From positions 1 through 64,000 of IMG/VR virus record IMGVR_UViG_3300020233_000057: 64,000 nt of DNA. One strand, 5' to 3'. The position numbers were made by a program, and so were the translations under genes. Below, in pieces: positions 1 to 64,000 of this stretch. The first letter of the stretch is position 1. Each line of letters opens with the position of its first letter. Source of the DNA: a virus. The notes below the pieces were generated by a model, which saw only the letters and a program-made list of their open reading frames with translations, searched no databases and was not told the origin of the DNA.

Positions 1-1
1 G

Positions 2-283
2 TATCCGTGGCAGGTGTTGGCCCAAAAGGGCTGTCTCCTTTCGAGGTGCAGCACAAAGGCAGGCGCAGTTGCGCAGGTCAGGCGGCTGGACATTGATCGG
101 CCTAGTACCGCACCTCATCGGGTGGCTCAACTCATCGAGCACACGCCGGACACGATCCCTGTGCTGCTGCCGCAAGCAGTAGTGGAGGTCATGGCGGCAA
201 ATGTCGGGGTTACCGGGTTCCCTGACTCCACGGTCGTGCGGGAAGCGTGTGCAGCAGCACTCAACCAGGAGGAGGCGACATGA
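2..283 (+). CDS. Cassette-type hypothetical protein, 5' end cut by window
   Basis: The frame is already open at base 2, so the true start lies left of the window. The visible 93 residues match the C-terminal part of the minus-strand protein at 29722-30501, sharing PYPWQVLAQKGCLL, RRLDIDRPSTAPHRV and EHTP. Function unknown. Its last codons are formed from GGAGGAGGCGACATGA, so the SD and start codon of the next gene sit inside its end, the same junction used throughout 21-30 kb. Confidence 0.75.
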   Translation, partial: YPWQVLAQKGCLLSRCSTKAGAVAQVRRLDIDRPSTAPHRVAQLIEHTPDTIPVLLPQAVVEVMAANVGVTGFPDSTVVREACAAALNQEEAT

Positions 284-727
284 ACGATGAGGAATCTGTC
301 GAGAACGCCCCGATCTGGGCGGTCATCAACTGGGACACGGGTATACCGCGGACTGCTGGGATGACGGTCGCTGAGGCGAGGACATGGGTTGCATCTGCTT
401 TACCCGACCCCCCTCTGCGGGTGGCCTGTTGGGTAGACGGGACGTGGATCGAACCTGAACCGGTTCACCTGCCTTGGGCCGTCGTAGGTCGTCATGGACT
501 GGTGCGCTGCAAATACGATACTGCTGTTGATGCAACAGACTCGTTGCCCAGGTGGGACACAGAGTATGCCTCATACAGTCCGCATCGGGTCTGCCGTATC
601 GCCAAATCGAGTACGTTCCCTGTACGATGCCAGTGCTCCTATCACAAAAGTGGTGGAACGCGTGCCAAAGGTCGTCAATACTTTTTCTCCTAATTGCTCT
701 AATGATGGAGACCGTCGCAGAATATGA
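280..727 (+). pseudogene. Frameshifted paralogue of the cassette protein family
   Basis: ATG at 280 overlaps the previous stop and follows GGAGGAGG. The first frame (to a stop at 693) gives an N-terminus like the proteins at 29234-29725 and 29722-30237 (WAVINWDTG, RVACWVDGTWIEPEP, PHRV). After PHRVCR, near 598-602, the expected sequence continues in another frame (QIEYVPCTMPVLL compares with QLIEHTPDTIPVLL), and near 645-652, at an AAAA run, a third frame resembles the next part. Two indels relative to intact paralogues make this a decaying copy. If translated it would end at 693 with an unrelated tail. Confidence 0.6.
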
Positions 728-749
728 CAACAGTCAAGGAGAAGATGAT

Positions 750-1013
750 ATGGGATATGACAACGGCGCCCTATTGAAAGATCTGGGGACTGACGCCACG
801 AAATGGGCACACTTATTCATGTTGCGCTGTGGCGCTGATTTGCCCGATGAAGGCACGATGCTGATTCCTTGTGGGGGTGACCTGCCTGATGAGGGGACGA
901 TGGTTGTCTGGTTTGCAAACGCTATCGAAGCGGGAAGGTTGGCGGAGTGTCCCCGGGGTAGGGTCGCCCATAAAGTGGGTGGTGACGTGTTTCGAGATGC
1001 CACAGTAGGATAA
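750..1013 (+). CDS. Small phage protein with WFANAI motif
   Basis: 87 residues. The ATG follows AAGGAG with good spacing. The N-terminal half (GALLKDLGTDATKWAHLF) and the GTMVVWFANAIEAGR segment match a type of small actinophage protein I have met, function unknown. Residues CGADLPDEGTM and CGGDLPDEGTM form a 42-bp tandem duplication. Confidence 0.7.
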   Translation: MGYDNGALLKDLGTDATKWAHLFMLRCGADLPDEGTMLIPCGGDLPDEGTMVVWFANAIEAGRLAECPRGRVAHKVGGDVFRDATVG

Positions 1014-1043
1014 AGTAATCCTGGTAACGGAATAGGACTGAAC

Positions 1044-1244
1044 ATGCAGAATTGTCAATATGGTGATCCCATCGAGGCCGCCCACGCTGATGGACATGCA
1101 TCAGGAGTTGAGGATGAACGCATTAGATGCATCGGGATTGTTAAAGATGCTATGCATATACACGAGAATGAGTCAGAGATGCTAAACGATCTCATATCTA
1201 CTATGGATAATGCAGGAGACAGGATCGGCTATGACCTGGATTAG
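1044..1244 (+). CDS. Hypothetical protein
   Basis: 66 residues, acidic. The central DGHASGVEDERIRCIGIVKDAM resembles the small helical proteins common in phage early regions. No SD close to the ATG. It overlaps the next gene slightly, in line with a polycistronic unit. Function unknown. Confidence 0.55.
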   Translation: MQNCQYGDPIEAAHADGHASGVEDERIRCIGIVKDAMHIHENESEMLNDLISTMDNAGDRIGYDLD

Positions 1245-1491
1245 TGATGATGTTGTGGAGATGGTGACCCTAGTCACGTCGCGGATAGCGGGAATGGAGG
1301 CATCAGATGACCCAGATGGTTACAAATCTGATTTAGATGATGTCATGCATGTCATTCTCGACGAACTGTTGATAGACCCCAATCGGCTATGCGGAATGCT
1401 GATACAGCTATCGATACTTGCCAATGCTGCAATAAGCGCTATCCCTGGGATCACAGAGGACTGTGACGACGACTTGAACGAGGACGCATAA
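1231..1491 (+). CDS. Hypothetical acidic protein
   Basis: 86 residues from ATG 1231 (MTWISDD); an ATG at 1210 would give 93. AGGAG at 1213-1217 precedes 1231 at long spacing, and the later start gives the shorter overlap with the upstream gene. Mostly helical, with a hydrophobic stretch (LCGMLIQLSILANAAISAIPG) and an acidic end. Its last base is the first base of the next ATG. Function unknown. Confidence 0.55.
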   Translation: MTWISDDVVEMVTLVTSRIAGMEASDDPDGYKSDLDDVMHVILDELLIDPNRLCGMLIQLSILANAAISAIPGITEDCDDDLNEDA

Positions 1492-1742
1492 TGATAGATG
1501 AATACGATAGTGACAACATCTACTATGGGCTCACACGTAGAGGGTATATGAGCCTTTGGGATCTGGAGTCCCGTTCTGATCCCCCTGGGGATGAGCCCGA
1601 CAGGAACTTTGCGATCCTTGCAGATATCATGGTTCGGGATGAGCCCGACAGGTACTTTGCGATCCTTGCAGATATCATGGTTCGGTTGGACAGGTTAGAA
1701 CAGATGCTGCGGTCTGTGACTGCACCAATCGATTCCCCTTAG
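1491..1742 (+). CDS. Hypothetical protein with internal tandem repeat
   Basis: 83 residues, start codon overlapping the previous stop. It holds two copies of a 16-residue block (DEPDRNFAILADIMVR and DEPDRYFAILADIMVR) encoded by an exact 48-bp tandem repeat, followed by a leucine-rich helix (LDRLEQMLRSV). The block probably also folds as a helix, so the duplication would lengthen a helical rod. Function unknown. Confidence 0.65.
   Translation: MIDEYDSDNIYYGLTRRGYMSLWDLESRSDPPGDEPDRNFAILADIMVRDEPDRYFAILADIMVRLDRLEQMLRSVTAPIDSP
1590..1685 (+). repeat. 48-bp tandem duplication in coding sequence
   Basis: Two head-to-tail copies of 48 bp starting at 1590 and 1638, differing at about one base (AAC versus TAC). 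The near identity suggests a recent in-frame duplication. Confidence 0.9.
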
Positions 1743-1774
1743 ATACACATATCCTCCCACAGTCTGGTCGCCTC

Positions 1775-2164
1775 ATGGGGACATCTTCCCTCTCACCGAT
1801 TAACGCCCGTTTAAGAAAAGGGGTGCCGCCGGGCATGATCAGCATTCCACTCGGGTGGATACCCCTTGTCCTGGAATACGATAGGCGCCTTAACGAAATC
1901 GACTCCGGTTACATTATCGACCAGGTCAAGGAGAAGTTTGGTGGGCTCTGCTATTACGCACACCCATCTGCTGGATACGATGTTGCAGAGGACAGGTCTA
2001 GGGACCCGTTTTGGGAGACCGTTTCTGATCTAGAGGAACACAGCCTTTCCATTTGTGAAGACTGTGGGGAACCTGGGGAACTCCGCGGTGGGGCATGGAC
2101 AATTTGTTTATGTAGCGAATGCTTATCTGTGCGCGGTGACGACCGGAGAATAAAGAGGCTTTGA
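1775..2164 (+). CDS. Zinc-ribbon phage protein (QVKEKFGGL family)
   Basis: 129 residues from 1775; ATG 1835 (MISIPLGWIPL) is a credible alternative because the conserved part begins there. The core GWIPLVLEYDRRL, IIDQVKEKFGGLCYYA and the later CEDCG and CSEC pairs match a widespread phage protein of unknown role, with two CxxC pairs that should bind one zinc. The spread of cysteines argues for a nucleic-acid or protein contact module. Confidence 0.75.
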   Translation: MGTSSLSPINARLRKGVPPGMISIPLGWIPLVLEYDRRLNEIDSGYIIDQVKEKFGGLCYYAHPSAGYDVAEDRSRDPFWETVSDLEEHSLSICEDCGEPGELRGGAWTICLCSECLSVRGDDRRIKRL

Positions 2165-2203
2165 TCACATCTATGCAGATGCAATCAACATCGGAGATGG
2201 ATG

Positions 2204-2587
2204 ATGGCAACACTATCTGAGAATCACGCAAACAGGGTTTATGACATCCTGGTAGAGTACGCAGGGGCGCTACCAGATCAGAGAATAGATTTCATCTGGT
2301 ACATGACTGTCGACGACACAGATTACCACCAGTTCCGTTTCGATGGATCACTTGAACCGAGCAGCGCCCTGTGCTTTCAACCCCGTACTTTCGGCGCCAA
2401 CCTATGGGTTTCGTGCTACGACGACGATATGACAGATACCTGTAGGGGCATAATCAAAGAGACCAACAGGCATCTTGGGGGTATCGAATACCTGATTCGT
2501 GTGGCAGAGGAACGAGACGTGACAGAGGAAGACGAAGAGACTGCTGCGTACATAATGAACGCCCGCTACGAAAGCGACGATGACTGA
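2204..2587 (+). CDS. Hypothetical phage protein (SENHANRVYDILVEYAGA family)
   Basis: 127 residues. The GGAG at 2193 favours the second ATG (2204) over 2201. The N-terminal LSENHANRVYDILVEYAGA, the YHQFRFDGSL segment and the closing helix match a family recurring in actinobacteriophages; no function is known to me. It runs into the next gene with an overlapping stop/start (TGA-ATG sharing one base). Confidence 0.75.
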   Translation: MATLSENHANRVYDILVEYAGALPDQRIDFIWYMTVDDTDYHQFRFDGSLEPSSALCFQPRTFGANLWVSCYDDDMTDTCRGIIKETNRHLGGIEYLIRVAEERDVTEEDEETAAYIMNARYESDDD

Positions 2588-2892
2588 TGCATGAAATAGA
2601 CGTAGCATCCCTCTTTTGGGTTAAACCTCATATTTCATCAGGCACTAATCAGCATATCGCGTTGACCTATATCCCGCGATGTGACCAAGATTTGACAGGA
2701 TACGCTAAAACGTTGTGCATGGATTCGATGCAATGCAATTCCAATCCATTCAGCCACACGTGGGATAAGGAATCACCATCATTGTTGTGCTCGAAATGTT
2801 TGAGGCGCGTGGGCCACTACATCCGGATGGGTCAGATAGATCGTTTGCATACTGCTAGCAAGATGCTTCATGAAATGTTTCCCATAGAATGA
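2587..2892 (+). CDS. Hypothetical protein with CxxC
   Basis: 101 residues. Starts on the last base of the previous stop. Contains CDQD, a paired HTWDKESPSLLCSKC segment that looks like half of a zinc site (H, C, C) and a basic C-terminal helix. Family not recognised. Confidence 0.65.
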   Translation: MHEIDVASLFWVKPHISSGTNQHIALTYIPRCDQDLTGYAKTLCMDSMQCNSNPFSHTWDKESPSLLCSKCLRRVGHYIRMGQIDRLHTASKMLHEMFPIE

Positions 2893-2951
2893 TGAGTCTC
2901 CCGGGTAGACGCTCAACCCTGTCTGTCATGTCTACCTGTTAGGGTGCACAC

Positions 2952-3149
2952 ATGACTGATACCAACGCCATCAAGACGTGTCGAGGCTGCCAGAAACCGT
3001 TAACAGTCGACAACGCACGTATGTGGGGAGGCCGTTTCATCGGGGCCTGCCGTAGCTGCGAGGCAACAGAGGCACGTGAACGCTATGTGCGAGCGAACCC
3101 TGACGCCAAGTATTACAACGATAGTCGCCGCAAATACACCCTGGCCTGA
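2952..3149 (+). CDS. Small zinc-finger protein
   Basis: 65 residues with CRGCQ and CRSCE pairs 25 residues apart, then a very basic tail (RERYVRANPDAKYYNDSRRKYT). This is the layout of a small zinc-ribbon DNA or RNA binder such as phage HNH-related recruiters, but no HNH residues are present. Ends in an ATGA overlap with the next gene. Confidence 0.7.
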   Translation: MTDTNAIKTCRGCQKPLTVDNARMWGGRFIGACRSCEATEARERYVRANPDAKYYNDSRRKYTLA

Positions 3150-3397
3150 TGAGAGCCAGAACAGTCGGGGCGTTCATCGCAGGGCTAGCAGCGGTTCCTG
3201 TACTAGCAGTGGTGGCGGCGACTATCGATGATCTAGTCAGCTTCGGTGCAGCATCATTACGTGTAAAACCACGGCCTGTACGGTGCCCCTTCCCTTCTTG
3301 TGAAGGTCGCACCCCTATGTGTTCATCAGACGCCCCGTGTTCCACCATGATGTCTGTTTGCGGGTCCGCAGTCAGGCAAGTGTATGAAACCCCATGA
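3149..3397 (+). CDS. Small membrane-anchored Cys-rich protein
   Basis: 82 residues. Residues 6-30 (VGAFIAGLAAVPVLAVVAATI) form one clear membrane span or signal anchor, followed by a Cys-rich tail (CPFPSC, CSSDAPC). Coupled by ATGA to the gene upstream. Function unknown. Confidence 0.55.
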   Translation: MRARTVGAFIAGLAAVPVLAVVAATIDDLVSFGAASLRVKPRPVRCPFPSCEGRTPMCSSDAPCSTMMSVCGSAVRQVYETP

Positions 3398-3647
3398 CGG
3401 TGGCAGCGGGCTAACGGTGCCTAAACCCAAGAAACGGTATGGGAATCGGCGCTTCATGGGTAAACCGCACCAGGTGCGCGTATCGAAGAATCCGTTGCAC
3501 TACACATCTAAACTAGAGAGGCTCCAAAGATGCACCGGGGAGTGCGGCGAGTTGCTTGATAAGTGCGCTTTTGTGCGCCCCAACGGAGATGCTGTGGACC
3601 TATGCCCTACTTGTTACGCTAAGAAATGGGCTGGTTCCAGGGCATGA
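3384..3647 (+). CDS. Basic zinc-ribbon protein
   Basis: 87 residues, overlapping the previous gene by 14 bases. A lysine/arginine-rich N-terminus (KPKKRYGNRRF) precedes two metal-binding pairs (CTGECGELLDKC and CPTC). Likely a nucleic-acid binder; role unknown. The exact start is uncertain, ATG 3457-3459 being an alternative. Confidence 0.55.
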   Translation: MKPHDGGSGLTVPKPKKRYGNRRFMGKPHQVRVSKNPLHYTSKLERLQRCTGECGELLDKCAFVRPNGDAVDLCPTCYAKKWAGSRA

Positions 3648-3765
3648 TTAGCGGCATCGATTCGGCAGGGAACTCCTATGTGCCCGGTGGAGCACTTTTG
3701 CATCAGAGTGCAAGAATCGTTACACGAAACATCCGATTTGTTACCTAACCCTTGAGGAGAGTTTA

Positions 3766-4257
3766 ATGGATATCGTCAGAACCGCGGCCCATGATGTAGC
3801 CAAGAGTTTCGAGCACCTATGGGAGCATCATCAGAGTTTAGGGCAGGACACACTCCGTGACTTGCTTCTCCTAAAGGTAGATGTTGGTATTCTGAGATCT
3901 ACTATTGCTTTAGTTCCTCCTGGGACGAACATACTAGGGTCCTACCACACAGATGGGACAGATACAGAGAAGGCATCTGCCAGTTTCGTGATGCCGCGGA
4001 CAGGGACACAGCGGGCATCTGTCCTAGCAGAATTGTCGAATGCGTACCCGGGCGGGTTAACAGATGACGAGATAGGGGAACGTCTTCCTCTGTATGTCAA
4101 CACGGGGGCTAAGCGCCGTAACGATTTGAAGAATCAGGGGTGGGTGCAAGACTCGGGGGTGCGTAGGTTGACGCAAACGGGTGCCCCTGCTGTGGTTTGG
4201 GAACTCACGCCACAGGGGGCAGATTCCTTGCAGTGTCATCCCCGTATGGTACAGTAG
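3766..4257 (+). CDS. Winged-helix DNA-binding protein
   Basis: 163 residues; ATG follows GAGGAG. The C-terminal half is a winged helix: GTQRASVLAEL, GGLTDDEIGERL (helix-turn-helix), TGAKRRNDLKNQGWVQDSG (recognition helix and wing), then VVWELTPQG. This layout is typical of phage regulators that couple a helical N-terminus to a MarR-like reader. Last gene before the terminator at 4327. Confidence 0.75.
   Translation: MDIVRTAAHDVAKSFEHLWEHHQSLGQDTLRDLLLLKVDVGILRSTIALVPPGTNILGSYHTDGTDTEKASASFVMPRTGTQRASVLAELSNAYPGGLTDDEIGERLPLYVNTGAKRRNDLKNQGWVQDSGVRRLTQTGAPAVVWELTPQGADSLQCHPRMVQ
4228..4255 (+). promoter_or_regulatory. Type A promoter inside the 3' end of the winged-helix gene
   Basis: TTGCAG (4228-4233), 16-bp spacer carrying TGTCATCCCC, TACAGT (4250-4255). 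Same spacer core as the promoters at 47130 and 49315. It would drive only the hairpin and terminator that follow. Confidence 0.55.
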
Positions 4258-4350
4258 AGACGCAATGTGGTCCATAGATGGACGCATTGCCGTGTTACCT
4301 CCTAAGGTGACTAGCTGACAGGCATTGGCCGCCCTTCGGGGCGGCCTTTG
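4256..4350 (+). ncRNA. Candidate short RNA between promoter and terminator
   Basis: A promoter ends at 4255 and a strong terminator follows at 4327. Between them lies a hairpin (4262-4290: GCAATG with CATTGC, inner UCCAU with AUGGA) and the string GGTGACTAGCTGACAG, which recurs at 36030 in a similar setting. No ORF fits. On the minus strand the same string reads as the TGTCAG leader followed by AGGAGG and a 76-codon antisense ORF, an alternative reading. Confidence 0.35.
4327..4350 (+). terminator. Rho-independent terminator
   Basis: GGCCGCCC, loop TTCG, GGGCGGCC, then TTTGCTGTT. Ends the 0-4.3 kb plus-strand genes just before the convergent terminase gene. Confidence 0.9.
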
Positions 4351-4356
4351 CTGTTC

Positions 4357-7263
4357 TCAGCGAAGGTTGATAGTGACATTCCCAAGACTGTCTCTTGCAG
4401 AACTCCTGACTCGTATACGTCGTTTGATCAGCGTGTCATTCAGGTCCGCCCACGACCAGTATGAGTTATGGACAGCTACCCCTCCCGCTAAATATTCATG
4501 TTCTCCTGCAACCTCAAGGTTCCATACATCTTTTCTTTGACTAACAGGTTGTACAGTTAGGACAAGCGACGCGACAGTGTCGAGCATCTTCCCGTTCCCA
4601 GGTTGCGGGTGGCCTGTTGCTGCCTGAGGCCCGGTTGTCCTGACGTGCAGCCCTTGTGTCATGGCCAGAGGCATCCACGCACATTCTTCGGTCCATACGG
4701 GATGATGCCAGGTCCCTTCTATACTCATCCCGTTTGCTGTAGCAAGGACCCAGGTTTGGGCATGCCGCTGTGTCACCCCTACATCTGCAACTCGGTCGAG
4801 CCCCTGGCGTGTCCAAATGGGGTCGCCACGTGATATGTTTTGCAGGTGCACCCAGCCGTCAGGGGTGGCTACAGGGGTCTCTCCTATGAGGCATGCGTCG
4901 ACTAAGTCATATGGTTTGACCCTCGGGAAGCGTTTAAGTGCCTGTTCTAGAACATGATGGGTTCCCTCTAGGTGCACGAATTTGCCGCGTTCGTAGTCAA
5001 CTAGCATTCGTTCTGCCCTAGCGATTTTGGACCCGTGACCTGTTGATGCCTTTGCATGTTTGAATCTAGGGGCGCTGCCATCGAGTAGCCCCTCTTTCCT
5101 CATATTTTCGCATGCCTGGTGATACACCACTTCCCAAGTATCTCCACCTTGGTCTGTTTCTACTCCGACAGTGTCTGCCCCCCACCGTAACGCTACCTTT
5201 AGAGCCTTCTCTATGGCTGTTAGGGGCGTGGCACGGGTTTCCCATGAGTACAGGCGGTAGAACCGCCCGTTAGTACCTAAGGCGTCGCATTGGATACCCA
5301 TAGAGTCACTTCGATCGGTTGTGGTGACAGCGGGGTCAACCCAAACGGTTACGCGCTTGAACACAGGTAGTTCTGCGTGGGTGCAGCGAGCGAAGGCAAT
5401 GTGGTTGAAGATGTCTCCCTCAGGGGGCTGTGTCTGATGTTGGAACTCTGCCAGGAATGCTGTAAGCCCAATGTCGTTCATGACTTGTTGACATGACCCT
5501 ACAGACATAGAATTTTCCCATGATGCAGTCCCCCCCACTATTACGAATTTCCCGTCACGTTCTTCATATTTCATGCCGAATATGGCGGGGATGGGGCCAG
5601 ATATGATGCGGTCCATCAGGAAGTCTGCCCGTCCGTCAACCAACCTCGCGAAAATTGAATCTTCGTGTACTAGGTTTTGTATCATCAGGACTGCACAGTC
5701 TTGGGAGCCCGCAGGGAGAAGCTTGCGTGTAATGGTCTTTATCTTCTTATGTGTCGATAAGTCAGAATCTAGTTCGGAGTCGAGATCGTCGAATACCATG
5801 AAGTCTGGTCGCTGGTTCTCTAGCTTGACTCCACGCGCAGCAGAGTCAAGTCCCATAGCGTCGATTGTGAACCCTGTAGAAGCGCGGATACGGTTGCGTC
5901 TCCAACCTTTGGCTGATCCGAATTTGCTTACTAGCCTTTGCCCGAGTTCAGGGTAGGCGATGTTGACCAAATCTGATTCTAAGAGCCCTGCGATGTTCGT
6001 GATATGGTCGTCTGCCTGCTCCTGCGTTTCGCAGTTGTGTGAGCGCCCAAATGCAGTTATGTAGTCCTGTGTTGATGTCTGGATTGGGACAAACACACGG
6101 TTCTGTACCGCTTCCCTAGAGCACAATTTGCTCCACAAGTAGCCATCGCGGATCAAAACATTGAGGTTAGCAAAGTCACTTTCGTCTCCGGATGGGGAAC
6201 TCTTAGATACGGTGTCTTGCCGGAAGCGTAGAACACAGGAAGATTGTTCCCTGTCTACGTTTACGCAGACAGCGTCTTGGCAGGTGCTGCTGCCCGTTTC
6301 TATCGTGGCGGCAACCCCCAATCGTGCAAGGATGCGCCGTGCGGTCAGCAAAGTGGTGGCGGGGACGTTTGTAATCAGGGTTTCGTGGTCTGTCACCTGC
6401 CCTGTGGCGTGTACCAGCCCGTCAATGAGCTGTGTCAGGTGCTGCGCAGGTAGTTTCTCGACCCACGGGGGTGGGACTCTATAGCCCCCTTCATCCAGAT
6501 GCCAGGCCGCTAAGAACTCGTCAAGCACCTTAGACTGCACCTGTGCTTTAGCACCCCTGTCGAATGCCCCGTTTCCCCACCATGACCCTATATGCCACCA
6601 CAAGCCAGGGGATGTAAGCCAGTTGGGGCAAGTCTCAACAGATGTATCGATGGGGAGACCTATCCATGTATGCGAATCAAGGTCCTTAGCTTCCACCCAC
6701 CTAGGGTCCGCGAACCTGGCCTGCCCCGCGTTTCCGTATTGCACGTCCTGTTCCGTGATGCGCCGCGTCCAATAACGATGCTCTGCCGTCACCACCTCTG
6801 TAAACGGAAGACCCCACAGCATCACCTCGTAGCCGTCGCAAAAGCGTTCCTGGGCCGTGGGGTGTTCTTCTACCGCTATCCATGAGCCACCATCAGGGTC
6901 TAGAATCGGTGTGCCCTTCTCGTGGCAAACATACAGACCATAATTGCGCTTGCGTCTACACCCTAAAGCCAGCACTGCCATCTCTGCGCTGCTGCTCTTG
7001 CCATGCCCACGTGACCATATCGCTATGAACGGTTTCGGACGTTCACCTGGCTCAACCCCCCATAGCCACTCCCAGAAATCTTTATGGTGCTTAGCAAATT
7101 CTTTGTTGGCTGCCTTCGGGACCATTACCTGTAGCCAAGGTTCCCACTGATCCAATTCGATAGCAGTGAACATCAGGTATTGCTGATACGCCTCCCGTTC
7201 TTCTGCCGTAGCATGCAAGAGAAGCTCAGGGTCAATTACTACCGGTCCTTCTGTGTCAGGCAT
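4357..7263 (-). CDS. terL: Terminase large subunit with two inteins
   Basis: 968 residues from ATG 7263, which overlaps the terminase small subunit stop; an upstream ATG at 7329 gives 990. Packaging motor ATPase and nuclease. Walker A is SRGHGKS (about residues 84-90), Walker B FMVFDD (488-493). The RNase H-type nuclease shows WVDPA (D643), GVETDQGG (E702/D704) and YDLVDA (D786/D789). Intein 1 (residues 113-410) sits between GLYV and CETQEQADDH; intein 2 (791-933) sits directly after the last catalytic aspartates, before SYWSW. Without them the extein is about 527 residues, a normal size. Activity should need both splicing events. Confidence 0.95.
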   Translation of the reverse strand: MPDTEGPVVIDPELLLHATAEEREAYQQYLMFTAIELDQWEPWLQVMVPKAANKEFAKHHKDFWEWLWGVEPGERPKPFIAIWSRGHGKSSSAEMAVLALGCRRKRNYGLYVCHEKGTPILDPDGGSWIAVEEHPTAQERFCDGYEVMLWGLPFTEVVTAEHRYWTRRITEQDVQYGNAGQARFADPRWVEAKDLDSHTWIGLPIDTSVETCPNWLTSPGLWWHIGSWWGNGAFDRGAKAQVQSKVLDEFLAAWHLDEGGYRVPPPWVEKLPAQHLTQLIDGLVHATGQVTDHETLITNVPATTLLTARRILARLGVAATIETGSSTCQDAVCVNVDREQSSCVLRFRQDTVSKSSPSGDESDFANLNVLIRDGYLWSKLCSREAVQNRVFVPIQTSTQDYITAFGRSHNCETQEQADDHITNIAGLLESDLVNIAYPELGQRLVSKFGSAKGWRRNRIRASTGFTIDAMGLDSAARGVKLENQRPDFMVFDDLDSELDSDLSTHKKIKTITRKLLPAGSQDCAVLMIQNLVHEDSIFARLVDGRADFLMDRIISGPIPAIFGMKYEERDGKFVIVGGTASWENSMSVGSCQQVMNDIGLTAFLAEFQHQTQPPEGDIFNHIAFARCTHAELPVFKRVTVWVDPAVTTTDRSDSMGIQCDALGTNGRFYRLYSWETRATPLTAIEKALKVALRWGADTVGVETDQGGDTWEVVYHQACENMRKEGLLDGSAPRFKHAKASTGHGSKIARAERMLVDYERGKFVHLEGTHHVLEQALKRFPRVKPYDLVDACLIGETPVATPDGWVHLQNISRGDPIWTRQGLDRVADVGVTQRHAQTWVLATANGMSIEGTWHHPVWTEECAWMPLAMTQGLHVRTTGPQAATGHPQPGNGKMLDTVASLVLTVQPVSQRKDVWNLEVAGEHEYLAGGVAVHNSYWSWADLNDTLIKRRIRVRSSARDSLGNVTINLR
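4465..4893 (-). other. Intein 2 of the terminase (mini-intein)
   Basis: 143 residues. Begins CLIGETPVATPDG (block A), has a block-B-like GTWHHPVW, block F (VWNLEVAGEHEYLAGG) and ends VAVHN before Ser+1. No endonuclease domain, so it cannot home by itself. It splits the nuclease active site at DLVDA/S. Confidence 0.9.
6034..6927 (-). other. Intein 1 of the terminase
   Basis: 298 residues from Cys (CHEKGTPILDPDG) to GRSHN with Cys+1. Block B looks like TAEHRYW, block F like VFVPIQTSTQDYITAF. The middle holds segments resembling a worn LAGLIDADG endonuclease (FLAAWHLDEGG and LIDGLVHATG), with one acidic residue missing in the second, so cutting activity is doubtful. Confidence 0.85.
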
Positions 7264-7825
7264 CCCCAACGTCCCTTGATGTATCTGAATCCCCTTGTTC
7301 CGCAGTGCCTGGTTCAACGACTTCCGCATCTACAATGTCTTGCTCTGCCCCTTCGATAGCGCGGGCATGTAAGCGGCGCGCCAATGCAGCCATAGCTCCT
7401 GGGTCCAATTCGATACCTGACACCACCTTTATGGGGCCTCCGTCTCCCCCCGTCACCTCAAGTTGTGTCTTATCTTTCTTGGCCCAGCGGTCAGGCATCG
7501 ATCTCTCCAGGAACCAAGCAGCAGCTTGCCACTGGCCTTCGTTGGCCGCCTTCTGAATCTTAGCGACTGACGCCACCTCTGCATCCGCCCGAGCCTTCTC
7601 CATCGCGTCCCTGAAGTCACGGTATTCTTGAGGGGCATCGGGTTCATCTGCTTTGTGAATCCACCTACGCATAGTCCCATAGTTGATTCCTGCGAACGCA
7701 CACGCAGTCTGTAGGTAGTTTCCCCCCCTTACTGCTTGCAGCAGCCGTTCAGCGCGTTCCTCGCTGAACTTAGAAGGCGCCCCGGGAGCCTTGAAATCTG
7801 GTAGTTTGTCTGGCACTTTTCCCAT
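7256..7825 (-). CDS. terS: Terminase small subunit
   Basis: 189 residues. An N-terminal helix-turn-helix (ERAERLLQAVRGGNYLQTACAFAGINYGTMRRWI) should read the packaging site; GQWQAAAWFLERSMPDRW is the hallmark stretch of this terminase small-subunit type. The C-terminus is a flexible acidic tail. Overlaps the large subunit start by 8 bases, so the two are probably translationally coupled. Confidence 0.9.
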   Translation of the reverse strand: MGKVPDKLPDFKAPGAPSKFSEERAERLLQAVRGGNYLQTACAFAGINYGTMRRWIHKADEPDAPQEYRDFRDAMEKARADAEVASVAKIQKAANEGQWQAAAWFLERSMPDRWAKKDKTQLEVTGGDGGPIKVVSGIELDPGAMAALARRLHARAIEGAEQDIVDAEVVEPGTAEQGDSDTSRDVGDA

Positions 7826-7864
7826 GCCTCACAGAATACACTACTGGCAGGTCAGATTACGCGA

Positions 7865-8098
7865 TTAGTCATCTTGCACAATGTAATCGATGACGCGTCC
7901 AAACGGAATGCGCTCCTTCACAGTACCCCCCAGCACAGGAACCGCAAGGCGACAATGATCTTCTGCGACGCTAATCAGCACACCCTTGAACGCAGCAATC
8001 TCTTCTACGCCCCCGACCCCCTTTGACCACTTCGATATAGTCAGCGTACGCCCCACGTAGGGGGAAAGTACACGAAGTGAAATTGCCCTATTGGACAT
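7865..8098 (-). CDS. Small beta-barrel-like hypothetical protein
   Basis: 77 residues from ATG 8098; an ATG at 8113 would add five. Alternating hydrophobic strands (RTLTISKW, FKGVLISVAEDHCRLAVPVL, ERIPFGRVIDYIV) suggest an SH3-like barrel. Lies between the helicase and terminase genes. Function unknown. Confidence 0.6.
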   Translation of the reverse strand: MSNRAISLRVLSPYVGRTLTISKWSKGVGGVEEIAAFKGVLISVAEDHCRLAVPVLGGTVKERIPFGRVIDYIVQDD

Positions 8099-8279
8099 GA
8101 TCACTAAACCCATTGGACAACGGGGGTTGGTTAAGCTGCCTAGCCATTAGATCATTCAGGTACTCCGCGGCAATAAACAAATCAAAGTACGCGCATCGCA
8201 TCAACCCATTCCCTGCATGGTCGATCTCATAGTTGGCTTTCGCTGCCAACGCCTGGAGTTCTATACGGGAGAAGGACAT
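8088..8279 (-). CDS. Small helical hypothetical protein
   Basis: 63 residues with a strong SD (GGAGGTG) before ATG 8279. Two or three helices (IELQALAAKANYEID, FDLFIAAEYLNDLMARQL). Overlaps the next gene by 11 bases. Function unknown. Confidence 0.7.
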   Translation of the reverse strand: MSFSRIELQALAAKANYEIDHAGNGLMRCAYFDLFIAAEYLNDLMARQLNQPPLSNGFSDHVQ

Positions 8280-8341
8280 GGGGCACCTCCGTTAGATGGC
8301 TCAGTGGATTGTATCACCAGGAACCCTGTTCACAAGGATGC

Positions 8342-11300
8342 CTAACTACGCTTGTAGCTGCCGCTGCGGTGTGCGTTGCGGCGCGCTAACGCAGCATCGA
8401 TAGCCTCAGAAACTTGACCTTTCGTCCATTCCTCACCAACAGGAATATGGAGCTTCTTAGCGAACAACAGTTGTTTGTCAGACGGAGGGCTCTTCCGCCA
8501 AGGGGCATCACGACTCACCAATGCTGAATGGCCGTGCTTCCGTACATAGTCTTCACCTACCCCCTGCGCCATTTCAAGGTCAACGTTTGACATTAGCGGG
8601 CGTTTCAGGTATTCGTCATTACCATCTTTCTCACGTACACATACACGCCACAGGCTTAAAGGAGCGCTGCTATCAGCACCATCAGCACCATCGCTGTCAC
8701 CGCTATCCACGCGGCGACTGCTGTCATCTTGTCGCTGCAACTCTTCGAGTATGACTGTCGTATTCGTATCCCCCCCAATGGAGATTGTGTATCCCCGCAC
8801 CCCTCGCGCTGAGACATACCCTGTCCACGCGAGTGGGGAGTCAACGACTTTACGAAACAGCTCGACCTCTTGGATTTTGAGTTCCCCAAGCTTTACTTGC
8901 CGTTCCACCTGCTCCTGGATCGCTTCCGCGACTGTCATCTCTTTGTGCTCGAACTCATCACCTCGCTCAATTCCAAAGAGACTAGGGATAGTGACCAGGC
9001 TGTGTTCTTCAGAAGCCCCTACAACATCTAGGACTAAACAGTTATCTTTCCCAGGGTGGCGACGTGTCCCCCGTCCTATACAGTTACCAAGGATGGCGAC
9101 CCTGCCGTTACGACGTGTTACAAGAGTTCCTGTTTCTGTCTCAACGCACCAGACACGTTCACCTTGGTTTGTAGGCGAGTGAACGAACATGGGGCGGTCA
9201 TTGACAGATCCCCCACCCACCGTCACCGTCTGCTGATCCCTAACATGCACAATAAGGTTGCCGCCATGATCTTCAGTGACAGCAGCACGATATCCTCTGC
9301 GGACACACAAAGATTGGAGTCGATCTGCCAGTACCCGATTGTGCCTTAACGACAGGTGATAACTGCTACGCGTGGACTTCTGCCTATCCTGGTCTGTCCC
9401 TTTACCGCGGTGAATGGCATCAAGCAGAATCCCCATCTGTTCACGGGTTATGGCCTCAGAAACAGAGGAGAAAGATTCGTTAAAAACAGGATCTACTGCC
9501 GCATTTGACATCCCCCAACCTATGGAACGGATCGCATTATTAGACAAGGGGACACCCTCTGTATCCTGCAAGCCCGATACAGGAAGTTTCCACGGATCTG
9601 GGATAACAGCGGCATCCTGTGCTTCTATGAGCTGCCACTCACCCCACTCATGGGGGTGTCCCCCCGTGAGGGAACAGACCATGCGGTGTCCGCCTGTAAC
9701 CCGGATCGATTGATGGGGGGACTCAATTTCATACATGGCCTCATCTGCACCAAGTTCGCGGTCGACACGCGACAGGATGGGACTCCACCCCATCGCCCCC
9801 GATTCGACATCGAAAGTTGCGACAACATCATCATCCATAATCTTGCCGCGTGAACGCCACCCAGAAGAAGTAAGGATCTCGGTTGCATCATCAAGACACT
9901 GTGTGTAAAGAGCACGACTCCTAGTAGGTCTTGCTAAAACGATACAGTCAACAGACGGCTCATCAAACCCTTCACACAGAACTTGACAGTTAACCATCAC
10001 CATTATGTCCCCACTGGTGAAATCTTTCAACATCTGGCGTCGTTCATCAATAGGTGTTTCCCCAGACACCATTGCGGCAGAGACCCCGCGGTTACGTAGA
10101 GCAATAGACACCGCATCTGCAACAGATACCGTCGGGGTGAACACAATAGTTTTACGGTCAGGAGCAAACCGCACATAGGCGTCAGCTATCTGGTTCGGGG
10201 CGTCAGCATCCTCTAAAGCCCTACCAACGTCACCCTCTGCATAGTCTCCACGGCTTATCCTGACCTTCGATAGGTCAAGCCCGGACATTGTGATACGGCG
10301 CCCTTTAATGTCAGACAGGAAGCCCCTACGGATACCCCACAGTATGTCATAGTTGAACACGACTTCATCGAAAACTTCGTCAAGTCCCTTCCCGTCACCG
10401 CGATCAGGGGTTGCTGTAACCCCCAAGATCAGAGGATCGCTGTCTGCAAAGTATTCGATCGTACTCGTGTAGCTATCTGCTGTGGCGTGGTGACAGTTAT
10501 GTACGACATACCCGTTAGCCGTATAGGTGTGGGTGTCCTCTACTTCTATGTTGTAGACAAAACCATCTGGGCACAGCCCTCCGTATTGTCCATCACTCTC
10601 TGGTTCGAGAACCTCAACACGGTCCACCCTTGGGCCAACAAGAACTTGTCCTTGCGGCGATCCGCTTCCTTCCTCCGAATAACCGCATGGCTTGAACCGT
10701 CCACCTCTACAGCGATCCCCAGTTCGGGATGAGATATGTCGATCTTGTAGTGTGTCGGAAGCCCCCCTTTGGTCGGAGGCTGACCCGTGGGAACGATATA
10801 TTCTGCTGTCCACCCAGGGCCAAGTGCCAAGAGAAGTTTCTTCTGAGGTTCGGTCATCCCTTGGCCGTTCCCACCCCTCCATCGTGGCTGATGTCCAATC
10901 CGACGCAACGTCTCCGCCATTTTCTGGCGTGCTTCTTTCTTTGCCATCGGATTGTGCTCCCGCATACGCTTCGACGCATACTTGCGGTTCGTGGCGCTCA
11001 TAGTTTTCGAGGAAAGGCGACTCGTCCATATGCCGCGACACTTGTCGGAGCAATACGCCCGACCCTTGGAGTTCCAAAGACTCCGACGGCTTCGCTGATC
11101 CCTCGGGATCGAGACCATGACCCCACACTCCGTGCACGTTGCCTTGATGGGTTTGGATCGAGGTTTTCGTTTCTGACCACGCTGAGACTGTGCCGCGAGA
11201 CGATAGCGGCACTTCTTCGAACATGTCTTTCGTGTCCCCACTGTTCCCTGCCCGCAGATTGTACATGTCATGAACGCTAAGGTTAGCACCTTCACATGAT

Positions 11301-12844
11301 GCGGCGGAAAGCCATCCGTCATTTGTCCACATAGGATGCTCGGGGGTGCACACGAGGTGATCCCCATTAGCCATGTGAAGGCGCACCAAAGATGAGGGCC
11401 GTTTGGACATTGTACGAACGATGCGACGAGGAACCATCACCCCCGTGCGTTCATCGAAACTTGAAACGACATCACCTTCGACAAGCGTTTCTATTGGGTG
11501 ACCGTCGACGAGTGTACCGGCAGGGAAACACTCATCTACGATTATTAGTTTGAACCAATCACGTGGGATCTGTTCACGGCGCGATTGCCTCGACAAAGTT
11601 TGGATCGACCCTACTATGATCTGATGCTCGATCTCATTCCGCTTCGCCTTGATTACCCCTACATCCGCTTCGGGCCACATCATGAGGAGTTTGTCTACCG
11701 CTTGTGAAATCAGCTCGTCTCTATGGGCTAGAATTAAGGTACGGACCCCTTTACGTTGTGCCAGGGAGTTAAACACAATAGTGTTATGTGTTACGACGTG
11801 TCCTTCTGATATGAATAGGCCGTCTTCTGCGGAGACCTTGATACACACTGTTTCGCGGGGGGACACAGCGTCTATAGACACGATCTTGCGTACAGTGTGG
11901 GGACGACTTGTGTCTCCGAATACCAGTTTGTGTATGCTCACGTTAGTTCCCGGAGCATCACTTGTGATTGTGGTAATAATCCCCAACGACCCCGCAAGTT
12001 CTTTTACGTCATTCGCAAGATGGGCAGACGATGTGAAACATTTGATAGTCCCGTTACCGTCTTGTTTGGTGTCATTTAGTAGCCCTGCAAGGAGTAGACG
12101 GCGGGTTTCTATTGGCGCACACAAGTACGGGGTTGGGATGAACCTGTCTAAAGGTCCCAACCCCCATGTTCCCAAGTAGGACAGGGCATCGTTTATGTTG
12201 CTACGGGCAGTTGTCCCCTGCTGTGCCCTATAGGGTCTGTCAGCAGTCCATAGCGGGCCAGGGCATACATCTGTCGGATGTTGGACGATAGTCCCGTCCG
12301 CTATGACTGCGCCAAGGGTGTGGGCATCCACAGGAAGCTCGGGTTGAGCGTCGAAAGTGATAGGGGCAACAACAGGGAGTCGCCAGCGGGGAAACCCCGT
12401 AGAGGACACAACCCCAATTTTGTGTAGACGCTGTGTCTCTAGCGTGTCCCATGGGGCGTCTCGCTTAACGCCATCATCTGTAGCTACTGTCCACAGGTGG
12501 TCTGCATCAACAACAATGGATACCCCATCGTCTGTCGTCACCACAAAACATGGTTGGATTCCTCTAGGGAATACGCCATCTACTTTAGTTGGGTATCCGT
12601 CTGCCCCCACTACGAAGTCCCCAACTTCTAGTTCTTGGACAGGACGCCATGATCCGTCAGATTTTAGTACAGTTGTTCCTACTGCAAGCCCTTTGCCGAG
12701 GCCTGTCGCTGCGACCCCAAGTTGCTTTCGGACGCCGCGTTGCTCTGCCTCCAGGATGCAATCGATGGCATCCTGTTGGTAGTCACGGAGTTGGATTATC
12801 TGGGTGGGAGGGCTGTCAGCAGCATCGAATAGGGTTGTCTGCAT
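8342..12844 (-). CDS. Superfamily 2 DNA helicase with three inteins
   Basis: 1500 residues, of which about 580 are extein. The extein is a phage DEAD/DEAH-type helicase: RDYQQDAI tip, motif I ATGLGK/T, TLILAHRDEL, motif II VDE/CH, LGVTATP (III), KTIVFTP (IV), LCEGFDEP (V) and motif VI Q/CIGRGTRRHP; the slashes mark where inteins A, B and C interrupt. The end (SPPSDKQLLFAKKL and after) is a small helical domain often found on such helicases. Probable role in replication or recombination. No activity is expected until all three inteins are removed. Intein B also carries a nested endonuclease gene. Confidence 0.95.
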   Translation of the reverse strand: MQTTLFDAADSPPTQIIQLRDYQQDAIDCILEAEQRGVRKQLGVAATGLGKGLAVGTTVLKSDGSWRPVQELEVGDFVVGADGYPTKVDGVFPRGIQPCFVVTTDDGVSIVVDADHLWTVATDDGVKRDAPWDTLETQRLHKIGVVSSTGFPRWRLPVVAPITFDAQPELPVDAHTLGAVIADGTIVQHPTDVCPGPLWTADRPYRAQQGTTARSNINDALSYLGTWGLGPLDRFIPTPYLCAPIETRRLLLAGLLNDTKQDGNGTIKCFTSSAHLANDVKELAGSLGIITTITSDAPGTNVSIHKLVFGDTSRPHTVRKIVSIDAVSPRETVCIKVSAEDGLFISEGHVVTHNTIVFNSLAQRKGVRTLILAHRDELISQAVDKLLMMWPEADVGVIKAKRNEIEHQIIVGSIQTLSRQSRREQIPRDWFKLIIVDECFPAGTLVDGHPIETLVEGDVVSSFDERTGVMVPRRIVRTMSKRPSSLVRLHMANGDHLVCTPEHPMWTNDGWLSAASCEGANLSVHDMYNLRAGNSGDTKDMFEEVPLSSRGTVSAWSETKTSIQTHQGNVHGVWGHGLDPEGSAKPSESLELQGSGVLLRQVSRHMDESPFLENYERHEPQVCVEAYAGAQSDGKERSTPENGGDVASDWTSATMEGWERPRDDRTSEETSLGTWPWVDSRIYRSHGSASDQRGASDTLQDRHISSRTGDRCRGGRFKPCGYSEEGSGSPQGQVLVGPRVDRVEVLEPESDGQYGGLCPDGFVYNIEVEDTHTYTANGYVVHNCHHATADSYTSTIEYFADSDPLILGVTATPDRGDGKGLDEVFDEVVFNYDILWGIRRGFLSDIKGRRITMSGLDLSKVRISRGDYAEGDVGRALEDADAPNQIADAYVRFAPDRKTIVFTPTVSVADAVSIALRNRGVSAAMVSGETPIDERRQMLKDFTSGDIMVMVNCQVLCEGFDEPSVDCIVLARPTRSRALYTQCLDDATEILTSSGWRSRGKIMDDDVVATFDVESGAMGWSPILSRVDRELGADEAMYEIESPHQSIRVTGGHRMVCSLTGGHPHEWGEWQLIEAQDAAVIPDPWKLPVSGLQDTEGVPLSNNAIRSIGWGMSNAAVDPVFNESFSSVSEAITREQMGILLDAIHRGKGTDQDRQKSTRSSYHLSLRHNRVLADRLQSLCVRRGYRAAVTEDHGGNLIVHVRDQQTVTVGGGSVNDRPMFVHSPTNQGERVWCVETETGTLVTRRNGRVAILGNCIGRGTRRHPGKDNCLVLDVVGASEEHSLVTIPSLFGIERGDEFEHKEMTVAEAIQEQVERQVKLGELKIQEVELFRKVVDSPLAWTGYVSARGVRGYTISIGGDTNTTVILEELQRQDDSSRRVDSGDSDGADGADSSAPLSLWRVCVREKDGNDEYLKRPLMSNVDLEMAQGVGEDYVRKHGHSALVSRDAPWRKSPPSDKQLLFAKKLHIPVGEEWTKGQVSEAIDAALARRNAHRSGSYKRS
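9083..9898 (-). other. Intein C of the helicase (motif VI)
   Basis: 272 residues from Cys983 (CLDDATEILTSSGW) to Asn1254 with Cys+1 (CIGRGTRR). The penultimate residue is Gly (ILGN) instead of the usual His. The middle has a degraded LAGLIDADG-like part (QMGILLDAIHRGKGT and a following LADRLQSLCVRRGY). Confidence 0.85.
10496..11530 (-). other. Intein B of the helicase (motif II)
   Basis: 345 residues from Cys439 (CFPAGTLVDGHPIETLVEGD) to VVHN783 with Cys+1, splitting VDE and CH of motif II. Block B is CTPEHPMW, block F VYNIEVEDTHTYTANGY. Residues about 525-766 are low-complexity and Ser/Gly/Glu-rich with no endonuclease motif in this frame; the same DNA encodes an endonuclease in another frame. 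Confidence 0.9.
10546..11271 (-). CDS. EDxHD (Vsr-like) homing endonuclease nested out of frame in intein B
   Basis: 241 residues from ATG 11271; the open frame extends to 11367. Same strand as the helicase but another frame. Order: two zinc fingers (CTICG...CSKKC and CTECG...CSDKC), a basic helical linker (NPMAKKEARQKMAETLRR), then a Vsr/DUF559-like nuclease with KIDISHPELGIAVEVDG, SSH and RRKDKFLLAQGW, giving the E-D-x-H-D set. Its stop lies inside block F of the intein. The SD is weak. Family knowledge: EDxHD enzymes such as I-Bth0305I act as homing endonucleases. It may drive spread of the intein, whose own frame lacks a nuclease. Confidence 0.85.
   Translation of the reverse strand: MTCTICGQGTVGTRKTCSKKCRYRLAAQSQRGQKRKPRSKPIKATCTECGVMVSIPRDQRSRRSLWNSKGRAYCSDKCRGIWTSRLSSKTMSATNRKYASKRMREHNPMAKKEARQKMAETLRRIGHQPRWRGGNGQGMTEPQKKLLLALGPGWTAEYIVPTGQPPTKGGLPTHYKIDISHPELGIAVEVDGSSHAVIRRKEADRRKDKFLLAQGWTVLRFSNQRVMDNTEGCAQMVLSTT
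11783..12691 (-). other. Intein A of the helicase, class 3 type (motif I)
   Basis: 303 residues starting at a non-nucleophilic Gly52 (GLAVGTTVL) straight after ATGLGK and ending VVTHN354 before Thr+1. It carries the class 3 W-C-T set: Trp in block B (DADHLW), Cys in block F (ETVCIKV) and Thr in block G (VVTHN). The middle holds LLLAGLLNDTKQDGNGTI, a recognisable LAGLIDADG-like endonuclease motif. Confidence 0.85.
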
Positions 12845-12885
12845 AGGGTGGGTAGGCTAACAGGTCGGGATGACACATGCCCTTG

Positions 12886-13737
12886 TCAAGAGTGCCATGT
12901 TTCTGGACCATCCGTCTCGAATGGTCTTATCGATTCGGGGGTCAGGCCAATGGACTCTAGATAGTCGCACGTCACAGAAAACGGGTCTGTATCGTCACAT
13001 GCTGTACGCCAAGCATCGTATTCGTCTTTCATGACTTTGGCCTTCAGATCCCCAAACCTGAAAAGAACAAACTCCGGGACAGGGGGGGCAGGTTCGTTGA
13101 TTACTGTGGGTTGGATCTCATGCAGCATATCTGCGTCAGGGGTCAGGGGGGGTGCTCCCGTTGCTGCTTCCGCTTCCACTTCCGCTTTTGTCGAAGGGTG
13201 CAGGTTAGGTTGCCCACTGTCTAGAGACGCCTCCTGCTGATTTGTTACAGGAAACAGGCGGTCTATAGCTGCCCGTGTAGCTTCACGCTCGCTACCGTCC
13301 ACATCTACAGGTATGTCAATATCTGTGACAGTCGCGTCTAGCAGCCCATCCACGTCATCTTTCTCATATCCTGTGCCTTGGAGAAGCGATGCGTCATCGT
13401 CTACCAACTCCTGAAGCAAGTTGGCTAACATTGCGTCGTTGTAGCTGCCTAAGTCTGCGATACGATTAGATGCTAGGACGATACGTTTCGCTTCGGTGTC
13501 CCCAACGTCTACATATACAACGTCTATTTGTTCCCAACCCAACAGTTTAGCAGCAGCGTAAGTGTGGTTGCCTTGCAATATGTACCCTGTTGAGCGTTGC
13601 ACCACAAGCGGAGAGAACTGCTTGTTCGCTTCCAGCGAGGCGCGCAAAGCGCTGATATTCCCGATGCGCGGGTTGTCTGGGTACGACCCAATTTCTTCAA
13701 CAGCAACCCGTTCTACTCTGTTTAGCAGAGATTCCAT
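12886..13737 (-). CDS. ParB-like nuclease domain protein
   Basis: 283 residues from ATG 13737 behind GAGG; a TTG at 13746 overlaps the methylase stop. Residues 10-110 hold the ParB/sulfiredoxin fold: YPDNPRIGN, QFSPLVVQ, LQGNHTYAAAKLLG, ASNRIADLGSYND. The rest is a Pro/Glu-rich linker and a C-terminal helical domain (FRFGDLKAKVMKDEYDAW). Third gene of the ParB-methylase-ParB block. ParB-like proteins next to phage methylases are thought to bind or process DNA during modification. Confidence 0.85.
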   Translation of the reverse strand: MESLLNRVERVAVEEIGSYPDNPRIGNISALRASLEANKQFSPLVVQRSTGYILQGNHTYAAAKLLGWEQIDVVYVDVGDTEAKRIVLASNRIADLGSYNDAMLANLLQELVDDDASLLQGTGYEKDDVDGLLDATVTDIDIPVDVDGSEREATRAAIDRLFPVTNQQEASLDSGQPNLHPSTKAEVEAEAATGAPPLTPDADMLHEIQPTVINEPAPPVPEFVLFRFGDLKAKVMKDEYDAWRTACDDTDPFSVTCDYLESIGLTPESIRPFETDGPETWHS

Positions 13738-13742
13738 ATAGA

Positions 13743-15359
13743 TCAAACCTCACTAGGGACGTCGACAACCCCATCATCTAAGTCGTCGGCCTGCATATCA
13801 CTTAAGTCTACAGAAACCACTGGCCCACAATTCACAGTAGCTGCCTTCCAATCACCCTTAACGAAGACCAATACGGATTGATGTGTCTTCCCTAATTTCC
13901 TTGCAGCATCGAACTGTCTACCAACCCGGAGAGGCAAAGAGTTGGCACGAGTCACAAGGACTGCATCGTTGTAAAGCCTCCACCCCGCGGCATCACATGC
14001 AGATATGGCATCCGATGGGAACCCGTGATAGAAACCGTCATCAGATCGGAAATCTCCAACAACAACGCAAGCAAACGTGTTGTCCTTCATCAAGGGAAAA
14101 CTGCTTTTCATGATCTTGGAAAACGTGTTGATGAAATCCGTATATCCCATAGTGGACAGGTCGGACGGGTCATCAGAGTAGACCTCTAAATCCCCATAGG
14201 GGGGACAGGTTACGAGCAAATCTGCTTGTGTCCCGGCACACAACGTCCCTATGTTGGCCGCATCCCCCAAGATCCATTGAGGGTCTGGTCCTTCTGCCAT
14301 CACAGCAGATGGACGAATCGCAGAAACCCAAAGGCAATCATGCTCCTTTAGAAACGGGATAGTCTTTGCCTCATAGTACGGGTCAAGCGTTACCCCTGCA
14401 TAGACACAGTTTTGGGCTGCGACATTGTAATCACTTGGTGACTGCTGTAAATCAACGCGGTCCCTCCAACCATCCGGAGCCCATTTATCCAAGTTGGCGG
14501 TCGGGTCGCCCCCACAACAAACAGCCAGAACAGGGATGTCGTTGTCGTATTCTTGTAGCCCCCACAAAATACCTGCCAGTGTCATTCCGGACCCGGCACA
14601 GTTAACCAATCGTTTCGCATCCTTGGGGAGGTTGGAGACCTGCGGGATGGTGAAGTCAATAGATTCTTGCGACTCCATGCCGTAGGGGATCATTACCCAG
14701 CCCCGTTCCTCTGCGTCTTCCCGTGCCCGCGCAAAGATGACCGTGTTGTATCCATACTCATGTTGGATCACTTTCGCTCCTGTAGAGCGGGATGCCAACA
14801 ATTCAGGGGTAAGGGGACCTGTGGGGACGTGGACACGGCACTTGACCCCCATCCTATGTGCGATCTGTGCAACGAAGTTAACTTGTGGAGAATGACGTCC
14901 GCCAGCAGTGACAACCCCTACCCCGGCCTTGCGTGCCTCCTCCACCATAAATATGCATGCGCGAACCTTTGCCCCCCTTACCCCTGCGAATATGTAACTG
15001 TCCTCACGTTTCATCCAAATACTTACACTTTCGTGGAACTCCACGGGGGTGTAATCAGGCATATTGTCATCTGGGACGTCAGGGACAAGAGACATCCCAT
15101 TGCAGATTTCCAAGCTTTGGCGTTCGTTCGCTCGCACCTGCACTTCTCTAAGTTCAACCCCAACGTAGGCGCGTCCAAGTTTGTTGGCAACAATCCCCCG
15201 TACAGAACCCCCCGCAAACGGGTCGAGGATAACGCCACCTGGTGGAGAGAACCAGCGATAGATCAGCTCGCACAGGACAGGATCAAAGATAGATGTGGCC
15301 CCATCCCCATATAGAAGCCCTTTTGTAGTCTCCTGTATTTGCTCTACTATGTCACCCAT
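13743..15359 (-). CDS. DNA methylase with inserted PLP fold-type-II enzyme domain
   Basis: 538 residues. Methylase part 1, residues 1-105: SIFDPVLCELIYRWF and motif I VILDPFAGGSVRG. Residues about 107-355 are a PLP-dependent fold-type-II enzyme of the ACC deaminase/cysteine synthase kind: GVRGAKVRA (probable PLP lysine K131), TAGGRHSPQVNFVA, LTPELLASRSTGA, CAGSGMTLAG (phosphate loop). Methylase part 2, 356-538: LLVTCPPYGDLEVYSDD (motif IV), VVGDFRSDDGFYHGF, KTHQSVLVFVKGD. The insert takes the place of the target-recognition domain between motifs I and IV. It may supply or attach an amino-acid-derived group to DNA; that is inference. The usual methylase N-terminus is found in the gene at 15402. 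Confidence 0.85.
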   Translation of the reverse strand: MGDIVEQIQETTKGLLYGDGATSIFDPVLCELIYRWFSPPGGVILDPFAGGSVRGIVANKLGRAYVGVELREVQVRANERQSLEICNGMSLVPDVPDDNMPDYTPVEFHESVSIWMKREDSYIFAGVRGAKVRACIFMVEEARKAGVGVVTAGGRHSPQVNFVAQIAHRMGVKCRVHVPTGPLTPELLASRSTGAKVIQHEYGYNTVIFARAREDAEERGWVMIPYGMESQESIDFTIPQVSNLPKDAKRLVNCAGSGMTLAGILWGLQEYDNDIPVLAVCCGGDPTANLDKWAPDGWRDRVDLQQSPSDYNVAAQNCVYAGVTLDPYYEAKTIPFLKEHDCLWVSAIRPSAVMAEGPDPQWILGDAANIGTLCAGTQADLLVTCPPYGDLEVYSDDPSDLSTMGYTDFINTFSKIMKSSFPLMKDNTFACVVVGDFRSDDGFYHGFPSDAISACDAAGWRLYNDAVLVTRANSLPLRVGRQFDAARKLGKTHQSVLVFVKGDWKAATVNCGPVVSVDLSDMQADDLDDGVVDVPSEV

Positions 15360-15401
15360 TGCTTAACCTATTCCACCTAATCATCTAGTGGCCTCTACTC
15401 G

Positions 15402-16118
15402 TCACTCGCTGCGGCGCTCATCAGCCGCATGCTCATCGACCATCAACTCTCCCGTGTAAGACCCAGGCTCCGCTATGTACCACGTGTGTGGTTTGTCGTC
15501 ACGCCCGAGTTCTCCCTCTATTCCAAGGGCAATCCACGCACGTTTACGGTCCTGCCACCAGCCTCCACGTGCGTCAAGGACGGAGAATGGGGGAACCATG
15601 AACCTGTCGAACAAATTTAGGTTACTCTTTAGATGGGGGTCAGGGACTTCTTCGTCAGCGTCTTGTCCCGTTTCGCTAGTTGACTCGTTCAGTAGGGCAT
15701 CAAGGTCGCTTTGTGTATATGATGCAGCATTTAGTAGTTGCTCATCAGCATCCAGGACGCTTTGCATCATTGCGGCGAGATCGTCGTTGTCGTATGCCCC
15801 CAGATCAGAAACACGGTTATCTGCTAGTGACCTGGCAAGCGCTTTTGCGTCAGGGTCATCACTCCAGATAACTGCGACATCATCCCACCCGAGTTCACGT
15901 GCAGCCATAAGGGTATGATTGCCTATCAACACTTCCCCTATAACTGTCCCCTCGTCTGCCTCCACGCGTCTAGCTACGAGCGGTTTATGCTGACCGAACT
16001 CAACAAGGGATTTCCTTACCGCCTTTACGCTTCCTCTACGCGGATTCCCAGGGAGCAGTTTGAGGTTATCTATGGGGACAAGAAACGGTTCAAGATCAGG
16101 TAAAACGTTTGATTTCAT
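15402..16118 (-). CDS. ParB-like nuclease carrying the N-terminal piece of a methylase
   Basis: 238 residues, SD GGGGGG. ParB-like fold: LPGNPRRGSVKAVRKSL, GQHKPLVARR, VLIGNHTLMAAREL, LADNRVSDLGAYDNDDLA. The C-terminal stretch (LFDRFMVPPFSVLDARGG, WWQDRKRAWIALGI) is, from memory of phage methylases, their standard N-terminus and precedes SIFDPVL of the next gene. So the methylase appears split, with its first segment fused to ParB; the two products likely work together. Confidence 0.85.
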   Translation of the reverse strand: MKSNVLPDLEPFLVPIDNLKLLPGNPRRGSVKAVRKSLVEFGQHKPLVARRVEADEGTVIGEVLIGNHTLMAARELGWDDVAVIWSDDPDAKALARSLADNRVSDLGAYDNDDLAAMMQSVLDADEQLLNAASYTQSDLDALLNESTSETGQDADEEVPDPHLKSNLNLFDRFMVPPFSVLDARGGWWQDRKRAWIALGIEGELGRDDKPHTWYIAEPGSYTGELMVDEHAADERRSE

Positions 16119-16146
16119 GGCCCCCCCCTACATTGTTGTAAAGGCA

Positions 16147-16578
16147 TTAGGGGTGGTTCCATTTCTTCCACTCAGGATTATGGGTGTCCCCCGATGGGTT
16201 CTTAGACCTAGGTGTTCCCCTAGGGTGTGGGGCAGGGTGCTGGGATGCGGGACGTTTGCGTCTCACTGCGTCCACTGTTTTCCTTAGCGCCACAGGGGCG
16301 TCCTGCGGGGTCTCCACTACGTCTGTAGGGGATGCTGCACTTTCCTTGCGGTGGGGCACGTCCACGCTAAGGATTGGGTCAACAGGGTTTGGGGGATGAG
16401 CAGCAACATCGTCTAACAGTGGACAGTGCGCATCGTCTGGTGGGGATACAGGCTCTGCCGATAGGTGGCTCTGCGGGGGGGACACCGTATCGTCAGGTGG
16501 TGTTTTGTTCCGTGTTGCCACCATGGCTATGGTTGTGATGACGGCTATAGCCAGTAGAACGCTGATCAAAATGATCAT
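16147..16578 (-). CDS. Single-span membrane protein with Pro-rich tail
   Basis: 143 residues. Residues 2-21 (IILISVLLAIAVITTIAMVA) form one membrane helix, followed by a disordered Pro/Ser/Asp-rich region ending basic (RRKRPASQHPAPHPRG). Function unknown. Start overlaps the upstream stop by one base (16578). Confidence 0.65.
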   Translation of the reverse strand: MIILISVLLAIAVITTIAMVATRNKTPPDDTVSPPQSHLSAEPVSPPDDAHCPLLDDVAAHPPNPVDPILSVDVPHRKESAASPTDVVETPQDAPVALRKTVDAVRRKRPASQHPAPHPRGTPRSKNPSGDTHNPEWKKWNHP

Positions 16579-16823
16579 TACGAGACCTCGTCTATCGTCA
16601 TCAGATTATCGAGGGAACTCAGCACCGTGTGTGCATAATGGCGTGCTGCTTCGTCTAAACTTTCTTTGTCGAACGGGTCATAAGCTTTCCCGAACACCAT
16701 GCATCTACTACCGGAAATGTAGGCTGCGATAGCATCCTCAAGTTCAGATACGTTTACAGATACACAGGAAACCCATCCGTCTTGTGTGCGACGTACTTTC
16801 ATAATGTCATAGGATGAAGTCAT
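16578..16823 (-). CDS. Hypothetical protein
   Basis: 81 residues, ATGA overlap with the exonuclease gene upstream and a one-base overlap downstream, so part of one operon. Strand-rich N-terminus (KVRRTQDGWVSCVSVNVSEL) then two helices. No family recognised. Confidence 0.65.
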   Translation of the reverse strand: MTSSYDIMKVRRTQDGWVSCVSVNVSELEDAIAAYISGSRCMVFGKAYDPFDKESLDEAARHYAHTVLSSLDNLMTIDEVS

Positions 16824-17425
16824 GTCGACTGTGCCCCCATAGGCTCAATACTGTTAAACATTTCGCTGTAGATACGGAATTCAGCGAGATGGTCCCTGAT
16901 GTCATTTAACCCGCGGTGAGGTTTGTCGTCTGTATCAAATGTTGTTCCAAACGCGTCAAGGTCAGAACGCCCTGCAAACGATAAGGCCCGCCTGATGACC
17001 CCAACGTCAAGGTTAGGGTATTGCAACCATTTCTCAAGGACAGGCATTTGCTGCTTGATGAAGGCGCGGTCGAAGTGCCCGACGCCGGAACCTGCAAGCA
17101 TAAAGTTGTGGGGTCGTCCGATTCCTTCAAGTAGCAGAACCGTTTGTTCCTGTGCCGCCACCATCGAGGTAGCAATATCAGGGTCGCTGATATCGGCCAG
17201 CAGTCCATTGTCCGTATGCATCTTCCCCACGTAGTCCCCGAGGCGATCTTTCCACAAGTGATGTCCTGCCACGGACGGGTCAATTACCCAACTTCCGTAG
17301 GTTAATTCTTCAAAGGGGCGCTTCGATTCTGTTACGACCATCCCTATCTCAAGAATAGGATCTTGTATAGGATCAACCCCTGTCGTTTCAAGATCAATCC
17401 AAGCTAAGAACTTAGCACGTGCCAT
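16820..17425 (-). CDS. DEDDh 3'-5' exonuclease, oligoribonuclease-like
   Basis: 201 residues. All DEDD motifs are seen: FLAWIDLETTGVDP (Asp and Glu of Exo I) with ILEIG, GVGHFDRAFIKQQMP (Exo II), and HRGLNDIRDHL (Exo III, histidine type). The length is close to bacterial oligoribonuclease (about 180-215 residues). It should trim short RNA or DNA to nucleotides and could recycle host nucleic acid or proofread in trans. Confidence 0.9.
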   Translation of the reverse strand: MARAKFLAWIDLETTGVDPIQDPILEIGMVVTESKRPFEELTYGSWVIDPSVAGHHLWKDRLGDYVGKMHTDNGLLADISDPDIATSMVAAQEQTVLLLEGIGRPHNFMLAGSGVGHFDRAFIKQQMPVLEKWLQYPNLDVGVIRRALSFAGRSDLDAFGTTFDTDDKPHRGLNDIRDHLAEFRIYSEMFNSIEPMGAQST

Positions 17426-17457
17426 GGTTTCCCTTACCTAACGAATGCAGAAATATT

Positions 17458-17706
17458 CTAGTTATTTGAGCGGTGCTCTGCCAGTTTATGCAACCCATTT
17501 TGCCAGAACACAAATGGCTCTACCCCCTGTTGATGCGCCAAGTGTGACATCGCATGGCAGTTCAAGTGTGCAAGAGACATTATCAGCGGCAAATGGTTCT
17601 CTTCCCCGTTGACCAGATGTTCGATTGCTTCCAAATCCCCTAAGAACGAGGCAGTAACGACACATCGTGCTGTGTCCATAGCGTGTTGCGGGGGTTGTAG
17701 ATCCAT
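17458..17706 (-). CDS. Hypothetical protein
   Basis: 82 residues. A His/Cys-rich helical protein (DTARCVVTASFLGDLEAIEHLV, LIMSLAHLNCHAMSHLAHQQG). The LAHLN...HLAHQQG pattern might bind metal. Type met in actinophages, function unknown. Confidence 0.6.
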   Translation of the reverse strand: MDLQPPQHAMDTARCVVTASFLGDLEAIEHLVNGEENHLPLIMSLAHLNCHAMSHLAHQQGVEPFVFWQNGLHKLAEHRSNN

Positions 17707-17752
17707 GTGTCACAGGTTACACGATGGGGATGACACCATCACCTGCACACCT

Positions 17753-17917
17753 TCACTGTGCCCCTTCAGGATGATCGACACTTTGGCTGTCCAACCATTT
17801 CAGGAATACGTGGCGAATCAGATCTGCTGCCCCTATATCCCGTTCCGCCGCGATCACTTCTGCACGTTCATAGACGACAGGGGCTAAATCGATCCTGATG
17901 GTTCGTAGACGTGACAT
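17753..17917 (-). CDS. Small ribbon-helix-helix-like protein
   Basis: 54 residues (start MSRLRTIRIDLAPVVYERAE). A short beta strand with alternating basic residues (SRLRTIRIDL) followed by two helices (VYERAEVIAAERDI and ADLIRHVFLKWL) fits a MetJ/Arc ribbon-helix-helix repressor. Probably dimeric and DNA-binding. Lies inside the minus-strand operon. Confidence 0.65.
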   Translation of the reverse strand: MSRLRTIRIDLAPVVYERAEVIAAERDIGAADLIRHVFLKWLDSQSVDHPEGAQ

Positions 17918-17926
17918 GCCCACACC

Positions 17927-18415
17927 CTACTCCACCTGGCCCGCTATGACACGAAGCCCACCCTGAAGGGTTCTTATGCGTTGCAAAGGGTCAGGGGCTT
18001 CTAGTTTCCCTATCTCACTTGATGTATGCATTGCATGGTGGAATCTGCCGTTTACGTAAATGAATTTAACGGCTCTCATGACTTTACTGGTGGTAACACG
18101 TACATACACATTCGTTTCGTTCCTCCCCCTATGACCGGTTACTCCATAGACAGAAATGGTGTAGTCGGAGCTTGTATCTCCTGCGGTGTCACATATCCGG
18201 TTGAAAGACCGCGGGGGGATTACGGGTGATCCTAGTACCTGTGTATCTTTACCTAAATAGACGTGTCCCGATATTTCTTCAATCCCCCACGTGCGCAGTC
18301 CGTTTGTTACCCCTGGGGAATCGTCTAGTATCCACTTCGAGAAAGTGGCCATTTCGTCTTCAGTCCCTACAAACTCAATTTCTATAGTCCAAACCCGTTT
18401 TTCGCATTCACCCAT
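17927..18415 (-). CDS. Hypothetical protein
   Basis: 162 residues from ATG 18415, chosen for the AAGGA eight bases upstream; longer starts at 18436 and 18502 exist but would run through a hairpin. Mixed alpha/beta, with WTIEIEFVGTEDEM and repeated strands (DYTISVYGV, NVYVRVTTSKVMRAVKFIYV). Family not recognised. Confidence 0.6.
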   Translation of the reverse strand: MGECEKRVWTIEIEFVGTEDEMATFSKWILDDSPGVTNGLRTWGIEEISGHVYLGKDTQVLGSPVIPPRSFNRICDTAGDTSSDYTISVYGVTGHRGRNETNVYVRVTTSKVMRAVKFIYVNGRFHHAMHTSSEIGKLEAPDPLQRIRTLQGGLRVIAGQVE

Positions 18416-18442
18416 TTCACATATCCTTCTGCTCATCCCGCC

Positions 18443-18462
18443 TGATAGCCCTGAGGCTATCA
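18443..18462. other. Perfect hairpin upstream of the 18415 gene
   Basis: TGATAGCC, loop CTGA, GGCTATCA. It lies 27 bases before the chosen start of the minus-strand gene and has no T-run on that side, so it may be a weak terminator of the lipoprotein transcript or shape the leader. Confidence 0.5.
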
Positions 18463-18569
18463 AACACTGTTGGGCGATTCCACAGTGCTGTGCAACGTGC
18501 ATGCGTTATCTGCAAATGTATGCCAGAAATATCTGAGGACGTCTCTATGGGCATGCATCAAACCTGGTT

Positions 18570-18989
18570 TTATGGAACAAACTCAGTGTATTCTGGGCAG
18601 AAAGCGGACAAGGCTGCGCCAACTGTGAAACCGTAAAACTCTGCTTGGTTTGGGTCCACATCGAATACAATCGAAACGGTTGTCTCCCAGAATACTTCTC
18701 CCGTTACAGACACGGATGCGATGTCACACCAACCTTTACCAATGGCTACAAGCGAATCGTCATCTACTCCAAAGGTTTGCAAAGGGTACTCTTCGCGTAT
18801 CACCTTAATGTATAAATCTGTACGTGTTACTACAGGTAACTGTGGTTGAGATGTTACAGGCTTCTGTATGGGTCTGGTGTCTGTACTTCTCTCTATAGGC
18901 GGAGGATTGTTGTCGTCCGTGTTCGGGACACACGCTGCCGCAACCAGGGTTATGGCTACGGCCCATTTCCATACTCTTTGTCTATTCAT
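18570..18989 (-). CDS. Lipoprotein with DUF732-like domain
   Basis: 139 residues, SD AAGGGG. Signal peptide (RVWKWAVAITLVAAAC) with lipobox VAAAC, Cys20 being the likely lipid site. A Pro/Thr linker leads to a small domain with two cysteines (GKGWCDIAS and ALSAFCPEY) that probably form a disulfide, reminiscent of mycobacterial DUF732. It would sit on the outer face of the host membrane; a role in superinfection exclusion is possible but unproven. Confidence 0.75.
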   Translation of the reverse strand: MNRQRVWKWAVAITLVAAACVPNTDDNNPPPIERSTDTRPIQKPVTSQPQLPVVTRTDLYIKVIREEYPLQTFGVDDDSLVAIGKGWCDIASVSVTGEVFWETTVSIVFDVDPNQAEFYGFTVGAALSAFCPEYTEFVP

Positions 18990-19049
18990 AGATCACCCCT
19001 TATAGGTGTTTTTGTAGTAGTGGACGTGTCGCAGCCCCAGATGGGTAGA

Positions 19050-21038
19050 TCAAAACAAGGTTGGCCCCGAAGTCCCCTTTTGTTCATGTTTGAGTCTTGC
19101 GTTGGCCGTCTCAACTGACTCAGCATCATTGTCGATGCCAACGAAATCAAACCCCTCACGGATAGCCGCGACTCCTGTCGTGCCTGACCCCATGAACGGA
19201 TCGAGCACCGTGCCGCCCGGTGGAGTCACCATACGAACGAGGTAGCGCATGAGGGCAATCGGCTTCACAGTCGGATGCTTGTTGACCATGCCTTCTGGCA
19301 AACCTTCGTTGCGTTCCTTCTTCGACGCCTTGGCTGTGTAAAAAAAGCGGGAAGCCCCACCCGAATCCCCAAACCCTGTCATCGGGCCACCTGCCTTACG
19401 GGACTCTGCTCCATACGCTGCTGACGAGTTGATCTCCCCTTTCTTTCCACGTTTGCCTGGCTTGCCGCTCGTGAGAGTACCTGTCTGTTCGTCCAACTGG
19501 CGTACCGGGCACTCAGGCGAGCATTCCCACACCACGGTCTCGACCGATCGGCCCTCGAAGCCATCACCCTTCTCATAGCCACCCCCGCCAAGCAACGCCG
19601 ATGCTTCACCCGTGTCACTCATCCCAGCCCCGCCACCGACGACCTCCGATGATGTGCCGACATCTCGACACTCAGGCGTATGACTCAGCACAAGGTTCGC
19701 AGGGAAACGACCCGTTTGCGATGGGCCAGCGTCACGATCTTTCCAGCTTTGATGGAACGTGTCTCCGCTACCCGCAGCGTATCCAGCACTCGAAGATCCC
19801 CCGCCGGACCGACGCTTCACCGCATCCATCTCCGACTCTGACACATACCCGATCCGGCTGGCGTCGATGTTGATAGCACCTGTGCCGTGCTCCAACACAT
19901 TCGCCGCCACGGTGCCCGAGAATGGCTTGCGAGCCACGATGATCGGCTCCCAAGCGGGACTGTCAACGCCCTCTGCCGGGAGTGGCGTGCGCTCCGGCGA
20001 TGTAGCAGGACCGCGAACAGAAAGCGTGAGGATGGCGCTCAGCCTCATAGCCACGTCGCTGAAAGCGAGAGCCACAGTTGAGACAGAAGACCTCGACCCA
20101 CCGCGACTCGTTACGGCCTGGATGATGCTCTCGGGTGTGATCTCCTCGATCAAGGACCACAAGGTTGCCCAGTCGATTGTCTGACTTGTCTCCGTTGCGA
20201 TGGTGGACGTGCTCATCAGTTCGGAGAGAGCGGCCAACGTGATCCTCCATGACCGCACGGTGTTCCAGCATATAGCCGTCACATCGTCGTACGAAAACGT
20301 ACCCATCTGATCGAACGAACCGACCTGTGTATTGGTCGGCTGCTCTGCACTCCATCGAGCACCATCGAACATTCCCTCGCCTGAGACGGGAGGGCTTGAC
20401 GGCGAAGGAAGTTCCACACCGCTCGCAGACAACATCGACCACAACTCAGCCTCCAAAGCAGTTAGGCTCCCATCTACCTTAGACCAGTCCCCTGGCTTCT
20501 GCGCTGCAATCACGATTTCCCAGGCGGGCTTCAGCGCAGTCCCCCAGCCGTCCCACTGATGTGCCTCAGGGGTGGCCGGTGCAGTTATCTCAGCACTCCG
20601 GTTCCCTGCTGCCCATCCAGCCGCCGTCGCATACTCGCCCGTCTGATTCACTAGCCGAGCGGCCCTAGATTCATCGACCCCAACGACTTCACGCTCAGCC
20701 CCAGTAGCCTTATCGATCGCCTTGCTCACGTTGTGCGACTTCGGGAATCCCTGACCGTACAGCCACATCATGCAGTCACGGATCTCCCATCCAGAGTCTT
20801 CGATCGCCACCATGAGCCTATGGTGGGTCCGGGTGCCGCCGAAGGCGAGCAGGTGAGCACCGGGCTTGGCGACCCGCAGGATCTCGGTCCAGAACTCCTC
20901 ACCGGGCACCCCGTGGTCCCATCCCTTCCCCATGAACGAGATTCCGTATGGCGGATCGGTGACGATCGAGTCGTAGGTGTCGTCGGCCACTTCAGCCAGC
21001 GCTTTCAAGCAATCACCTATTTCTGTTGTGGTGCTCAT
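19050..21038 (-). CDS. Beta-class DNA methylase with an overlapping nested gene
   Basis: 662 residues from ATG 21038 (AAGGA upstream). Motif IV TDPPYG is at residues 27-32 and motif I VLDPFMGSGTTG near the end, the beta-class order of adenine-N6 or cytosine-N4 methylases. FWTEILRVAKPGAHLLAFGG and FVGIDND are typical. Between GWGTALKPAWE and PAWEPIIVARKP there is a Ser/Thr-rich insert of about 180 residues with no methylase motif. The nested HNH gene lies in this insert in another frame. The insert starts and ends with similar strings (KPAWEIVIAAQKP and SPAWEPIIVARKP). Modification or antirestriction role expected. Confidence 0.9.
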   Translation of the reverse strand: MSTTTEIGDCLKALAEVADDTYDSIVTDPPYGISFMGKGWDHGVPGEEFWTEILRVAKPGAHLLAFGGTRTHHRLMVAIEDSGWEIRDCMMWLYGQGFPKSHNVSKAIDKATGAEREVVGVDESRAARLVNQTGEYATAAGWAAGNRSAEITAPATPEAHQWDGWGTALKPAWEIVIAAQKPGDWSKVDGSLTALEAELWSMLSASGVELPSPSSPPVSGEGMFDGARWSAEQPTNTQVGSFDQMGTFSYDDVTAICWNTVRSWRITLAALSELMSTSTIATETSQTIDWATLWSLIEEITPESIIQAVTSRGGSRSSVSTVALAFSDVAMRLSAILTLSVRGPATSPERTPLPAEGVDSPAWEPIIVARKPFSGTVAANVLEHGTGAINIDASRIGYVSESEMDAVKRRSGGGSSSAGYAAGSGDTFHQSWKDRDAGPSQTGRFPANLVLSHTPECRDVGTSSEVVGGGAGMSDTGEASALLGGGGYEKGDGFEGRSVETVVWECSPECPVRQLDEQTGTLTSGKPGKRGKKGEINSSAAYGAESRKAGGPMTGFGDSGGASRFFYTAKASKKERNEGLPEGMVNKHPTVKPIALMRYLVRMVTPPGGTVLDPFMGSGTTGVAAIREGFDFVGIDNDAESVETANARLKHEQKGTSGPTLF
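19963..20442 (-). CDS. HNH homing endonuclease nested out of frame in the methylase
   Basis: 159 residues from GTG 20442, with a good SD (GGAGG, seven bases before). N-terminal zinc finger (CERCG...CSMEC), then the HNH core YMLEHRAVMEDHVGR, HVHHRNGDKSDNRLGNL and DHTREHH, then a second zinc finger (CLNCG...CSRSC). This is the plan of phage HNH_3 homing endonucleases. It shares its strand with the methylase but uses another frame, and the methylase frame stays open over all 480 bases. Confidence 0.9.
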   Translation of the reverse strand: MVDVVCERCGTSFAVKPSRLRRGNVRWCSMECRAADQYTGRFVRSDGYVFVRRCDGYMLEHRAVMEDHVGRSLRTDEHVHHRNGDKSDNRLGNLVVLDRGDHTREHHPGRNESRWVEVFCLNCGSRFQRRGYEAERHPHAFCSRSCYIAGAHATPGRGR

Positions 21039-21331
21039 GGAGTGGGGTCCTTGTCTGCTGTAACCCAACTGCGGATACGGATTACCCGTATCCGCGCCTC
21101 CGCAGATAACGCTTCTGCCCGCACATCAGGGTCAAGGCGACCCCAACACCACACTGCGTCGCGTCGCGCCTCATCGCGTTGAGTTTGCAACCACTTCGCA
21201 ACATTCTCCCCATACCCAGATGCCTCAGCGAAACCGGAATGGAATTCACAGGGCCAGCGGTCGTCTTTACAGACACAATCAGTGTGTATCGCGTGTGGAC
21301 GCCACGGATGATCATGACTAAAGTCACTCAT
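21035..21331 (-). CDS. Cassette protein, Cys/His cluster
   Basis: 98 residues, ATGA overlap with the methylase start. CVCKDDRWPCEFHSGFAEA matches CACIDDRKPCPYHEGFAHA of the gene at 28128, so the two are paralogues sharing a small Cys/His metal site. The rest is a long helix. Function unknown. Confidence 0.7.
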   Translation of the reverse strand: MSDFSHDHPWRPHAIHTDCVCKDDRWPCEFHSGFAEASGYGENVAKWLQTQRDEARRDAVWCWGRLDPDVRAEALSAEARIRVIRIRSWVTADKDPTP

Positions 21332-21645
21332 GTCGTCGTCTCATCCTGGTCGGGTCCTGTTGCGACGATAACAAGCGGATACTCGTCTTGGTCAAAGTCA
21401 ATATGGTCTACAACTGGCAGCACCCCGTAGCCCCAGAACAGCCGGATCGCGGCCACGACGAACAGCGGCCCCGGTATCACCGTTCCCTCAGGCGTCGTAG
21501 AGATCCCGCAGGCGTCGCAGAGCCGCCAGTATCCGGCGGAGTCAGCAAGGCGACGAAGATACACGGACCACACGTCGTCATTGTCTGGCAGAGCGTCCGC
21601 GATTGCTCTCGCCTCGTCTGGATGGAGGGTGACGTACCGGTTCAC
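21328..21645 (-). CDS. Cassette protein, hypothetical
   Basis: 105 residues ending DQDETTT in the recurring junction. A helical N-terminus (LHPDEARAIADALPDND) and a hydrophobic middle (GPLFVVAAIRLFWGYGVLPVV). A single CDAC pair. Function unknown. Confidence 0.65.
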   Translation of the reverse strand: MNRYVTLHPDEARAIADALPDNDDVWSVYLRRLADSAGYWRLCDACGISTTPEGTVIPGPLFVVAAIRLFWGYGVLPVVDHIDFDQDEYPLVIVATGPDQDETTT

Positions 21646-22016
21646 GTCGCAGCATCCTTCCCATCATCCCCACAACCGGTGAGACTTGCGTAGCCGAGCA
21701 TTGTCGCTTCCATCGCAAGGCCAAGCCGCCTGATATCCATGGCAGCCTGCTGCAACAGGGCCGCGGTTGCACTGTGTCTCGTTTCTGGAGAGTCGCCACC
21801 TCCGCTCAGTCGCTTCGACCACTTGCTGTCGAAATCGCACATCGCATCTCGCGGCGAACTACCGAACCCGGCCACCCCGCCCTGCACGCCGCTGCCATAC
21901 AGGGCACACCATTGGTTCCCGTCGATGAACAAACGCGGGCGCATCAAAACATGGGGCAACGTCGCGTCCTCTGCGATCCACCGACTGTGGTCGTAGCGAA
22001 TCATGCCGTCACTCAT
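21642..22016 (-). CDS. Cassette protein, hypothetical
   Basis: 124 residues from ATG 22016 (MSDGMIRYDHS), placed by the junction GTGACGATGAGTGA; the frame is open further upstream but lacks an SD there. Central WCALYGSGVQGGVAGFGSSP and a C-terminal helix. Function unknown. Confidence 0.65.
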   Translation of the reverse strand: MSDGMIRYDHSRWIAEDATLPHVLMRPRLFIDGNQWCALYGSGVQGGVAGFGSSPRDAMCDFDSKWSKRLSGGGDSPETRHSATAALLQQAAMDIRRLGLAMEATMLGYASLTGCGDDGKDAAT

Positions 22017-22260
22017 CGTCACCACCCCCGGCGATGTCCCGCGCTTCGGCCAGCGCAGCGTCGTATTGTGGGTCGGCCCGCCGTGACCACAGATCCCGCT
22101 CACCGCCTGACATGCAGGACGGCACTGATCGCACGAGTGCCCGGAGCCGCTCGATCTCGTCGGCGGCCCACCACCTCATGCAGACCCCGTGGCCGGGGTC
22201 GATGCAGTCATCGTCGCCACACGTCTCATCAACACGCAGAGAGTCGATTAGGTCACTCAT
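22009..22260 (-). CDS. Cassette protein with coiled helix
   Basis: 83 residues ending GGGDDE. A Cys/His-rich start (ETCGDDDCIDPGHGVC) and a helix WWAADEIERLRALV that recurs in other cassettes as EIERLRALI. Function unknown. Confidence 0.65.
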   Translation of the reverse strand: MSDLIDSLRVDETCGDDDCIDPGHGVCMRWWAADEIERLRALVRSVPSCMSGGERDLWSRRADPQYDAALAEARDIAGGGDDE

Positions 22261-22552
22261 CGTCGTTGCCTCCTGAGCGCTTGTAGAGCGGTGTCATCGT
22301 GTCGTGCTGTCGTGCGCAGTCATCCCACGAACCGTGATTGCAGATCACCGTGCCGTCGACCACCAGCCCGCACCAGTACTCATTGGTCTTGGTCCACTCG
22401 GTGTACCTCATTCGTTCTGCGGCGTATTCGATTCTGTGCCTGATGTCTCGTTGAGTGGTAGCCCGGTTGCTTCCAAACGCTGCCAAGAGACGCTTCCACG
22501 ACCATCCGTGTTCGTGTCGGAGGTGTGCAGCCAACAGCCATTCGTCACTCAT
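22253..22552 (-). CDS. Cassette protein, possible helix-turn-helix
   Basis: 99 residues ending GGNDDE. HLRHEHGWSWKRLLAAFGSNRATTQRDIRHRIEYA could form a helix-turn-helix; the second half has paired cysteines (WCGLVVDGTVICNHG). Function unknown. Confidence 0.65.
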   Translation of the reverse strand: MSDEWLLAAHLRHEHGWSWKRLLAAFGSNRATTQRDIRHRIEYAAERMRYTEWTKTNEYWCGLVVDGTVICNHGSWDDCARQHDTMTPLYKRSGGNDDE

Positions 22553-22712
22553 CGTCGTTGCCTCCCAGCGACCGCTCTACGTTGAGTAGACGGTCGTGAT
22601 ACTTCGCGTGTCTGACTTGATCGCCGTGCCTGATCGCTGCTCGGCACTCAGGGCAGACCCTCAGGTCGGGAGCGATCCGATTCCGCAGCCATGTCCAGAT
22701 CCGTTCACTCAT
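22545..22712 (-). CDS. Cassette protein, small zinc finger
   Basis: 55 residues from ATG 22712. CPECRAAIRHGDQVRHAKYH is a classic C2H2-like layout. Ends GGNDDE at the junction. Possibly DNA or protein binding. Confidence 0.65.
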   Translation of the reverse strand: MSERIWTWLRNRIAPDLRVCPECRAAIRHGDQVRHAKYHDRLLNVERSLGGNDDE

Positions 22713-22974
22713 CGTCGCCACCTCGGTCCAACGCTGCCTCAACCTTCTCTGTCACTTCCACAGAGTGGTAATACATATCTGTTCCGATCTCATCCACCAA
22801 CGCTGTGAGTGCCGCACGCAACTGCTCGATCTGGGCGACCTGGTCGTCGATCAGGTCTGCGCCCGCATCGAGCAGACGGCCGATGGGGTGTGCGACGTCG
22901 GGGTGGTGCCGGAGGTCTAGCGCCACTTGGTGCATCTTCTCCGGCAGGTCACCCGTTTCCATCACGTCACTCAT
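22705..22974 (-). CDS. Cassette protein with coiled coil
   Basis: 89 residues from ATG 22974. Helices IGRLLDAGADLIDDQVAQIEQLRAAL match the AANEIEQLQAAL part of the 30501 protein, so this coil is a shared module. Ends GGDDE. Function unknown. Confidence 0.65.
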   Translation of the reverse strand: MSDVMETGDLPEKMHQVALDLRHHPDVAHPIGRLLDAGADLIDDQVAQIEQLRAALTALVDEIGTDMYYHSVEVTEKVEAALDRGGDDE

Positions 22975-23200
22975 CGTCGTCGTCCTCTTCCTCGAAGTAG
23001 CAGTCAGCCAACATCTGCACAGCCGCCACAGGCATCCCGTAGTCCTCAGCCACGTCATCTGCGCCGTCGCCGCCACGCACCCGTGACGCGATCGCGTCAG
23101 CGAACCGGTGCCGGGCGTCAGGGCCACCGCAGATGCCGCATGGCCCGCGATGCGGCCCGACAAGGTCCAGCAGTTCGGTGTCATTGCTGGTGTCATTCAT
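22967..23200 (-). CDS. Cassette protein, HTH-like
   Basis: 77 residues from ATG 23200. CGICGGPDARHRFADAIASRVRGGDGADDVAEDYGMPVAAVQMLADCYFE contains a likely zinc pair and a helix-turn-helix reminiscent of DUF433-type antitoxin readers. Very acidic end (EEEDDDDE). Confidence 0.65.
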   Translation of the reverse strand: MNDTSNDTELLDLVGPHRGPCGICGGPDARHRFADAIASRVRGGDGADDVAEDYGMPVAAVQMLADCYFEEEDDDDE

Positions 23201-23571
23201 GTCTGCATCTCCTGGTAGGTGAGTTTCCACACGTCGTGGCCGTCCCTCGGTTCGCCGATGACGATGCGCCACAGCTGCTCCAGGTCATCTACGAGCCGCA
23301 CCCGGATGGTGCCGGTGTCGCTGCATGGCTCGCAAGGCCCCGGTAGTGGGCGCTCGCCACCGTCACACTCGTCGCATGGCACGTCGATCACGTCACCCTC
23401 GTGGGCAGGGCGGATTTCTTCGGGACCGGGGGCTGGGACAGGTGCGGGTGGGCCAGCCTCGCCTAGCCATGCCAGCCTCATGTTGCGGGCGACCGTGTTG
23501 ACTCGTACGATCTGCTGCCCGGTCCACACCTCTACCATTGGCTGTTCTGTGACGAACATCGTGCTACTCAT
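23197..23571 (-). CDS. Cassette protein, VPCDEC zinc module
   Basis: 124 residues from ATG 23571. Shares EQPMV, EGDVIDVPCDECDGG and TGTIRVRLVDD with the genes at 23775 and 25751. Two CxxC pairs in a DnaJ-zinc-finger-like spacing. Function unknown. Confidence 0.65.
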   Translation of the reverse strand: MSSTMFVTEQPMVEVWTGQQIVRVNTVARNMRLAWLGEAGPPAPVPAPGPEEIRPAHEGDVIDVPCDECDGGERPLPGPCEPCSDTGTIRVRLVDDLEQLWRIVIGEPRDGHDVWKLTYQEMQT

Positions 23572-23782
23572 CGCCGCCACCTCCACCAGGTCGGCTCTGC
23601 GGCCACCGCAACGGGATCGACTGCTCACCGTCCGTGAGCGTGACCGGCCCAGCGTCGTGGTCATCGTCGTGCAGTGTGTCTAGACGGCACGCCATTATCG
23701 AGCCAGGGAACACGCAGCGGCACTCGCCCGACGGATGGGGCAGCAAGGCGTCTGCAATCATCGCTGTCAGGATGTCACTCAT
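23564..23782 (-). CDS. Cassette protein, hypothetical
   Basis: 72 residues from ATG 23782 (MSDILTAMIADALLP). Has a HPSGECRCVFPGSIMACRLD segment. Ends GGGGDE. Function unknown. Confidence 0.65.
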   Translation of the reverse strand: MSDILTAMIADALLPHPSGECRCVFPGSIMACRLDTLHDDDHDAGPVTLTDGEQSIPLRWPQSRPGGGGGDE

Positions 23783-24149
23783 CGTCGTTGCCTCCTGCGT
23801 CCCACTCGATGAGCCAGCCATCAAGGTCGCCAGGGGGCAGTACGCCACCATGGGACCACCTGTCGAGGGCAGTGGGGTCGGTGCAGCGTCGCACCTCCAT
23901 CGGGTCGGCGGTGAGGGTGCGCAGGACCGTGCCCATGCCGCTACATGGCGGGCAGCGCAATGCGTAGAAGGTGCCATCGGGGAATGACCATCCCTCCCCT
24001 CCGGTGCCGCCGCACTCGTCGCACGGCACCTCGCACACGTCGCCCTTGCATGCAGGGCGGCACTCTTGTGGTGCGTCATGATCGCAGTCGTATCCTGGGG
24101 GAGCGGCGCACGACACCATCGGCTGCTCGGGGACCACTGCGCTAGGCAT
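23775..24149 (-). CDS. Cassette protein, VPCDEC zinc module
   Basis: 124 residues from ATG 24149. EQPMV, CKGDVCEVPCDECGGTG and CPPCSGMGTVLRTL mark it as a paralogue of 23197 and of the N-terminal half of 25751. Ends AGGNDDE. Two CxxC pairs suggest a single zinc. Function unknown. Confidence 0.65.
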   Translation of the reverse strand: MPSAVVPEQPMVSCAAPPGYDCDHDAPQECRPACKGDVCEVPCDECGGTGGEGWSFPDGTFYALRCPPCSGMGTVLRTLTADPMEVRRCTDPTALDRWSHGGVLPPGDLDGWLIEWDAGGNDDE

Positions 24150-24501
24150 CGTCGCCACCTCCTGCGATCGCTTCGAGTGCGAACAGTGCCCGTCCGCGAC
24201 GCTTCGACTCACTCATGTAATCCGCCTCACCCTGCCAGTGGTACTCATGGATCTTCTCCTCGACCACAGACACAAGGTCCGGGCGATCATCCACACTCGC
24301 ACTCCGCACCGGGACGCGTAATAACATCACTGCCTCAACCATCGCTGCACGGGTCGCGTCTGCTCCCTCGTTCCACCCGTAGTGCCACGCCCACATTGCT
24401 AGCGCGTGCATGTCGTGGTACTTGCAGCCGGTTGCTTCTAGCTCCTCAGACAGTTCTGCGATCTGCTGGTCCTTCGCAGCGCACGAAACACAGTCACTCA
24501 T
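24142..24501 (-). CDS. Cassette protein, helical
   Basis: 119 residues from ATG 24501. An N-terminal CVSCAAKDQQIAELSEELE coil, then a helical region (MHALAMWAWHYGWNEGADATRAAMVEAV). Ends GGGDDA. Function unknown. Confidence 0.65.
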   Translation of the reverse strand: MSDCVSCAAKDQQIAELSEELEATGCKYHDMHALAMWAWHYGWNEGADATRAAMVEAVMLLRVPVRSASVDDRPDLVSVVEEKIHEYHWQGEADYMSESKRRGRALFALEAIAGGGDDA

Positions 24502-24748
24502 CGTCGCTACCTCCGGGGTTCGTCTCATCCCGATCGCTGCAACACGACCGGCACGGCCGGGCAAACCCCGCAGCGTGCCGCTCCGGGATACTAACGGCCT
24601 GTGTGTGCGCGACTTGTCGCCCACACAGGGTCCGCGTGATCCGATTCTGCCAGTCGTATAAGCGCCACTCTGCATGACGGTGGTAGACGGGCACAGCGCT
24701 GTCGCTGTCCACGATCAGGACGCGGTTGAGCCAGTCGCGTTCACTCAT
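24494..24748 (-). CDS. Cassette protein, Cys-rich
   Basis: 84 residues from ATG 24748. ITRTLCGRQVAHTQAVSIPERHAAGFARPCRSCC is Cys/His-rich and may bind zinc. Ends GGSDDE. Function unknown. Confidence 0.6.
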   Translation of the reverse strand: MSERDWLNRVLIVDSDSAVPVYHRHAEWRLYDWQNRITRTLCGRQVAHTQAVSIPERHAAGFARPCRSCCSDRDETNPGGSDDE

Positions 24749-24806
24749 CGTCGACACCGGCGATCTTGACATGAACTCGGCTCGCCAACGTCGTCACCTC
24801 GTCCAT
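24741..24806 (-). CDS. Micro-ORF keeping the cassette junction
   Basis: 21 codons (starts MDEVTTLASRV, ends GVDDE), overlapping the end of the gene at 24794. Its final codons hold the start of the 24748 gene. It may be a remnant of a longer cassette whose only kept role is translational coupling. Confidence 0.4.
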   Translation of the reverse strand: MDEVTTLASRVHVKIAGVDDE

Positions 24807-25006
24807 CGAAAACCCCTGTTCTGTCGTCGTATCTGGTCTTGTCGTCGTATCCGACTACGCCGTTCCCGGCGTAGCTCGTATTCCGACCGTGGGTCAGGGC
24901 AGATGATCGGCTTGCACGTACAAACTGTAACGCCTGGTTCATCATGAAAGCATCCGAACTCGTGTCTCACACCCTTCCTGTTAGGAGCCTTATGTGTACC
25001 GTTCAT
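24794..25006 (-). CDS. Cassette protein, basic, Cys/His-rich
   Basis: 70 residues from ATG 25006. HEFGCFHDEPGVTVCTCKPIICPDP followed by an Arg-rich tail (RRERRSRIRRQDQIRRQNRG), so likely a nucleic-acid binder. Function unknown. Confidence 0.6.
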   Translation of the reverse strand: MNGTHKAPNRKGVRHEFGCFHDEPGVTVCTCKPIICPDPRSEYELRRERRSRIRRQDQIRRQNRGFRWTR

Positions 25007-25551
25007 GTTGCAGGTCCCTGTGTGGCTTCCGTGATCGACGCAGCCACTTCCGTGCAAATCCACCCGATTTCGTCAAGCAACACCGTGTACCTGTCACATT
25101 CTTCACGCAACTCCCCAATCCTGTCGAAGAGCGCCGGACCGACATCTACGAACGTGCCGTCATAGTCGAATGGACTTGGCGTGTCACCTCTAGCGATTTC
25201 ACCCCTAGATGTGTCAATGATGGTTTTTGCCGCTACAGCAGCATCCGGGTATCGTCCAGCGACCTTGTGAACCATTTTGTCTAACGTGTTATCCATTTTT
25301 GTACGCAAATGCAGGGGGGCCATTACCCACATGCGTACACACGCATTTAGATCGGCTGCATCAAACGGGTATCTCCGTAGTGGGACTTCCGGGCCACCAG
25401 ACGCAAATAGTAGCAACGCGTCAGATGACATGCCCCAGCAGCGGTCCATGTCACGGTCTGTTTTAGCTGCAATGCGTGCCAAGTGAAAATCAAGTTCGCT
25501 TTGTAGCCTTCCGATTTTTCCTGTCTGTGTCTGTTCTGCCCTGCCACTCAT
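25003..25551 (-). CDS. Hypothetical helical protein
   Basis: 182 residues, the second largest product of the array. Mostly helical with LQSELDFHLARIAAKTDRDMDRCWG and a C-terminal coil (DRIGELREECDRYTVLLDEI). Its lower-GC codons differ from the neighbours. Function unknown. Confidence 0.7.
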   Translation of the reverse strand: MSGRAEQTQTGKIGRLQSELDFHLARIAAKTDRDMDRCWGMSSDALLLFASGGPEVPLRRYPFDAADLNACVRMWVMAPLHLRTKMDNTLDKMVHKVAGRYPDAAVAAKTIIDTSRGEIARGDTPSPFDYDGTFVDVGPALFDRIGELREECDRYTVLLDEIGWICTEVAASITEATQGPAT

Positions 25552-25754
25552 GTTGCGCCCTCCTGATAGGGGTGTCCTAATTCTGCACAGTCACAGTGAC
25601 GCCACCACGTGCCGCTGCCCCGGGGATGCGGCTCAATCAGCTCGATGCCTGCCCTGCTGATGCAAGGGGTGTGATCACCGTCAATACACTCATCGCACGT
25701 GGCTCCCGGAAACGGTCCCGGATGATCAGACGGGGAAACGAACATGATACTCAT
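25548..25754 (-). CDS. Cassette protein, small Cys-rich
   Basis: 68 residues from ATG 25754. CDECIDGDHTPCISRAGIELIEPHP and WWRHCDCAELGHP could make a zinc knuckle. Ends EGAT at the junction. Function unknown. Confidence 0.65.
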   Translation of the reverse strand: MSIMFVSPSDHPGPFPGATCDECIDGDHTPCISRAGIELIEPHPRGSGTWWRHCDCAELGHPYQEGAT

Positions 25755-26398
25755 GTCGTTGCCTCCCTGTCGTCGGGGTGAACTTTGCCAACCACTGTCG
25801 CCCACGGCCTAACAAGCGTGTCGTAATGGGTTTGTGTGAACCCATGTTGACCGATCAAGTCACGTACAACAAGCATTGTTGCTGCATCCCCAGAGGCATC
25901 CCAGGCTTTCCCCCAGGCTACTTCTCTAGTTGTGCACCTTGCAGCATCCCAGGCAGCATCCCAGGCAGCATCCCATACCCCGCATTCAGTTGCGTGTCTA
26001 ACAGCATTCATTTGCTTCACTTGGTCTTCTGTGATGGTGGCGGCGCGGGCAATAAGCGCTTCAACTTGTTCAGTCTCCGGACCGTAGATGCCACCTGCGT
26101 TGTCCCATTCGATGCGCCAGCCGTCACGGAAGTTGCCTGCCGAGTCCAACCTCTTGCCACGCTCCGGGTCCTTGGTGAGTCGCACCCTGATCGTGCCAGC
26201 GCTGATCAGCACTTCCCCGTATTCGGTGTCTGTCGGGACACCGCACGTTTCGCATCCGGTGTCGCCGGGCTGGCAGTCGGGGCACGGCATCACGATCACG
26301 TCGCCTTTGCGGGCGTGGCGATAGGCGGGTTCGTCCGGGAAGCGATCACAGAATAGGACTGTCACCATCGGCCACTTGGGGACCACTATGCTAGGCAT
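25751..26398 (-). CDS. Cassette fusion: zinc module plus WDAAWDAA module
   Basis: 215 residues from ATG 26398. The N-terminal half (KGDVIVMPCPDC, CETCG, GTIRVRLTKD) is the module of 23197/23775; the C-terminal half (AWDAAWDAAWDAARCTTREVAWGKAWDASGD, LVRPWATVVGKVHPDD) is the module of 28403. The joined protein shows how cassettes recombine. WDAA repeats are typical of phage early proteins of unknown role. Confidence 0.7.
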   Translation of the reverse strand: MPSIVVPKWPMVTVLFCDRFPDEPAYRHARKGDVIVMPCPDCQPGDTGCETCGVPTDTEYGEVLISAGTIRVRLTKDPERGKRLDSAGNFRDGWRIEWDNAGGIYGPETEQVEALIARAATITEDQVKQMNAVRHATECGVWDAAWDAAWDAARCTTREVAWGKAWDASGDAATMLVVRDLIGQHGFTQTHYDTLVRPWATVVGKVHPDDREATT

Positions 26399-26552
26399 CG
26401 TCGCCACCTGCGGGGTCGGCTCGGATCTCGTCGACAGTCATACCGGGGTCGCTGATCCCGTCGTCCATGTCGTGGATCGGGTCACCCATGGTCGCGCCGC
26501 AGACACAGATGTCCGATCCTGTCTGTGAAATACCCTTGTGGATGTCACTCAT
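26391..26552 (-). CDS. Cassette protein, small
   Basis: 53 residues from ATG 26552 with SD GGAGG. Contains ICVCGATMGDP and acidic repeats, ends GGDDA in the junction. Function unknown. Confidence 0.6.
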   Translation of the reverse strand: MSDIHKGISQTGSDICVCGATMGDPIHDMDDGISDPGMTVDEIRADPAGGDDA

Positions 26553-26579
26553 CGTAGTTGCCTCCGTTCAATACTGGGA

Positions 26580-26870
26580 TCACGACGATTCGGGTACCGT
26601 CGTGTTGGCACCTGCAACATGACTCGTGGTATCCCCATACAGGTCTGTGTATGCGGTGCAAATCTCTTCACATGCTGTGATAGCACCCGATTCATAAGGA
26701 TCGATTTCCCCCGGGGGGGACATCGTGTACTGTGCCTCCACATACCCGAATCGCACATCGTCGAGGATCTTTTCCCATCGTGCCCGCTCATCAGCGATAC
26801 CGCGCTCGTACTCCATGCGTCGCTCCTGCGCTTCATTATTCCCCCTACATATTATTGTTTTGTCACTCAC
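26580..26870 (-). CDS. Hypothetical protein
   Basis: 96 residues from GTG 26870 behind AAGGAG; a longer frame to 26921 is also open. A charged helix (NNEAQERRMEYERGIADERARWEKILDDV) then an acidic segment. Function unknown. Confidence 0.6.
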   Translation of the reverse strand: MSDKTIICRGNNEAQERRMEYERGIADERARWEKILDDVRFGYVEAQYTMSPPGEIDPYESGAITACEEICTAYTDLYGDTTSHVAGANTTVPESS

Positions 26871-26907
26871 CGTCACAATCTCCTTCGATGTAGTTTGCGA
26901 TGGACTC

Positions 26908-27150
26908 TCAATCGGAGCCACGCCACGATCCTCGCCCGCGGGCCCACGCAGCGAACCTCATCCGCTCATGTTCATCAGCGGTATTTTGGGCGTGAGCATC
27001 ATGTTGCGTTTTGCAGACACAATGCATCCTCGGTCCGATACATCCTTCCGGGCATGCCGCTGTATCCACGCTCATACCCGACCACGGTTGGGTTGGATGC
27101 TGTTCACACACCCACTCGGCACCTTTACACGTTCCACACTCGTCGTTCAT
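26908..27150 (-). CDS. Cys-rich hypothetical protein
   Basis: 80 residues. CGTCKGAEWVCEQHPTQPWSG and CPEGCIGPRMHCVC are the mark of a small multi-zinc protein found in many actinophages; role unknown. Confidence 0.7.
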   Translation of the reverse strand: MNDECGTCKGAEWVCEQHPTQPWSGMSVDTAACPEGCIGPRMHCVCKTQHDAHAQNTADEHERMRFAAWARGRGSWRGSD

Positions 27151-27425
27151 GTCGTCACCTCCCGTAGCTCTGCTGCCAAATGGTCACCGGCCATGCTTGC
27201 CGCCTGAGACGAAACGACACGCCACGTCTCAATGCCCATACCGTCGATGTCCAGCATGTAATCGGCTTGACGTGCCCACCGCACAGCTTCGTGATATTCG
27301 GTGCGTACACGACGTGACGCTGAGAACGCGTTGGCGACTGCCGCCAACGCGTCCTCACTGTGACCTGTCGCGATCGCGACGACTCTGATCCATGCGACGA
27401 GAGGGAGATGGGTGTCGAAACTCAT
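27147..27425 (-). CDS. Cassette protein, helical
   Basis: 92 residues from ATG 27425. Helical (VVAIATGHSEDALAAVANAFSASRRVRTEYHEAV), ends REVTT in the junction. Function unknown. Confidence 0.65.
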   Translation of the reverse strand: MSFDTHLPLVAWIRVVAIATGHSEDALAAVANAFSASRRVRTEYHEAVRWARQADYMLDIDGMGIETWRVVSSQAASMAGDHLAAELREVTT

Positions 27426-27679
27426 GGGGTGTCCTCTTGGTAGGTGATGCCGGATGCAGACTGTGCAGTAGATGCCATGTTTGGGGATGGGGCACACGCA
27501 ACCCGTAGTCGTGCGAGTGTTACTTCAGCGTTCAAGGCCCGTGCCCGCCAATCCACTGGCTCACAGACAACCCCGAACTTTGACCAGCACAGCCAATCAC
27601 CACCACCTTCTGCGATGGTGTCGTAATCATCCTGGGTGGCAACAGGGAGGTCGCATCTGACACACTTGTCACTCGTCAC
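27422..27679 (-). CDS. Cassette protein, zinc pair
   Basis: 85 residues from GTG 27679, chosen because AGGGGA lies eight bases before and the GTGA overlaps the upstream stop; an ATG at 27706 is open too. KCVRCDLPVATQDDY and WRARALNAEVTLARLR helix. Function unknown. Confidence 0.6.
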   Translation of the reverse strand: MTSDKCVRCDLPVATQDDYDTIAEGGGDWLCWSKFGVVCEPVDWRARALNAEVTLARLRVACAPSPNMASTAQSASGITYQEDTP

Positions 27680-27858
27680 GGCGTGTCCCCTAAAGCAGCG
27701 ACCCATGTTAATACCCTGTCCCGTTCCTCGTTGGTGAGCAGGCGGCGAAACAAGACGTTGTGGATCGCGGTCATCGCCTGGATCTCACGGGGCACATCTT
27801 CCGGGACTCCGATGTCCCACACAAGGGGCTCCATACCGGCATCACGTGTGTCACTCAT
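27676..27858 (-). CDS. Cassette protein, small helical
   Basis: 60 residues from ATG 27858. PREIQAMTAIHNVLFRRLLTNEERDRVLTWVA is one helical hairpin. Function unknown. Confidence 0.65.
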   Translation of the reverse strand: MSDTRDAGMEPLVWDIGVPEDVPREIQAMTAIHNVLFRRLLTNEERDRVLTWVAALGDTP

Positions 27859-28135
27859 CGTCGCCACCTTCTGCGAGTGCGGCAGCGAAGGTGGAACCGG
27901 CCAACCGGTAGCGGTCCGGGTAGGCGCGCGCCGCCGCTTGCGCCATGACGGCGTTCTGTAAGTCGTGGATGTGGGATGCGAACTCAGCAGCGTCGCCCTG
28001 TACGTCGCCACCAGCGGTGCGAAGGATCGCTGCGTAGCGGTTCCAACACGATCCGAGCAGCCCAAGCAGTTCGTGTTCTGCATTAGTCAGTAGGTCAGCG
28101 TGAGCCATACCACCCATCTCCGTGCGTTCACTCAT
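27851..28135 (-). CDS. Cassette protein, helical
   Basis: 94 residues from ATG 28135. Long helices (LLTNAEHELLGLLGSCWNRYAAIL, AAEFASHIHDLQNAVMAQAAA). Ends EGGDDE. Function unknown; the shape recalls small phage head-tail or early proteins. Confidence 0.65.
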   Translation of the reverse strand: MSERTEMGGMAHADLLTNAEHELLGLLGSCWNRYAAILRTAGGDVQGDAAEFASHIHDLQNAVMAQAAARAYPDRYRLAGSTFAAALAEGGDDE

Positions 28136-28406
28136 CGTCGCCACCTCCTGCGCTCCTGCGGAACTCACGGCGCTGCGCTGCCCACGACCGCTTGAGTGCT
28201 GGGTCGTGTAAGTCACAGCGGGCATCGCTGAGCAGGTCAGCACCCTTCACTATGAGCGCCCGTAGCCGTTCGATCTCGGCCTCCGCCTTCTCCGCTGCGT
28301 GGGCGAAGCCTTCGTGGTACGGGCACGGCTTCCGATCGTCTATACAGGCGCAGCCCTGCTTAGCGGCCATCGGACGCCACAGCCGGTCGTACCCAGGGTT
28401 ACTCAC
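28128..28406 (-). CDS. Cassette protein, Cys/His cluster plus coil
   Basis: 92 residues from GTG 28406. CACIDDRKPCPYHEGFAHA (paralogous to the 21331 gene) followed by the AEAEIERLRALIVKGADLL coil found in other cassettes. Ends GGGDDE. Function unknown. Confidence 0.65.
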   Translation of the reverse strand: MSNPGYDRLWRPMAAKQGCACIDDRKPCPYHEGFAHAAEKAEAEIERLRALIVKGADLLSDARCDLHDPALKRSWAAQRREFRRSAGGGDDE

Positions 28407-28780
28407 GTTGTCGCCTCATCGTCGGGATGAACTTTGCCAATCACGGTTGCCCACGGCCCGGTGAGCAAATCGTAGTGGGCTTGCGTAACCCCGTCAGGGG
28501 TGATGAGATCCCGAACAATCAATGCCCGGACAGCATCTACGGCTACGCCCCGAGTTGCATCTACTGCTGTGTTCATGCCTATGTGGCGGTTGTGCTTTAC
28601 GGCTACGGCCAATGTTGTTCTTACAGCGACAGCCCATGCCGTGTACCACGCTGTATCCCAGGCTAGAGCTATGGTTGCATCTAGTCGTTTTGTTTCGTCA
28701 GCAGTTAGAGCCGCCACGCGTGTGATCAGCGTCTCAACAGCGTCATGCTGCGGCCCGTACATTTCTTCTACAGTGCTCAT
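28403..28780 (-). CDS. Cassette protein, WDTAW-type module
   Basis: 125 residues. Paralogue of the C-terminal half of the 26398 protein: VETLITRVAALTADE, ALAWDTAWYTAWAVAV, VRDLITPDGVTQAHYDLL, GPWATVIGKVHPDD. Function unknown. Confidence 0.7.
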   Translation of the reverse strand: MSTVEEMYGPQHDAVETLITRVAALTADETKRLDATIALAWDTAWYTAWAVAVRTTLAVAVKHNRHIGMNTAVDATRGVAVDAVRALIVRDLITPDGVTQAHYDLLTGPWATVIGKVHPDDEATT

Positions 28781-29058
28781 GTCGTGCCTCCTACCACCGC
28801 GGGAATGATCGACAGCGTCTCACCATCGGGCACAGGTGTGTCGAGGCCCTGCTGGAAGCGCACATCGTCATCATCGACGAAGACGTTGACGAAGCGATGC
28901 AGCTTGCAGTCATCGTCGAAGAGCTTGTCGGTGAAGCCTGGGTGCGCCGCATCCAGGGCGGCTAGCACCTCGGCGACGGTCGTGCCATCGACGCTGACCT
29001 CTGGTTCACCGGCGGTGAGGGTGCGGAGGGTGGTGGGGACTCTGACAGTGATACTCAT
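28777..29058 (-). CDS. ThiS/MoaD-family sulfur carrier, CysO-like
   Basis: 93 residues. ITVRVPTTLRTLTAGEPEVSVDG, TVAEVLAALDAAHPGFTDKL, KLHRFVNVFVDDDDVRF and GETLSIIPAVVGG follow the beta-grasp fold and closely resemble mycobacterial CysO. Carriers of this type end in Gly-Gly, which is activated to a thiocarboxylate; here two Thr follow, so trimming by a Mec-like peptidase would be needed. The Gly-Gly codons GGAGGC double as the SD of the next gene. A partner could be a PLP enzyme of the cysteine synthase type. Confidence 0.8.
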   Translation of the reverse strand: MSITVRVPTTLRTLTAGEPEVSVDGTTVAEVLAALDAAHPGFTDKLFDDDCKLHRFVNVFVDDDDVRFQQGLDTPVPDGETLSIIPAVVGGTT

Positions 29059-29237
29059 GTCGTCACCCCTTCGTCATTGCAGTTCGGGCACAAGTCATGA
29101 CCTCCTGGCCGATTGACCGACCACCCACTATTCTTGAGCCATTCCCGCTTGCCTTGCGCTGTACCCCATCCGAGCGACAGATCATCAGCGGCGTCGCACC
29201 CATCACATAGGATCGTCCACGACCTAATAGCGCTCAT
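29055..29237 (-). CDS. Small zinc-ribbon protein
   Basis: 60 residues. ILCDGCDAADDLSLGW and DLCPNCNDEG make two CxxC pairs enclosing REWLKNSGW, a pattern seen in many actinophage zinc ribbons. Function unknown. Confidence 0.7.
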   Translation of the reverse strand: MSAIRSWTILCDGCDAADDLSLGWGTAQGKREWLKNSGWSVNRPGGHDLCPNCNDEGVTT

Positions 29238-29725
29238 GTCGTTGCCTCCTCGTCAAATGCATCTCGGCACGCTGTCGTCAGGCGGTGTATTGCGGTTCCG
29301 GGATAGTCCGGACGGTGATTGGCCCAGAGAGCCACGTCCTCGTCACTGAGGGACACGACTATCGTGCCCGGCGTGTGCTCCATGATCCGAGCGAGCCGAT
29401 GAGGTGCGTTGGCGGGGTGCAGGCTGTCCCAACTCTCGATCACGGGCCTGGCGAATGTCTCCATCTCCCACGCTGTTCCCACCTGGACGCCGCGGCGATC
29501 CACGAGCAGCCACGGATACCGGATCGGCTCCGGCTCGGGTTCCGGCTCGGGTTCGATCCACTGGCCGTCCACCCAACGGGCGACACGCAAGTCGTCGCGT
29601 CCTCCACGACCGATGATCCACTGTCGTACCCTAGTGAGAGAACGACCCCAAAATTCCGTTACTCCTGTCTGCCAGTCAACAGCCGCCCACATCCGAGCAT
29701 TCTCAATAGTTTCGTCTGCATTCAT
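29234..29725 (-). CDS. Cassette protein, W-E-P repeat linker family
   Basis: 163 residues. N-terminal MWAAVDWQTG, RVARWVDGQWIEPEPEPEPEP, YPWLLVDRRGVQVG, then APHRLARIMEHTPGTIVV. Paralogue of 280-727 and of the C-terminal part of 29722-30501. The EPEP run is a flexible linker. Function unknown; the copies may act on different targets. Confidence 0.75.
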   Translation of the reverse strand: MNADETIENARMWAAVDWQTGVTEFWGRSLTRVRQWIIGRGGRDDLRVARWVDGQWIEPEPEPEPEPIRYPWLLVDRRGVQVGTAWEMETFARPVIESWDSLHPANAPHRLARIMEHTPGTIVVSLSDEDVALWANHRPDYPGTAIHRLTTACRDAFDEEATT

Positions 29726-30501
29726 GTTGCTGCATCATCCTGGTCGAGTGCAGCACGGCACGCCCCGACAAGACGCCGCTGTATAGCGGCCCCGGGGTAG
29801 GTAAAGTGATCGACCCAAAGGGCCACATCGTTGTCATCGAGGAACACGGCCGTCTTGCCCGGCGTGTGCTCCACGAGGTGACAGACACGGTGCGGTGCGG
29901 TACTAGGCCGGTCAATGTCCAGCCGCCTGACCTCCGCAACCGCGTCTGCCTTAGTGGCGCATTCCAAAAGGAGACAGCCCTTTTGGGCCAACACCTGCCA
30001 CGGATACGGGGTCGGCTCGGGCTCCGGTTCGGGCTCGGTCCACTTGTGCGCGGCGGTGTCCCAGCGGGCCACCGACCAATCGCCAGCGGGGTCTACGGTC
30101 GCTGTCTGACTCCGCAGCCATTGCCGAGCGTTAGCGACGGTCATCGGGGCAGTCCGCCGCTGCCCTGTTGCCATGTTCACCACACACCACACCTCATCGA
30201 TACTCACGTCGTTGCTCATGTCGTTGCCTCCCGCGATGATCGACTGTGCAGCCCTGACATCGCCAACAGTGCATCTCGTATCCCATTCGGTCGGACCGAT
30301 TTCGACGTCAGCATCGTGGTCCTTGCATATGTCCACCAACGCAGCAAACGGGGCGAGTGCTGCCTGTAACTGCTCGATTTCGTTGGCGGCGCTGTCGAGT
30401 AGTGTGTCGATGTTGTGTGATGCAATGTTGTGGTTTGTCCGCCACGCTTCTGCTCCTAACCGCAGTTTGTCTGTGACGGCGGATCTGGGGTTGTCTGTCA
30501 T
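29722..30501 (-). CDS. Read-through fusion of two cassette proteins
   Basis: 259 residues. Residues 1-93 are the IDTLLDSAANEIEQLQAALAPFAALVD module that also starts the proteins at 37693 and 40831. At residues 90-97 (AGGNDMSND) the usual junction GGAGGCAACGACATGAG is present but no stop is made, so the frame runs on into a second protein (EVWCVVNMATG..., WTEPEPEPEPTPYPW, EHTPGKTAVF), the family of 2-283. An internal start at ATG 30219-30221 would give the second part alone. Confidence 0.75.
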   Translation of the reverse strand: MTDNPRSAVTDKLRLGAEAWRTNHNIASHNIDTLLDSAANEIEQLQAALAPFAALVDICKDHDADVEIGPTEWDTRCTVGDVRAAQSIIAGGNDMSNDVSIDEVWCVVNMATGQRRTAPMTVANARQWLRSQTATVDPAGDWSVARWDTAAHKWTEPEPEPEPTPYPWQVLAQKGCLLLECATKADAVAEVRRLDIDRPSTAPHRVCHLVEHTPGKTAVFLDDNDVALWVDHFTYPGAAIQRRLVGACRAALDQDDAAT

Positions 30502-31403
30502 GTTGTGGTTTCTCCTGTCGCGACGTTACCGATTACATGTGCATTCTTGCATATCCGGGCGTCGCCGAACACTTGTGCGTTTCCGTACACCACAGCACTG
30601 TCGTACACCCGAGCGTCTCCAAACACCCGGGCGTTGCCGGACACCCAAGCGCTGCCGTCTACCGTAGCGTTGTTGTACACCTGAGCGTTGCAGTACACTT
30701 GAGCGTCACCCAGCACCTGTGCGTGGTCGAATACCCGGGCGTTGTCAGATATTTGGGCGTTGGGGCCGATTGTCGCTGTGTCGGCCACATTCGCGGTGTC
30801 CGCGACCCAACCGCCCTCGGTCCCACCGGGGTTGATGTGGCGGTGGGCATGCACCTGTCCTTCACCGAAGTCGTGTACAGGTGGGGTGCTCCTGTTGTTG
30901 CATGCTTGGTCTGCTGTACGTGTGGCTTCGATAGTGTTGGTGAACCAGGCCGTTAGTGACCTGATGTCAGGGGTGGCGTTTGGGAATTGTGCCATGTATT
31001 CGTCTGCCCACATTCGGGCGTCGGTTTCCATTTGGGTTAGTGTTTCTTCGGCCAGTTTTTCTGTGGGTTCTGTTGTTTCGCCGCACGTTTCGGGGGGTGG
31101 GGGGTCAGGGGTTGTGATGTGCAGGTCGATGTCGTGGGTGACACAAATCATGATTTGTTCATCACCTGGGGTATTATCGTGGCGGGTGGGGGATGGGGAA
31201 TCGTGGTCCGTTAACTCCCATGAACGTTTGGGTGCGTCTACCCACTGTTGGGTGTTGATGTCCCAGCGTCGTATTGTGAATAGGTGTGGGCGGGAGTCTA
31301 CTGCGAGTCTGTCCTGTGCGTCTTCTAGAGTGGTGCAGCAGCTGGAGGGGGCTCCTGTTTCTTTGTACACGAGGCGCCATATGTGTTGGGGGGTTGAGTT
31401 CAT
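30498..31403 (-). CDS. Hexapeptide-repeat beta-helix protein 1
   Basis: 301 residues from ATG 31403. N-terminal head (HIWRLVYKETGAPSSCC, RRWDINTQQWVDAPKRSWE) and a helical middle, then VHDFGEGQVHAHRHINPGG, EGGWVADT and about 18 hexapeptide repeats of the type NARVFG, DAQVYC, which should fold as a left-handed beta helix. The same C-terminal module is in 36251 and 40831. Role unknown; surface binding or a carbohydrate-active trimer are options. First gene transcribed of the 21-31 kb array. Confidence 0.8.
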   Translation of the reverse strand: MNSTPQHIWRLVYKETGAPSSCCTTLEDAQDRLAVDSRPHLFTIRRWDINTQQWVDAPKRSWELTDHDSPSPTRHDNTPGDEQIMICVTHDIDLHITTPDPPPPETCGETTEPTEKLAEETLTQMETDARMWADEYMAQFPNATPDIRSLTAWFTNTIEATRTADQACNNRSTPPVHDFGEGQVHAHRHINPGGTEGGWVADTANVADTATIGPNAQISDNARVFDHAQVLGDAQVYCNAQVYNNATVDGSAWVSGNARVFGDARVYDSAVVYGNAQVFGDARICKNAHVIGNVATGETTT

Positions 31404-31993
31404 TGGGTTGTCCGTCCGGGTTGTGTCTTGTTGTGGTGGGGTATTGTAGCGGCAGGGGGTGACACCCGTTGACGTACGGCTGCTGTAACGTTGTCCGGGC
31501 GGGGGAGTGGGGGTCCACCAGCCGCCACACGTGGCACCCCCATGGGGTACTATCGGCCCGGGGAGGGGGAGACGACCAGACACGACACCCGTCGACACTT
31601 CCACACCCATCTAGACACATGCGTCACATGTCTCCTGAGGTCACATGGACACACGGTTTCCCCTATAGGGGCAGAACCCTTTGGGGGGTGTCACTGTGGT
31701 AGGTAACGTCACAGGGGTCGGGGGACACAAAAACACCCCCCCACCAGCACAAACAAACAACAATACCCCAACCATACCCCCTGTGGCAACCAAAACAGGC
31801 TCCACAAACAAAAAAAAGACCCAAAACCCCACAAAACCAGGCAAACACCAGCTATCGTTTGTGTTTATCTGGGGTTTGTGGGGTTTGGGGTGGTTTTGGT
31901 CTGGGGTTTGGGTTGGTTGTTTGGTGTGGTTTGGTGTTGTTTGGTGTCGTTTGGGGTCGGGTGGGGTGGTGGGGGGTGGTGTATGCTGGGGTT
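31404..31993. other. Non-coding region with strand-composition flip
   Basis: No credible gene. From about 31690 to 31855 the plus strand is rich in A and C (many CCCC and AACAAAC runs); from 31860 on it is rich in G and T. A type A-like spacer with TACTAT lies at 31546-31567. The flip at about 31857 might mark an origin, a terminus or a packaging-related site. Confidence 0.6.
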
Positions 31994-32143
31994 ATGGGTG
32001 ATGTTGGGGTTTGTGGCGGGTTGTGTGGTTGTTGTGGGGGACTGGATGCTCGTGTTGTGGAGTTGGAGGAGCGGGTTGGGGTGTTGTTGGAGGCTCATCG
32101 GGTGTTGGTGGGGGTTGTGATGGGGTTGGTGGGTGGTGGGTAG
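31994..32143 (+). CDS. Possible small coiled-coil protein in GT-rich DNA
   Basis: 49 residues (MGDVGVCGGLCGCCGG, then LDARVVELEERVGVLLEAHRVLV). The second half is a convincing amphipathic helix, which argues that this stretch is coding despite the skewed base use. No clear SD. The Cys-Gly start could bind metal. Confidence 0.4.
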   Translation: MGDVGVCGGLCGCCGGLDARVVELEERVGVLLEAHRVLVGVVMGLVGGG

Positions 32144-32518
32144 GCGTGGGGGTGTTTGGGGTTGGGTTGGGTTGGGGGTGTATGTGGGGGTTGTGGATTG
32201 GTGGTTGATTAGGGGGGGGAGGGCGTCGTTGTCTGAGGTTTTTCGGGGTGTTTTGGGGGTTGGGTGGGGTCGGGTGGTGTTGTTTGGGTTGTGGGGGGTG
32301 GTTTCTGGGCATTTGTTTGGTGGGTTGTTGCCTGGTGGGGTTCGTGTTTGGTTGGGTGGTTTGGGTCGTTTGGGGGGTTGGTTTGGTGGTTTGGTGTCCC
32401 CCGAGGGGTCTGCTTGATATAGTTTGCGGTCTGTGACCTGGGGAAAGTCACATTCCCCCACGGGCGGGTAACCGCCTTTTCCGCCCCGGTGTTCGCGACA
32501 GCTAGCACCCAGGGGGGT
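32144..32518. other. GT-rich non-coding region
   Basis: Strongly G/T-rich on the plus strand to about 32400; open frames on either strand here are by-products of the base skew. Near 32410-32460 a hairpin (TGTGAC with GTCACA) and the terminator at 32463 follow. Confidence 0.6.
32463..32480 (+). terminator. Hairpin terminator
   Basis: GGCGG, loop GTAA, CCGCC, TTTT on the plus strand. It could end any transcript of the GT-rich region. Confidence 0.65.
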
Positions 32519-34408
32519 CTACTCCCGCAAACCCAACCTCACCGCAGCAACATCATTCAAAACATGGGCATCACAATCAATACCCACAAACCCAAACCCC
32601 AACCCCGACACCACCACACCGGTAGATCCAGTCCCACAGAACGGGTCCAACACCACACCGCATCCAGTCCCAGCCCCCACAGCACCACCATCAGATGATC
32701 CAGTCCCAACGACCCCAGGGGTGATAAGAGACACCAGCCACTCAATCAACGCAACCGGCTTAACCCCCTTGCAATCATTCACCCCCGGAGCCAACCCCTC
32801 ATCCCTTTCCCGCTTCGACACTTTCGGACAATAAAAAAATCTGCTCGCATGAGAACGCCCCGACTGCCCATCCAACACATCAGCCGCCCCCCCCACCCCA
32901 CCATCCTCAAACACTGCGTCCGCAGGCCAACGCCCCAACGTCGTAACCCCCACGGTCAACTGCTTCTTATCCAACCCGTGACCATGAGCCTCCCCCTGCC
33001 CCTCAGGGACCCAAGTGGCGATAGCGTCACGCTCCTCCCCGCCGACACGTGTCGCATCAATATTGAGCGCCCCCGTCCCATACGCCGCCACATTCTCCGC
33101 GATTGTACCTTCCACAGGTTTACGAAACAACAAAATTGGTTCCCACGACGGACGCAACTCTGTCCCATACCCGTAAAACGGATTCGACCCACCCTGCACA
33201 TACGCGGCCCGCTGCTCATCAGTCATGGACCCCACTTCACGAAAATATGGGGCGCCGTCCCCACCCAACTTCCGATCCACCGCCTGACCGATATCTAAAG
33301 ACATCGGCATCCCCTTCCCGTACACCCACATGACAGTGTCACGCAACTCCCACCCGGCGTCTTCCGCGCAAATGGCGACACGATGCCAAGTGCGGCGCCC
33401 AGCGAACACACACATGTGCGCCCCAGGTTTCGCTACACGCAACACGTCACCCCAAAACCCCACCCCCGGGACTTTACGCCACCACCCGTCAACGTCTTTA
33501 CCGTCCTGCCCCCCAGGGTCCGTGATGATCGCGTCGATACAGTCGTCCTCCAAAACGTTTTCCATTACGTCACGGCAGTCCCCCAGGTACAGTTGGCATT
33601 GCGCAGGGATCGAGTCCCGTCGCACGTCTTTAGACGCGTCGCCCCTATCAGACACACGTCTCCTATTAGACACACCATGTGTATTAGACACGTTCTCTAT
33701 ATCAAGGGCATCTATATGATTAGACGCGTCATCATTATCAAGGGCATCTTGTGAATCAACGATTGTAGACGAATCGTCTATCCCGACTGTCCCACCAGGA
33801 CCGTCCACTCCGATGGTGCGGGTTGAACCATCCGCCTCGATCCGCCGCACTGGATCACCTTCGCCCCGTGGGGGAACGTTTGTTCGGTCCACCCCGGGGG
33901 TTGCGGCGCGTGGTGGCATGGTGATACCGGATGGTTCGTTTGTACGTATCGGGTCAGGTTCGTCGTTTTGGACCGTGGGGGTGGCGGGTTGGGTGAGTCG
34001 TAGCAGCGCCTCCACTTCACCGTCTTGGTAGCCGGTAGCTGCCAGGAGGTCATTGGAGTCTTGTACGATTTCAGCCAGGAGTGCAGCAACCTCAGCGTTG
34101 TCTGTACGACCGCGTTCAGATATTTTGTTGTCTGCCAGCAGGCGTGCTTTGGCTGTCGTGGAGTCGTCGTCTGTGTAGGCGACAGCGATTTCTTCCCATC
34201 CCAAAGACAACGCGGCCTTGAGGGTGTGGTTCCCGATGATGACTTCACCGTCGCGCGTAGCAACAAGAGGTTTGTGTTGACCGAACTCTGCGAGGGAGCG
34301 GGCGATCGCTTCCACGTCGCCGCGCCGCGGATTCTGTGTAGCCAAGCGAAGATCCGAGATGGGTTTCGCGAGGGCCTGTAGGTCTGGGATGATGTTGTCT
34401 TTCGCCAT
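32519..34408 (-). CDS. ParB-DNA methylase fusion with altered motif IV
   Basis: 629 residues from ATG 34408. Residues 1-140: ParB-like nuclease fold (QNPRRGDVEAIARSL, VIIGNHTLKAAL, LADNKISERG). Residues 141-265: linker whose last part (about 218-262) is seven six-residue repeats (DALDND, DASNHI, DALDIE, NVSNTH ...) encoded by an 18-bp DNA array. From 270: beta-class methylase (GDCRDVMENV, FWGDVLRVAKPGAH, LRPSWEPILLFRKP, LNIDATRVGG, VVLDPFCGTGSTG). Motif IV reads TDPGGQ where TDPPYG is expected, so catalysis is doubtful. It may bind DNA as a regulator or modify with altered chemistry. Confidence 0.85.
   Translation of the reverse strand: MAKDNIIPDLQALAKPISDLRLATQNPRRGDVEAIARSLAEFGQHKPLVATRDGEVIIGNHTLKAALSLGWEEIAVAYTDDDSTTAKARLLADNKISERGRTDNAEVAALLAEIVQDSNDLLAATGYQDGEVEALLRLTQPATPTVQNDEPDPIRTNEPSGITMPPRAATPGVDRTNVPPRGEGDPVRRIEADGSTRTIGVDGPGGTVGIDDSSTIVDSQDALDNDDASNHIDALDIENVSNTHGVSNRRRVSDRGDASKDVRRDSIPAQCQLYLGDCRDVMENVLEDDCIDAIITDPGGQDGKDVDGWWRKVPGVGFWGDVLRVAKPGAHMCVFAGRRTWHRVAICAEDAGWELRDTVMWVYGKGMPMSLDIGQAVDRKLGGDGAPYFREVGSMTDEQRAAYVQGGSNPFYGYGTELRPSWEPILLFRKPVEGTIAENVAAYGTGALNIDATRVGGEERDAIATWVPEGQGEAHGHGLDKKQLTVGVTTLGRWPADAVFEDGGVGGAADVLDGQSGRSHASRFFYCPKVSKRERDEGLAPGVNDCKGVKPVALIEWLVSLITPGVVGTGSSDGGAVGAGTGCGVVLDPFCGTGSTGVVVSGLGFGFVGIDCDAHVLNDVAAVRLGLRE
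33627..33746. repeat. 18-bp repeat array inside the ParB-methylase gene
   Basis: Seven units with the cores TAGACGCG, CAGACACA, TAGACACA, TAGACACG, CAAGGGCA, TAGACGCG and CAAGGGCA at 33631, 33649, 33667, 33685, 33703, 33721 and 33739, exactly 18 bp apart. Related 19-bp arrays occur at 39669, 51519, 53090 and 57474. In phase with codons, so it is read as hexapeptides. Confidence 0.85.
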
Positions 34409-34518
34409 GGGGGCGATGCTAGCCGATTCGTCACGTGGGACATTGTAACCCACCCCCACCCCCCTGATAGTATACGACGGTAGTAAATGTGGGGAATGGA
34501 AATGTCATGCCCGTGTGA

Positions 34519-34541
34519 TACAGTACCCCTGTCAGATAGTC
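34519..34541 (+). promoter_or_regulatory. Promoter and TGTCAG leader of the DUF932-like gene
   Basis: TACAGT (34519-34524) followed by CTGTCAGATAGTCC and SD AAAGGAA. The -35 is not obvious. On the minus strand TATACT near 34468 may serve the divergent ParB-methylase gene. Confidence 0.55.
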
Positions 34542-34561
34542 CACAACCGAAAGGAACCAAC

Positions 34562-35731
34562 ATGCTCAACACAACCCTCCGCAACGCGACCCTCCCGGAT
34601 CTCGCCGCCACCCTCAAGGAGCAGGCAGATTCACGTTTCGACGTGGTCGCCCACTCCGGGAACCTCGCCTTCCGCGACGGCAACCTGATCGTGCAAGGCG
34701 CCGACGCCATCATCACAGAGGACGGGGTGACCCGCACCGAAACGGTCCTGCGCCCCACCAGCATCTTCGATGACGGACTCGGACTCCGACTCGACATCCC
34801 CCGCAAGTACCTGCGCAAGATGCGCAACTACAGGGGTGGCGACGACATGGACGGTCCAGACCCCACCATCACAGACCTCCTGGACTGCAACGTCAACACG
34901 TGGCTCGCGAAGTCCAACAAGTCATGGTTTGTCCGCGGATTCAAGACAGACACCGATTCCGTCGGCATCGCCCGAGCATTCCTGTCTGACCGCTTCAACG
35001 TGATCGACAACTACGACGTGCTCCTCGCAGTCCTGTCAGGAGTCAGGGACGCGGGCATCGAAGTGGACATCACCACGTGCGACCTCACCGAGCGTCGCAT
35101 GCGAGTGCGCATCTCAGCCCCCGGGATCAACGCACTGGCCCCAACACTGCTGCGCAACTACCGTTCACCGTTCACCGGTGAAACGGGAGCAGACAACCCC
35201 GTAGTGTTCGCAGGTTTGGACATCGGGAACTCTGAGACCGGTGGGGGAGCGTTCACCATCACCCCGGTCATCACCGTTCTCGTATGCAAGAACGGGATGA
35301 CCATGACCAAGGATGCGCTGCGCAAGGTTCACCTTGGCTCCCGCATGGATGAAGGCGTGATCCGTTGGTCTGAGGAGACCAAGCGGGCCAACGTGGATCT
35401 GGTGAAGGCACAGACGGCTGACGCCGTTACCACGTTCCTGGACATCGGGTACATGACTGCCAAGATCGAAGAGATCGAGCAGAAGGCACAGTGCCCGGTC
35501 CCGGAGCCCACCAAGGTCATCGAGAAGGTGTCGAAGCAGTTCTCTTTCACACAGGAAGAGAGCGAAGGTATCCTGGGGCACTTCATCAAAGGCGGGGACG
35601 TGACATCAGGCGGAGTGCTGCATGCCATCACGTCGTTCGCTCAGGTGGTCCCTGACCCTGATCGGGCGCAGGAGATGGAGTCTGTTGCGCTTGACGCCCT
35701 AGACTTCACCTGTTCTCTGGTGGATGCCTGA
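34562..35731 (+). CDS. DUF932-like phage/plasmid protein
   Basis: 389 residues from ATG 34562 (SD AAAGGAA). SRFDVVAHSGNLAF, RPTSIFDDGLGLRLDIPRKYLRKM, WLAKSNKSWFVRGF, AFLSDRFNVIDNYDVL and FAGLDIGNSETGGGAFTITPVITVLVCKNGM fit the DUF932 type of phage/plasmid proteins. No catalytic motif is known to me. It stands alone in a strongly promoted unit with higher GC and orderly codon use, hinting at high expression. Confidence 0.75.
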   Translation: MLNTTLRNATLPDLAATLKEQADSRFDVVAHSGNLAFRDGNLIVQGADAIITEDGVTRTETVLRPTSIFDDGLGLRLDIPRKYLRKMRNYRGGDDMDGPDPTITDLLDCNVNTWLAKSNKSWFVRGFKTDTDSVGIARAFLSDRFNVIDNYDVLLAVLSGVRDAGIEVDITTCDLTERRMRVRISAPGINALAPTLLRNYRSPFTGETGADNPVVFAGLDIGNSETGGGAFTITPVITVLVCKNGMTMTKDALRKVHLGSRMDEGVIRWSEETKRANVDLVKAQTADAVTTFLDIGYMTAKIEEIEQKAQCPVPEPTKVIEKVSKQFSFTQEESEGILGHFIKGGDVTSGGVLHAITSFAQVVPDPDRAQEMESVALDALDFTCSLVDA

Positions 35732-35808
35732 ATCCAAGGCGCGGGGGCTACGGTCCCCGCGCCACCCCCGGGGGCTATCACCTAGCCCCCCTATGGAAGG
35801 AGTCCAAC

Positions 35809-35982
35809 GTGGCTGAAGAAAACGTTCCAGACGGCACAGTAAAGATGAAGGAGAAGAAGCGACCCGGCAAGAACAAGCGCAAGTCCGACATGCGCCTCGA
35901 AGCACGCCGCAAAGCATACGACGATGCAGGCGGGGCATCACATGCAGGGGTGAGGCGCCCCGGGTCACAGAAGATCCACTAG
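35809..35982 (+). CDS. Small Lys/Arg-rich protein
   Basis: 57 residues from GTG 35809 behind AAGGAG. KMKEKKRPGKNKRKSDMRLEARRKAYDDAGG is highly basic, like the short proteins at 46345 and 62220. Probably binds nucleic acid. Function unknown. Confidence 0.65.
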   Translation: MAEENVPDGTVKMKEKKRPGKNKRKSDMRLEARRKAYDDAGGASHAGVRRPGSQKIH

Positions 35983-36250
35983 CGCCGTCACCCCCACCTG
36001 ATAGGGTGTCGGTGCGTGGCACCCTCAGGTGACTCGCTGACAGTTGGAACTGCCAGTCGAAACCCGCTCTCCAACGATGGGGGCGGGTTTCGGCGTTCCC
36101 CACACAAGGCACTGGATGCAGTAGCGCGGTGGGGCTTTGCGTGGTGCGTTTTTGTGTACGACGTGCGTTATTGTGCACCACGCATTTGACGTGTCACCCC
36201 CATGTGGTAGTGTTCTCGTTGTCAGCCGCCACTAGTGAAGGAGCCCCCAT
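35983..36250 (+). other. Regulatory intergenic region
   Basis: Contains a type A-like spacer (CGTCACCCCCACC, TAGGGT at 36002), the string GGTGACTCGCTGACAG shared with 4300, a hairpin (GAAACCCGC with GCGGGTTTC, 36060-36092), an ACTGGA motif at 36111, an inverted repeat (GCGTGGTG at 36136, CACCACGC at 36174) and the promoter at 36186. A short RNA between 36008 and 36095 is possible. Confidence 0.6.
36186..36213 (+). promoter_or_regulatory. Type A promoter of hexapeptide protein 2
   Basis: TTGACG (36186-36191), 16-bp spacer with TGTCACCCCC, TAGTGT (36208-36213), then TTGTCAG leader. Confidence 0.75.
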
Positions 36251-37309
36251 ATGCGAACAATCAACAGTGATGATGCCCGAGTCTCTGCCACAGGGGTTAC
36301 AAGCGACAGGACCGTTGTTGTTGAGAAGCCGGACAGCAACGGTGAGCGCATTGTGGAGATAGTCACAAGTATCGGTGCGTACGTCAACAGTCGCACAGGA
36401 GTTGAGGTGCCCAGCTGCATCTGCACCGAAGGATTCGTGGCTCCACGACACATCCACATCCTTCATCCTGACGTAGCCCAGGAGGCAGTACAGAACCGCG
36501 ACGGTTGTGCCCATCTGGCCTACTACGACCGCGAGAACCTGTTCTCCTACATATGGAATGGGCACCAGGACTACATTTCTGTCAGCTACGGCGGCTACGC
36601 CGAGCAGGTCGTGGGGATCATCCCGATTGACCCCGACATCGTGCAAGAAGTCACCACCACCATGTACGACGACGGCGACGACCACAGCCGGGACGTTCTC
36701 ACGATCTTCTTCCAGCATGTCACGCCAGAAGTGTACGGGGACGGTGATGTCGAATCGGCACCACAGATGCACGATTTCGGTGAAGGTCCGGTGGCGGCCC
36801 ACCGTCACGTCACCCCTGACGGCCCCGAGGGTGGTTGGGTGGCGGATACTGCTTGGGTGGCGGCTACTGCACATATCGGGTACAACGCCCAGGTGTTTGA
36901 TCATGTTCGGGTGTACGGCAACGCTCGGGTGTCCGGTGACGCCCGGGTGTCTGGCGACGCTCAGGTGTACGGTAACGCTCGGGTGTTCGGTGACGCTCGG
37001 GTGTTCGACAACGCCCAGGTGTTTGATCATGTTCGGGTGTACGGCAACGCTCGGGTGTCCGGTGACGCCCGGGTGTCCGGTGACGCCCGGGTGTACGAGA
37101 GCGCACAAATAGGCGGTGACGCCCAGGTGCTTGACGATGCCCGGGTGTTTGGGAACGCCCAGGTGCTCGACAGCGCTTGGGTGTCCGGCACCGCCCAGGT
37201 GTTCGGTGACGCCGGAGTGTACGGTGACGCCCGGGTGTACGGTGACGATCGGGTGTGTGGACCTGTTGAGGGGTTCTTCCCCTCATGGCGTAACGAAGGA
37301 AAGTGGTAG
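36251..37309 (+). CDS. Hexapeptide-repeat beta-helix protein 2
   Basis: 352 residues. A unique N-terminal head of about 170 residues (RTVVVEKPDSNGERIVEIV, YISVSYGGYAEQVVGIIPID) precedes the shared module: MHDFGEGPVAAHRHVTPDG, EGGWVADT, then about 24 hexapeptides (NARVSG, DARVFG, ...). A block of 126 bp (seven hexapeptides) starting near 36891 is repeated near 37017, a recent duplication. Ends with PSWRNEGKW. The head may set the partner and the helix act as a trimeric spacer; inference only. Confidence 0.8.
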   Translation: MRTINSDDARVSATGVTSDRTVVVEKPDSNGERIVEIVTSIGAYVNSRTGVEVPSCICTEGFVAPRHIHILHPDVAQEAVQNRDGCAHLAYYDRENLFSYIWNGHQDYISVSYGGYAEQVVGIIPIDPDIVQEVTTTMYDDGDDHSRDVLTIFFQHVTPEVYGDGDVESAPQMHDFGEGPVAAHRHVTPDGPEGGWVADTAWVAATAHIGYNAQVFDHVRVYGNARVSGDARVSGDAQVYGNARVFGDARVFDNAQVFDHVRVYGNARVSGDARVSGDARVYESAQIGGDAQVLDDARVFGNAQVLDSAWVSGTAQVFGDAGVYGDARVYGDDRVCGPVEGFFPSWRNEGKW

Positions 37310-37487
37310 GGCAGAGCCATGTGACTACACCCGCCAAGGGTCCCTACACCGTGACCGGAAGGGCGCAGACCGAGTGTGCTGCGTATACGCCGGGCGGGTT
37401 GCGGTGCGTCCACCCGAAGCCTGATGGTGACACCCCTATGTGCTACCATCAGACATGTCAGCAGGTCTACAACCAAAGGAGAACCAC

Positions 37488-37691
37488 ATGAAAATCTGGA
37501 TCGACACAGCAACCGGAACCTACGGAGACATCGACAACCTAGCCATAGCAGATGTCCCTGCCCAAACAGTCTCCCTCATGGACTCCGGGCAGATGAACAA
37601 CACAGACATCGCAGAAATGGGGCAAGAGATCATCGACAACGGTTTCTCGACAGCAAGCATCGCAGCCCTAACGGAACCCGTGGGGTGGTGA
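37488..37691 (+). CDS. Hypothetical protein
   Basis: 67 residues from ATG 37488 with SD AAAGGAG. Starts MKIWIDTATGTYGDIDNL and is acidic; the form is common among actinophage genes of unknown role. The leader upstream carries ATGTCAGCAGG. Confidence 0.7.
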   Translation: MKIWIDTATGTYGDIDNLAIADVPAQTVSLMDSGQMNNTDIAEMGQEIIDNGFSTASIAALTEPVGW

Positions 37692-37692
37692 C

Positions 37693-38055
37693 ATGAACAG
37701 TGAACAGACGACACAAGAAGAATCCACAGTGGACGGACCATGTCCAGAATGCGGATCACAGCCAGGGCACTACCTGGGTTGCGCCGCACAAGTCTGCGCG
37801 CCCCTCATAAAGGAAGTTAGCGAACTCCAATACACAGCTAATGTCCAAGCCGCAAGGATTCACGAACTGCGGGCACAAGTACAGGACATACAGCAACGCA
37901 ACGAACAGTTGGAGGCCGCTCTCGCGCCGTTCGCTGCGTTCACTTCCGAGCCTGTCCTCAATCTCAGACCAGACAACTCTCGTGTGTGGGCATTCAACGA
38001 CTGTGCCATCACCTTGGGGAACCTCCGCGCAGCAGCAGAAGCCCTAACCCTATAG
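37693..38055 (+). CDS. Coiled-coil protein with ALAPFA module
   Basis: 120 residues. A zinc-like start (CPECGSQPGHYLGC), a coiled coil (IHELRAQVQDIQQRNEQLEAALAPFAAF) and NDCAITLGNLRAAAEAL. The EQLEAALAPFAAF...LGNLRAA module is shared with 29722-30501 and 40831. Function unknown. Confidence 0.7.
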   Translation: MNSEQTTQEESTVDGPCPECGSQPGHYLGCAAQVCAPLIKEVSELQYTANVQAARIHELRAQVQDIQQRNEQLEAALAPFAAFTSEPVLNLRPDNSRVWAFNDCAITLGNLRAAAEALTL

Positions 38056-38097
38056 GGACAAGTTCCCTATCCGATCAAACTCCCATAGGAGGCCACC

Positions 38098-38625
38098 ATG
38101 CACCCGTACAGAGAAATCATAGATGTCCCGGAAGTCAAATCCGACTACCGCACAGACGGATGGTACCGCGAAATCCTACAGATATTCGCAGACCACGGAG
38201 CCACCCCCGCGTCCATCGCGTCAGGAGTAACCCGACGCACCATACAACGATGGGCACGACGGGCAGGGGTCACGTCAGGCTACAACCCTCGACTCGCACG
38301 CACCCCAGACGACACAAACGCAGGGTACCGGCGCGGTGTACGTACAGAGGAAGCCATCGAAGCCCACCAAGAATCCGTACGCGACGCCAAACAGCGACGT
38401 GTGCAACGATTCCACGACAAAGAAACAACCCCCGCGTGCGGCAAAGCCAGCACCTACTCCAACTACGACTGCCGCGGGGAAGCATGTCGCACCGCATGGT
38501 CCGTGTACCTCAAGCGTAAGCGTGGAACCCTCGACGGCACTCCATCCATGACAGAGCAGATGCTCGTAGACCTAGAAGGCAACCCGCTGCACTGCCCCTG
38601 CGGACTAAACCCCTTGGAGAACTGA
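38098..38625 (+). CDS. HTH DNA-binding protein with Cys module
   Basis: 175 residues. HGATPASIASGVTRRTIQRWARRAG is a helix-turn-helix. The second half has ACGKASTYSNYDCRGEACRTAWSVYLKRKRG, a Cys-rich module met in actinophage and actinobacterial regulators, and ends with CPCGLNP. Likely a phage regulator. Confidence 0.75.
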   Translation: MHPYREIIDVPEVKSDYRTDGWYREILQIFADHGATPASIASGVTRRTIQRWARRAGVTSGYNPRLARTPDDTNAGYRRGVRTEEAIEAHQESVRDAKQRRVQRFHDKETTPACGKASTYSNYDCRGEACRTAWSVYLKRKRGTLDGTPSMTEQMLVDLEGNPLHCPCGLNPLEN

Positions 38626-38754
38626 CCACACCCCAACCCCCCACGGCACCCTCACACGTGTTGTGATCCAGTCACGGCCCCAACCCTTTGCGTGTCATCG
38701 CTATCTGGTATAGTTGTACACGTCAGTTAGCTCACAACAGGAGGTGTTCCCCCC

Positions 38755-39144
38755 ATGGCGTATAACGATTGCACTCCCGGCCAGGACATGATCGACCTAC
38801 GGGACGTGTTGGAGGCACGCCGAGACCTGTTTGCCCGTGCCGTTGACTCGAAGGCCCCATCCCTCACCTCCGACGAAATTCGTCTATACGCAGCCATCGT
38901 GGCGCTGGTCGTGGGGGAGCTGGGTGGAGACCTGGAAAGCGCCGCCTACATGGAACCAACCCTAGTGCACGACTGCCACTTCACGCGGTACGCACGCACA
39001 CTCGCGGTAGACCTAGAGGCGATAGACAACCCAGGGTTCTGGCCCGTATGTCACATAAATTGGGATGCGGCAGCAGCATCACTTCGGGAAGAATACACGG
39101 AAGTCACCTACGGGGGACACACCTATTGGAGGGGAACCCTATGA
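38755..39144 (+). CDS. Hypothetical protein
   Basis: 129 residues, SD GGAGGTG. A promoter-like TATAGT (38709) lies upstream with a GTCAG leader. Helical, with LRDVLEARRDLFARAVDSK. Ends in an ATGA overlap with the next gene. Function unknown. Confidence 0.7.
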   Translation: MAYNDCTPGQDMIDLRDVLEARRDLFARAVDSKAPSLTSDEIRLYAAIVALVVGELGGDLESAAYMEPTLVHDCHFTRYARTLAVDLEAIDNPGFWPVCHINWDAAAASLREEYTEVTYGGHTYWRGTL

Positions 39145-39320
39145 GATACACACATGACGGTATCAGGGACGATAGTCGCCGCACATGGAACGATGCGTTA
39201 GCCAGCGGAGACAGAAAGAGAATCCAACAGGCACGCCTAGAAATCATGGGGTTACTGTACGAACGCATAATGAACCGCGACCCCAACTATGAGGTGGCAG
39301 GGTGGACCGATACCGCCTAA
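39141..39320 (+). CDS. Small hypothetical protein
   Basis: 59 residues from ATG 39141, coupled by ATGA. DDSRRTWNDALASGDRKRIQQARLEIMGLLYERIM forms a charged helical hairpin. Function unknown. Confidence 0.65.
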   Translation: MRYTHDGIRDDSRRTWNDALASGDRKRIQQARLEIMGLLYERIMNRDPNYEVAGWTDTA

Positions 39321-39491
39321 ACCCCCTGGGGGTATCGGGACTCGGCGTGACACATCCGGGAACCCCCACGGGCAGGACACTACCGCACAGCCCCATCCCC
39401 TCCGACCACATGCCGCCACCATGCCGCATGACCCCCTAGGGGCGATACACTGCCCCGCGTACACCTGCACCCACACAGGAGAGCATCCCCA

Positions 39492-39653
39492 ATGAGCAAC
39501 ACACAGGAAACGCAACAGACAACAACCGATTGGGATTGGGAAGACCTCTGCCGCCGCGCAGACCTCGGCGAATACGACGACGTCATCTACGGACTCGTGG
39601 ACGATGGGGCCATGTGGCTACCCAACGAACCACCTGCATCAGACACGCCATAG
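39492..39653 (+). CDS. Small acidic protein
   Basis: 53 residues, SD GGAGAG. DWDWEDLCRRADLGEYDDVIYGLVDDGAMWLP is very acidic, as in DNA mimics, though too short to call. GATACACT upstream may be its -10. Function unknown. Confidence 0.6.
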   Translation: MSNTQETQQTTTDWDWEDLCRRADLGEYDDVIYGLVDDGAMWLPNEPPASDTP

Positions 39654-39668
39654 AGAATCCCCCCCCGT

Positions 39669-39735
39669 TAGACCCATTGTTTCCTATTAGGAACAATGTT
39701 ACCTATCAGACACAATGTTCCATATCAGGCACAAT
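39669..39735. repeat. 19-bp repeat array next to the ParA unit
   Basis: Four units (TAGACCC, TAGGAAC, CAGACAC, CAGGCAC) at 39669, 39688, 39707 and 39726, exactly 19 bp apart, followed by a TCCAGT motif at 39768. About 400 bp from the ParA-like gene. Confidence 0.8.
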
Positions 39736-39919
39736 ACCATCACCTGAACCCCATGAGGCGCCTGTTATCCAGTGGCCTTGTCGGGGTCGGTGGGTTGTGG
39801 ATGGTTCTGTAGGATGGTTCGCATGTGGGCGATTAGGTGTCGAACGTGTGTTCGTTCCTGTGGGGTTGGGACGGGGCACGCCCCGCGGTGGTACTGCTCG
39901 TTGTTGTGCATGGGTTGAG

Positions 39920-40144
39920 TCACGAGACCATGCGTTCTGTGGAGTCGCCGGGGTGGATGTCCCATGATTTGAGGCCGTCGCCAAGGATGGGTTGGTATCC
40001 GCGTCCACACCTGTCGCATGTTACATCTTCCAGCACGCAGTTGTGCATGTCGTAGGTGCCGCACAGCTCATCTGTGTCGAGAGTGCAGTCCATGCAATGC
40101 AGGTAGCCGATTGTGGTGACTGTCGCGACTGTCCTGGCTTTCAT
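39920..40144 (-). CDS. Zinc-ribbon partner of the ParA-like gene
   Basis: 74 residues from ATG 40144, overlapping the ParA stop. CMDCTLDTDELCGTYDMHNCVLEDVTCDRCGRGY has several Cys pairs. As the second gene of the ParA unit it could be the adaptor that a ParA system needs, but no HTH is seen. Confidence 0.6.
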   Translation of the reverse strand: MKARTVATVTTIGYLHCMDCTLDTDELCGTYDMHNCVLEDVTCDRCGRGYQPILGDGLKSWDIHPGDSTERMVS

Positions 40145-40698
40145 CCGTTGCCTGCCATCGCTTGGCGTAGCCCCTGTAGGGACTTTGGGACTCGGGTAGC
40201 GAACACGCCCGCGTCTACGGCGCGTGCCACTGCGGGGTCTGTCTTGATGACCGTGCACGCTGGGGTCTCTAGAACTTTAGCGACATCTGCTGGTGTCAGT
40301 GCTCGACCCTGTTCGTCAAGGACGATGACTCCTGTTGGGACAGTCGCCGATTCTGCGCTTCTGCGTACTGCCAGGTAGCACGGTCGGATCACTAGCATCA
40401 GGTCACCGGGGAAGTTCTCAGGGATTGCAGTGGTCCCAAAGTCTACAACGATGGACTCGTGAGTGCGGTACTGTGGGTCTGTCAGGGCAGAGAGCCCTTC
40501 TGCGTAGATGAGGGACTCAGTAACCTCTGTCTGTTCCTGGGAGTCTGATAGCCCTAGGACGTGTAACACGTCCCCGTTGTCTGACGCGTCTACCAGAAGT
40601 GTGGGGGCGTCTAGGGATGCTGACAGCGCATAGGCACACGCGGTGACTGTGCACCCCTGTCCACCTTTCGATCCGTAGAATCCGATGACTTTGTTCAT
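40141..40698 (-). CDS. ParA/MinD-like ATPase with altered Walker A
   Basis: 185 residues. KVIGFYGSKGGQGCTVTACAYAL is the deviant Walker A of ParA/MinD proteins, but the second lysine (KGGxGKT) is Cys. LLVDASDNGDVLHVLGL, SIVVDFGTTAIPE and MLVIRPCYLAVRRS match Walker A', B and the following strand. The first (signature) Lys is kept, so ATP binding may survive with weak hydrolysis. Role may be segregation of the phage genome, working on the repeat arrays. Confidence 0.75.
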   Translation of the reverse strand: MNKVIGFYGSKGGQGCTVTACAYALSASLDAPTLLVDASDNGDVLHVLGLSDSQEQTEVTESLIYAEGLSALTDPQYRTHESIVVDFGTTAIPENFPGDLMLVIRPCYLAVRRSAESATVPTGVIVLDEQGRALTPADVAKVLETPACTVIKTDPAVARAVDAGVFATRVPKSLQGLRQAMAGNG

Positions 40699-40733
40699 CG
40701 TCTGCTCCTTTAGTTGACTACCTGACGGGGGGG

Positions 40734-40739
40734 ACTATA
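40734..40739 (-). promoter_or_regulatory. -10 of the ParA promoter
   Basis: Minus-strand TATAGT preceded by TCACCCCCACCTGC and followed by the CGTCAGGTAGTC leader and SD AAGGAG. Lies 50 bp from the divergent promoter at 40789. Confidence 0.65.
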
Positions 40740-40788
40740 GCAGGTGGGGGTGACAGGAAGAAGCCGATGTGCTGTCACCCCCACCTGC

Positions 40789-40794
40789 TAGTAT
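40789..40794 (+). promoter_or_regulatory. -10 of hexapeptide protein 3
   Basis: TAGTAT behind the type A spacer core CTGTCACCCCCACC. The -35 is weak. SD AAGGAG follows. Confidence 0.55.
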
Positions 40795-40830
40795 CCTCTC
40801 TGTTGAGAATCCCCTACCTAAGGAGACCCC

Positions 40831-41799
40831 ATGAACGACAACCTGATCGAACGGCTACACCTCAAGGCCCACGGGATAATCACACAGGCCAGAACGGCCG
40901 TAGGCACTAGCGCTCTGGATCTGCGGGCAAACGCAGCGCTGCTCCGTGACGCAGCTACAAAGATCGAATGTCTACAGGCAGCACTCGCACCGTTCGCCGG
41001 ATGCACGGACGGGTGGATGCCGTATGACCACGATTCAACCCCTATCGGGCCGAGTGACATAACCGTAGGCAACATACGCACAGCGGTAGCGGCATTCAGT
41101 CGAGAACGGCCCCTTGTGGACGGCGAGACAGCATGGTTCGCCACAGACGAGACAGCGGAAGCAATCCGTATGATCGTATCTCCAGATGTGGTGAGCGAAC
41201 TTGTAGATGAGCTTGTAGCCGGAGGCGACGTAAAGAAGATGCGAAATGCATACGCGTCGATCGCGGAGATGGCCGGGGTTCTACAGGGATGTCTAGCACA
41301 GCTGCGGGCATCCACATATCGAAACGTTGTCATGCATGACTTCGGTGAAGGTCCGGTGGCGGCGCGCCGTCACGTCAACCCTGATGAGTCTGAGGGTGGG
41401 TGGGTCGCGGACAGCGCCACAGTGGCTGGCACTGCGGCAATCGGCCCTGACGCTCAGGTGTTTGGCAACGCTTGGGTGTTCAGTAGTGCTTGGGTGCACG
41501 GCGACGCCCGGGTGCTCGGTGATACTTGGGTGTTCGGCAACGCTCAGGTGTTCGGCAACGCTCGGGTGTACGGTGATGCCCGGGTGTTTGGCGACGCTGC
41601 GGTGCACGGAAACGCCAAGGTGTTCGGCAACGCTCAGGTGTCCGGCAACGCTCAGGTGTACGACAACGCGCTGGTGTACGGTGGCGCCCGGGTGTCCGGC
41701 AACGCTCGGGTGTTCAGTAGTGCTTGGGTGCACGGCGACGCCCGGGTGCTCGGTGACGCACATGTGACCGGGGACATCGCGGCAGGAGAAACGATATGA
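40831..41799 (+). CDS. Hexapeptide-repeat beta-helix protein 3
   Basis: 322 residues. Head: AALLRDAATKIECLQAALAPFAGC and SDITVGNIRTAVAAF (the ALAPFA module), then a linker, then MHDFGEGPVAARRHVNPDE, EGGWVADSATVAGTAAIG and about 20 hexapeptides (NAWVFS, DARVLG, NAQVFG). Repeats of GCTTGGGTGCACGGCGACGC recur at its two ends. Coupled by ATGA to the next gene. The third carrier of the shared helix module. Confidence 0.8.
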   Translation: MNDNLIERLHLKAHGIITQARTAVGTSALDLRANAALLRDAATKIECLQAALAPFAGCTDGWMPYDHDSTPIGPSDITVGNIRTAVAAFSRERPLVDGETAWFATDETAEAIRMIVSPDVVSELVDELVAGGDVKKMRNAYASIAEMAGVLQGCLAQLRASTYRNVVMHDFGEGPVAARRHVNPDESEGGWVADSATVAGTAAIGPDAQVFGNAWVFSSAWVHGDARVLGDTWVFGNAQVFGNARVYGDARVFGDAAVHGNAKVFGNAQVSGNAQVYDNALVYGGARVSGNARVFSSAWVHGDARVLGDAHVTGDIAAGETI

Positions 41800-42161
41800 A
41801 CGACAAGGAGATAGTCACGATTTGTGTCACAGCGGCGCATCATCTAATCAGAGTCGAAGCATCGCTTTCGCCTGTCGGGTCTGGTGAGAGTAACCGGATC
41901 GACTTGGGAGTCATGTCTGTCCCAGACGCGCACACCCTAGTCAGGAGCCTGTCGCAAGCGATCGAAAGCGCCAGCCGCACCATCGTGGGGAACGCGATGG
42001 TGGGGGAGTGCGACACCTGTGATAACTCGCATATGGTGCAGGGGAAGAATGGCGACGAGTATTGCCCTGATTGTACTTCGATGCGACATGCTGCCCCGCC
42101 GACTCGTGCCTCAGTGCGGGAGATCGAACGGTGGGTTCACAACACAGGAGGGCTACTGTAG
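41796..42161 (+). CDS. Zinc-ribbon hypothetical protein
   Basis: 121 residues. A helical domain (AHTLVRSLSQAIESASRTIVG), then CDTCDNSHMVQGKNGDEYCPDC, a zinc ribbon, and a basic end. Same operon as hexapeptide protein 3. Confidence 0.7.
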   Translation: MNDKEIVTICVTAAHHLIRVEASLSPVGSGESNRIDLGVMSVPDAHTLVRSLSQAIESASRTIVGNAMVGECDTCDNSHMVQGKNGDEYCPDCTSMRHAAPPTRASVREIERWVHNTGGLL

Positions 42162-42203
42162 AGCAACCCTCTCGTAAAGGGGAGACATGAAAGGCGCGGT
42201 GGG

Positions 42204-42404
42204 TCACCTACCCCCACCCCCTACAGGGTCAGGCCACCCTAGTCTGTCGAACCATGCACAGGCATCCTCACAGCATTTACCGCAGAGACCCTCGTCCCCC
42301 CAGGCCGACACGTAGTAGGGGACGATCAGGTGGGTACATGCCCTATGGCACCTTGGGCATGTCCTGTCGCCGTGTCGCGTACATGACAACCGTTTACCAA
42401 TCAC
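42204..42404 (-). CDS. Small Cys/His-rich protein
   Basis: 66 residues. SCTRHGDRTCPRCHRACTHLIV and CGKCCEDACAWF indicate two zinc sites. Overlaps the upstream gene by four bases. Function unknown. Confidence 0.65.
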   Translation of the reverse strand: MIGKRLSCTRHGDRTCPRCHRACTHLIVPYYVSAWGDEGLCGKCCEDACAWFDRLGWPDPVGGGGR

Positions 42405-42640
42405 TCAGCTTTCTTCCTCACCTTGATGATGCGGTCAGGGAACACGGAGCGAAACTGTCCACGTCCACGCGCCCCCCCGTAACAATCTACCCATTCCGAG
42501 TCACTGGTGTGTACGGTGCGAATGTAGTTGTAACGTGAACCGCGTTCCCCCCTCAACCCGAAGCTGTCCCCCACCTCTAAAGTCGTGTCCTCATCTACGG
42601 GGTACAGGTATGTGATGTCCCTTTTGTCGCTCATCGTCAT
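42401..42640 (-). CDS. Hypothetical protein
   Basis: 79 residues. Strand-rich: YLYPVDEDTTLEVGDSFGLRG, WVDCYGGARGRGQFRSVF, DRIIKVRKK; likely a small barrel. Function unknown. Confidence 0.65.
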   Translation of the reverse strand: MTMSDKRDITYLYPVDEDTTLEVGDSFGLRGERGSRYNYIRTVHTSDSEWVDCYGGARGRGQFRSVFPDRIIKVRKKAE

Positions 42641-42709
42641 GCACTCTAACAGACAGTCGTGACATCTCTAGGAGCCAGGTGTCATCCCCCAACGATACAA
42701 TAGTCACCC

Positions 42710-42925
42710 ATGGAACAAGAATACACAATCAACCTGACGCAGATACTAGGACTGGATCAGACAGCGGAGCTGGTTCTGGACGCGATTATAAATATGTGCC
42801 ACAAGTATCTTGTTGATGCTGTGGAGCTTGGGTTCAGTCCTGATGCGGCTGAGGAGATGGCTCTGACGCTGCACAGTGTGGCGGTCACACGCGTTTTTGT
42901 TGGCACGATGGCTACGGTGGGTTGA
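42710..42925 (+). CDS. Hypothetical helical protein, near-leaderless
   Basis: 71 residues. GATACAATAG ends 13 bases before the ATG and no SD is seen, so the mRNA may be leaderless, which actinobacteria translate well. Helical (TAELVLDAIINMCHKYLVDAVELG). Function unknown. Confidence 0.65.
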   Translation: MEQEYTINLTQILGLDQTAELVLDAIINMCHKYLVDAVELGFSPDAAEEMALTLHSVAVTRVFVGTMATVG

Positions 42926-42926
42926 G

Positions 42927-43199
42927 ATGCCGTACGGGTACACGACTGACCCTTCGAGGGGTAGGGGCGCACCGTTGGGGTATGGGGTCGAATGTGACTA
43001 TCACCTTGCGATGGGTAACGCTCCTGATGGGCGGCAGGACAAGGTCCCGTATGGGGCTGCTGTGGATGCGCAGGTGCGTCTAGGGGTGATAGAGCGTGCT
43101 GGGTCTTGCACCTGTAGGCACCGTGTGGTGAAGGTGTGGGAGACGTATGCGAAGGTTCGGGTCCGTAATCAGAGTGGTGCTGCGAACATTGTGAAGTGA
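42927..43199 (+). CDS. Hypothetical protein
   Basis: 90 residues from ATG 42927. PYGYTTDPSRGRGAPLGYG and CTCRHRVVKVWETYAKVRVRNQ. Overlaps the end of the convergent gene at 43169. Function unknown. Confidence 0.6.
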   Translation: MPYGYTTDPSRGRGAPLGYGVECDYHLAMGNAPDGRQDKVPYGAAVDAQVRLGVIERAGSCTCRHRVVKVWETYAKVRVRNQSGAANIVK

Positions 43200-43786
43200 G
43201 ATTCGAGCCATGCTGCCGCAGTGGCGGATGCGATGTCGTCTACCATCGCTTGTGCTGCGTCGCGACCTTCTGTGAGGCACTCATCGTAGCATCCGACGTA
43301 TCCCCAGCATGACTCGTAGGTGTCGTCGGGGCCTTGTGCGACCCATCCGTATACGTCGCCGCGTAGCCATGAGTCGTATGCCTGAACTTCTGCGGTCATG
43401 TAGGCGATGGCACGCTCTGCGCTGTCCTGGGTGTCGCCGTACTCTGTCTTGGCGTCCTGGCGTGTGCAGTAGATGAATCCGACTTGGCCTGAATCCCATG
43501 GGTCATGGAAGGGGTTGGCATCTCCGGCCCTCATGGTCATGCCTGAGTGCTCGTAGAGCCATAGGGGCAGGATGATCGGGTCGTCGTCCCCTGTGACTTG
43601 GCGCAGCATGTCTTGTGCGTCCGCGTAGTCACCTGTGTTGATTGTCTCGTCGCCTAGGTCTGCGTGGCGGTGCCAACAGACCATTGTGCCGATGTTGTCC
43701 CACCCGCGTGGGTCCCAGGAGTCTTGGTCGTAGTGGACTTCGACCGTGACTCCTGCGTCGTGTTGCTCTGTAGCGAGTGGTTCCAT
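43169..43786 (-). CDS. Phage protein of the WDNIGTMVCWHR family
   Basis: 205 residues from ATG 43786 (SD AAAGGGG). VEVHYDQDSWDPRGWDNIGTMVCWHRHADLGD, LPLWLYEHSGMTMR and VGFIYCTRQDAKTEYG match a family widespread in phages and mobile elements, of unknown function. The frame is open further upstream through the promoter, which I discount. Confidence 0.8.
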   Translation of the reverse strand: MEPLATEQHDAGVTVEVHYDQDSWDPRGWDNIGTMVCWHRHADLGDETINTGDYADAQDMLRQVTGDDDPIILPLWLYEHSGMTMRAGDANPFHDPWDSGQVGFIYCTRQDAKTEYGDTQDSAERAIAYMTAEVQAYDSWLRGDVYGWVAQGPDDTYESCWGYVGCYDECLTEGRDAAQAMVDDIASATAAAWLESHFTMFAAPL

Positions 43787-43824
43787 GTTGTTCCCCTTTG
43801 GTTGTCGACCTGCTGATATGCTAG

Positions 43825-43852
43825 ATGATAGCAGATAGGGGTGACGTGTCGA
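43825..43852 (-). promoter_or_regulatory. Type A promoter, minus strand
   Basis: Read on the minus strand: TCGACA (43847-43852), 16-bp spacer with CGTCACCCC, TATCAT (43825-43830), then ATATCAGCAGGTC leader. Confidence 0.65.
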
Positions 43853-43875
43853 GTGGAGACTTCTAAGATTCCCTC

Positions 43876-43904
43876 TTGACACCCAGCCCCCGATGCGCGA
43901 GACT
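43876..43904 (+). promoter_or_regulatory. Promoter of the HTH gene at 43941
   Basis: TTGACA (43876-43881), 17-bp spacer, GAGACT (43899-43904), then TTGTCAGATAGTC leader. Divergent from the promoter at 43825. Confidence 0.75.
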
Positions 43905-43940
43905 GCACTTGTCAGATAGTCACAACCGAAGGAGAACGAC

Positions 43941-44267
43941 ATGGCACAGACACTCCCGATGGAACCCCTAGAGGAATACGCCTTCCATCTATCATCCTGC
44001 GAGGAACGCTTCAGCGGCGGCAAAGCCGAAGGAACATTCAACGACCGGGTGTTCTCCAATATGATCGGAGTGGCCTACCGCACCGTCAAGCGGTGGCGAG
44101 CAGGCGGTGGACAGATCACATGGAACGCCGCAGACAAAGCCGCCATCCGACTCGGATCACACCCCCTGAGCGTATGGGGTGACGAATGGAAAGCCCTCGA
44201 CCCCGACGAATGGGACCTCACCATGACCCCCGGGGCATCCGAAACCATCGAAGCGATGACACAGTAG
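43941..44267 (+). CDS. HTH DNA-binding protein
   Basis: 108 residues, SD GAAGGAG. FSNMIGVAYRTVKRWRAGGGQITWNAADKAAIRLG is a helix-turn-helix with a wing, then HPLSVWGDEW, a motif common in actinophage HTH proteins. Probable transcription regulator. Confidence 0.75.
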   Translation: MAQTLPMEPLEEYAFHLSSCEERFSGGKAEGTFNDRVFSNMIGVAYRTVKRWRAGGGQITWNAADKAAIRLGSHPLSVWGDEWKALDPDEWDLTMTPGASETIEAMTQ

Positions 44268-44276
44268 CATCCCCCC

Positions 44277-44621
44277 ATGGACAACGACCCGAGCACCATC
44301 CTGCACAACGCAGAGGCCGACGGTTACTCCATGCTCGGCCACCTACGCCCCCAAGACAGATACCTGGACAACCTGCTCCGACGACTGGATGGCTCCAAGG
44401 GGGGTTGGGTTACAGTAGTCAGGTTGCAGAGCGATGGGTCTGAATCTGTGACGGGTGTTGGTGGCTACAACCGGACGTGTTGGGTGTATGGGGTTGATGA
44501 TGATGGAAGAGATGTGACGTTGCGTCGCCCCGCACACAATCTGTACGTTGCGGAGTTGTGTCACCCTGACTCTGTTCGTGACTTGCAGGATCGACACAAC
44601 GTGTCTGGGTCGCTGTGGTGA
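44277..44621 (+). CDS. Hypothetical protein
   Basis: 114 residues. PQDRYLDNLLRRLDGSKGGWVTVVRLQSDGSESVTGVGGY and DVTLRRPAHNLYVAELCHP look like a small mixed alpha/beta fold. Function unknown. Confidence 0.65.
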   Translation: MDNDPSTILHNAEADGYSMLGHLRPQDRYLDNLLRRLDGSKGGWVTVVRLQSDGSESVTGVGGYNRTCWVYGVDDDGRDVTLRRPAHNLYVAELCHPDSVRDLQDRHNVSGSLW

Positions 44622-44627
44622 TATACG

Positions 44628-44867
44628 ATGGGGGCTATGGGATGTGGATGCAAGAAACGTGCCGCCGTTCGTGCCGCATCGGAGAAAGGGCCTATCACCA
44701 TGGGGACACCTACCCGTATCTACTTCTACGCGGTGCCTCCTGCGCAAGAGGCGGGCAGCGTAGAACAGAAGTTTAGGGTACTGAAAGATGCTCGTGCTGT
44801 CGCGAAAGCGAACAAAGGTTGGATCGTACAGCAGAGACGCGAGACTGTTCAGCCTTCTGCGTCGTGA
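44628..44867 (+). CDS. CGCKKR-type small protein, near-leaderless
   Basis: 79 residues. Starts MGAMGCGCKKRAAVRA; a GATATACG -10-like box lies just before the ATG with no SD, so a leaderless transcript is likely. The CGC(K/R)KR start is frequent in actinophage proteins of unknown role. Confidence 0.6.
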   Translation: MGAMGCGCKKRAAVRAASEKGPITMGTPTRIYFYAVPPAQEAGSVEQKFRVLKDARAVAKANKGWIVQQRRETVQPSAS

Positions 44868-45106
44868 GTAGATTGACCTTGGGCGACAGGCAAGATGAAC
44901 AGTTGCAGCGTCAACACCCCTTGGGGCGCTGAGATGGATAGCCCCTCTACGATCCACACGTCGTAGATGTTTCCTGCTGCTGCATTCCCTGCGTCGAGCC
45001 AATCTGCTGCTTCCCGCAGCACCTTTGAGTCTGCCCCGGCCCCATCTTCTGTGCGGAACTCTATCGTCCGGGCATAAGTCGGGGATTCTGTCACATCAAT
45101 GCTCAT
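44849..45106 (-). CDS. Hypothetical protein
   Basis: 85 residues. Overlaps the Gam-like gene start by four bases. YARTIEFRTEDGAGADSKVLREAADWLDAGN then strands (VWIVEGLSIS, LTLQLFILPV). Function unknown. Confidence 0.65.
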   Translation of the reverse strand: MSIDVTESPTYARTIEFRTEDGAGADSKVLREAADWLDAGNAAAGNIYDVWIVEGLSISAPQGVLTLQLFILPVAQGQSTHDAEG

Positions 45107-45678
45107 TCGGGGACAACCCGAAAGTTTCGGTCCTTCACCTTGTCTGCCTTGATGAAACTGAGCCCGGGGACAGATTCCCCGTTTACGATTACACGCTGAT
45201 CGCTGAACCGTTCAGCTGCAACCTTGAGTGCCTTTTTGGCGGCGGCCTTGTTGACTGTCGGGTCTGGGAACGTGACCGCTTCTGACAGGTTCGTGACACA
45301 CCACTTCGTGAACTCCTGGTCGTCGTCCACGATCCACTGATCCTGCTTCTTCGTGGACTTCAGCACCCCTGCTGGGGTGTGGATCGTGAAGGCCTCGGGG
45401 TCTTGTGCGAGGCGGGCGCGGTGGAACGTCTCTATGGCGTCCATGAGGTAACCGCGCTGCTGATCTATGGTTACCAGCCTGTCGGTCTTTCGGGCAGTCA
45501 GTCTTGACACGGCAGCCTTGTGGGCGGCCGCGTATTCCGCTTCGCGTTCATCGAGTCGGATCACCTGCGCGACCCATTCGGTTACGGTGTCGATTGTGGA
45601 TGAGTCGGGGTCTGCGATGGGTCCTGTGACCTCGTCGCCCCCGAGTGCGTCCATGAGGTCTTGCGTTGCATCAGTCAT
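45103..45678 (-). CDS. Gam-like DNA-end protection protein
   Basis: 191 residues from ATG 45678 (SD AAGGAG). A helical N-terminus, then RLTARKTDRLVTIDQQRGYLMDAIETFHRARLAQD, FTIHTPAGVLKSTKKQDQWIVDDDQEFTKW and AAKKALKVAAE match Mu Gam/DUF1351-type proteins, which coat DNA ends and block host exonucleases. Length fits the family. Confidence 0.75.
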   Translation of the reverse strand: MTDATQDLMDALGGDEVTGPIADPDSSTIDTVTEWVAQVIRLDEREAEYAAAHKAAVSRLTARKTDRLVTIDQQRGYLMDAIETFHRARLAQDPEAFTIHTPAGVLKSTKKQDQWIVDDDQEFTKWCVTNLSEAVTFPDPTVNKAAAKKALKVAAERFSDQRVIVNGESVPGLSFIKADKVKDRNFRVVPE

Positions 45679-46004
45679 GTTGACTCCTTGTCGTCTCCGC
45701 GGATGAGGTATGCCGCAACGTTGTAGACGCATGTCAGCAGTTCTGCATCGGTGTAGTGGACCATTGATGTGGTGTTCTGATCGACTGCCTCGCATGACAC
45801 ATCTTTTCCGTAGATGCGTCTGAACCAGCAGTAACCGTTTTCGAAGTCGTAGGAGACAGATACGTCCGATCCAAGCGCCCCGGGCCTGACTGCCTGTAGC
45901 CTCCCGGTGTTGCCGTATTCGGAGTTGTTGATGAGATCGTAGCGCTGGTCTTTCAGCAGCGCCTCGATCCTGTCTAGGACCATCTCCTGGGTGGTGGTGC
46001 TCAT
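45675..46004 (-). CDS. Hypothetical protein
   Basis: 109 residues, ATGA overlaps on both sides with its neighbours in the Gam operon. SVSYDFENGYCWFRRIYGKDVSC is strand-rich. Function unknown. Confidence 0.65.
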   Translation of the reverse strand: MSTTTQEMVLDRIEALLKDQRYDLINNSEYGNTGRLQAVRPGALGSDVSVSYDFENGYCWFRRIYGKDVSCEAVDQNTTSMVHYTDAELLTCVYNVAAYLIRGDDKEST

Positions 46005-46201
46005 CTGCGTACAACGCGGGTGATCTGGTGGTCGTAACCCCAGACGGACATGCCAGCATCAGCTCCACCCGCTATGCAGGTGCCGCTGAACCCGGGGCGC
46101 CCGTTCTTCACGTCCTCTTCCTTCGACTCGACCTCCACTAGACGTGGCGGTCCGTTGCCGAAGGTGCGGTATGCGATCACATCGCCCTCTTGATAGGTCA
46201 T
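46001..46201 (-). CDS. Small beta-rich protein, first gene of the Gam operon
   Basis: 66 residues, SD AAGGAG. EGDVIAYRTFGNGPPRLVEVESKEEDVKNGRPGFSGTC resembles a small SH3-like phage protein. Function unknown. Confidence 0.7.
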   Translation of the reverse strand: MTYQEGDVIAYRTFGNGPPRLVEVESKEEDVKNGRPGFSGTCIAGGADAGMSVWGYDHQITRVVRR

Positions 46202-46238
46202 GTTGTGCTCCTTTGGTTGGATCTACCTGACAGATATC

Positions 46239-46266
46239 ACTATACACCCTGGGGATGACACGTCAA
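46239..46266 (-). promoter_or_regulatory. Type A promoter of the Gam operon
   Basis: Minus strand: TTGACG (46261-46266), 16-bp spacer with TGTCATCCCC, TATAGT (46239-46244), leader ATCTGTCAGGTAG. Confidence 0.85.
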
Positions 46267-46279
46267 GGGGAAATATCTC

Positions 46280-46308
46280 TTGACACGCTAGCCCTTAGCA
46301 TATAGGGT
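46280..46308 (+). promoter_or_regulatory. Promoter of the basic protein at 46345
   Basis: TTGACA (46280-46285), 17-bp spacer, TAGGGT (46303-46308), leader CTGTCAGCCAGTCC. Divergent from 46239. Confidence 0.65.
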
Positions 46309-46344
46309 TGCCCTGTCAGCCAGTCCACCGAAAGGAGCGACCCC

Positions 46345-46536
46345 ATGGCAAAGAAGCGCAAAACCCATAGACAGTCGAACCAAGCGGACCTCGCCAACGT
46401 ACGTGGCCGCCAGCGCGAAGAACACTACGCCTCCGGTGGAACCCCACAGATGTACCGCGGGGCAGCCCGAACCCTCGACAACAAGACCAAAGCCCGCACA
46501 TCTAAACGAGCCTGCCGGGGTCGCGTCGAGTGGTAA
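46345..46536 (+). CDS. Small Lys/Arg-rich protein
   Basis: 63 residues, SD AAAGGAG. AKKRKTHRQSNQADLANVRGRQREEHY and a basic end. Likely nucleic-acid binder. Alone in its transcription unit. Confidence 0.7.
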   Translation: MAKKRKTHRQSNQADLANVRGRQREEHYASGGTPQMYRGAARTLDNKTKARTSKRACRGRVEW

Positions 46537-46539
46537 CGG

Positions 46540-46556
46540 CCCGCCCCCGGGCGGGG
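46540..46556 (+). terminator. Hairpin after 46536
   Basis: CCCGCCC, CC, GGGCGGG; then an ACTGGA motif at 46560. Confidence 0.65.
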
Positions 46557-46587
46557 GAGACTGGATGAGCTAGAGGGAGGCTTTCGC

Positions 46588-46698
46588 TCATCCCTGTGAC
46601 TCGCAGTCGTGGCCGTAGTGCCATTCTTGTGTGTCGGTCTCATCGAGTAGGTCGAACTTGCGTCCGCATTCGGGGCACGTGATGTAGCGTTTTATCAT
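46588..46698 (-). CDS. 36-residue zinc ribbon
   Basis: Starts MIKRYITCPECGRKFDLL, ends GHDCESQG; C-C and H-C pairs suggest one zinc. Its ATG overlaps the stop of the gene at 46695. Confidence 0.6.
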   Translation of the reverse strand: MIKRYITCPECGRKFDLLDETDTQEWHYGHDCESQG

Positions 46699-46979
46699 GT
46701 CAGGCCCTCGAATGGGTCTGCCAGGTAGGTTGCTGCCATGTCTTCGCGTGCACGGGTGTAGGCGATGATGGCGGCGATGGTGGCGGGGGATGGGATGTTT
46801 TCGTCGTGCCCTGTCGCTTCACTCATCTTGGTTGTGATGTGGACCCATTGGGCTGTGGTGAGCTGTTCGAGGGTGGCGGCGCTCACGTGTGCTCCTGCGT
46901 GTTCGTCTAGGAATGCGACGAATCTGCGGGCCTTTGTGGTCCTGTTGGACGCTTCGAGTGGGTGGGGTGCGGCGATCAT
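46695..46979 (-). CDS. Hypothetical helical protein
   Basis: 94 residues, SD AAAGGAA. ARRFVAFLDEHAGAHVSAATLEQLTTAQWVHIT resembles a small helical domain; function unknown. First gene of a two-gene unit from the promoter at 47088. Confidence 0.7.
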   Translation of the reverse strand: MIAAPHPLEASNRTTKARRFVAFLDEHAGAHVSAATLEQLTTAQWVHITTKMSEATGHDENIPSPATIAAIIAYTRAREDMAATYLADPFEGLT

Positions 46980-47087
46980 CGTGGGTTCCTTTCTCGGGGG
47001 TGAGGTGCGGGGGGTTGTGGCCCCCCGACGACTGTGACCTCACCTGTCTTTCCGGTTGCTCGTGGTCGGGTTGTTCCGACGTGCTGC

Positions 47088-47115
47088 ACTATAGCAGATA
47101 GGGGTGACATGTCTA
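47088..47115 (-). promoter_or_regulatory. Type A promoter, minus strand
   Basis: Minus strand: TAGACA (47110-47115), 16-bp spacer with TGTCACCCC, TATAGT (47088-47093). Divergent from 47130. Confidence 0.7.
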
Positions 47116-47129
47116 GCGAAACTTTTCAC

Positions 47130-47157
47130 TTGACGTGTCACCCCCAGGGTGTATAGT
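47130..47157 (+). promoter_or_regulatory. Type A promoter of the paralogue pair and DnaN gene
   Basis: TTGACG (47130-47135), 16-bp spacer with TGTCACCCCC, TATAGT (47152-47157), leader ATCTGTCAGGTAGTC. The best example of the family. Confidence 0.9.
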
Positions 47158-47194
47158 GATATCTGTCAGGTAGTCAACAAAAGGGGAAGCATCT

Positions 47195-47623
47195 ATGGGT
47201 ACCAACGATTCTGTCCGAACCGCGGAGAACGCTGTATCCGCTCGCGTGCATCTGTGCAGCGGCGGAGAGTGGGAGGCCACTCGCACCGCAAGCGCCTACC
47301 ACCCCAACGTGTGGGGAACCGTTCTCAGAGACGAACTCCGCGACTGCCCAGACGACACTGTGACCGCCGCCCGAGCCGTCACCCCCGAGGGTTACGTGAT
47401 CGCCGAGGTGCAGCGCAGCGGCGCCCTCAACGTCTCCGATGACTCAGAGGACCTGCCGGAGTGGGCCGCCGATCTCGGCCACGCCACCCGCGAGCAGTGC
47501 GAAGCGTCAGCCGCCGCCCCCGGTGGTCTGATTTCCGTCACCGAGGATGGTGGCGTCGCCGACGAGGGCTCGTGGACCGAGCAGAACTGTGAGACCGTCA
47601 CAGTGTGGGTCGAGTGGGACTGA
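47195..47623 (+). CDS. Paralogue 1 of a tandem pair
   Basis: 142 residues. LRDCPDDTVTAARAVTPEGYVIAEVQRSGAL, DLPEWAADLGHATREQCEASAAAPGG and ETVTVWVEWD. The next gene shares all these blocks. Function unknown; both are acidic and precede the sliding clamp. Confidence 0.75.
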   Translation: MGTNDSVRTAENAVSARVHLCSGGEWEATRTASAYHPNVWGTVLRDELRDCPDDTVTAARAVTPEGYVIAEVQRSGALNVSDDSEDLPEWAADLGHATREQCEASAAAPGGLISVTEDGGVADEGSWTEQNCETVTVWVEWD

Positions 47624-47635
47624 CCCGAGCGAAAC

Positions 47636-47683
47636 GCCCTAGAGCCAGTCTGCTGGCCACCGCACCCGCGATGCGGCTAGGGC
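47636..47683 (+). ncRNA. Structured intercistronic RNA element, copy 1
   Basis: GCCCTAG pairs with CTAGGGC (47636-47642 / 47677-47683). Inside are hairpin 1 (GCCAG, TCTG, CTGGC) and hairpin 2 (CCGCA, CCCGCGA, TGCGG): a three-way junction. Copy 2 follows the next gene with compensatory changes. Confidence 0.75.
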
Positions 47684-47708
47684 ACTGTCTACAGAGAGAG
47701 ATGAGAGC

Positions 47709-48113
47709 ATGGAGATCACCGCGTATGTCGAGGAATGCACGGACCGTGACTGGTGGCAGCCGTCCACCGCCGACATCGCAGACGCTCTCCCCCGCGAGGC
47801 GTGGTTCGCTTCCCTCGCCGCGCTGTTGATCGGCTACCCAGATGACACGGTGATAGCGCTGCGTGCCGTCACCCCCGACGGCGACGTGATCGCCGAGGTG
47901 CCGCGCACCGGGGTTCTCCGTCTCGCCTATACCGACGAGGACCTCCCCGAGTGGGCAGCGACCTTAGGGACAGCGACACCCGAGCAGTGCGTTGCGTCCG
48001 GCCGTGCCCCCGGCGGCATCATCCCGATCACTGAGGGGGGCGCCGTCGCGACCGGCTCATGGTGGGCGGCGCAGGATGACGAGACCGTCAAAGTGTGGGT
48101 CGAGTGGGACTGA
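47709..48113 (+). CDS. Paralogue 2 of a tandem pair
   Basis: 134 residues. IGYPDDTVIALRAVTPDGDVIAEVPRTGVL, DLPEWAATLGTATPEQCVASGRAPGGI and DETVKVWVEWD match the upstream gene; the first 35 residues differ (WWQPSTADIADALPREAWFASL). Function unknown. Confidence 0.75.
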   Translation: MEITAYVEECTDRDWWQPSTADIADALPREAWFASLAALLIGYPDDTVIALRAVTPDGDVIAEVPRTGVLRLAYTDEDLPEWAATLGTATPEQCVASGRAPGGIIPITEGGAVATGSWWAAQDDETVKVWVEWD

Positions 48114-48125
48114 CCTGACCCGATC

Positions 48126-48172
48126 GCCCTAGACCGGACCGCCGGTCACCGCACCCGCGATGCGGCTAGGGC
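48126..48172 (+). ncRNA. Structured intercistronic RNA element, copy 2
   Basis: Same outer stem (GCCCTAG / CTAGGGC) and hairpin 2 as copy 1; hairpin 1 is ACCGG, ACCG, CCGGT. Two base pairs of hairpin 1 have changed on both sides, keeping pairing. It precedes the DnaN gene by 24 bases. Confidence 0.75.
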
Positions 48173-48195
48173 ACTCACTACAGGAAGAGAGACTG

Positions 48196-49269
48196 ATGAG
48201 CATGACCGAAACACCCACTACAACCGTCGTGGACGCCGCGACGCTGCGGGACGCGGCGACGATCTGTTGCCGCGTCGCCAACAACGACGCGAGTATCACG
48301 ACGCGCCACGTCTGCTTTGACGGGACCAAGCTCGCCGCGACGGACCTGGCAACAACAGTCGTCATCCTGTTGGGTGCCGAGCCGTGCCCGGCGATGGTTC
48401 TGCCAGCCAAGTTGCTTCGCGACGCGGCGAAAGGTGCGAAGCCGACCAAGCGTGCACCGCAGACAGTCGCGCTCAGCGCGTCTGGTCTGGAGGATGCGAC
48501 GATCGTCGGCCGCAACGGGGTTGTGACGATGCGCACACTCCCAGCGTCCGACTGGCCGCTCCTGAGTGAAGCGGCCGAATATGAGCCGGTGCCACTCAGC
48601 GTATTGGATGCCATGGGCAACGTGGCGTGGGCCGTCTCGACTGACAAGTCGCGACCCATCCTCTGCACAGTAGCGTGGACCGGTTCGGTGGTTGCCGCCA
48701 ACGACAGTTTCCGCTGCCACAGTGTCGACATTGACCACACGGCCGAGACTGAGATGATGGTGCCCGCCGCGGCACTCAAGCTGCTCGGCCAGTGTGCCGC
48801 CAAGTTCGGTGAGCCGTTGCACGCACACCGCGACGACACACATCTCACAGTGAACGCGAAGCGTTGGACTGTGACTGTTCGCCTCACCGAAGGCAGCTAT
48901 CCGAACTTCCAAGGCATCTACGCCACCGCGTTGGGTCTGCTCGACACTGAGCCGGTAACGTCTGTCACGTTCCCGGAGGGTTCCGCTACGTGGTTGCGGG
49001 ACTCTGCGAAGCAGGTCGGGAAGGCCGTACCGGTACGGATCGTCCAATATGGCGACGTGTGGCGCATGACGCTGAGCGAAGCCGATGGACCCACCCTCAC
49101 CGGCCCCGCGGTGCAGGTTACGGGTGCCGACGATCCAGGTGCATTCAACCCCAGGTTCCTCGCCGACATGTTGGACCATGACGGCCCGACGATTGTGGGA
49201 ACCGGTGCGCTCAAGCCTTGGTTCGGCACGGACCGCGAGGTTTTGCTCATGACGTGTCGTGTCGCCTAG
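48196..49269 (+). CDS. dnaN: DNA polymerase III sliding clamp (beta subunit)-like
   Basis: 357 residues from ATG 48196 (SD AGGAAGAG). AVSTDKSRPILCTVAWTGSVVAANDSFRCHSVDI, MMVPAAALKLLGQCA, TVTVRLTEGSYPNFQGIY and LADMLDHDG are DnaN signatures (the clamp residues KYPD are SYPN here). Length matches three-domain clamps. It would tether the phage or host replicase. The cotranscribed paralogue pair may modulate it. Confidence 0.85.
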   Translation: MSMTETPTTTVVDAATLRDAATICCRVANNDASITTRHVCFDGTKLAATDLATTVVILLGAEPCPAMVLPAKLLRDAAKGAKPTKRAPQTVALSASGLEDATIVGRNGVVTMRTLPASDWPLLSEAAEYEPVPLSVLDAMGNVAWAVSTDKSRPILCTVAWTGSVVAANDSFRCHSVDIDHTAETEMMVPAAALKLLGQCAAKFGEPLHAHRDDTHLTVNAKRWTVTVRLTEGSYPNFQGIYATALGLLDTEPVTSVTFPEGSATWLRDSAKQVGKAVPVRIVQYGDVWRMTLSEADGPTLTGPAVQVTGADDPGAFNPRFLADMLDHDGPTIVGTGALKPWFGTDREVLLMTCRVA

Positions 49270-49314
49270 CCCGACAGCACTAGACAGGTCAGCGCGGTTA
49301 GATAAACTTCCCAC

Positions 49315-49342
49315 TTGACATGTCACCCCCAAGGGGTATAAT
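49315..49342 (+). promoter_or_regulatory. Type A promoter with consensus boxes
   Basis: TTGACA (49315-49320), 16-bp spacer TGTCACCCCCAAGGGG, TATAAT (49337-49342), leader TTTGTCAGGTAG. Confidence 0.9.
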
Positions 49343-49379
49343 GGCATTTGTCAGGTAGAACCAACCAAAGGAGAACCAC

Positions 49380-49628
49380 ATGAGACCACTTATCCCCGGC
49401 AACCTGCCCCGTGTGGGGCAGCGCATCATCCTTTCCGGCGCCCACATCAGCGGTGGTGTCGGCACAGGAGTGGATGACCCTGACGATCCTGACGAGCCTG
49501 TCGGGGTCGTGTGCACCTACCACGGGCTCACGAACGGTCACGCCACCTTCAGCGGCAACACTGCTGACCTCACCTTTCTCGGCTACAGCCCTGAGGACGG
49601 ACGCTCCTGGGCGCCGCTGCCACGATGA
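49380..49628 (+). CDS. Hypothetical protein
   Basis: 82 residues, SD AAAGGAG. PLIPGNLPRVGQRIILSGAHISGGVGTG and GLTNGHATFSGNTADLTFLGY look like a small beta barrel. Under the strongest promoter of the window. Function unknown. Confidence 0.7.
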   Translation: MRPLIPGNLPRVGQRIILSGAHISGGVGTGVDDPDDPDEPVGVVCTYHGLTNGHATFSGNTADLTFLGYSPEDGRSWAPLPR

Positions 49629-49632
49629 GCGG

Positions 49633-49670
49633 GGGGACGGTAGATAGCCTCCGGGTGATCTACCGTCCCC
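49633..49670 (+). terminator. 13-bp hairpin terminator
   Basis: GGGGACGGTAGAT and ATCTACCGTCCCC around a 12-base loop, followed by ACTGGA at 49674. No U-run, as in other units here. Confidence 0.8.
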
Positions 49671-49695
49671 ATGACTGGATCAAGGTTCGTGTTGT

Positions 49696-49836
49696 CTAGC
49701 CGAGAGCCCATTCCCATGCTTGCCTGAGCCCCCACACCAGTGGGGCCAGCAACAGCAGTGCGACGGCCAGAGTTACGGTAAACGCAGTGATTTGTCCGAG
49801 TCGTCCTGCCCATCCGTTTGTGGGGACATGTTTCAT
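49696..49836 (-). CDS. Small membrane protein
   Basis: 46 residues from ATG 49836. One membrane helix (ITAFTVTLAVALLLLAPLVWGL). Last gene of the replication initiator unit. Confidence 0.6.
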   Translation of the reverse strand: MKHVPTNGWAGRLGQITAFTVTLAVALLLLAPLVWGLRQAWEWALG

Positions 49837-49843
49837 GTCTGGG

Positions 49844-50089
49844 TTACTTTTCTGTGGGTGTACCGGAAACTCTTTCGTTGGTCTCCATATCGGACGTTTC
49901 TGGTGTTGGTTTTCGTGCATTGGCGAATGCCTTCCTGAGGGGGGCGAATGCAGTCTCTATCTGCTCTGGCGTCATCACGGGGGGCATGACACGTTCGGGT
50001 GGAGGGGGTTGTCCGTGACCTGTCCGGTGTTGCTTTTTCTTTCGTCGTGCACGTTTGCTGCGCCGGTTTTTCCTACTCGGGTTACCCAC
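49844..50089 (-). CDS. Basic/Pro-rich protein
   Basis: 81 residues from GTG 50089, overlapping the initiator stop. SRKNRRSKRARRKKKQHRTG then a Pro-rich and helical tail (MTPEQIETAFAPLRKAF). Possibly a DNA-binding accessory of the initiator. Confidence 0.6.
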   Translation of the reverse strand: MGNPSRKNRRSKRARRKKKQHRTGHGQPPPPERVMPPVMTPEQIETAFAPLRKAFANARKPTPETSDMETNERVSGTPTEK

Positions 50090-51056
50090 TTGTCCCTGAC
50101 CTCACCATCCACGCTTCGCTGATTGACCCCTGTGTTGCGCCCTTAGCCCTTGCCTGGTGTTCTCTGTTAGCCCACACCCGAAGCTTCTCCCAATGGCGTC
50201 TGAGGGCCATAGGGGACTTGATTTGGTCTGCCCAACGGAACCGGTCCCCTTCGGTCCCGTAAGTGTAAACATACCCGATCATCATTTCCACCCGCTCGCG
50301 GTCAATAGGTTTAGGGTCAGCCCACTCTGTAGCCCCACGCCGCAACAGCAGGTCCATGGGCCGCACCCATTGGGTGTCGGTCACCTTAGGGGTGAACCCA
50401 TGTTCACTTTCAATCGCGCGCGCCAGCATGTCACACATTTCGCGCGCGCGCCCAGATTTATCAAACCTGTCCACACAGTCATCGCGGTCAACGCTTGATC
50501 CAGTCTCAGCGCTTCCTGATTCTAAAACTTGTTCCAGTCCGTCATCATCAAAGACGCGCGGCTCCGAAGGAGTCGCAGGAGGCGGAGCCGACGTATTGGT
50601 TGGGTTACTGTTGGGTTCTCTTGGGTTATGTGTAGCGTGGTGCGACACCCCCTGTAGCGTGGTGCTACACCCCCTGTCGTGTGGTGCTACACCTAGGCAC
50701 GGGGTACTATTGGGGGGGGTGTAGCGTGGTGCGACACCTACCCGTGGGGTAGTATCTGTGGATGGGGACCACGCCTTTGGGGTATCATCAGGCATCAAAA
50801 GCCGGTACCTGTTGGCATGCCCTGCACGACTGTTGTCTTCCATCAAAAGCAGGAGACCATCATCTATAGCCTGCTTGATGAACCTGTTGACCCCCGAGCG
50901 TGACACCCGCGCCTTGTCCGCGATCCACTGCTGTCTTGCCCATATCTCGTATTCGTGTAGATCATTGGCCGAGTCTGCTGTAGCGAGGTGTACTGCGAAG
51001 TTCACTCCGTCATACGGGGAGTGTTTGTAGACCCAGCCGACCGCTTCAGCGCTCAT
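50082..51056 (-). CDS. Replication initiation protein with internal iterons
   Basis: 324 residues. N-terminal winged helix (WARQQWIADKARVSRSGVNRFIKQAIDDGLLLL), as in phage O/DnaD-type initiators. A low-complexity linker (GVAPRYTPPNS, GVAPHDRGC, LQGVSHHAT) is encoded by the iterons at 50631-50751. C-terminal domain: MCDMLARAIESEHGF, WVRPMDLLLRRGATEW, VYTYGTEGDRFRWADQIKSPMALRRHWEKL. Role: bind the iterons and load replication proteins. Confidence 0.75.
   Translation of the reverse strand: MSAEAVGWVYKHSPYDGVNFAVHLATADSANDLHEYEIWARQQWIADKARVSRSGVNRFIKQAIDDGLLLLMEDNSRAGHANRYRLLMPDDTPKAWSPSTDTTPRVGVAPRYTPPNSTPCLGVAPHDRGCSTTLQGVSHHATHNPREPNSNPTNTSAPPPATPSEPRVFDDDGLEQVLESGSAETGSSVDRDDCVDRFDKSGRAREMCDMLARAIESEHGFTPKVTDTQWVRPMDLLLRRGATEWADPKPIDRERVEMMIGYVYTYGTEGDRFRWADQIKSPMALRRHWEKLRVWANREHQARAKGATQGSISEAWMVRSGTSG
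50631..50751. repeat. Palindromic iterons, candidate replication origin
   Basis: Four copies of TGTAGCGTGGTGCTACACC at 50631, 50653, 50675 and 50720 (copies 1 and 4 have GCGAC, copy 3 TGTCGT), spaced 22, 22 and 45 bp, about two and four helix turns. Copy 2 is a perfect palindrome with a 5-base centre. CTACC...GGTAG at 50737-50751 is a related palindrome. Position inside the initiator gene recalls lambda ori in gene O. Confidence 0.75.
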
Positions 51057-51225
51057 GGCGTGATATCTTTTGCACAGCTAGCGTACCTTGTGTTAGCATG
51101 TGTATGCATCGTTTGTCCTTCTACAGGCTTCGTTGAGTGGGTGCATTGGGTTGGTCCTTTATGCCCTACAGGTGTGATAGTTATTGATCCCCATGCTGTA
51201 ACGAGAGTGGGGGTTGGAGACACGA

Positions 51226-51270
51226 GAACCCGCCTACCGGAGAGCCACTCCAGGGCGGGTTCTTGCTTTC
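51226..51270 (+). terminator. Hairpin terminator
   Basis: GAACCCGCC with GGCGGGTTC, then TTGCTTTC. Same arms as the hairpin at 36060. Confidence 0.7.
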
Positions 51271-51383
51271 CCAGTCAGACCCCATGGGCTCATAGGACCC
51301 TGATCTGTTTTCATCCTACACCTCTGGGGGTAGCCGTCAAGGACCTGTAGATAGATGTCACCCCCGTGTGCTAGGGTGCTGCC

Positions 51384-51455
51384 ATAGCACACGAACCCCC
51401 CTTCGTGTTGCGACGAGGTCCCCGGTCTGTCGTGCCCGGGGGCCTTCGTCATTTT
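51384..51455 (+). ncRNA. Candidate short RNA
   Basis: Follows GATGTCACCCCCGTGTGC and TAGGGT. Hairpin CACGAA/TTCGTG (51390-51408), then GACGAGGTCCCCGG with CCGGGGGCCTTCGTC and ATTTT, a good terminator. No ORF. The -35 is poor. Confidence 0.35.
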
Positions 51456-51518
51456 AGAGACGAATGCTGCGCCACCCGCATAGAGACTTCCCCCTACCCC
51501 AAACGCTCTATCCCCTAT

Positions 51519-51594
51519 CAGACGCGTTATCCCCTATCAGACGCGTTGCTCTATATCAGACGCGTTGCCCTATATCAAAGACATCCAACAGATA
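51519..51594. repeat. 19-bp repeat array
   Basis: Units CAGACGCG, CAGACGCG, CAGACGCG, CAAAGACA at 51519, 51538, 51557 and 51576, exactly 19 bp apart, each preceded by CTAT or TATAT. TCCAGT follows at 51626. Confidence 0.85.
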
Positions 51595-51686
51595 TACACA
51601 AAATCGGCAAAACCGGCGGATGTGTTCCAGTAGCGGCGGCAAAGGGATGTGAGCGGGGCCGGGGGTTCATGCCCCGACCCCGATGG

Positions 51687-51944
51687 TCACATCCAAGGGT
51701 ACCGTTTGATGTTCTTGGATGCGGAAGCGGAGATGCCCCACCTGTCGATTGGGTCCATCCGGAGAGCCCGGAGGGAGGCCGTTACGTCTGCACCGCACCT
51801 TGCTGATGCCATCACGATTTCGTCGTAACGGATGTCTGTGCCGGTCGTTGTCCCGAGGTGCGCCATCTGGCAGTACGCGTCTACCAGGGACTCCTGCACT
51901 TGGGCAAGTCGAGCGATGCATAGGATTGTTGAGAGGGTCTGCAT
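51687..51944 (-). CDS. Hypothetical helical protein
   Basis: 85 residues, SD AAGGAG. TLSTILCIARLAQVQESLVDAYCQMAHLG and IVMASARCGADVTASLRAL. Its leader on the minus strand reads GCTGTCAGCAACAAC. Function unknown. Confidence 0.7.
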   Translation of the reverse strand: MQTLSTILCIARLAQVQESLVDAYCQMAHLGTTTGTDIRYDEIVMASARCGADVTASLRALRMDPIDRWGISASASKNIKRYPWM

Positions 51945-52187
51945 AGGTCATCTCCTTCTGTGGGGTTGTTGCTGACAGCAAAAGTAAACCACATGCTCGC
52001 GCGGCAGTCAAGGGGTTTCTCAAAATTCTCCACCCAACACAACCCCCACAGCCCAAACAACCATAAAGGTTATCCAGTCCCGGTGGGTTGGCATCCAGTC
52101 ACGATGGTTCTGCCTGCACCATGGTTCCCCGAGCGTGTAGGTGGAGTGTCGACATATTCTGTTGTTGGAAGATTCTAAAGATCCCCC

Positions 52188-52216
52188 TTGACGGCCGCGC
52201 GATAGTGTGAGACGCT
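52188..52216 (+). promoter_or_regulatory. Type B promoter
   Basis: TTGACG (52188-52193), 17-bp spacer with GCGCGATAGTGTGA, GACGCT (52211-52216), leader TTATCAGCAAG. Confidence 0.75.
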
Positions 52217-52251
52217 TCCCTTATCAGCAAGTCACTAGAGGAGGTGAACGC

Positions 52252-52632
52252 ATGAGTAACCCTACATGTGAAGATCGGGTAGCAGGTCACTTGGCCAGCA
52301 GAATCCGGGACCTTGAGCAGATGCAAGAGGCCCTAGGGGAAGATGGCGGCGTCATCGAGGGGGAAGAGGTGACCTCCGATGAGGTGCTCGACATGATCGA
52401 GGACTACGCCTTAGCAGTTGATCTCCGATCCACCTTGATCGTCACCATCAGCACGGGTGGCCCCGGCGATCAGCTAGAGATCGAAGTCATCAACGACGGG
52501 CACGGGTGGGAGCTGGCCGACACCAGCGCCATCTACCGATTCCTGGATTGGGGGGACGGGGCAACACGTCGAACCAACGACGATGCAGTCATGGACTATC
52601 TACAGTCCATGGTGGGACGCCTCCCGTTCTAG
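52252..52632 (+). CDS. MSNPTC-family hypothetical protein 1
   Basis: 126 residues, SD GAGGTG. NPTCEDRVAGHLASRIRDLEQMQ, GGVIEGEEVTSDEVLDMIEDYALAVD, TGGPGDQLEIEV and WELADTSAIYRFLDWGDGA. Paralogue at 56633. Acidic; function unknown. Confidence 0.75.
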   Translation: MSNPTCEDRVAGHLASRIRDLEQMQEALGEDGGVIEGEEVTSDEVLDMIEDYALAVDLRSTLIVTISTGGPGDQLEIEVINDGHGWELADTSAIYRFLDWGDGATRRTNDDAVMDYLQSMVGRLPF

Positions 52633-52655
52633 CCTCCCCCACGGTCACATCAGAC

Positions 52656-52690
52656 GGAGCCCTGGCCTGTATGGGTCAGGGCTCCTTTAC
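52656..52690 (+). terminator. Rho-independent terminator
   Basis: GGAGCCCTG and CAGGGCTCC, then TTTAC; followed by ACTGGA at 52704. Confidence 0.85.
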
Positions 52691-52746
52691 GTCAAGACGT
52701 TTCACTGGATGCCATAGTGGGGGCTGTGGGGTTGGGGGGTTGGGGC

Positions 52747-52775
52747 TTGACATGTTCGCGCGGGCGTGGGATGAT
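52747..52775 (+). promoter_or_regulatory. Type B promoter
   Basis: TTGACA (52747-52752), 17-bp spacer with TCGCGCGGG, GATGAT (52770-52775), leader GTGTCAGATAGTC. Confidence 0.7.
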
Positions 52776-52811
52776 GTGAGTGTCAGATAGTCAACTACAG
52801 GAGGGGTAATC

Positions 52812-53039
52812 ATGAGCATGTTTCCCGGTGCAGGTGCAGTGGTGTACCGCAACGAGGCGGGCGAGCCGCTCGGGTGGGACTACCCTAGCGAACCCGATCC
52901 ATCGGACTCTTATGATCCCTATGGGGACTATGGGCGTTTGAACCGTGTCCCAGAGGAATGCGGTATGTGCGGGGAGTACGATGACGTTGTGCTCGACCCC
53001 CGTACGGGGCTGTGTCCGCGTTGCGCTACCGACGTGTGA
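52812..53039 (+). CDS. Zinc-ribbon hypothetical protein
   Basis: 75 residues, SD AGGAGG. Tyr/Pro/Asp-rich first half, then CGMCGEYDDVVLDPRTGLCPRC, a zinc ribbon. Function unknown. Confidence 0.7.
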   Translation: MSMFPGAGAVVYRNEAGEPLGWDYPSEPDPSDSYDPYGDYGRLNRVPEECGMCGEYDDVVLDPRTGLCPRCATDV

Positions 53040-53089
53040 CCTGGCGGTGAGTCCGTATGGGTTATTCCCCATAGGGTAGCGGCATGGTT

Positions 53090-53158
53090 TAGATACAACG
53101 ATCCCGATTAGATACAGGACTCTCTATTAGAAACAGATGTATCTATATGTATCAAAGA
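53090..53158. repeat. 19-bp repeat array
   Basis: TAGATA, TAGATA and TAGAAA at 53090, 53109 and 53128 (19 bp apart); a fourth, CAAAGA at 53153, is out of phase. TCCAGT follows at 53188. Intergenic 53040-53240 holds nothing else. Confidence 0.75.
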
Positions 53159-53240
53159 GCATTCAGCCCATATCTGGCCTGTCGGTGTCCAGTAGGGGCG
53201 AACGTGTGTTCGGTGCTGCCCATAGGGGTGGGGGGTACCC

Positions 53241-53459
53241 CTATAGGCATCCCCATTCTTGGATGATGCAGCCTGAACCATCGGCTGGTACGCTCCCGGT
53301 TGGACTGTTACAGTAGACGCTGCCATCCTCGTATAGGGTGCACGGCGGCGTATCCGTCACTTCTGCATGGTCTATGTGTATGGTCACGGTGTACGCCCAT
53401 ATGAGTACGGTCGCCACCACCGTTATGGCGACGACGTATAGCGCTTCCCAACGATTCAT
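53241..53459 (-). CDS. Membrane-anchored CTLYEDGS/CIIQEWGCL protein 1
   Basis: 72 residues from ATG 53459. Residues 5-25 form one membrane helix (ALYVVAITVVATVLIWAYTV); the outer part has PPCTLYEDGSVYCNS and GSGCIIQEWGCL with four cysteines, probably two disulfides. Paralogue at 57683. Could act at the host envelope. Confidence 0.7.
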   Translation of the reverse strand: MNRWEALYVVAITVVATVLIWAYTVTIHIDHAEVTDTPPCTLYEDGSVYCNSPTGSVPADGSGCIIQEWGCL

Positions 53460-53593
53460 AGGTACCTCCGGCAATAGTTGTATCTGACACATCAAGTCTC
53501 GCGCGTCTCATCGCAGAAGTCAAGCCCAAATGTTTGACACTGGAACACCTGTTCGCTCGCGGTATCTATCTGTGTGCTTGGTAAACAAAACGC

Positions 53594-53622
53594 TTGACGG
53601 CCGCGCGATAGTGTGAGAGACT
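53594..53622 (+). promoter_or_regulatory. Type B promoter of ardA
   Basis: TTGACG (53594-53599), 17-bp spacer, GAGACT (53617-53622). Part of a block of about 90 bp repeated at 54890; this copy lacks the TCAGCAA leader. Confidence 0.8.
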
Positions 53623-53651
53623 TTCTTTGACATCTATCAGGAGGTTCAATA

Positions 53652-54248
53652 GTGAGCACCCTACAGACCACCATCAGCAATCCACGAGGGGTACCCGAAC
53701 CGGGCCACTCCCGGGGTTGCAGCATACCACGTATCTATGTCGCTAGTCTGAGCGACTACAACAACGGGGAGATGTACGGCGAGTGGCTTGACATTCCGGC
53801 AGACGTGGATGATCTGGCGGAGGACATAGAGTGCATGCTCAAGTTCTCCCCTCGCCCCGGTGCAGAAGAGTGGGCGATCCACGACTATGAGGGGTTCGCC
53901 TCTATCCGTATCGGAGAGCATGAGTCGCTAGCGACTATCGTGGCTCTCGCCGGGTGCCTCTCGGAGCATGACCCCGTGGCATTCTCAGCTTGGCACAGTA
54001 TGTGCGAAGACGAGGCAAACGACCCCGTGGAGTGGTCTGAGCTGTTCTGTGACGCCTACCGCGGCGAGTGGGACTCGTTGGGCGACTACACCTATGACAC
54101 CTACTGCGGGATGCATGGTACCCCCAGCGATACGGACATGCTCGCCCCTTACGTGGATTGGGAGCGCATGGGCCGCGAGTGGGAGATGGGCGGCGACATC
54201 TGGACTCACGTAGCCTCGGGCACCGTGTACGTGTTCTCGAACATGTAG
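53652..54248 (+). CDS. ardA: Antirestriction protein ArdA
   Basis: 198 residues from GTG 53652 (SD AGGAGG). PRIYVASLSDYNNGEMYGEWLDI, FSPRPGAEEWAIHDYEGFASIRIGEHESL, GEWDSLGDYTYD and a strongly acidic surface match ArdA, a DNA mimic that blocks type I restriction enzymes. Length is slightly above the usual 165-170 residues because of a 25-residue N-terminal extension. Confidence 0.9.
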   Translation: MSTLQTTISNPRGVPEPGHSRGCSIPRIYVASLSDYNNGEMYGEWLDIPADVDDLAEDIECMLKFSPRPGAEEWAIHDYEGFASIRIGEHESLATIVALAGCLSEHDPVAFSAWHSMCEDEANDPVEWSELFCDAYRGEWDSLGDYTYDTYCGMHGTPSDTDMLAPYVDWERMGREWEMGGDIWTHVASGTVYVFSNM

Positions 54249-54258
54249 CCCACATGGT

Positions 54259-54278
54259 GGGGATGGACCATCATCCCC
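54259..54278 (+). terminator. Hairpin after ardA
   Basis: GGGGATG and CATCCCC, six-base loop; ACTGGA follows at 54293. Confidence 0.65.
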
Positions 54279-54334
54279 ACCGGCCCTACAGGACTGGATG
54301 CCCGTTCGGGTTGGGGGGGAATTTGAGAAACCTC

Positions 54335-54363
54335 TTGACATGCTCGCGCGGACGTGGGAGACT
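54335..54363 (+). promoter_or_regulatory. Type B promoter
   Basis: TTGACA (54335-54340), 17-bp spacer with CTCGCGCGG, GAGACT (54358-54363), leader TTGTCAGCAACC. Confidence 0.8.
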
Positions 54364-54393
54364 TCCCTTGTCAGCAACCGAGAGGAGCACGAG

Positions 54394-54816
54394 ATGGTAG
54401 ACGTGATAGACGCTATAGGCGCCCTAGGGGCAGGTAAAGAGGAGCACCCCGAGGGGTACTCTCTAGACTTCGGCAACATCATGCTAGGGTCGCCGTACGT
54501 GACGAGCACGGGGTACCTTCCCGACAGGGAAACGGCGGAAGGGGTAGCGGCGCTTGTCATCCCCCTGCTAGACAGGATGGCACAGACGGCCCTACGCCAC
54601 AACCCGTCGCTGGGAGATTGCCGTACCCACCCGGAGGATGATACGGGCACGTGGTGCACCGTGGTATCTGCACAGAGCGACGAGGGCGGCGCCCCTGTCA
54701 CGGTGTACGACTACATGGGGGATGCATTCTTTGTCGCCGGGGTAGCTATGCCCTGGACCTTCTGTGACGGCGAGCGCGTCAAGTACGAGAAGGTGCGGCA
54801 GGCGCTAGCCGCATAA
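54394..54816 (+). CDS. Hypothetical protein
   Basis: 140 residues from ATG 54394 (SD AGAGGAG). LDFGNIMLGSPYVTSTGYLPDRETAEGVAALVIPLLDRM and an acidic C-terminal half (TVYDYMGDAFFVAGVAMPW). Function unknown; location next to ardA suggests host-defence evasion. Confidence 0.7.
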   Translation: MVDVIDAIGALGAGKEEHPEGYSLDFGNIMLGSPYVTSTGYLPDRETAEGVAALVIPLLDRMAQTALRHNPSLGDCRTHPEDDTGTWCTVVSAQSDEGGAPVTVYDYMGDAFFVAGVAMPWTFCDGERVKYEKVRQALAA

Positions 54817-54844
54817 CCCCCCGGGTACAGATCGCTGACCCCGC

Positions 54845-54873
54845 GGGCCGGAGACCCATCCACTCTCCGGCCC
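54845..54873 (+). terminator. 10-bp hairpin terminator
   Basis: GGGCCGGAGA and TCTCCGGCCC; ACTGGA follows at 54890. Confidence 0.8.
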
Positions 54874-54944
54874 GTGTCGGCGCCCCGGGACTGGAACACC
54901 TGTTCGCTCGCGGTATCTATCTGTGTGCTTGGTAAACAAAACGC

Positions 54945-54999
54945 TTGACGGCCGCGCGATAGTGTGAGAGACTTTCTTTGGTGTGAGAGACTTTCTTTG
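54945..54999 (+). promoter_or_regulatory. Type B promoter with duplicated -10 segment
   Basis: TTGACG (54945-54950), 17-bp spacer, GAGACT (54968-54973). A 19-bp segment containing the -10 (GTGTGAGAGACTTTCTTTG) is present twice in tandem from about 54963, then TCAGCAA. Confidence 0.8.
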
Positions 55000-55029
55000 T
55001 CAGCAAACATCTATCAGGAGGTGCGAGAC

Positions 55030-55287
55030 ATGAGCGATACGATGCAAGAGATAGCGGACCGCGAGATTCTCCGCTACGCGGTGCAGCGCGAGATTTTCTG
55101 CCCCGCTACAGGGAAGGTCTTGGACATCACCGATTCGGTGCTTCTCATGGGCGACGGTATCCGGCCCCGCGTTATCAGCGCCGAGATATGGGATGACATA
55201 GGTTCGGTTGCCCTAGAGGGGTGCGCTGATGCCGGTCTCACCCCTGAGGTGTATGATGGCCGCGTACTGTTCGAGGGTGCGCGATGA
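55030..55287 (+). CDS. Hypothetical protein, first of a five-gene unit
   Basis: 85 residues, SD AGGAGG. EIFCPATGKVLDITDSVLLMGDG resembles a small alpha/beta protein of phages. Coupled by ATGA to the next gene. Function unknown. Confidence 0.7.
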   Translation: MSDTMQEIADREILRYAVQREIFCPATGKVLDITDSVLLMGDGIRPRVISAEIWDDIGSVALEGCADAGLTPEVYDGRVLFEGAR

Positions 55288-55574
55288 TCGACCCGAACAA
55301 CGACGCCGACATGCTCACGCGTGAGTTCGAGGACGCCGCCCGGACCGTCGCGAACGGGGTATGTCTCATCTGTGAGGAAGCTCTCGACCCGACCGCTCCG
55401 AGGTGGGCTGGCGTGATAGACGCCGACGCCGCGGTGAGCATCGTCAAGTGCTACGGGCCGCCGTCAGTAGATGACCCGACGATCCACCAAGGATGCGCAG
55501 AATGGCGTGCACGTGAAGTGATTGAGTTCGAGGCTGAGCCGTGGGAATGGGAAGCCGAGGGGTGGTGGCGATGA
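55284..55574 (+). CDS. Zinc-finger-like hypothetical protein
   Basis: 96 residues. GVCLICEEALDPTAPRWAGV and HQGCAEWRAREV look like a C2HC zinc site. Very acidic Trp-rich end. Coupled by ATGA on both sides. Confidence 0.65.
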   Translation: MIDPNNDADMLTREFEDAARTVANGVCLICEEALDPTAPRWAGVIDADAAVSIVKCYGPPSVDDPTIHQGCAEWRAREVIEFEAEPWEWEAEGWWR

Positions 55575-55822
55575 CCGCCCTAAACAACGTTTACGTTCGC
55601 TGGACTTGCTACGGCCCCGTTACCGGGCGCTGCTGCATTTTGCATCGCACCATCGGGGCGGCCGTCAAGTGTTGTGCGCGGCATCATCGCTTTGTGCGTA
55701 GCGGCCACGGCCCTAATGCGTATTCGGATAGGTCCCCTGGCCCTGTACGGCCCGATGGTGGGGCGCTTAGCGATGACGCTACGGCTCATGCGTTTGACGC
55801 TATATATCGGGGCGCCTTGTGA
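55571..55822 (+). CDS. Hypothetical Cys/His-rich protein
   Basis: 83 residues from ATG 55571. TGRCCILHRTIGAAVKCCARHHRFV may bind metal; the rest is Gly/Pro-rich with a closing helix. Function unknown. Confidence 0.65.
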   Translation: MTALNNVYVRWTCYGPVTGRCCILHRTIGAAVKCCARHHRFVRSGHGPNAYSDRSPGPVRPDGGALSDDATAHAFDAIYRGAL

Positions 55823-55998
55823 GCGCGCGAGCTATGTGGCCGTATGAGCTGAAGCTAGAGGACGGCCGTACCGTCACGGTGAACGGTACTGACGGGATAC
55901 ACGCGGCGCACCGTGCCGCGGACATCTACCACCAAGGGGTTGTGGCGTGGCGGACCCCAGCGGTGCAACTACGGGTAGGCATGGGGGACGAACCATGA
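55819..55998 (+). CDS. Small hypothetical protein
   Basis: 59 residues from GTG 55819 overlapping the previous stop. YELKLEDGRTVTVNGTDGIHAAHRAADIYHQGVVAW has the look of a small alpha/beta domain. Function unknown. Confidence 0.65.
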   Translation: MSARAMWPYELKLEDGRTVTVNGTDGIHAAHRAADIYHQGVVAWRTPAVQLRVGMGDEP

Positions 55999-56093
55999 GC
56001 GGCGGGGTAGCCACCACCCTGCTAGCCGTATGGTGGGTTACTTTGATTGCCGCCTACCTCTGCGGGGTAGCGGCCGGGCGCGGCGGCAGATAG
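55995..56093 (+). CDS. 32-residue membrane peptide
   Basis: GGVATTLLAVWWVTLIAAYL is a membrane helix; ends GRGGR. ATGA overlap. Size and form match phage membrane micropeptides. Confidence 0.55.
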   Translation: MSGGVATTLLAVWWVTLIAAYLCGVAAGRGGR

Positions 56094-56144
56094 CCCGGGC
56101 TCATGTGACTGGACGCCCGTGTCCCTCGGGTCTACAAAATCTGC

Positions 56145-56173
56145 TTGACAGCATCGCGCGCCGATGGTAGAGT
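56145..56173 (+). promoter_or_regulatory. Type B promoter
   Basis: TTGACA (56145-56150), 17-bp spacer with ATCGCGCGCC, TAGAGT (56168-56173), leader TTGTCAGCAAAAG. Confidence 0.75.
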
Positions 56174-56210
56174 TCTGTTGTCAGCAAAAGCCAACCGACA
56201 GGGGAAAGAC

Positions 56211-56429
56211 ATGGACATGGAACTAATCATGCGGAGGCTCAGCACGCTACAGGGCATAGCGGAGCGCCTAGGGGATATCAGGGACGCCGACCGTCGCACA
56301 GATCGACCTACAGCCCCCATGGACTGCGCTCTACAAGACATAGGGTGGCACCGACAGGCCCGCAAGACCGCCGCAGAAGAGATCGCTGCTATAGCAGACG
56401 ATATCGAAACTGCCCTCACGGGACAGTAA
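56211..56429 (+). CDS. Hypothetical helical protein
   Basis: 72 residues from ATG 56211. MRRLSTLQGIAERLGDIRDADRR and ARKTAAEEIAAIADDIETAL are helices. Function unknown. Confidence 0.65.
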   Translation: MDMELIMRRLSTLQGIAERLGDIRDADRRTDRPTAPMDCALQDIGWHRQARKTAAEEIAAIADDIETALTGQ

Positions 56430-56563
56430 CGCGGTAACCGTAGCAGCCCCCGCGGCCGCTACGACATCGGGTATCCAGTCCCACACGTTTCGGATGCTGT
56501 GTGGTGATCCAGTCTGGGTGGTTCTATGGGTTTTGGGGTGTGGAAGATTCTTCGTTTCGGGGG

Positions 56564-56592
56564 TTGACATCTTCGCGCGCATGTGTGAGGGT
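56564..56592 (+). promoter_or_regulatory. Type B promoter
   Basis: TTGACA (56564-56569), 17-bp spacer with TTCGCGCGC, GAGGGT (56587-56592), leader GTGTCAGCAG. Two TCCAGT motifs lie upstream (56474, 56518). Confidence 0.7.
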
Positions 56593-56632
56593 ATGAGTGT
56601 CAGCAGATCACCTACGAAAAGGAGATGAACGC

Positions 56633-57010
56633 ATGAGCAACCCTACATGCGATGACCGCATCGAAGGGCACTTGCGTAGCCGTATAGAGGACCTTGCCCA
56701 TATGCACGCCGTCATCAATCAGGATGGTGGCGTGATCGACGGGGAAGACGTAACCTCCGACGACGCGCTTGATAGGATCGCCGAATACGCTCTAGGGATA
56801 GAGACACATACCACTATGGTGGTGCTCCTGTCCACGGGTGGCCCCGGCGATCAGCTGGAGGTGGAGATCGAGCGCGGCACCTACGGGTGGGAACTCGCAG
56901 AGACATCCGCGGCGTACCGTTTCTCCGATTGGTTCGACGGGGCTACGATCCGGACCGCTGACCGTGATGTGATGGAGTACCTGGAGAACATGGTACAGTA
57001 TCTCACGTAG
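56633..57010 (+). CDS. MSNPTC-family hypothetical protein 2
   Basis: 125 residues, SD AGGAG. NPTCDDRIEGHLRSRIEDLAHM, GGVIDGEDVTSDDALDRIAEYALGI, STGGPGDQLEVEI and WELAETSAAYRFSDWFDGA; paralogue of 52252. Function unknown. Confidence 0.75.
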   Translation: MSNPTCDDRIEGHLRSRIEDLAHMHAVINQDGGVIDGEDVTSDDALDRIAEYALGIETHTTMVVLLSTGGPGDQLEVEIERGTYGWELAETSAAYRFSDWFDGATIRTADRDVMEYLENMVQYLT

Positions 57011-57682
57011 ACTCCCTGTGGTGTGTGCCCTGTAGGGTAGCGTGGCATGCTCCGCGCACCCTACGGGGCACACGTCTGTTTTGCCGTGACGCCGCCCCCA
57101 CCTGTACCGTTGCCGCTACTGTCGCTGCTGTCCCCTGTAGCCCGCGGGTGCCCTCAGGTGGCCTCTGTAGGTGGCTCTAGGCGGCCACTGTCCCCAAGGG
57201 TAGGGTTGGGTTTGTTGCCTCTACGGGTGCCGTCGGTAGTTTCATGCGGGGACAGGGGCCGTCTGCCATATGTCTAGCGTGCACCGTATGACATATGAGA
57301 CATAGCGGCCAGGGGCATCTAACACGCTTTGCCTAGTGGCAGGGCAGCACCCGGGCGGCATGTAACCGTGTAGCCACGCTACAGTTTGGACGCCCTTCGC
57401 GCTACCGTTGGGACACGCGGCTACGCCTCTGCCGCTCCGCTCTAGCGCTTCCATGTGACGCGTCCCCCCTTGTTAGATACGTTAGATCTCATTAGATACT
57501 GTATCTATAATCAGGTACAAACATATGATTAGATACAGAGTCTCTAATCAGCACAAATCACCTATACCATCAAATCCGATCATCCGATCCGACGGTCCGA
57601 CCCGATGGTCCGATCCGACCGAACACGTGTTCCAGTACCCCCCGGGGTCCGATGGTTCGGGTGGATGGTCGGACCCGATGGT
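57011..57682. other. Long intergenic region
   Basis: Begins with a long hairpin (GTGTGCCC-GTAGGGT with ACCCTAC-GGGCACAC, 57023-57073), probably the terminator of 56633. About 400 bases follow in which I see nothing certain; a 70-codon minus-strand ORF (57242-57454) has no SD. Then the repeat array at 57474 and TCCAGT at 57631. Short runs of a GATCCGA/CGATGGTC type fill 57580-57690. Confidence 0.6.
57474..57560. repeat. 19-bp repeat array
   Basis: Cores TAGATA, TAGATA, CAGGTA, TAGATA and CAGCAC at 57474, 57493, 57512, 57530 and 57549 (spacing 19, 19, 18, 19), plus an extra TAGATC at 57483. Confidence 0.75.
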
Positions 57683-57919
57683 CTATAGGCACCCCCATTC
57701 GGGTATGATGCAAGCCGAACCATCGGCGCCGCTACTGTTACAGTAGGTGCTGCCATCCTCATATAGGGTACAGGATGGTTCGCTTGGAATGGTTCGCTCT
57801 ACAGGTATGTCGGTAGGGTGGCTACCTTTCCCGGCATCGTACCCCGTTCTCCATGTGAGCACTAGGGCCACTAGGGCGAGTAGAGCTACCATGGCGTATG
57901 TCTGTCTCCATGTGCGCAT
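57683..57919 (-). CDS. Membrane-anchored CTLYEDGS/CIIPEWGCL protein 2
   Basis: 78 residues. Membrane helix YAMVALLALVALVLTWRTGY, then PSCTLYEDGSTYCNSSG and SACIIPEWGCL. Paralogue of 53241, with the same four cysteines. The gene keeps the same neighbours (repeat array and TCCAGT) as its paralogue. Confidence 0.7.
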   Translation of the reverse strand: MRTWRQTYAMVALLALVALVLTWRTGYDAGKGSHPTDIPVERTIPSEPSCTLYEDGSTYCNSSGADGSACIIPEWGCL

Positions 57920-58093
57920 AGGCGGACCTCTCGTTAGGTGATGTATCCCTACTAGTGTCGCGCGTCATGGGGGGTGAGTCAAGACCCAAAACCCGGTTCT
58001 GCCAGATGGCACTGGATGACGTGGCGGGGGCGAACGTTTGTACGTGGGTCGTTCGGCCGTGCCCGATAGGGTCTTTCGGCCTACCGTTTAGGC

Positions 58094-58122
58094 TTGACAT
58101 GCTAGCCGCTATCTGGCAGACT
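58094..58122 (+). promoter_or_regulatory. Type B promoter
   Basis: TTGACA (58094-58099), 17-bp spacer, CAGACT (58117-58122), leader TTGTCAGCAC. Preceded by GGCCGTGCCCGATAGGGTCTTTCGGCC, a hairpin repeated at 59775. Confidence 0.75.
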
Positions 58123-58156
58123 TGTCTTGTCAGCACAACTCTAGGGAGGTGAGAGA

Positions 58157-58339
58157 ATGCACGATACCACCGAGATTGCTCGGGCCGACGTGGAGTACGC
58201 GGAGGGCCTAGACTTCTCTGAGCTTGAGGGGATCATGTCGGAAGGCGTGGCCGAGACCGCCGACGGCTGCATCGTAGAGCCCGACGGTAGGTGCCCGCAT
58301 GGGCACCGTTCGCCGCTTCTGCTTCTGGGATACATCTAG
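58157..58339 (+). CDS. Small acidic hypothetical protein
   Basis: 60 residues, SD GGGAGGTG. VEYAEGLDFSELEGIMSEGVAE then CIVEPDGRCPHGHRSP, perhaps half a zinc site. Function unknown. Confidence 0.65.
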   Translation: MHDTTEIARADVEYAEGLDFSELEGIMSEGVAETADGCIVEPDGRCPHGHRSPLLLLGYI

Positions 58340-58345
58340 ACGCTA

Positions 58346-58373
58346 GTGAGGTCGACCTAACGGTCGGCCTCAC
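58346..58373 (+). terminator. 12-bp hairpin terminator
   Basis: GTGAGGTCGACC and GGTCGGCCTCAC, loop TAAC; ACTGGA at 58393. Confidence 0.8.
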
Positions 58374-58472
58374 ACGCGCGTCACCCACAAGGACTGGAAG
58401 GCCCCCACAGTTGCGGTGACTGGAACACACGTTCGCTCGCGGCGGTTAGCGCGTGTTTGGTAAACAAAACAC

Positions 58473-58501
58473 TTGACGGCCGCGCGATAATGTGAGAGGC
58501 T
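58473..58501 (+). promoter_or_regulatory. Type B promoter with no ORF behind it
   Basis: TTGACG (58473-58478), 17-bp spacer, GAGGCT (58496-58501). Block of about 75 bp shared with 53539, 54890, 60127 and 62544. Confidence 0.75.
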
Positions 58502-58507
58502 TTCCTT

Positions 58508-58765
58508 GTAAACGAATCGGGACCCCCGAGGTGCCATCAAGCACGCCATATGAAACTACCCCTGACGGCTAACGATCACGTCCTACCTGGGAATGGTAGG
58601 CGATCCCTGAATGAAGGGTAGTGGATGGATGTGCCAAGTAGGTGAGCGAACGGGGAGAACGGGCTAGACGGTAGCCGAGAGTAACCGCGGAGGTGCACCG
58701 ATGCGGGGATGGTAGGCGACCCGATGGCCCGGCCCGATTCGGTACACCTGTACTGGATCGCTCAC
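58508..58765 (+). ncRNA. Candidate structured RNA 1
   Basis: About 260 bases after a promoter, with no plausible ORF or SD. Two hairpins share the loop AATGGTAGGCGA or GATGGTAGGCGA (GGGA...TCCC near 58588 and CGGG...CCCG near 58706), and CCTACC pairs with GGTAGG near 58573-58591. Ends before an ACTGGA motif (58752) and the next promoter. A decayed gene is the alternative. Confidence 0.45.
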
Positions 58766-58798
58766 CCCCGGGCCACCCCCGATAGGGTCTTTCGGCCC

Positions 58799-58827
58799 TT
58801 ACCAAGCGCGCGATAGTGTGAGATACT
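58799..58827 (+). promoter_or_regulatory. Type B promoter, weak -35
   Basis: TTACCA (58799-58804), 17-bp spacer with GCGCGCGATAGTGTGA, GATACT (58822-58827), leader TTGTCAGCAACC. Confidence 0.65.
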
Positions 58828-58865
58828 TTCCTTGTCAGCAACCCTAGACCTCAGGAGGTCAAGAT

Positions 58866-59015
58866 ATGGACATAGAGAGGCAACGGGAGACGGTGCGAAG
58901 TGTTGTGGAGCGGTTGAGGGGGCAGATGTACCACCATCCAAAGGTACAGTATTTGCGTATCGACCGGCGAGAGGCCGAGGCACTTGTTGCAGTCAACCGG
59001 GAGGTCAAGACATGA
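58866..59015 (+). CDS. Small helical protein
   Basis: 49 residues, SD AGGAGGT. Two helices (ERQRETVRSVVERLRGQMYHH and REAEALVAVNREVK). ATGA overlap with the next gene. Function unknown. Confidence 0.65.
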   Translation: MDIERQRETVRSVVERLRGQMYHHPKVQYLRIDRREAEALVAVNREVKT

Positions 59016-59176
59016 CGCGTAAGCACTACGAAAGGCTAGCCGCTATCGTGGCCAGCATACCTGGACAGGGTATCGGTCCCGAAAAGCTGGCTCACGTACT
59101 CGCGGACTTCTGTGAAGCAGACAGTAGCCGATTCAACCGCGAGCTGTTCATAGCCGCATGTGAGGTGCAACCGTGA
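59012..59176 (+). CDS. Small phage protein (MTRKHYERLAAIVA family)
   Basis: 54 residues. HYERLAAIVASIPG, LAHVLADFCEADSSRFNRELFIAACEV match a common small phage protein whose function is unknown. Coupled on both sides. Confidence 0.75.
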   Translation: MTRKHYERLAAIVASIPGQGIGPEKLAHVLADFCEADSSRFNRELFIAACEVQP

Positions 59177-59334
59177 GCGAAACCTACAGGAGCCTCACCA
59201 CCGGGCGCCCTATCGTCTTTGACGACGATAACGCGTATGACGCGTGGAAGGATGAGGAGATAGACCTGTACGGCACCCCGTGGCGCGAGCACCGCAACCC
59301 ATGGCTGGAGGATGAGGACCGCTACAACCTTTAG
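59173..59334 (+). CDS. Small acidic protein
   Basis: 53 residues from GTG 59173. FDDDNAYDAWKDEEIDLYGTPW and EDEDRYNL; strongly acidic. Last gene of the unit. Confidence 0.65.
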   Translation: MSETYRSLTTGRPIVFDDDNAYDAWKDEEIDLYGTPWREHRNPWLEDEDRYNL

Positions 59335-59338
59335 CGAT

Positions 59339-59376
59339 GGCGGTAGGGTCAGACCATACAGTCTGACCCTACCGCC
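59339..59376 (+). terminator. 16-bp perfect hairpin terminator
   Basis: GGCGGTAGGGTCAGAC and GTCTGACCCTACCGCC; ACTGGA follows at 59394. Confidence 0.85.
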
Positions 59377-59399
59377 GCGCCCACCCCCGGGAGACTGGA

Positions 59400-59700
59400 A
59401 GGCCATTACCGTTGGCGCGACGATGCCCCGGTGCAGATCACCGGGGCATCTCGGGCACGTTACGCAGCTTCCCTGCGCCACTAACCGGTGGAAGGGTCCG
59501 ATTCTGTCCGCCTCAGACTTAGGCGGTCCGTGTTCTGTCGGTCCACGGCGCCGGGTACGTTACGCAGCTTCCCTGCGCCCCTTACCTGGGGAGGGGGCCT
59601 GTTCACACTAGGCCAAGGTGTATCTCTGCTACAAGGAAAGTATCTCACACGGGGAGCTACAACACCATAGGCCATTCGGCCTAATGCCATGCGAACCGTC
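59400..59700 (+). ncRNA. Candidate structured RNA 2
   Basis: No ORF with an SD. Hairpins: GATGCCCCGGTG with CACCGGGGCATC (59428-59456), CCGCCT with AGGCGG (59509-59527), AGGCC with GGCCT (59670-59683). The string CACGTTACGCAGCTTCCCTG (59456 on) recurs at 59560 with one change, each followed by GCGCC and a G-rich arm. No promoter directly before it, so it may be made by read-through or from the minus strand. Confidence 0.4.
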
Positions 59701-59804
59701 TACATGAACCATCTAAACCCCCCTGGACTGGATGCCCGTCGCCGCGGTGACGGGAACGTTTACATGTGGGCCGTTCGGCCGTGCCCTGTAGGGTCTTTCG
59801 GCCC

Positions 59805-59833
59805 ATGACAGGCGCGCGATAGTGTGAGATACT
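59805..59833 (+). promoter_or_regulatory. Type B promoter
   Basis: ATGACA (59805-59810), 17-bp spacer, GATACT (59828-59833), leader TTGTCAGCAACCCTAG; near-copy of 58799-58850. Confidence 0.7.
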
Positions 59834-59869
59834 TTCCTTGTCAGCAACCCTAGACCTCAGGAGGTCTTG

Positions 59870-60064
59870 ATGCCCGCTTACCCCGCGACAGATGATTACC
59901 CCTTCGAGGTGGCATTTACCGCCGAGTGCTACCACTGCGAGAAGGAGACCTACGACGAGGCCGCCGCCGTCAACTACAAGGGCCACAAGGACACTCTCGC
60001 TACTACGTGCCAGCACTGCGGCGAGGCCCTCACCTACGACCCGAGCGACATATTCGGGCCTTGA
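59870..60064 (+). CDS. Zinc-ribbon protein
   Basis: 64 residues from ATG 59870. ECYHCEKETYDEAAAVNYKG and TCQHCGEALTYDPSD give one CxxC...CxxC zinc ribbon. Function unknown. Confidence 0.7.
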   Translation: MPAYPATDDYPFEVAFTAECYHCEKETYDEAAAVNYKGHKDTLATTCQHCGEALTYDPSDIFGP

Positions 60065-60071
60065 CAGAGCA

Positions 60072-60100
60072 GTAGGGGCGGGCCTCACGGCCCACCCTAC
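60072..60100 (+). terminator. Hairpin terminator
   Basis: GTAGGGGCGGGCC with GGCCCACCCTAC, one bulge; ACTGGA at 60127. Confidence 0.7.
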
Positions 60101-60180
60101 AGCCGCGCCCACACCGCCCCGGGGCGACTGGAACACGTGTTCGCTCGCGGCTGTTAGCGCGTGTTTGGTAAACAAAACCC

Positions 60181-60209
60181 TTGACGGACGCGCGATAGTG
60201 CTGTATACT
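60181..60209 (+). promoter_or_regulatory. Type B promoter of the tRNA-repair pair
   Basis: TTGACG (60181-60186), 17-bp spacer with GCGCGATAGTGCTG, TATACT (60204-60209), leader CTGTCAGCAACC. The best -10 of the type B set. Confidence 0.85.
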
Positions 60210-60243
60210 TTTTCTGTCAGCAACCAACGGCCCGGAGGGGATC

Positions 60244-60957
60244 ATGGCAGACATCAAAATGTTTGAGGTAGGGGGGTGCGTACGCGATGACCTCATGGGT
60301 ATCCCTACAAAGGATATCGACTTTGCCGTTATCGCTCCCTCGTTCCAAGCCATGCGCTCACACCTTGTCGCCGAGGGTTTCGTGTTGCACGTGGAACATC
60401 CTGAGTTTGTCACTATCCGCGCAGGGGTGCCGAAAGGGCACGTGTTGCGGGAACGTACTCGGGATGCAGATTTTGTGCTGGCGCGTAAAGATTCCGCCGG
60501 TAGCGACGGTCGCCGCCCTGATTTTGTGGAGCCCGGCACGCTAGCCGATGATCTGGCACGCCGAGATTTCACCGTGAACGCTATGGCTCGCGACCCTCTC
60601 ACGGGGGACCTTATCGACCCTCACGGCGGTCAAGACGACCTCCGTAACGGGGTGCTCAGGTTCGTTGGTAATCCTTCGGAGCGCATAGCAGAGGACGGGC
60701 TACGCGTGCTACGCGGGTTGCGCTTCTGCATAACCAAGGGCCTAGAGCCTACGGTCGATACTTGGGATGCGCTATGCAGCCGTGATGCGGCCCGCATGCT
60801 GGGGCTAGTGAGTGCAGAACGTGTACGCGATGAGGTCGAGCGTATGATGGTTCACAACACGTTAGGTACACTTGACCTAATGGCCGACATTCCGGCTCTG
60901 ACGCGTTTGCATATCTTTCGTGATGGGCTCAGGTTGAGCGCTACGCTAGCCCAATGA
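60244..60957 (+). CDS. tRNA nucleotidyltransferase (CCA-adding)-like
   Basis: 237 residues, SD CGGAGG. MFEVGGCVRDDLMGIPTKDIDFAV holds the GGxVRD and DxD metal motifs; DDLARRDFTVNAMARDPLTGDLIDPHGGQDDLRNG and RIAEDGLRVLRGLRF are the class II nucleotidyltransferase blocks (RRDFTxNA, EDxxRxxR). At 237 residues it keeps head and neck but lacks the full body and tail, so full CCA addition is uncertain. Followed by an overlapping phosphatase gene. Confidence 0.9.
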   Translation: MADIKMFEVGGCVRDDLMGIPTKDIDFAVIAPSFQAMRSHLVAEGFVLHVEHPEFVTIRAGVPKGHVLRERTRDADFVLARKDSAGSDGRRPDFVEPGTLADDLARRDFTVNAMARDPLTGDLIDPHGGQDDLRNGVLRFVGNPSERIAEDGLRVLRGLRFCITKGLEPTVDTWDALCSRDAARMLGLVSAERVRDEVERMMVHNTLGTLDLMADIPALTRLHIFRDGLRLSATLAQ

Positions 60958-61430
60958 GACCCCCTGCCGTTATTTTCGATCGTGATGGCACTCTTGCTAG
61001 TGTCGCGTACATTGCGCCGCTTGACCGCTCGGGTAGCGCGTGGCGGCAATACAACGCAGCTCTACCCTTTGATGCCCCTGTACCTGTAGTGGCGGCTCTG
61101 TTGCGTTCTATCCGGCCCGGGGTGGTGCGCATAATGACAAGCGGCCGTGCGGCGGGAGACCATGTAGGGGACACTCACCGCCGCTTATTGATGACCGCGT
61201 GGCTACGTAAGCACGCCCTACCTATTGACGTGCTCATCATGCGTAAAGGTGGTGACCAACGTAGAGACTCGGTGGTGAAAGAAGAGATATACCGTGAGCA
61301 GATAGCCCCGTTCTATGATGTCCGCTACGTTGTTGACGACCGGCAACAAGTGGTAGATATGTGGCGGGAGATAGGGCTACCTGTCTTGCAGGTGGTCGAC
61401 CCTAGGATACTTCCACCTATCGCACGGTAG
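60954..61430 (+). CDS. Polynucleotide kinase 3'-phosphatase-type HAD enzyme
   Basis: 158 residues, ATGA overlap with the nucleotidyltransferase gene. HAD motif I IFDRDGTLA, motif II MTSGRAAG, KEEIYREQIAPFYDVRYVVDDRQQVVDMW (motif III and DD) and LPVLQV match the C-terminal phosphatase domain of T4 polynucleotide kinase. The kinase half is absent. Expected to remove 3' phosphates from cleaved RNA so that ends can be repaired or re-tailed. Confidence 0.85.
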   Translation: MRPPAVIFDRDGTLASVAYIAPLDRSGSAWRQYNAALPFDAPVPVVAALLRSIRPGVVRIMTSGRAAGDHVGDTHRRLLMTAWLRKHALPIDVLIMRKGGDQRRDSVVKEEIYREQIAPFYDVRYVVDDRQQVVDMWREIGLPVLQVVDPRILPPIAR

Positions 61431-61522
61431 GCGCCGCCGGTAGGACTGGAAGGCGTGGGGTGCTGTGCCGCTGTGGTGCTGTGCGCGGCGTGCTTGTACG
61501 CTTGCGAGTTGTTGCGCAGTGG

Positions 61523-61963
61523 CTAGGACCACCCTATGTCAAAGTTGTTGAACTTGGCCTCTGTCGCTAGTGCCACTAGGCGCCCCATAACGTTCTCGTA
61601 GTAGCCCTCAGGTACACCGCACTCGACTATGGTCGCATGCCCGTAGGTGTCCTCCGTGGGGGCTGCGCCGGTGTCGTCGCGCCCTACGTTTGCCACTAGT
61701 GCGCGGCCTAGCATGTCGTCTGCTGCGACGGTGCCGCAGTAGTCGAAAGGGATACCGAGGCGCTCTAGCACCATCTCTGCGTTACTGTTGGACAGGTTGA
61801 CGCGTAGAGCGCACTTGTGGCATGCCTCTGTGGCCTCATGCATGTGGTCACAGTAGAAGTAGAGCTGTTGCTCATCGCACCCCCCGGGGATGGGACAGGT
61901 GTGATTGCAGAAGGTTTCGGAGGCGCGGGGGCCTTCCGTGTGGAATCCGAACGTTATGGACAT
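61523..61963 (-). CDS. Hypothetical protein
   Basis: 146 residues from ATG 61963 (SD AGGAG). ASETFCNHTCPIPGGCDEQQLYFYCDHMHEATEACHKCAL is rich in Cys/His, a likely zinc domain, then a helical part (AEMVLERLGIPFDYCG). Leader on the minus strand: ATGTCAGCAACC. Function unknown. Confidence 0.7.
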   Translation of the reverse strand: MSITFGFHTEGPRASETFCNHTCPIPGGCDEQQLYFYCDHMHEATEACHKCALRVNLSNSNAEMVLERLGIPFDYCGTVAADDMLGRALVANVGRDDTGAAPTEDTYGHATIVECGVPEGYYENVMGRLVALATEAKFNNFDIGWS

Positions 61964-62219
61964 GGGGTCTCCTGTGGGTAGGTTGCTGACATGAATCACT
62001 ATAGGGGCTAGCGGCTAGCAGTGCAAGCCGTAACTATAGGCCGTTCGACTCATTACGATCCAATGGTGCACCGTGCAGCATCGGGCGGGACTGGATGCGT
62101 AGCATTTATGTAACGTTCGTTCCATTTATGCTGTAACGCAACCGTAATACCCTCGCGCGCCTTTCGACATGCCAGTAGGGTACTATCATCATGTCAGCAA
62201 GTCCCAAGGGGGTGAACGA

Positions 62220-62348
62220 ATGACTAAGCGTCAGCTCACAGAGCGACAGAAGGCCCGCAAGGTTCGCAAGACCTCAGCGGCAGAGGACAGAGCCGCAGAA
62301 TGGGTGGAGGCCCGCGGCGGCGCCGTGCTCGTAGAGTACTCCAACTGA
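62220..62348 (+). CDS. Small basic protein
   Basis: 42 residues, SD AAGGGGG. KRQLTERQKARKVRKTSAAEDRAAEWVEARGG. Leader ATGTCAGCAAG; TACTAT at 62181 may be its -10. Probably a nucleic-acid binder. Confidence 0.65.
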   Translation: MTKRQLTERQKARKVRKTSAAEDRAAEWVEARGGAVLVEYSN

Positions 62349-62397
62349 CTAAGACTCGGCCCCGCCTAGGGGGTGGCAACAGAAACCTAGGCCCCTC

Positions 62398-62530
62398 CCG
62401 GGGGTGCCTCTAGAGGGGTGTATCAACTCAAGCGCAGCCGACCAACTAGGCCGGTGTAGTGCACGTGTGGCAGCACGTAGGCCCCTGCCAGGGCATGGAG
62501 AGGTGATACACCCCACTAGAGGCGCCGCCG
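62398..62530 (+). ncRNA. Candidate structured RNA 3 (long stem)
   Basis: GGTGCCTCTAGAGGGGTGTA (62403 on) pairs with TACACCCCACTAGAGGCGCC (to 62524), a stem of about 20 pairs with small bulges; inside, GGCAG pairs with CTGCC. No ORF. Could be a terminator of 62220 grown large, or an RNA in its own right. Confidence 0.45.
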
Positions 62531-62597
62531 CGCAACCCCCGGGACTGGAACACGTGTTCGCTCGCGGTTGTTAGCGCGTGTTTGGTAAACAAAACCC

Positions 62598-62626
62598 TTG
62601 CCGGGCGCGCGATAGTGTGAGATACT
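62598..62626 (+). promoter_or_regulatory. Type B promoter
   Basis: TTGCCG (62598-62603), 17-bp spacer, GATACT (62621-62626), leader TTGTCAGCAACC. Confidence 0.75.
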
Positions 62627-62662
62627 TCCCTTGTCAGCAACCACCGATCAGGAGCAACGATC

Positions 62663-62803
62663 ATGCAGAGTCCCACGAGCACCTCAGTTCGCAAGGCCAC
62701 CCCCGGAATGACCGAGTGGGGTAGCAAGGCCCGCAAGGCTGAGGCGAAGGCCCGCAAGGCCAGCACTCGCCGTGCAGCCATCACAGAGGCCCGCGAGGGC
62801 TGA
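62663..62803 (+). CDS. Small Arg/Lys-rich protein
   Basis: 46 residues, SD AGGAG. VRKATPGMTEWGSKARKAEAKARKASTRRAAI. Repeats of (K/R)ARKA; likely nucleic-acid binding. Confidence 0.65.
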   Translation: MQSPTSTSVRKATPGMTEWGSKARKAEAKARKASTRRAAITEAREG

Positions 62804-62821
62804 GGCTCAACAGAGAGGGAG

Positions 62822-62845
62822 GGGCGCAGGGGAGCGCCCTTTCTT
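62822..62845 (+). terminator. Rho-independent terminator
   Basis: GGGCGC, loop AGGGGA, GCGCCC, TTTCTTC. Confidence 0.8.
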
Positions 62846-63249
62846 CGCGTACGGGCACGTGTACACCCCTGAGGGGCCGCGTGGTGGGGCTCGACCTAGC
62901 GGCAGCGGGCGGCGCTCGACCATCTAAACGGACGGTCCCGGTCATCTGGACTGGAACGCCTGGGCGCTCCCCGTTCGGTGGGGGCTTAGGTGTCAGCAGG
63001 TGGGCGCTTCCGTGTGCCGTAGTGCCGTGGCCGTTCGTGCTCGACTTACCCACATGACATGGTGCGCTCGGTGCGGGGTGGATACAAGCTGCGGTTTCCC
63101 GCCCACCTGCTGACAAGTGCTAAGGTATCAGCCCCGCGCGAGCATGTCAAGTTGAGTGCATAGGCACAATGGCCCTTCCGCGCGCGGCGGCCCATATGGA
63201 CAGGTTGAGGCCCGCCGCGAGTCCTGAAGCGCCCGCAACCCATCCCACG
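62846..63249. other. Intergenic region with a minus-strand promoter and inverted repeat
   Basis: No firm gene. ACTGGA at 62950; GTCAGCAGGTGGGC (62992-63005) and its exact complement GCCCACCTGCTGAC (63102-63115) form a 14-bp inverted repeat. The second arm is the leader of the minus-strand promoter at 63122. A 111-codon minus frame starts in that leader but has no SD. Confidence 0.6.
63122..63150 (-). promoter_or_regulatory. Type B promoter, minus strand
   Basis: Minus strand: TTGACA (63145-63150), 17-bp spacer with GCTCGCGCGGGG, TACCTT (63122-63127), leader CTTGTCAGCAGG. Confidence 0.75.
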
Positions 63250-63289
63250 ACAAAAGGCCAGAGCTATTACCGCAGCTCTGGCCTTTTGT
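63250..63289. terminator. Perfect bidirectional terminator
   Basis: ACAAAAGGCCAGAGCT and AGCTCTGGCCTTTTGT around ATTACCGC. Works on both strands, with T-runs on each side. Confidence 0.9.
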
Positions 63290-63349
63290 CGTTGTCGCTC
63301 CTGAGCAATGTTGAGCGCAGCACCTAGGTGAATGTTGTAGGTCTCCGGC

Positions 63350-63580
63350 TCAGTTGAATGAGGGTATCCACATTGCGGCTACTCGGGCTATGTGAGCTAG
63401 GTTCGCCTGTCTGTCCCCTGTGGTCATGTCCCCTACGGCGCTATGGAGTATGGCCCTATCTTCCAGCGTATCGGCTAGATCATGTAGCCACGCTTGCGTA
63501 CAGGGTATGTCTCCGCCGCGGGCCGCTAGTATGGCGGCCGCCATAGCGAGGGTGCCGCGGGTAGGTGGGAACGGGAGCAT
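63350..63580 (-). CDS. Hypothetical helical protein
   Basis: 76 residues. GTLAMAAAILAARGGDIPCTQAWLHDLADTLEDRAILHSAVGDM resembles small phage helical proteins. Function unknown. 63581-63817 upstream holds three TCCAGT motifs (63671, 63705, 63733). Confidence 0.65.
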   Translation of the reverse strand: MLPFPPTRGTLAMAAAILAARGGDIPCTQAWLHDLADTLEDRAILHSAVGDMTTGDRQANLAHIARVAAMWIPSFN

Positions 63581-63817
63581 AGGGGTAGTGTCCTCTCGGG
63601 TCGTAAGCGGTCACTACATGGTATCGGGTAGGTGTGACAGTCCCCCGGGGTGCATCCCTACGGTGACGCGTCCAGTCGTGTCCCATGGGGGATGGGGTGG
63701 GTGATCCAGTGAAGCTCTTGAGGGTGTGGTGATCCAGTGTGGACTGTTTGGTTTCGTTTGTTGCATATCTCGTGTGGGGTGCCGCCCCCCGGGATGCGCC
63801 CCGGGGGGTTACGCGGG

Positions 63818-64000
63818 TTAGGCGGGCTCGGGCCGGTACCTGTATCCGAGGTGCTCCCCGGCCTTGTCTGTCACCACCTTTACCCTAATGATGTAATCAG
63901 GGTACATGTCGGTACTGTCTGTGAGGGTGTTGTCTGGGTCTTGGTAGACCCATGCGGCGTGGGCGTTGTGCCCGTACTGTACGCACGGGGTGTGGCCGTC
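63818..64000 (-). CDS. Hypothetical protein, 5' end cut by window
   Basis: 60 codons are visible, open at base 64000: CVQYGHNAHAAWVYQDPDN, MYPDYIIRVKVVTDKAGEHLGYRYRPEPA, stop at 63818-63820. Strand-rich. The start lies right of the window. Function unknown. Confidence 0.6.
   Translation of the reverse strand, partial: DGHTPCVQYGHNAHAAWVYQDPDNTLTDSTDMYPDYIIRVKVVTDKAGEHLGYRYRPEPA

Follow-up and report, generated by a model that had tools for sequence, protein, structure and literature searches.

Fractured genes, reportedly described by Dassa and colleagues, are said to be split inteins with a free-standing EDxHD endonuclease between the two halves. In the more familiar arrangements, homing endonucleases are translated free from introns or are fused with an intein (reviewed in PMC3943268). 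The closest precedent found for the locus described herein is the ShiLan domain, which comprises an out-of-frame HNH endonuclease and which its authors consider to be neither an intein nor an intron (PMC11855218). For the frequent occurrence of overlapping reading frames in actinophages, the same article cites a study by Gosselin, Arsenault, and Gogarten on Actinobacteriophage inteins with non-canonical architecture (bioRxiv 2025.01.02.630785) and an article by Gorbalenya (1998, Non-canonical inteins). Our literature search, which did not cover these two works, found no out-of-frame endonuclease inside an intein; both of them may overlap with the present analysis.

The locus compared here with these systems lies in a phage helicase gene. 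We are confident that its intein B is a mobile splicing element and that the gene for its homing endonuclease (HEN) is distinct from the intein frame and overlaps it in +1. The evidence is entirely computational. It establishes the two proteins and their conservation, the stop avoidance, the selection acting on either frame, the dual-coded 3' end, the start-site signals of the family, and the presence/absence polymorphism, while splicing, cleavage of the empty site, and translation of the HEN in the window phage are inferred. The window, i.e., the whole stretch of 64,000 nucleotides that was analysed, is part of a 113,068-bp virus record. Five apparent inteins are found in two neighbouring genes of the window, two in the large terminase (4357-7329) and three in the helicase (8342-12844). 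The helicase and the parts of intein B are the following:

8342..12844, minus strand: SF2 (DEAD/DEAH-like) phage helicase ORF of 1500 aa with inteins A, B, and C (Pfam ResIII and Helicase_C; PHROG DNA helicase)
10496..11530, minus strand: intein B, 345 aa, at motif II between DE and CHH (TIGR01443 intein C-term, E=8.7e-6)
11267..11530, minus strand: N-terminal splicing half of intein B, Hint residues 1-88, with Cys1 and the TxxH block B
10646..11248, minus strand: intein-frame linker, residues ~95-295, predicted to be disordered; the +1 frame there is the endonuclease
10496..10633, minus strand: C-terminal splicing half of intein B, with blocks F and G and HN^C (conservation, TIGR01443, structure model); block F contains the stop codon of the nested ORF

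Read on the minus strand from Cys1 at 11530 to Asn345 at 10496, intein B is a class-1 Hint intein as judged by its nucleophile, its TxxH and HN motifs, and its predicted fold, whereas splicing activity itself is inferred. Its class-1 splicing residues comprise C1, TPEH in block B, YNIEVEDTHTY in block F, and VVHN^C. Across 49 relatives, C1, H65, H344, and N345 are invariant and T62 is conserved. In the structure model, the Hint fold is confident for the N-terminal 88 residues (pLDDT ~97 over most of them) and the C-terminal 45 residues (pLDDT ~97), and Foldseek places it with the Mtu RecA mini-intein (E 1.9e-5) and other Hint folds. Pfam and profile searches found no nuclease family in the intein's own frame, and intein B does not qualify as a canonical homing intein. 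The original prediction, which had described clean splicing blocks and no in-frame nuclease, was right on both counts; its label of a low-complexity middle is better replaced by disordered, the pLDDT being <50 for most of residues 98-284.

The same strand, read in the +1 frame relative to the intein, encodes the putative endonuclease:

10546..11271, minus strand: nested EDxHD/Vsr-like HEN ORF, 241 aa plus TAG
11209..11265, minus strand: zinc finger 1 of the HEN (C3, C6, C17, C21), recognized from the sequence; weak treble-clef match to DUF2116 (E=0.007); missing in some relatives
11038..11136, minus strand: zinc finger 2 of the HEN (C46, C49, C74, C78); C46 and C49 invariant, C74 and C78 at >=90% in 53 relatives
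10882..11004, minus strand: helical DNA-contact region (TNRKYASKRM..NPM...KM), conserved in A3 and putatively NUMOD-like
10603..10752, minus strand: EDxHD/PD-(D/E)xK catalytic domain (D178, E189, D191, H195, D204, K207, W216, R220), assigned by conservation

The HEN runs from an ATG at 11271 to a TAG at 10546-10548, within the codons for Asn327-Ile328-Glu329 of intein block F. Its ORF stays open further upstream, giving 273 aa from an ATG at 11367; this extension is an out-of-frame reading of the DNA for intein block B, and the CP-T1 homologue has a stop in it. Since the first 32 residues of the 273-aa version are such block-B DNA, the start was set at 11271; a related-locus search with the 273-aa protein as single query, these residues included, returned no matches. 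The HEN matches Pfam DUF559 (E=1.2e-11), and a profile built from 53 HEN relatives matches PDB 3hrl (7.9e-11) and 3r3p, the EDxHD homing endonuclease I-Bth0305I (0.0033). The AlphaFold model has a mean pLDDT of 92.5, and its top Foldseek hits are again 3hrl and 3r3p, both with probability 1.00 and modest E-values. Among the 53 relatives, D178, H195, D204, K207, W216, and R220 are invariant and E189 and D191 are present in >=90%; every catalytic and zinc residue is intact in the HEN of the window. On the strength of its Vsr-like/PD-(D/E)xK domain, as recognized by sequence and model, the HEN is assigned to the EDxHD homing endonucleases, while cleavage of the empty allele is inferred. The two overlapping frames, the nested stop within block F, and an EDxHD/Vsr-like nuclease had all been predicted, and each was borne out, the last far beyond chance expectation and also by the profile search that had been suggested as a check.

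A tblastn search with the nested protein found 40 phage records (E down to 2e-52), with matches in helicase or matching unnamed genes. Most plasmid matches were set aside as ordinary DUF559 proteins, as were L050-L074 from the genome scan. The frame check among these records was limited to the eight that were fetched (CP-T1, phi673, K391, 1.194, 159E43, MR14, 104E43, 1.088); in all of them the HEN lies inside one continuous helicase CDS, always in +1. Scans of IMG/VR and GTDB extended the set to 113 loci with a full HEN, forming 85 clusters at 70% identity. All 113 have the HEN in the identical +1 frame and an intein frame that is open throughout; the longest open stretch in the third frame has a median of 54 aa. 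Neither outcome that the original prediction had named as fatal to dual coding, i.e., a nested frame not conserved in relatives or an intein frame broken in most of them, was thus encountered. In the intein of L038, each of the three forward frames runs for >200 codons without a stop through the HEN region.

The hosts of full-HEN loci are phages and members of many bacterial phyla, and the genomes with a nested HEN include Elusimicrobia, Ktedonobacter, Thermodesulfobacteriota, Verrucomicrobia, Ruminococcus, Riflebacteria, Bacteroides, and Dependentiae. Insertions occur at the DE box of SF2 helicases and, beyond these, in SNF2-like and DnaX-like genes; the genes were named by motif. A full nested HEN was present in 71 of 80 loci retrieved by the intein N-block alone, a figure that is free of endonuclease-search bias because of this mode of retrieval. 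Counts over relatives are not phylogenetically independent, although the clusters share <70% identity. From sequence comparison alone, the out-of-frame endonuclease layout of intein B recurs in >100 further inteins of viruses and bacteria, and this layout appears to be old, being found across many phyla in helicase, SNF2, and DnaX inteins that make up 85 clusters. An entry of the endonuclease out of frame in this phage, as originally proposed, is for this reason not upheld.

An unrelated HNH_3 endonuclease with zinc fingers (Pfam HNH_3, 4.1e-13) is nested in the +2 frame of large-terminase inteins. The cases are those of Tetrasphaera phage TJE1 (terL, L165), Acinetobacter phage Highwayman (L166), a Rhodobacteraceae phage, and L139, with L167 among the loci of this kind. 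Because this nuclease is unrelated and occupies the +2 frame, out-of-frame nesting arose at least twice. In Vibrio phage 1.245 (L168:1-2949), the terminase intein is split, with the CDS of the N-part ending at 2097 and that of the C-part at 2632-2949, and an ORF related to the HNH endonuclease (1959-2693) overlaps both parts. This arrangement is plausibly a step toward fractured genes.

The start sites bear on how the HEN would be expressed. HEN starts were taken as the best-pairing candidates, and control ATGs were picked by the same rule. The starts occupy a narrow position, at a median of 86 codons after Cys1, and are ATG in 69 of 77 loci. Shine-Dalgarno pairing has a mean of -5.3 kcal/mol at HEN starts versus -2.55 kcal/mol at control ATGs (p 9e-12), with aaaggaggtatataaATG (L041) and aaggagggcgaccATG (L144) as example sites. 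The window's own HEN start has only a weak Shine-Dalgarno-like site, and translation of the HEN in this phage is therefore less certain than in its relatives; initiation there is inferred from the start-site signals of the family. The weak site would also suit programmed +1 frameshifting from the intein frame, by which the HEN would be produced without internal initiation, as an N-intein-endonuclease fusion, and so would the invariably +1 relative frame of the family. Such a mechanism is disfavoured by the start-site signals, namely the narrow placement, the predominance of ATG, and the strong Shine-Dalgarno enrichment, and by the nested-frame stops that lie <=5 codons before the HEN start in 31 of 77 loci and leave almost no room to shift. 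The HNH class, in the +2 frame, does not fit it either. We consider frameshifting improbable and retain internal initiation.

Selection on the two frames was assessed at stop-risk junctions, defined as HEN codons starting with AA, AG, or GA, where a preceding T creates a stop in the intein frame. The expected count of T was derived from T use at safe junctions in the same genes. Across the family, none of the 3295 stop-risk junctions at which T was possible carries it, versus 923 expected (log10 P -528); in the window alone, the count is 0 of 37 versus 11.9 expected. In free-standing relatives without an intein, which served as controls, T occurs at 29 of 56 (L018), 31 of 62 (L020), and 9 of 47 (L026) such junctions. 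Since no such junction in the family carries T while free-standing relatives use it, selection holds the intein frame open. Were the insert an intron at the RNA level (or a hidden intron) whose endonuclease is of the usual intron type, this open frame would be incidental. Intron endonucleases such as I-Bth0305I do belong to the same nuclease family, but an intron has no need of an intein frame without a single stop at 3295 junctions, and the Hint blocks are intact with C1, TxxH, and HN^C. Moreover, there is no Rfam match within 8300-12900 at E<0.1, on which ground the RNA intron was rejected; it is scarcely conceivable.

For an intein that carries an overlapping gene, the constraint on each frame could be compared over the same DNA. 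In close pairs, the HEN frame gave dN 0.005 and dS 0.261, 0.017 and 0.186, and 0.107 and 1.012, versus dN 0.060 and dS 0.036, 0.053 and 0.021, and 0.275 and 0.151 for the intein frame of the same pairs. Purifying selection acts on the HEN frame in close pairs but not on the middle of the intein frame, where dN >= dS in most pairs. The nested ORF might still be a decayed relic or an open frame that arose by chance, which would make the intein, in effect, a mini-intein of large size. Some family members have indeed lost their HEN or carry a decayed one (L084, L095, L114, L136, L149, L048, and L169, a Rhodovastum plasmid), and the deletion derivatives L095, L114, L136, and L149 retain the Hint frame. 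Against a relic stand the purifying selection in relatives, the intact catalytic and zinc residues of the window HEN, and its confident structure model, so that a functional endonuclease gene is preferred and a relic is judged very unlikely.

At the 3' end of the HEN gene, one short segment appears to serve both proteins:

10603..10629, minus strand: dual-coded strand, HEN GWTVLRFSN (215-223) and intein RVDRVEVLE (301-309); both frames conserved and predicted as beta strands, with synonymous third bases biased toward those that the intein requires

Over HEN residues 215-240, synonymous third bases are skewed to what the intein requires (p down to 1e-38); at S239, the third base is T in 97% (p 1e-38). 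In the middle of the HEN, only 2 of 87 positions are skewed in this way, both at codons where T means a stop, and both are explicable by stop avoidance. This difference confines true dual coding to the 3' end: two-protein coding is limited to HEN residues ~215-241 and Hint residues ~301-327, and the intein frame in the middle is merely stop-free and predicted to be disordered. The original prediction of dual coding, together with the dN/dS measurement proposed for it, thus holds in that the intein frame is selected to remain open, but not in the sense of two functional proteins throughout the overlap.

Intein-free close relatives support mobility of the element, as far as genome comparison can indicate it. 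The helicases of Vibrio phages CP-T1 and vB_VchM-138 are 96% identical and differ by the precise presence or absence of the intein, as is also seen between 159E43 and 142E35-1 and between K391 and 234P10. Another relative (L155) is 82% identical to the helicase segment of the window, lacks intein B, and has only helicase intein A of the window's inteins. Several other forms were encountered. A 150-aa mini-intein occupies the same DE^CHH site in Vibrio phages K389, PS65A.1, and K453 (L162, L163, L164), and PS65A.1 has a second intein at Walker A. In the plasmid of Rhodovastum atsumiense (L169), an intein in an SNF2-like gene has a nested HEN without its catalytic motif, the intein frame still being open. 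In L018:3358-5626 and L020:4160-6291, the HEN is a free-standing gene immediately upstream of an intein-free helicase, with which it overlaps. In L020, CGGA replaces a codon exactly at the intein site and shifts the helicase frame, which is either a repair scar or an assembly error. In a HEN tree with a weak backbone and unknown root, these two free-standing HENs group beside the nested L011, and they may be escapees rather than ancestors. Mantel tests between endonuclease, Hint, and extein distances gave r 0.43-0.48 throughout and did not separate co-inheritance from independent invasion, and the signal for conversion tracts around the insertion was too noisy for a claim.

In the proposed mechanism, the helicase mRNA would be read twice. 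Ribosomes in the helicase frame would traverse the whole insert, for which reason this frame would have to remain open; the Hint halves would then fold, excise the 345-aa intein, and rejoin helicase motif II as DE-CHH, splicing being inferred. Other ribosomes would initiate inside the intein, just past block B, and release a free 241-aa EDxHD endonuclease, a step that is inferred in the window phage. The free HEN would bind and cut the intein-free helicase allele at the conserved motif II (cleavage is inferred, and no site was determined), and repair of the cut allele would copy the intein with the HEN inside. The middle of the insert would be HEN-coding DNA that yields, when read in the intein frame, a disordered loop that is tolerated, and only the 3' end would hold functional sequence for both proteins.

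The textbook rule that the endonuclease of an intein is a fused domain is broken by a whole family with putative free proteins from an overlapping frame, and many inteins annotated as endonuclease-less may be mobile. With its many overlapping genes, the family also provides a large natural collection for measuring the constraint on each frame. A broader hypothesis, which we put forward only tentatively and regard as rather doubtful, is that out-of-frame inteins form a class that is both large and ancient and that arose two or more times (EDxHD in +1 and HNH in +2), with the endonuclease locked in by the overlap. Indels in the HEN would also shift the frame of a spliced essential host protein, and the common 3' strand would hinder clean deletion, so that the step of the homing cycle at which the endonuclease is lost would be slowed. 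Split inteins, as in fractured genes, would arise where the intein frame breaks. Such a scheme offers a route from ordinary to split inteins, and with the family it can be tested whether an endonuclease is lost more slowly when it overlaps, a question about the homing cycle that has long been puzzling.

Like canonical LAGLIDADG/HNH inteins, intein B has a Hint domain, a conserved ATPase motif as its site, and an endonuclease between blocks B and F; unlike in these inteins, the endonuclease would be a free protein from another frame and not a fused domain. The catalytic domain of the HEN resembles that of I-Bth0305I (PDB 3r3p), with a TM score of 0.69 on target in addition to the profile and Foldseek matches given above, but I-Bth0305I is intron-encoded and its DNA-binding region is unlike that of the HEN. 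As is reported for fractured genes (Dassa et al. 2009), an EDxHD-type endonuclease is tied to an intein without being fused to it. In fractured genes, the intein is split over two genes, whereas in the intein B family it forms one unbroken frame; Vibrio phage 1.245 has the split state for a relative of the HNH endonuclease. The ShiLan domain (PMC11855218) likewise has a zinc-finger endonuclease, encoded out of frame within an insertion through which the host frame stays open, and a patchy, homing-like distribution. There, no segment is removed by splicing, no ribosome site was observed, and the nuclease is an HNH enzyme. In contrast, the intein B family has intact splicing blocks and Shine-Dalgarno sites, and intein B itself has an EDxHD nuclease with a 3' end common to both proteins.
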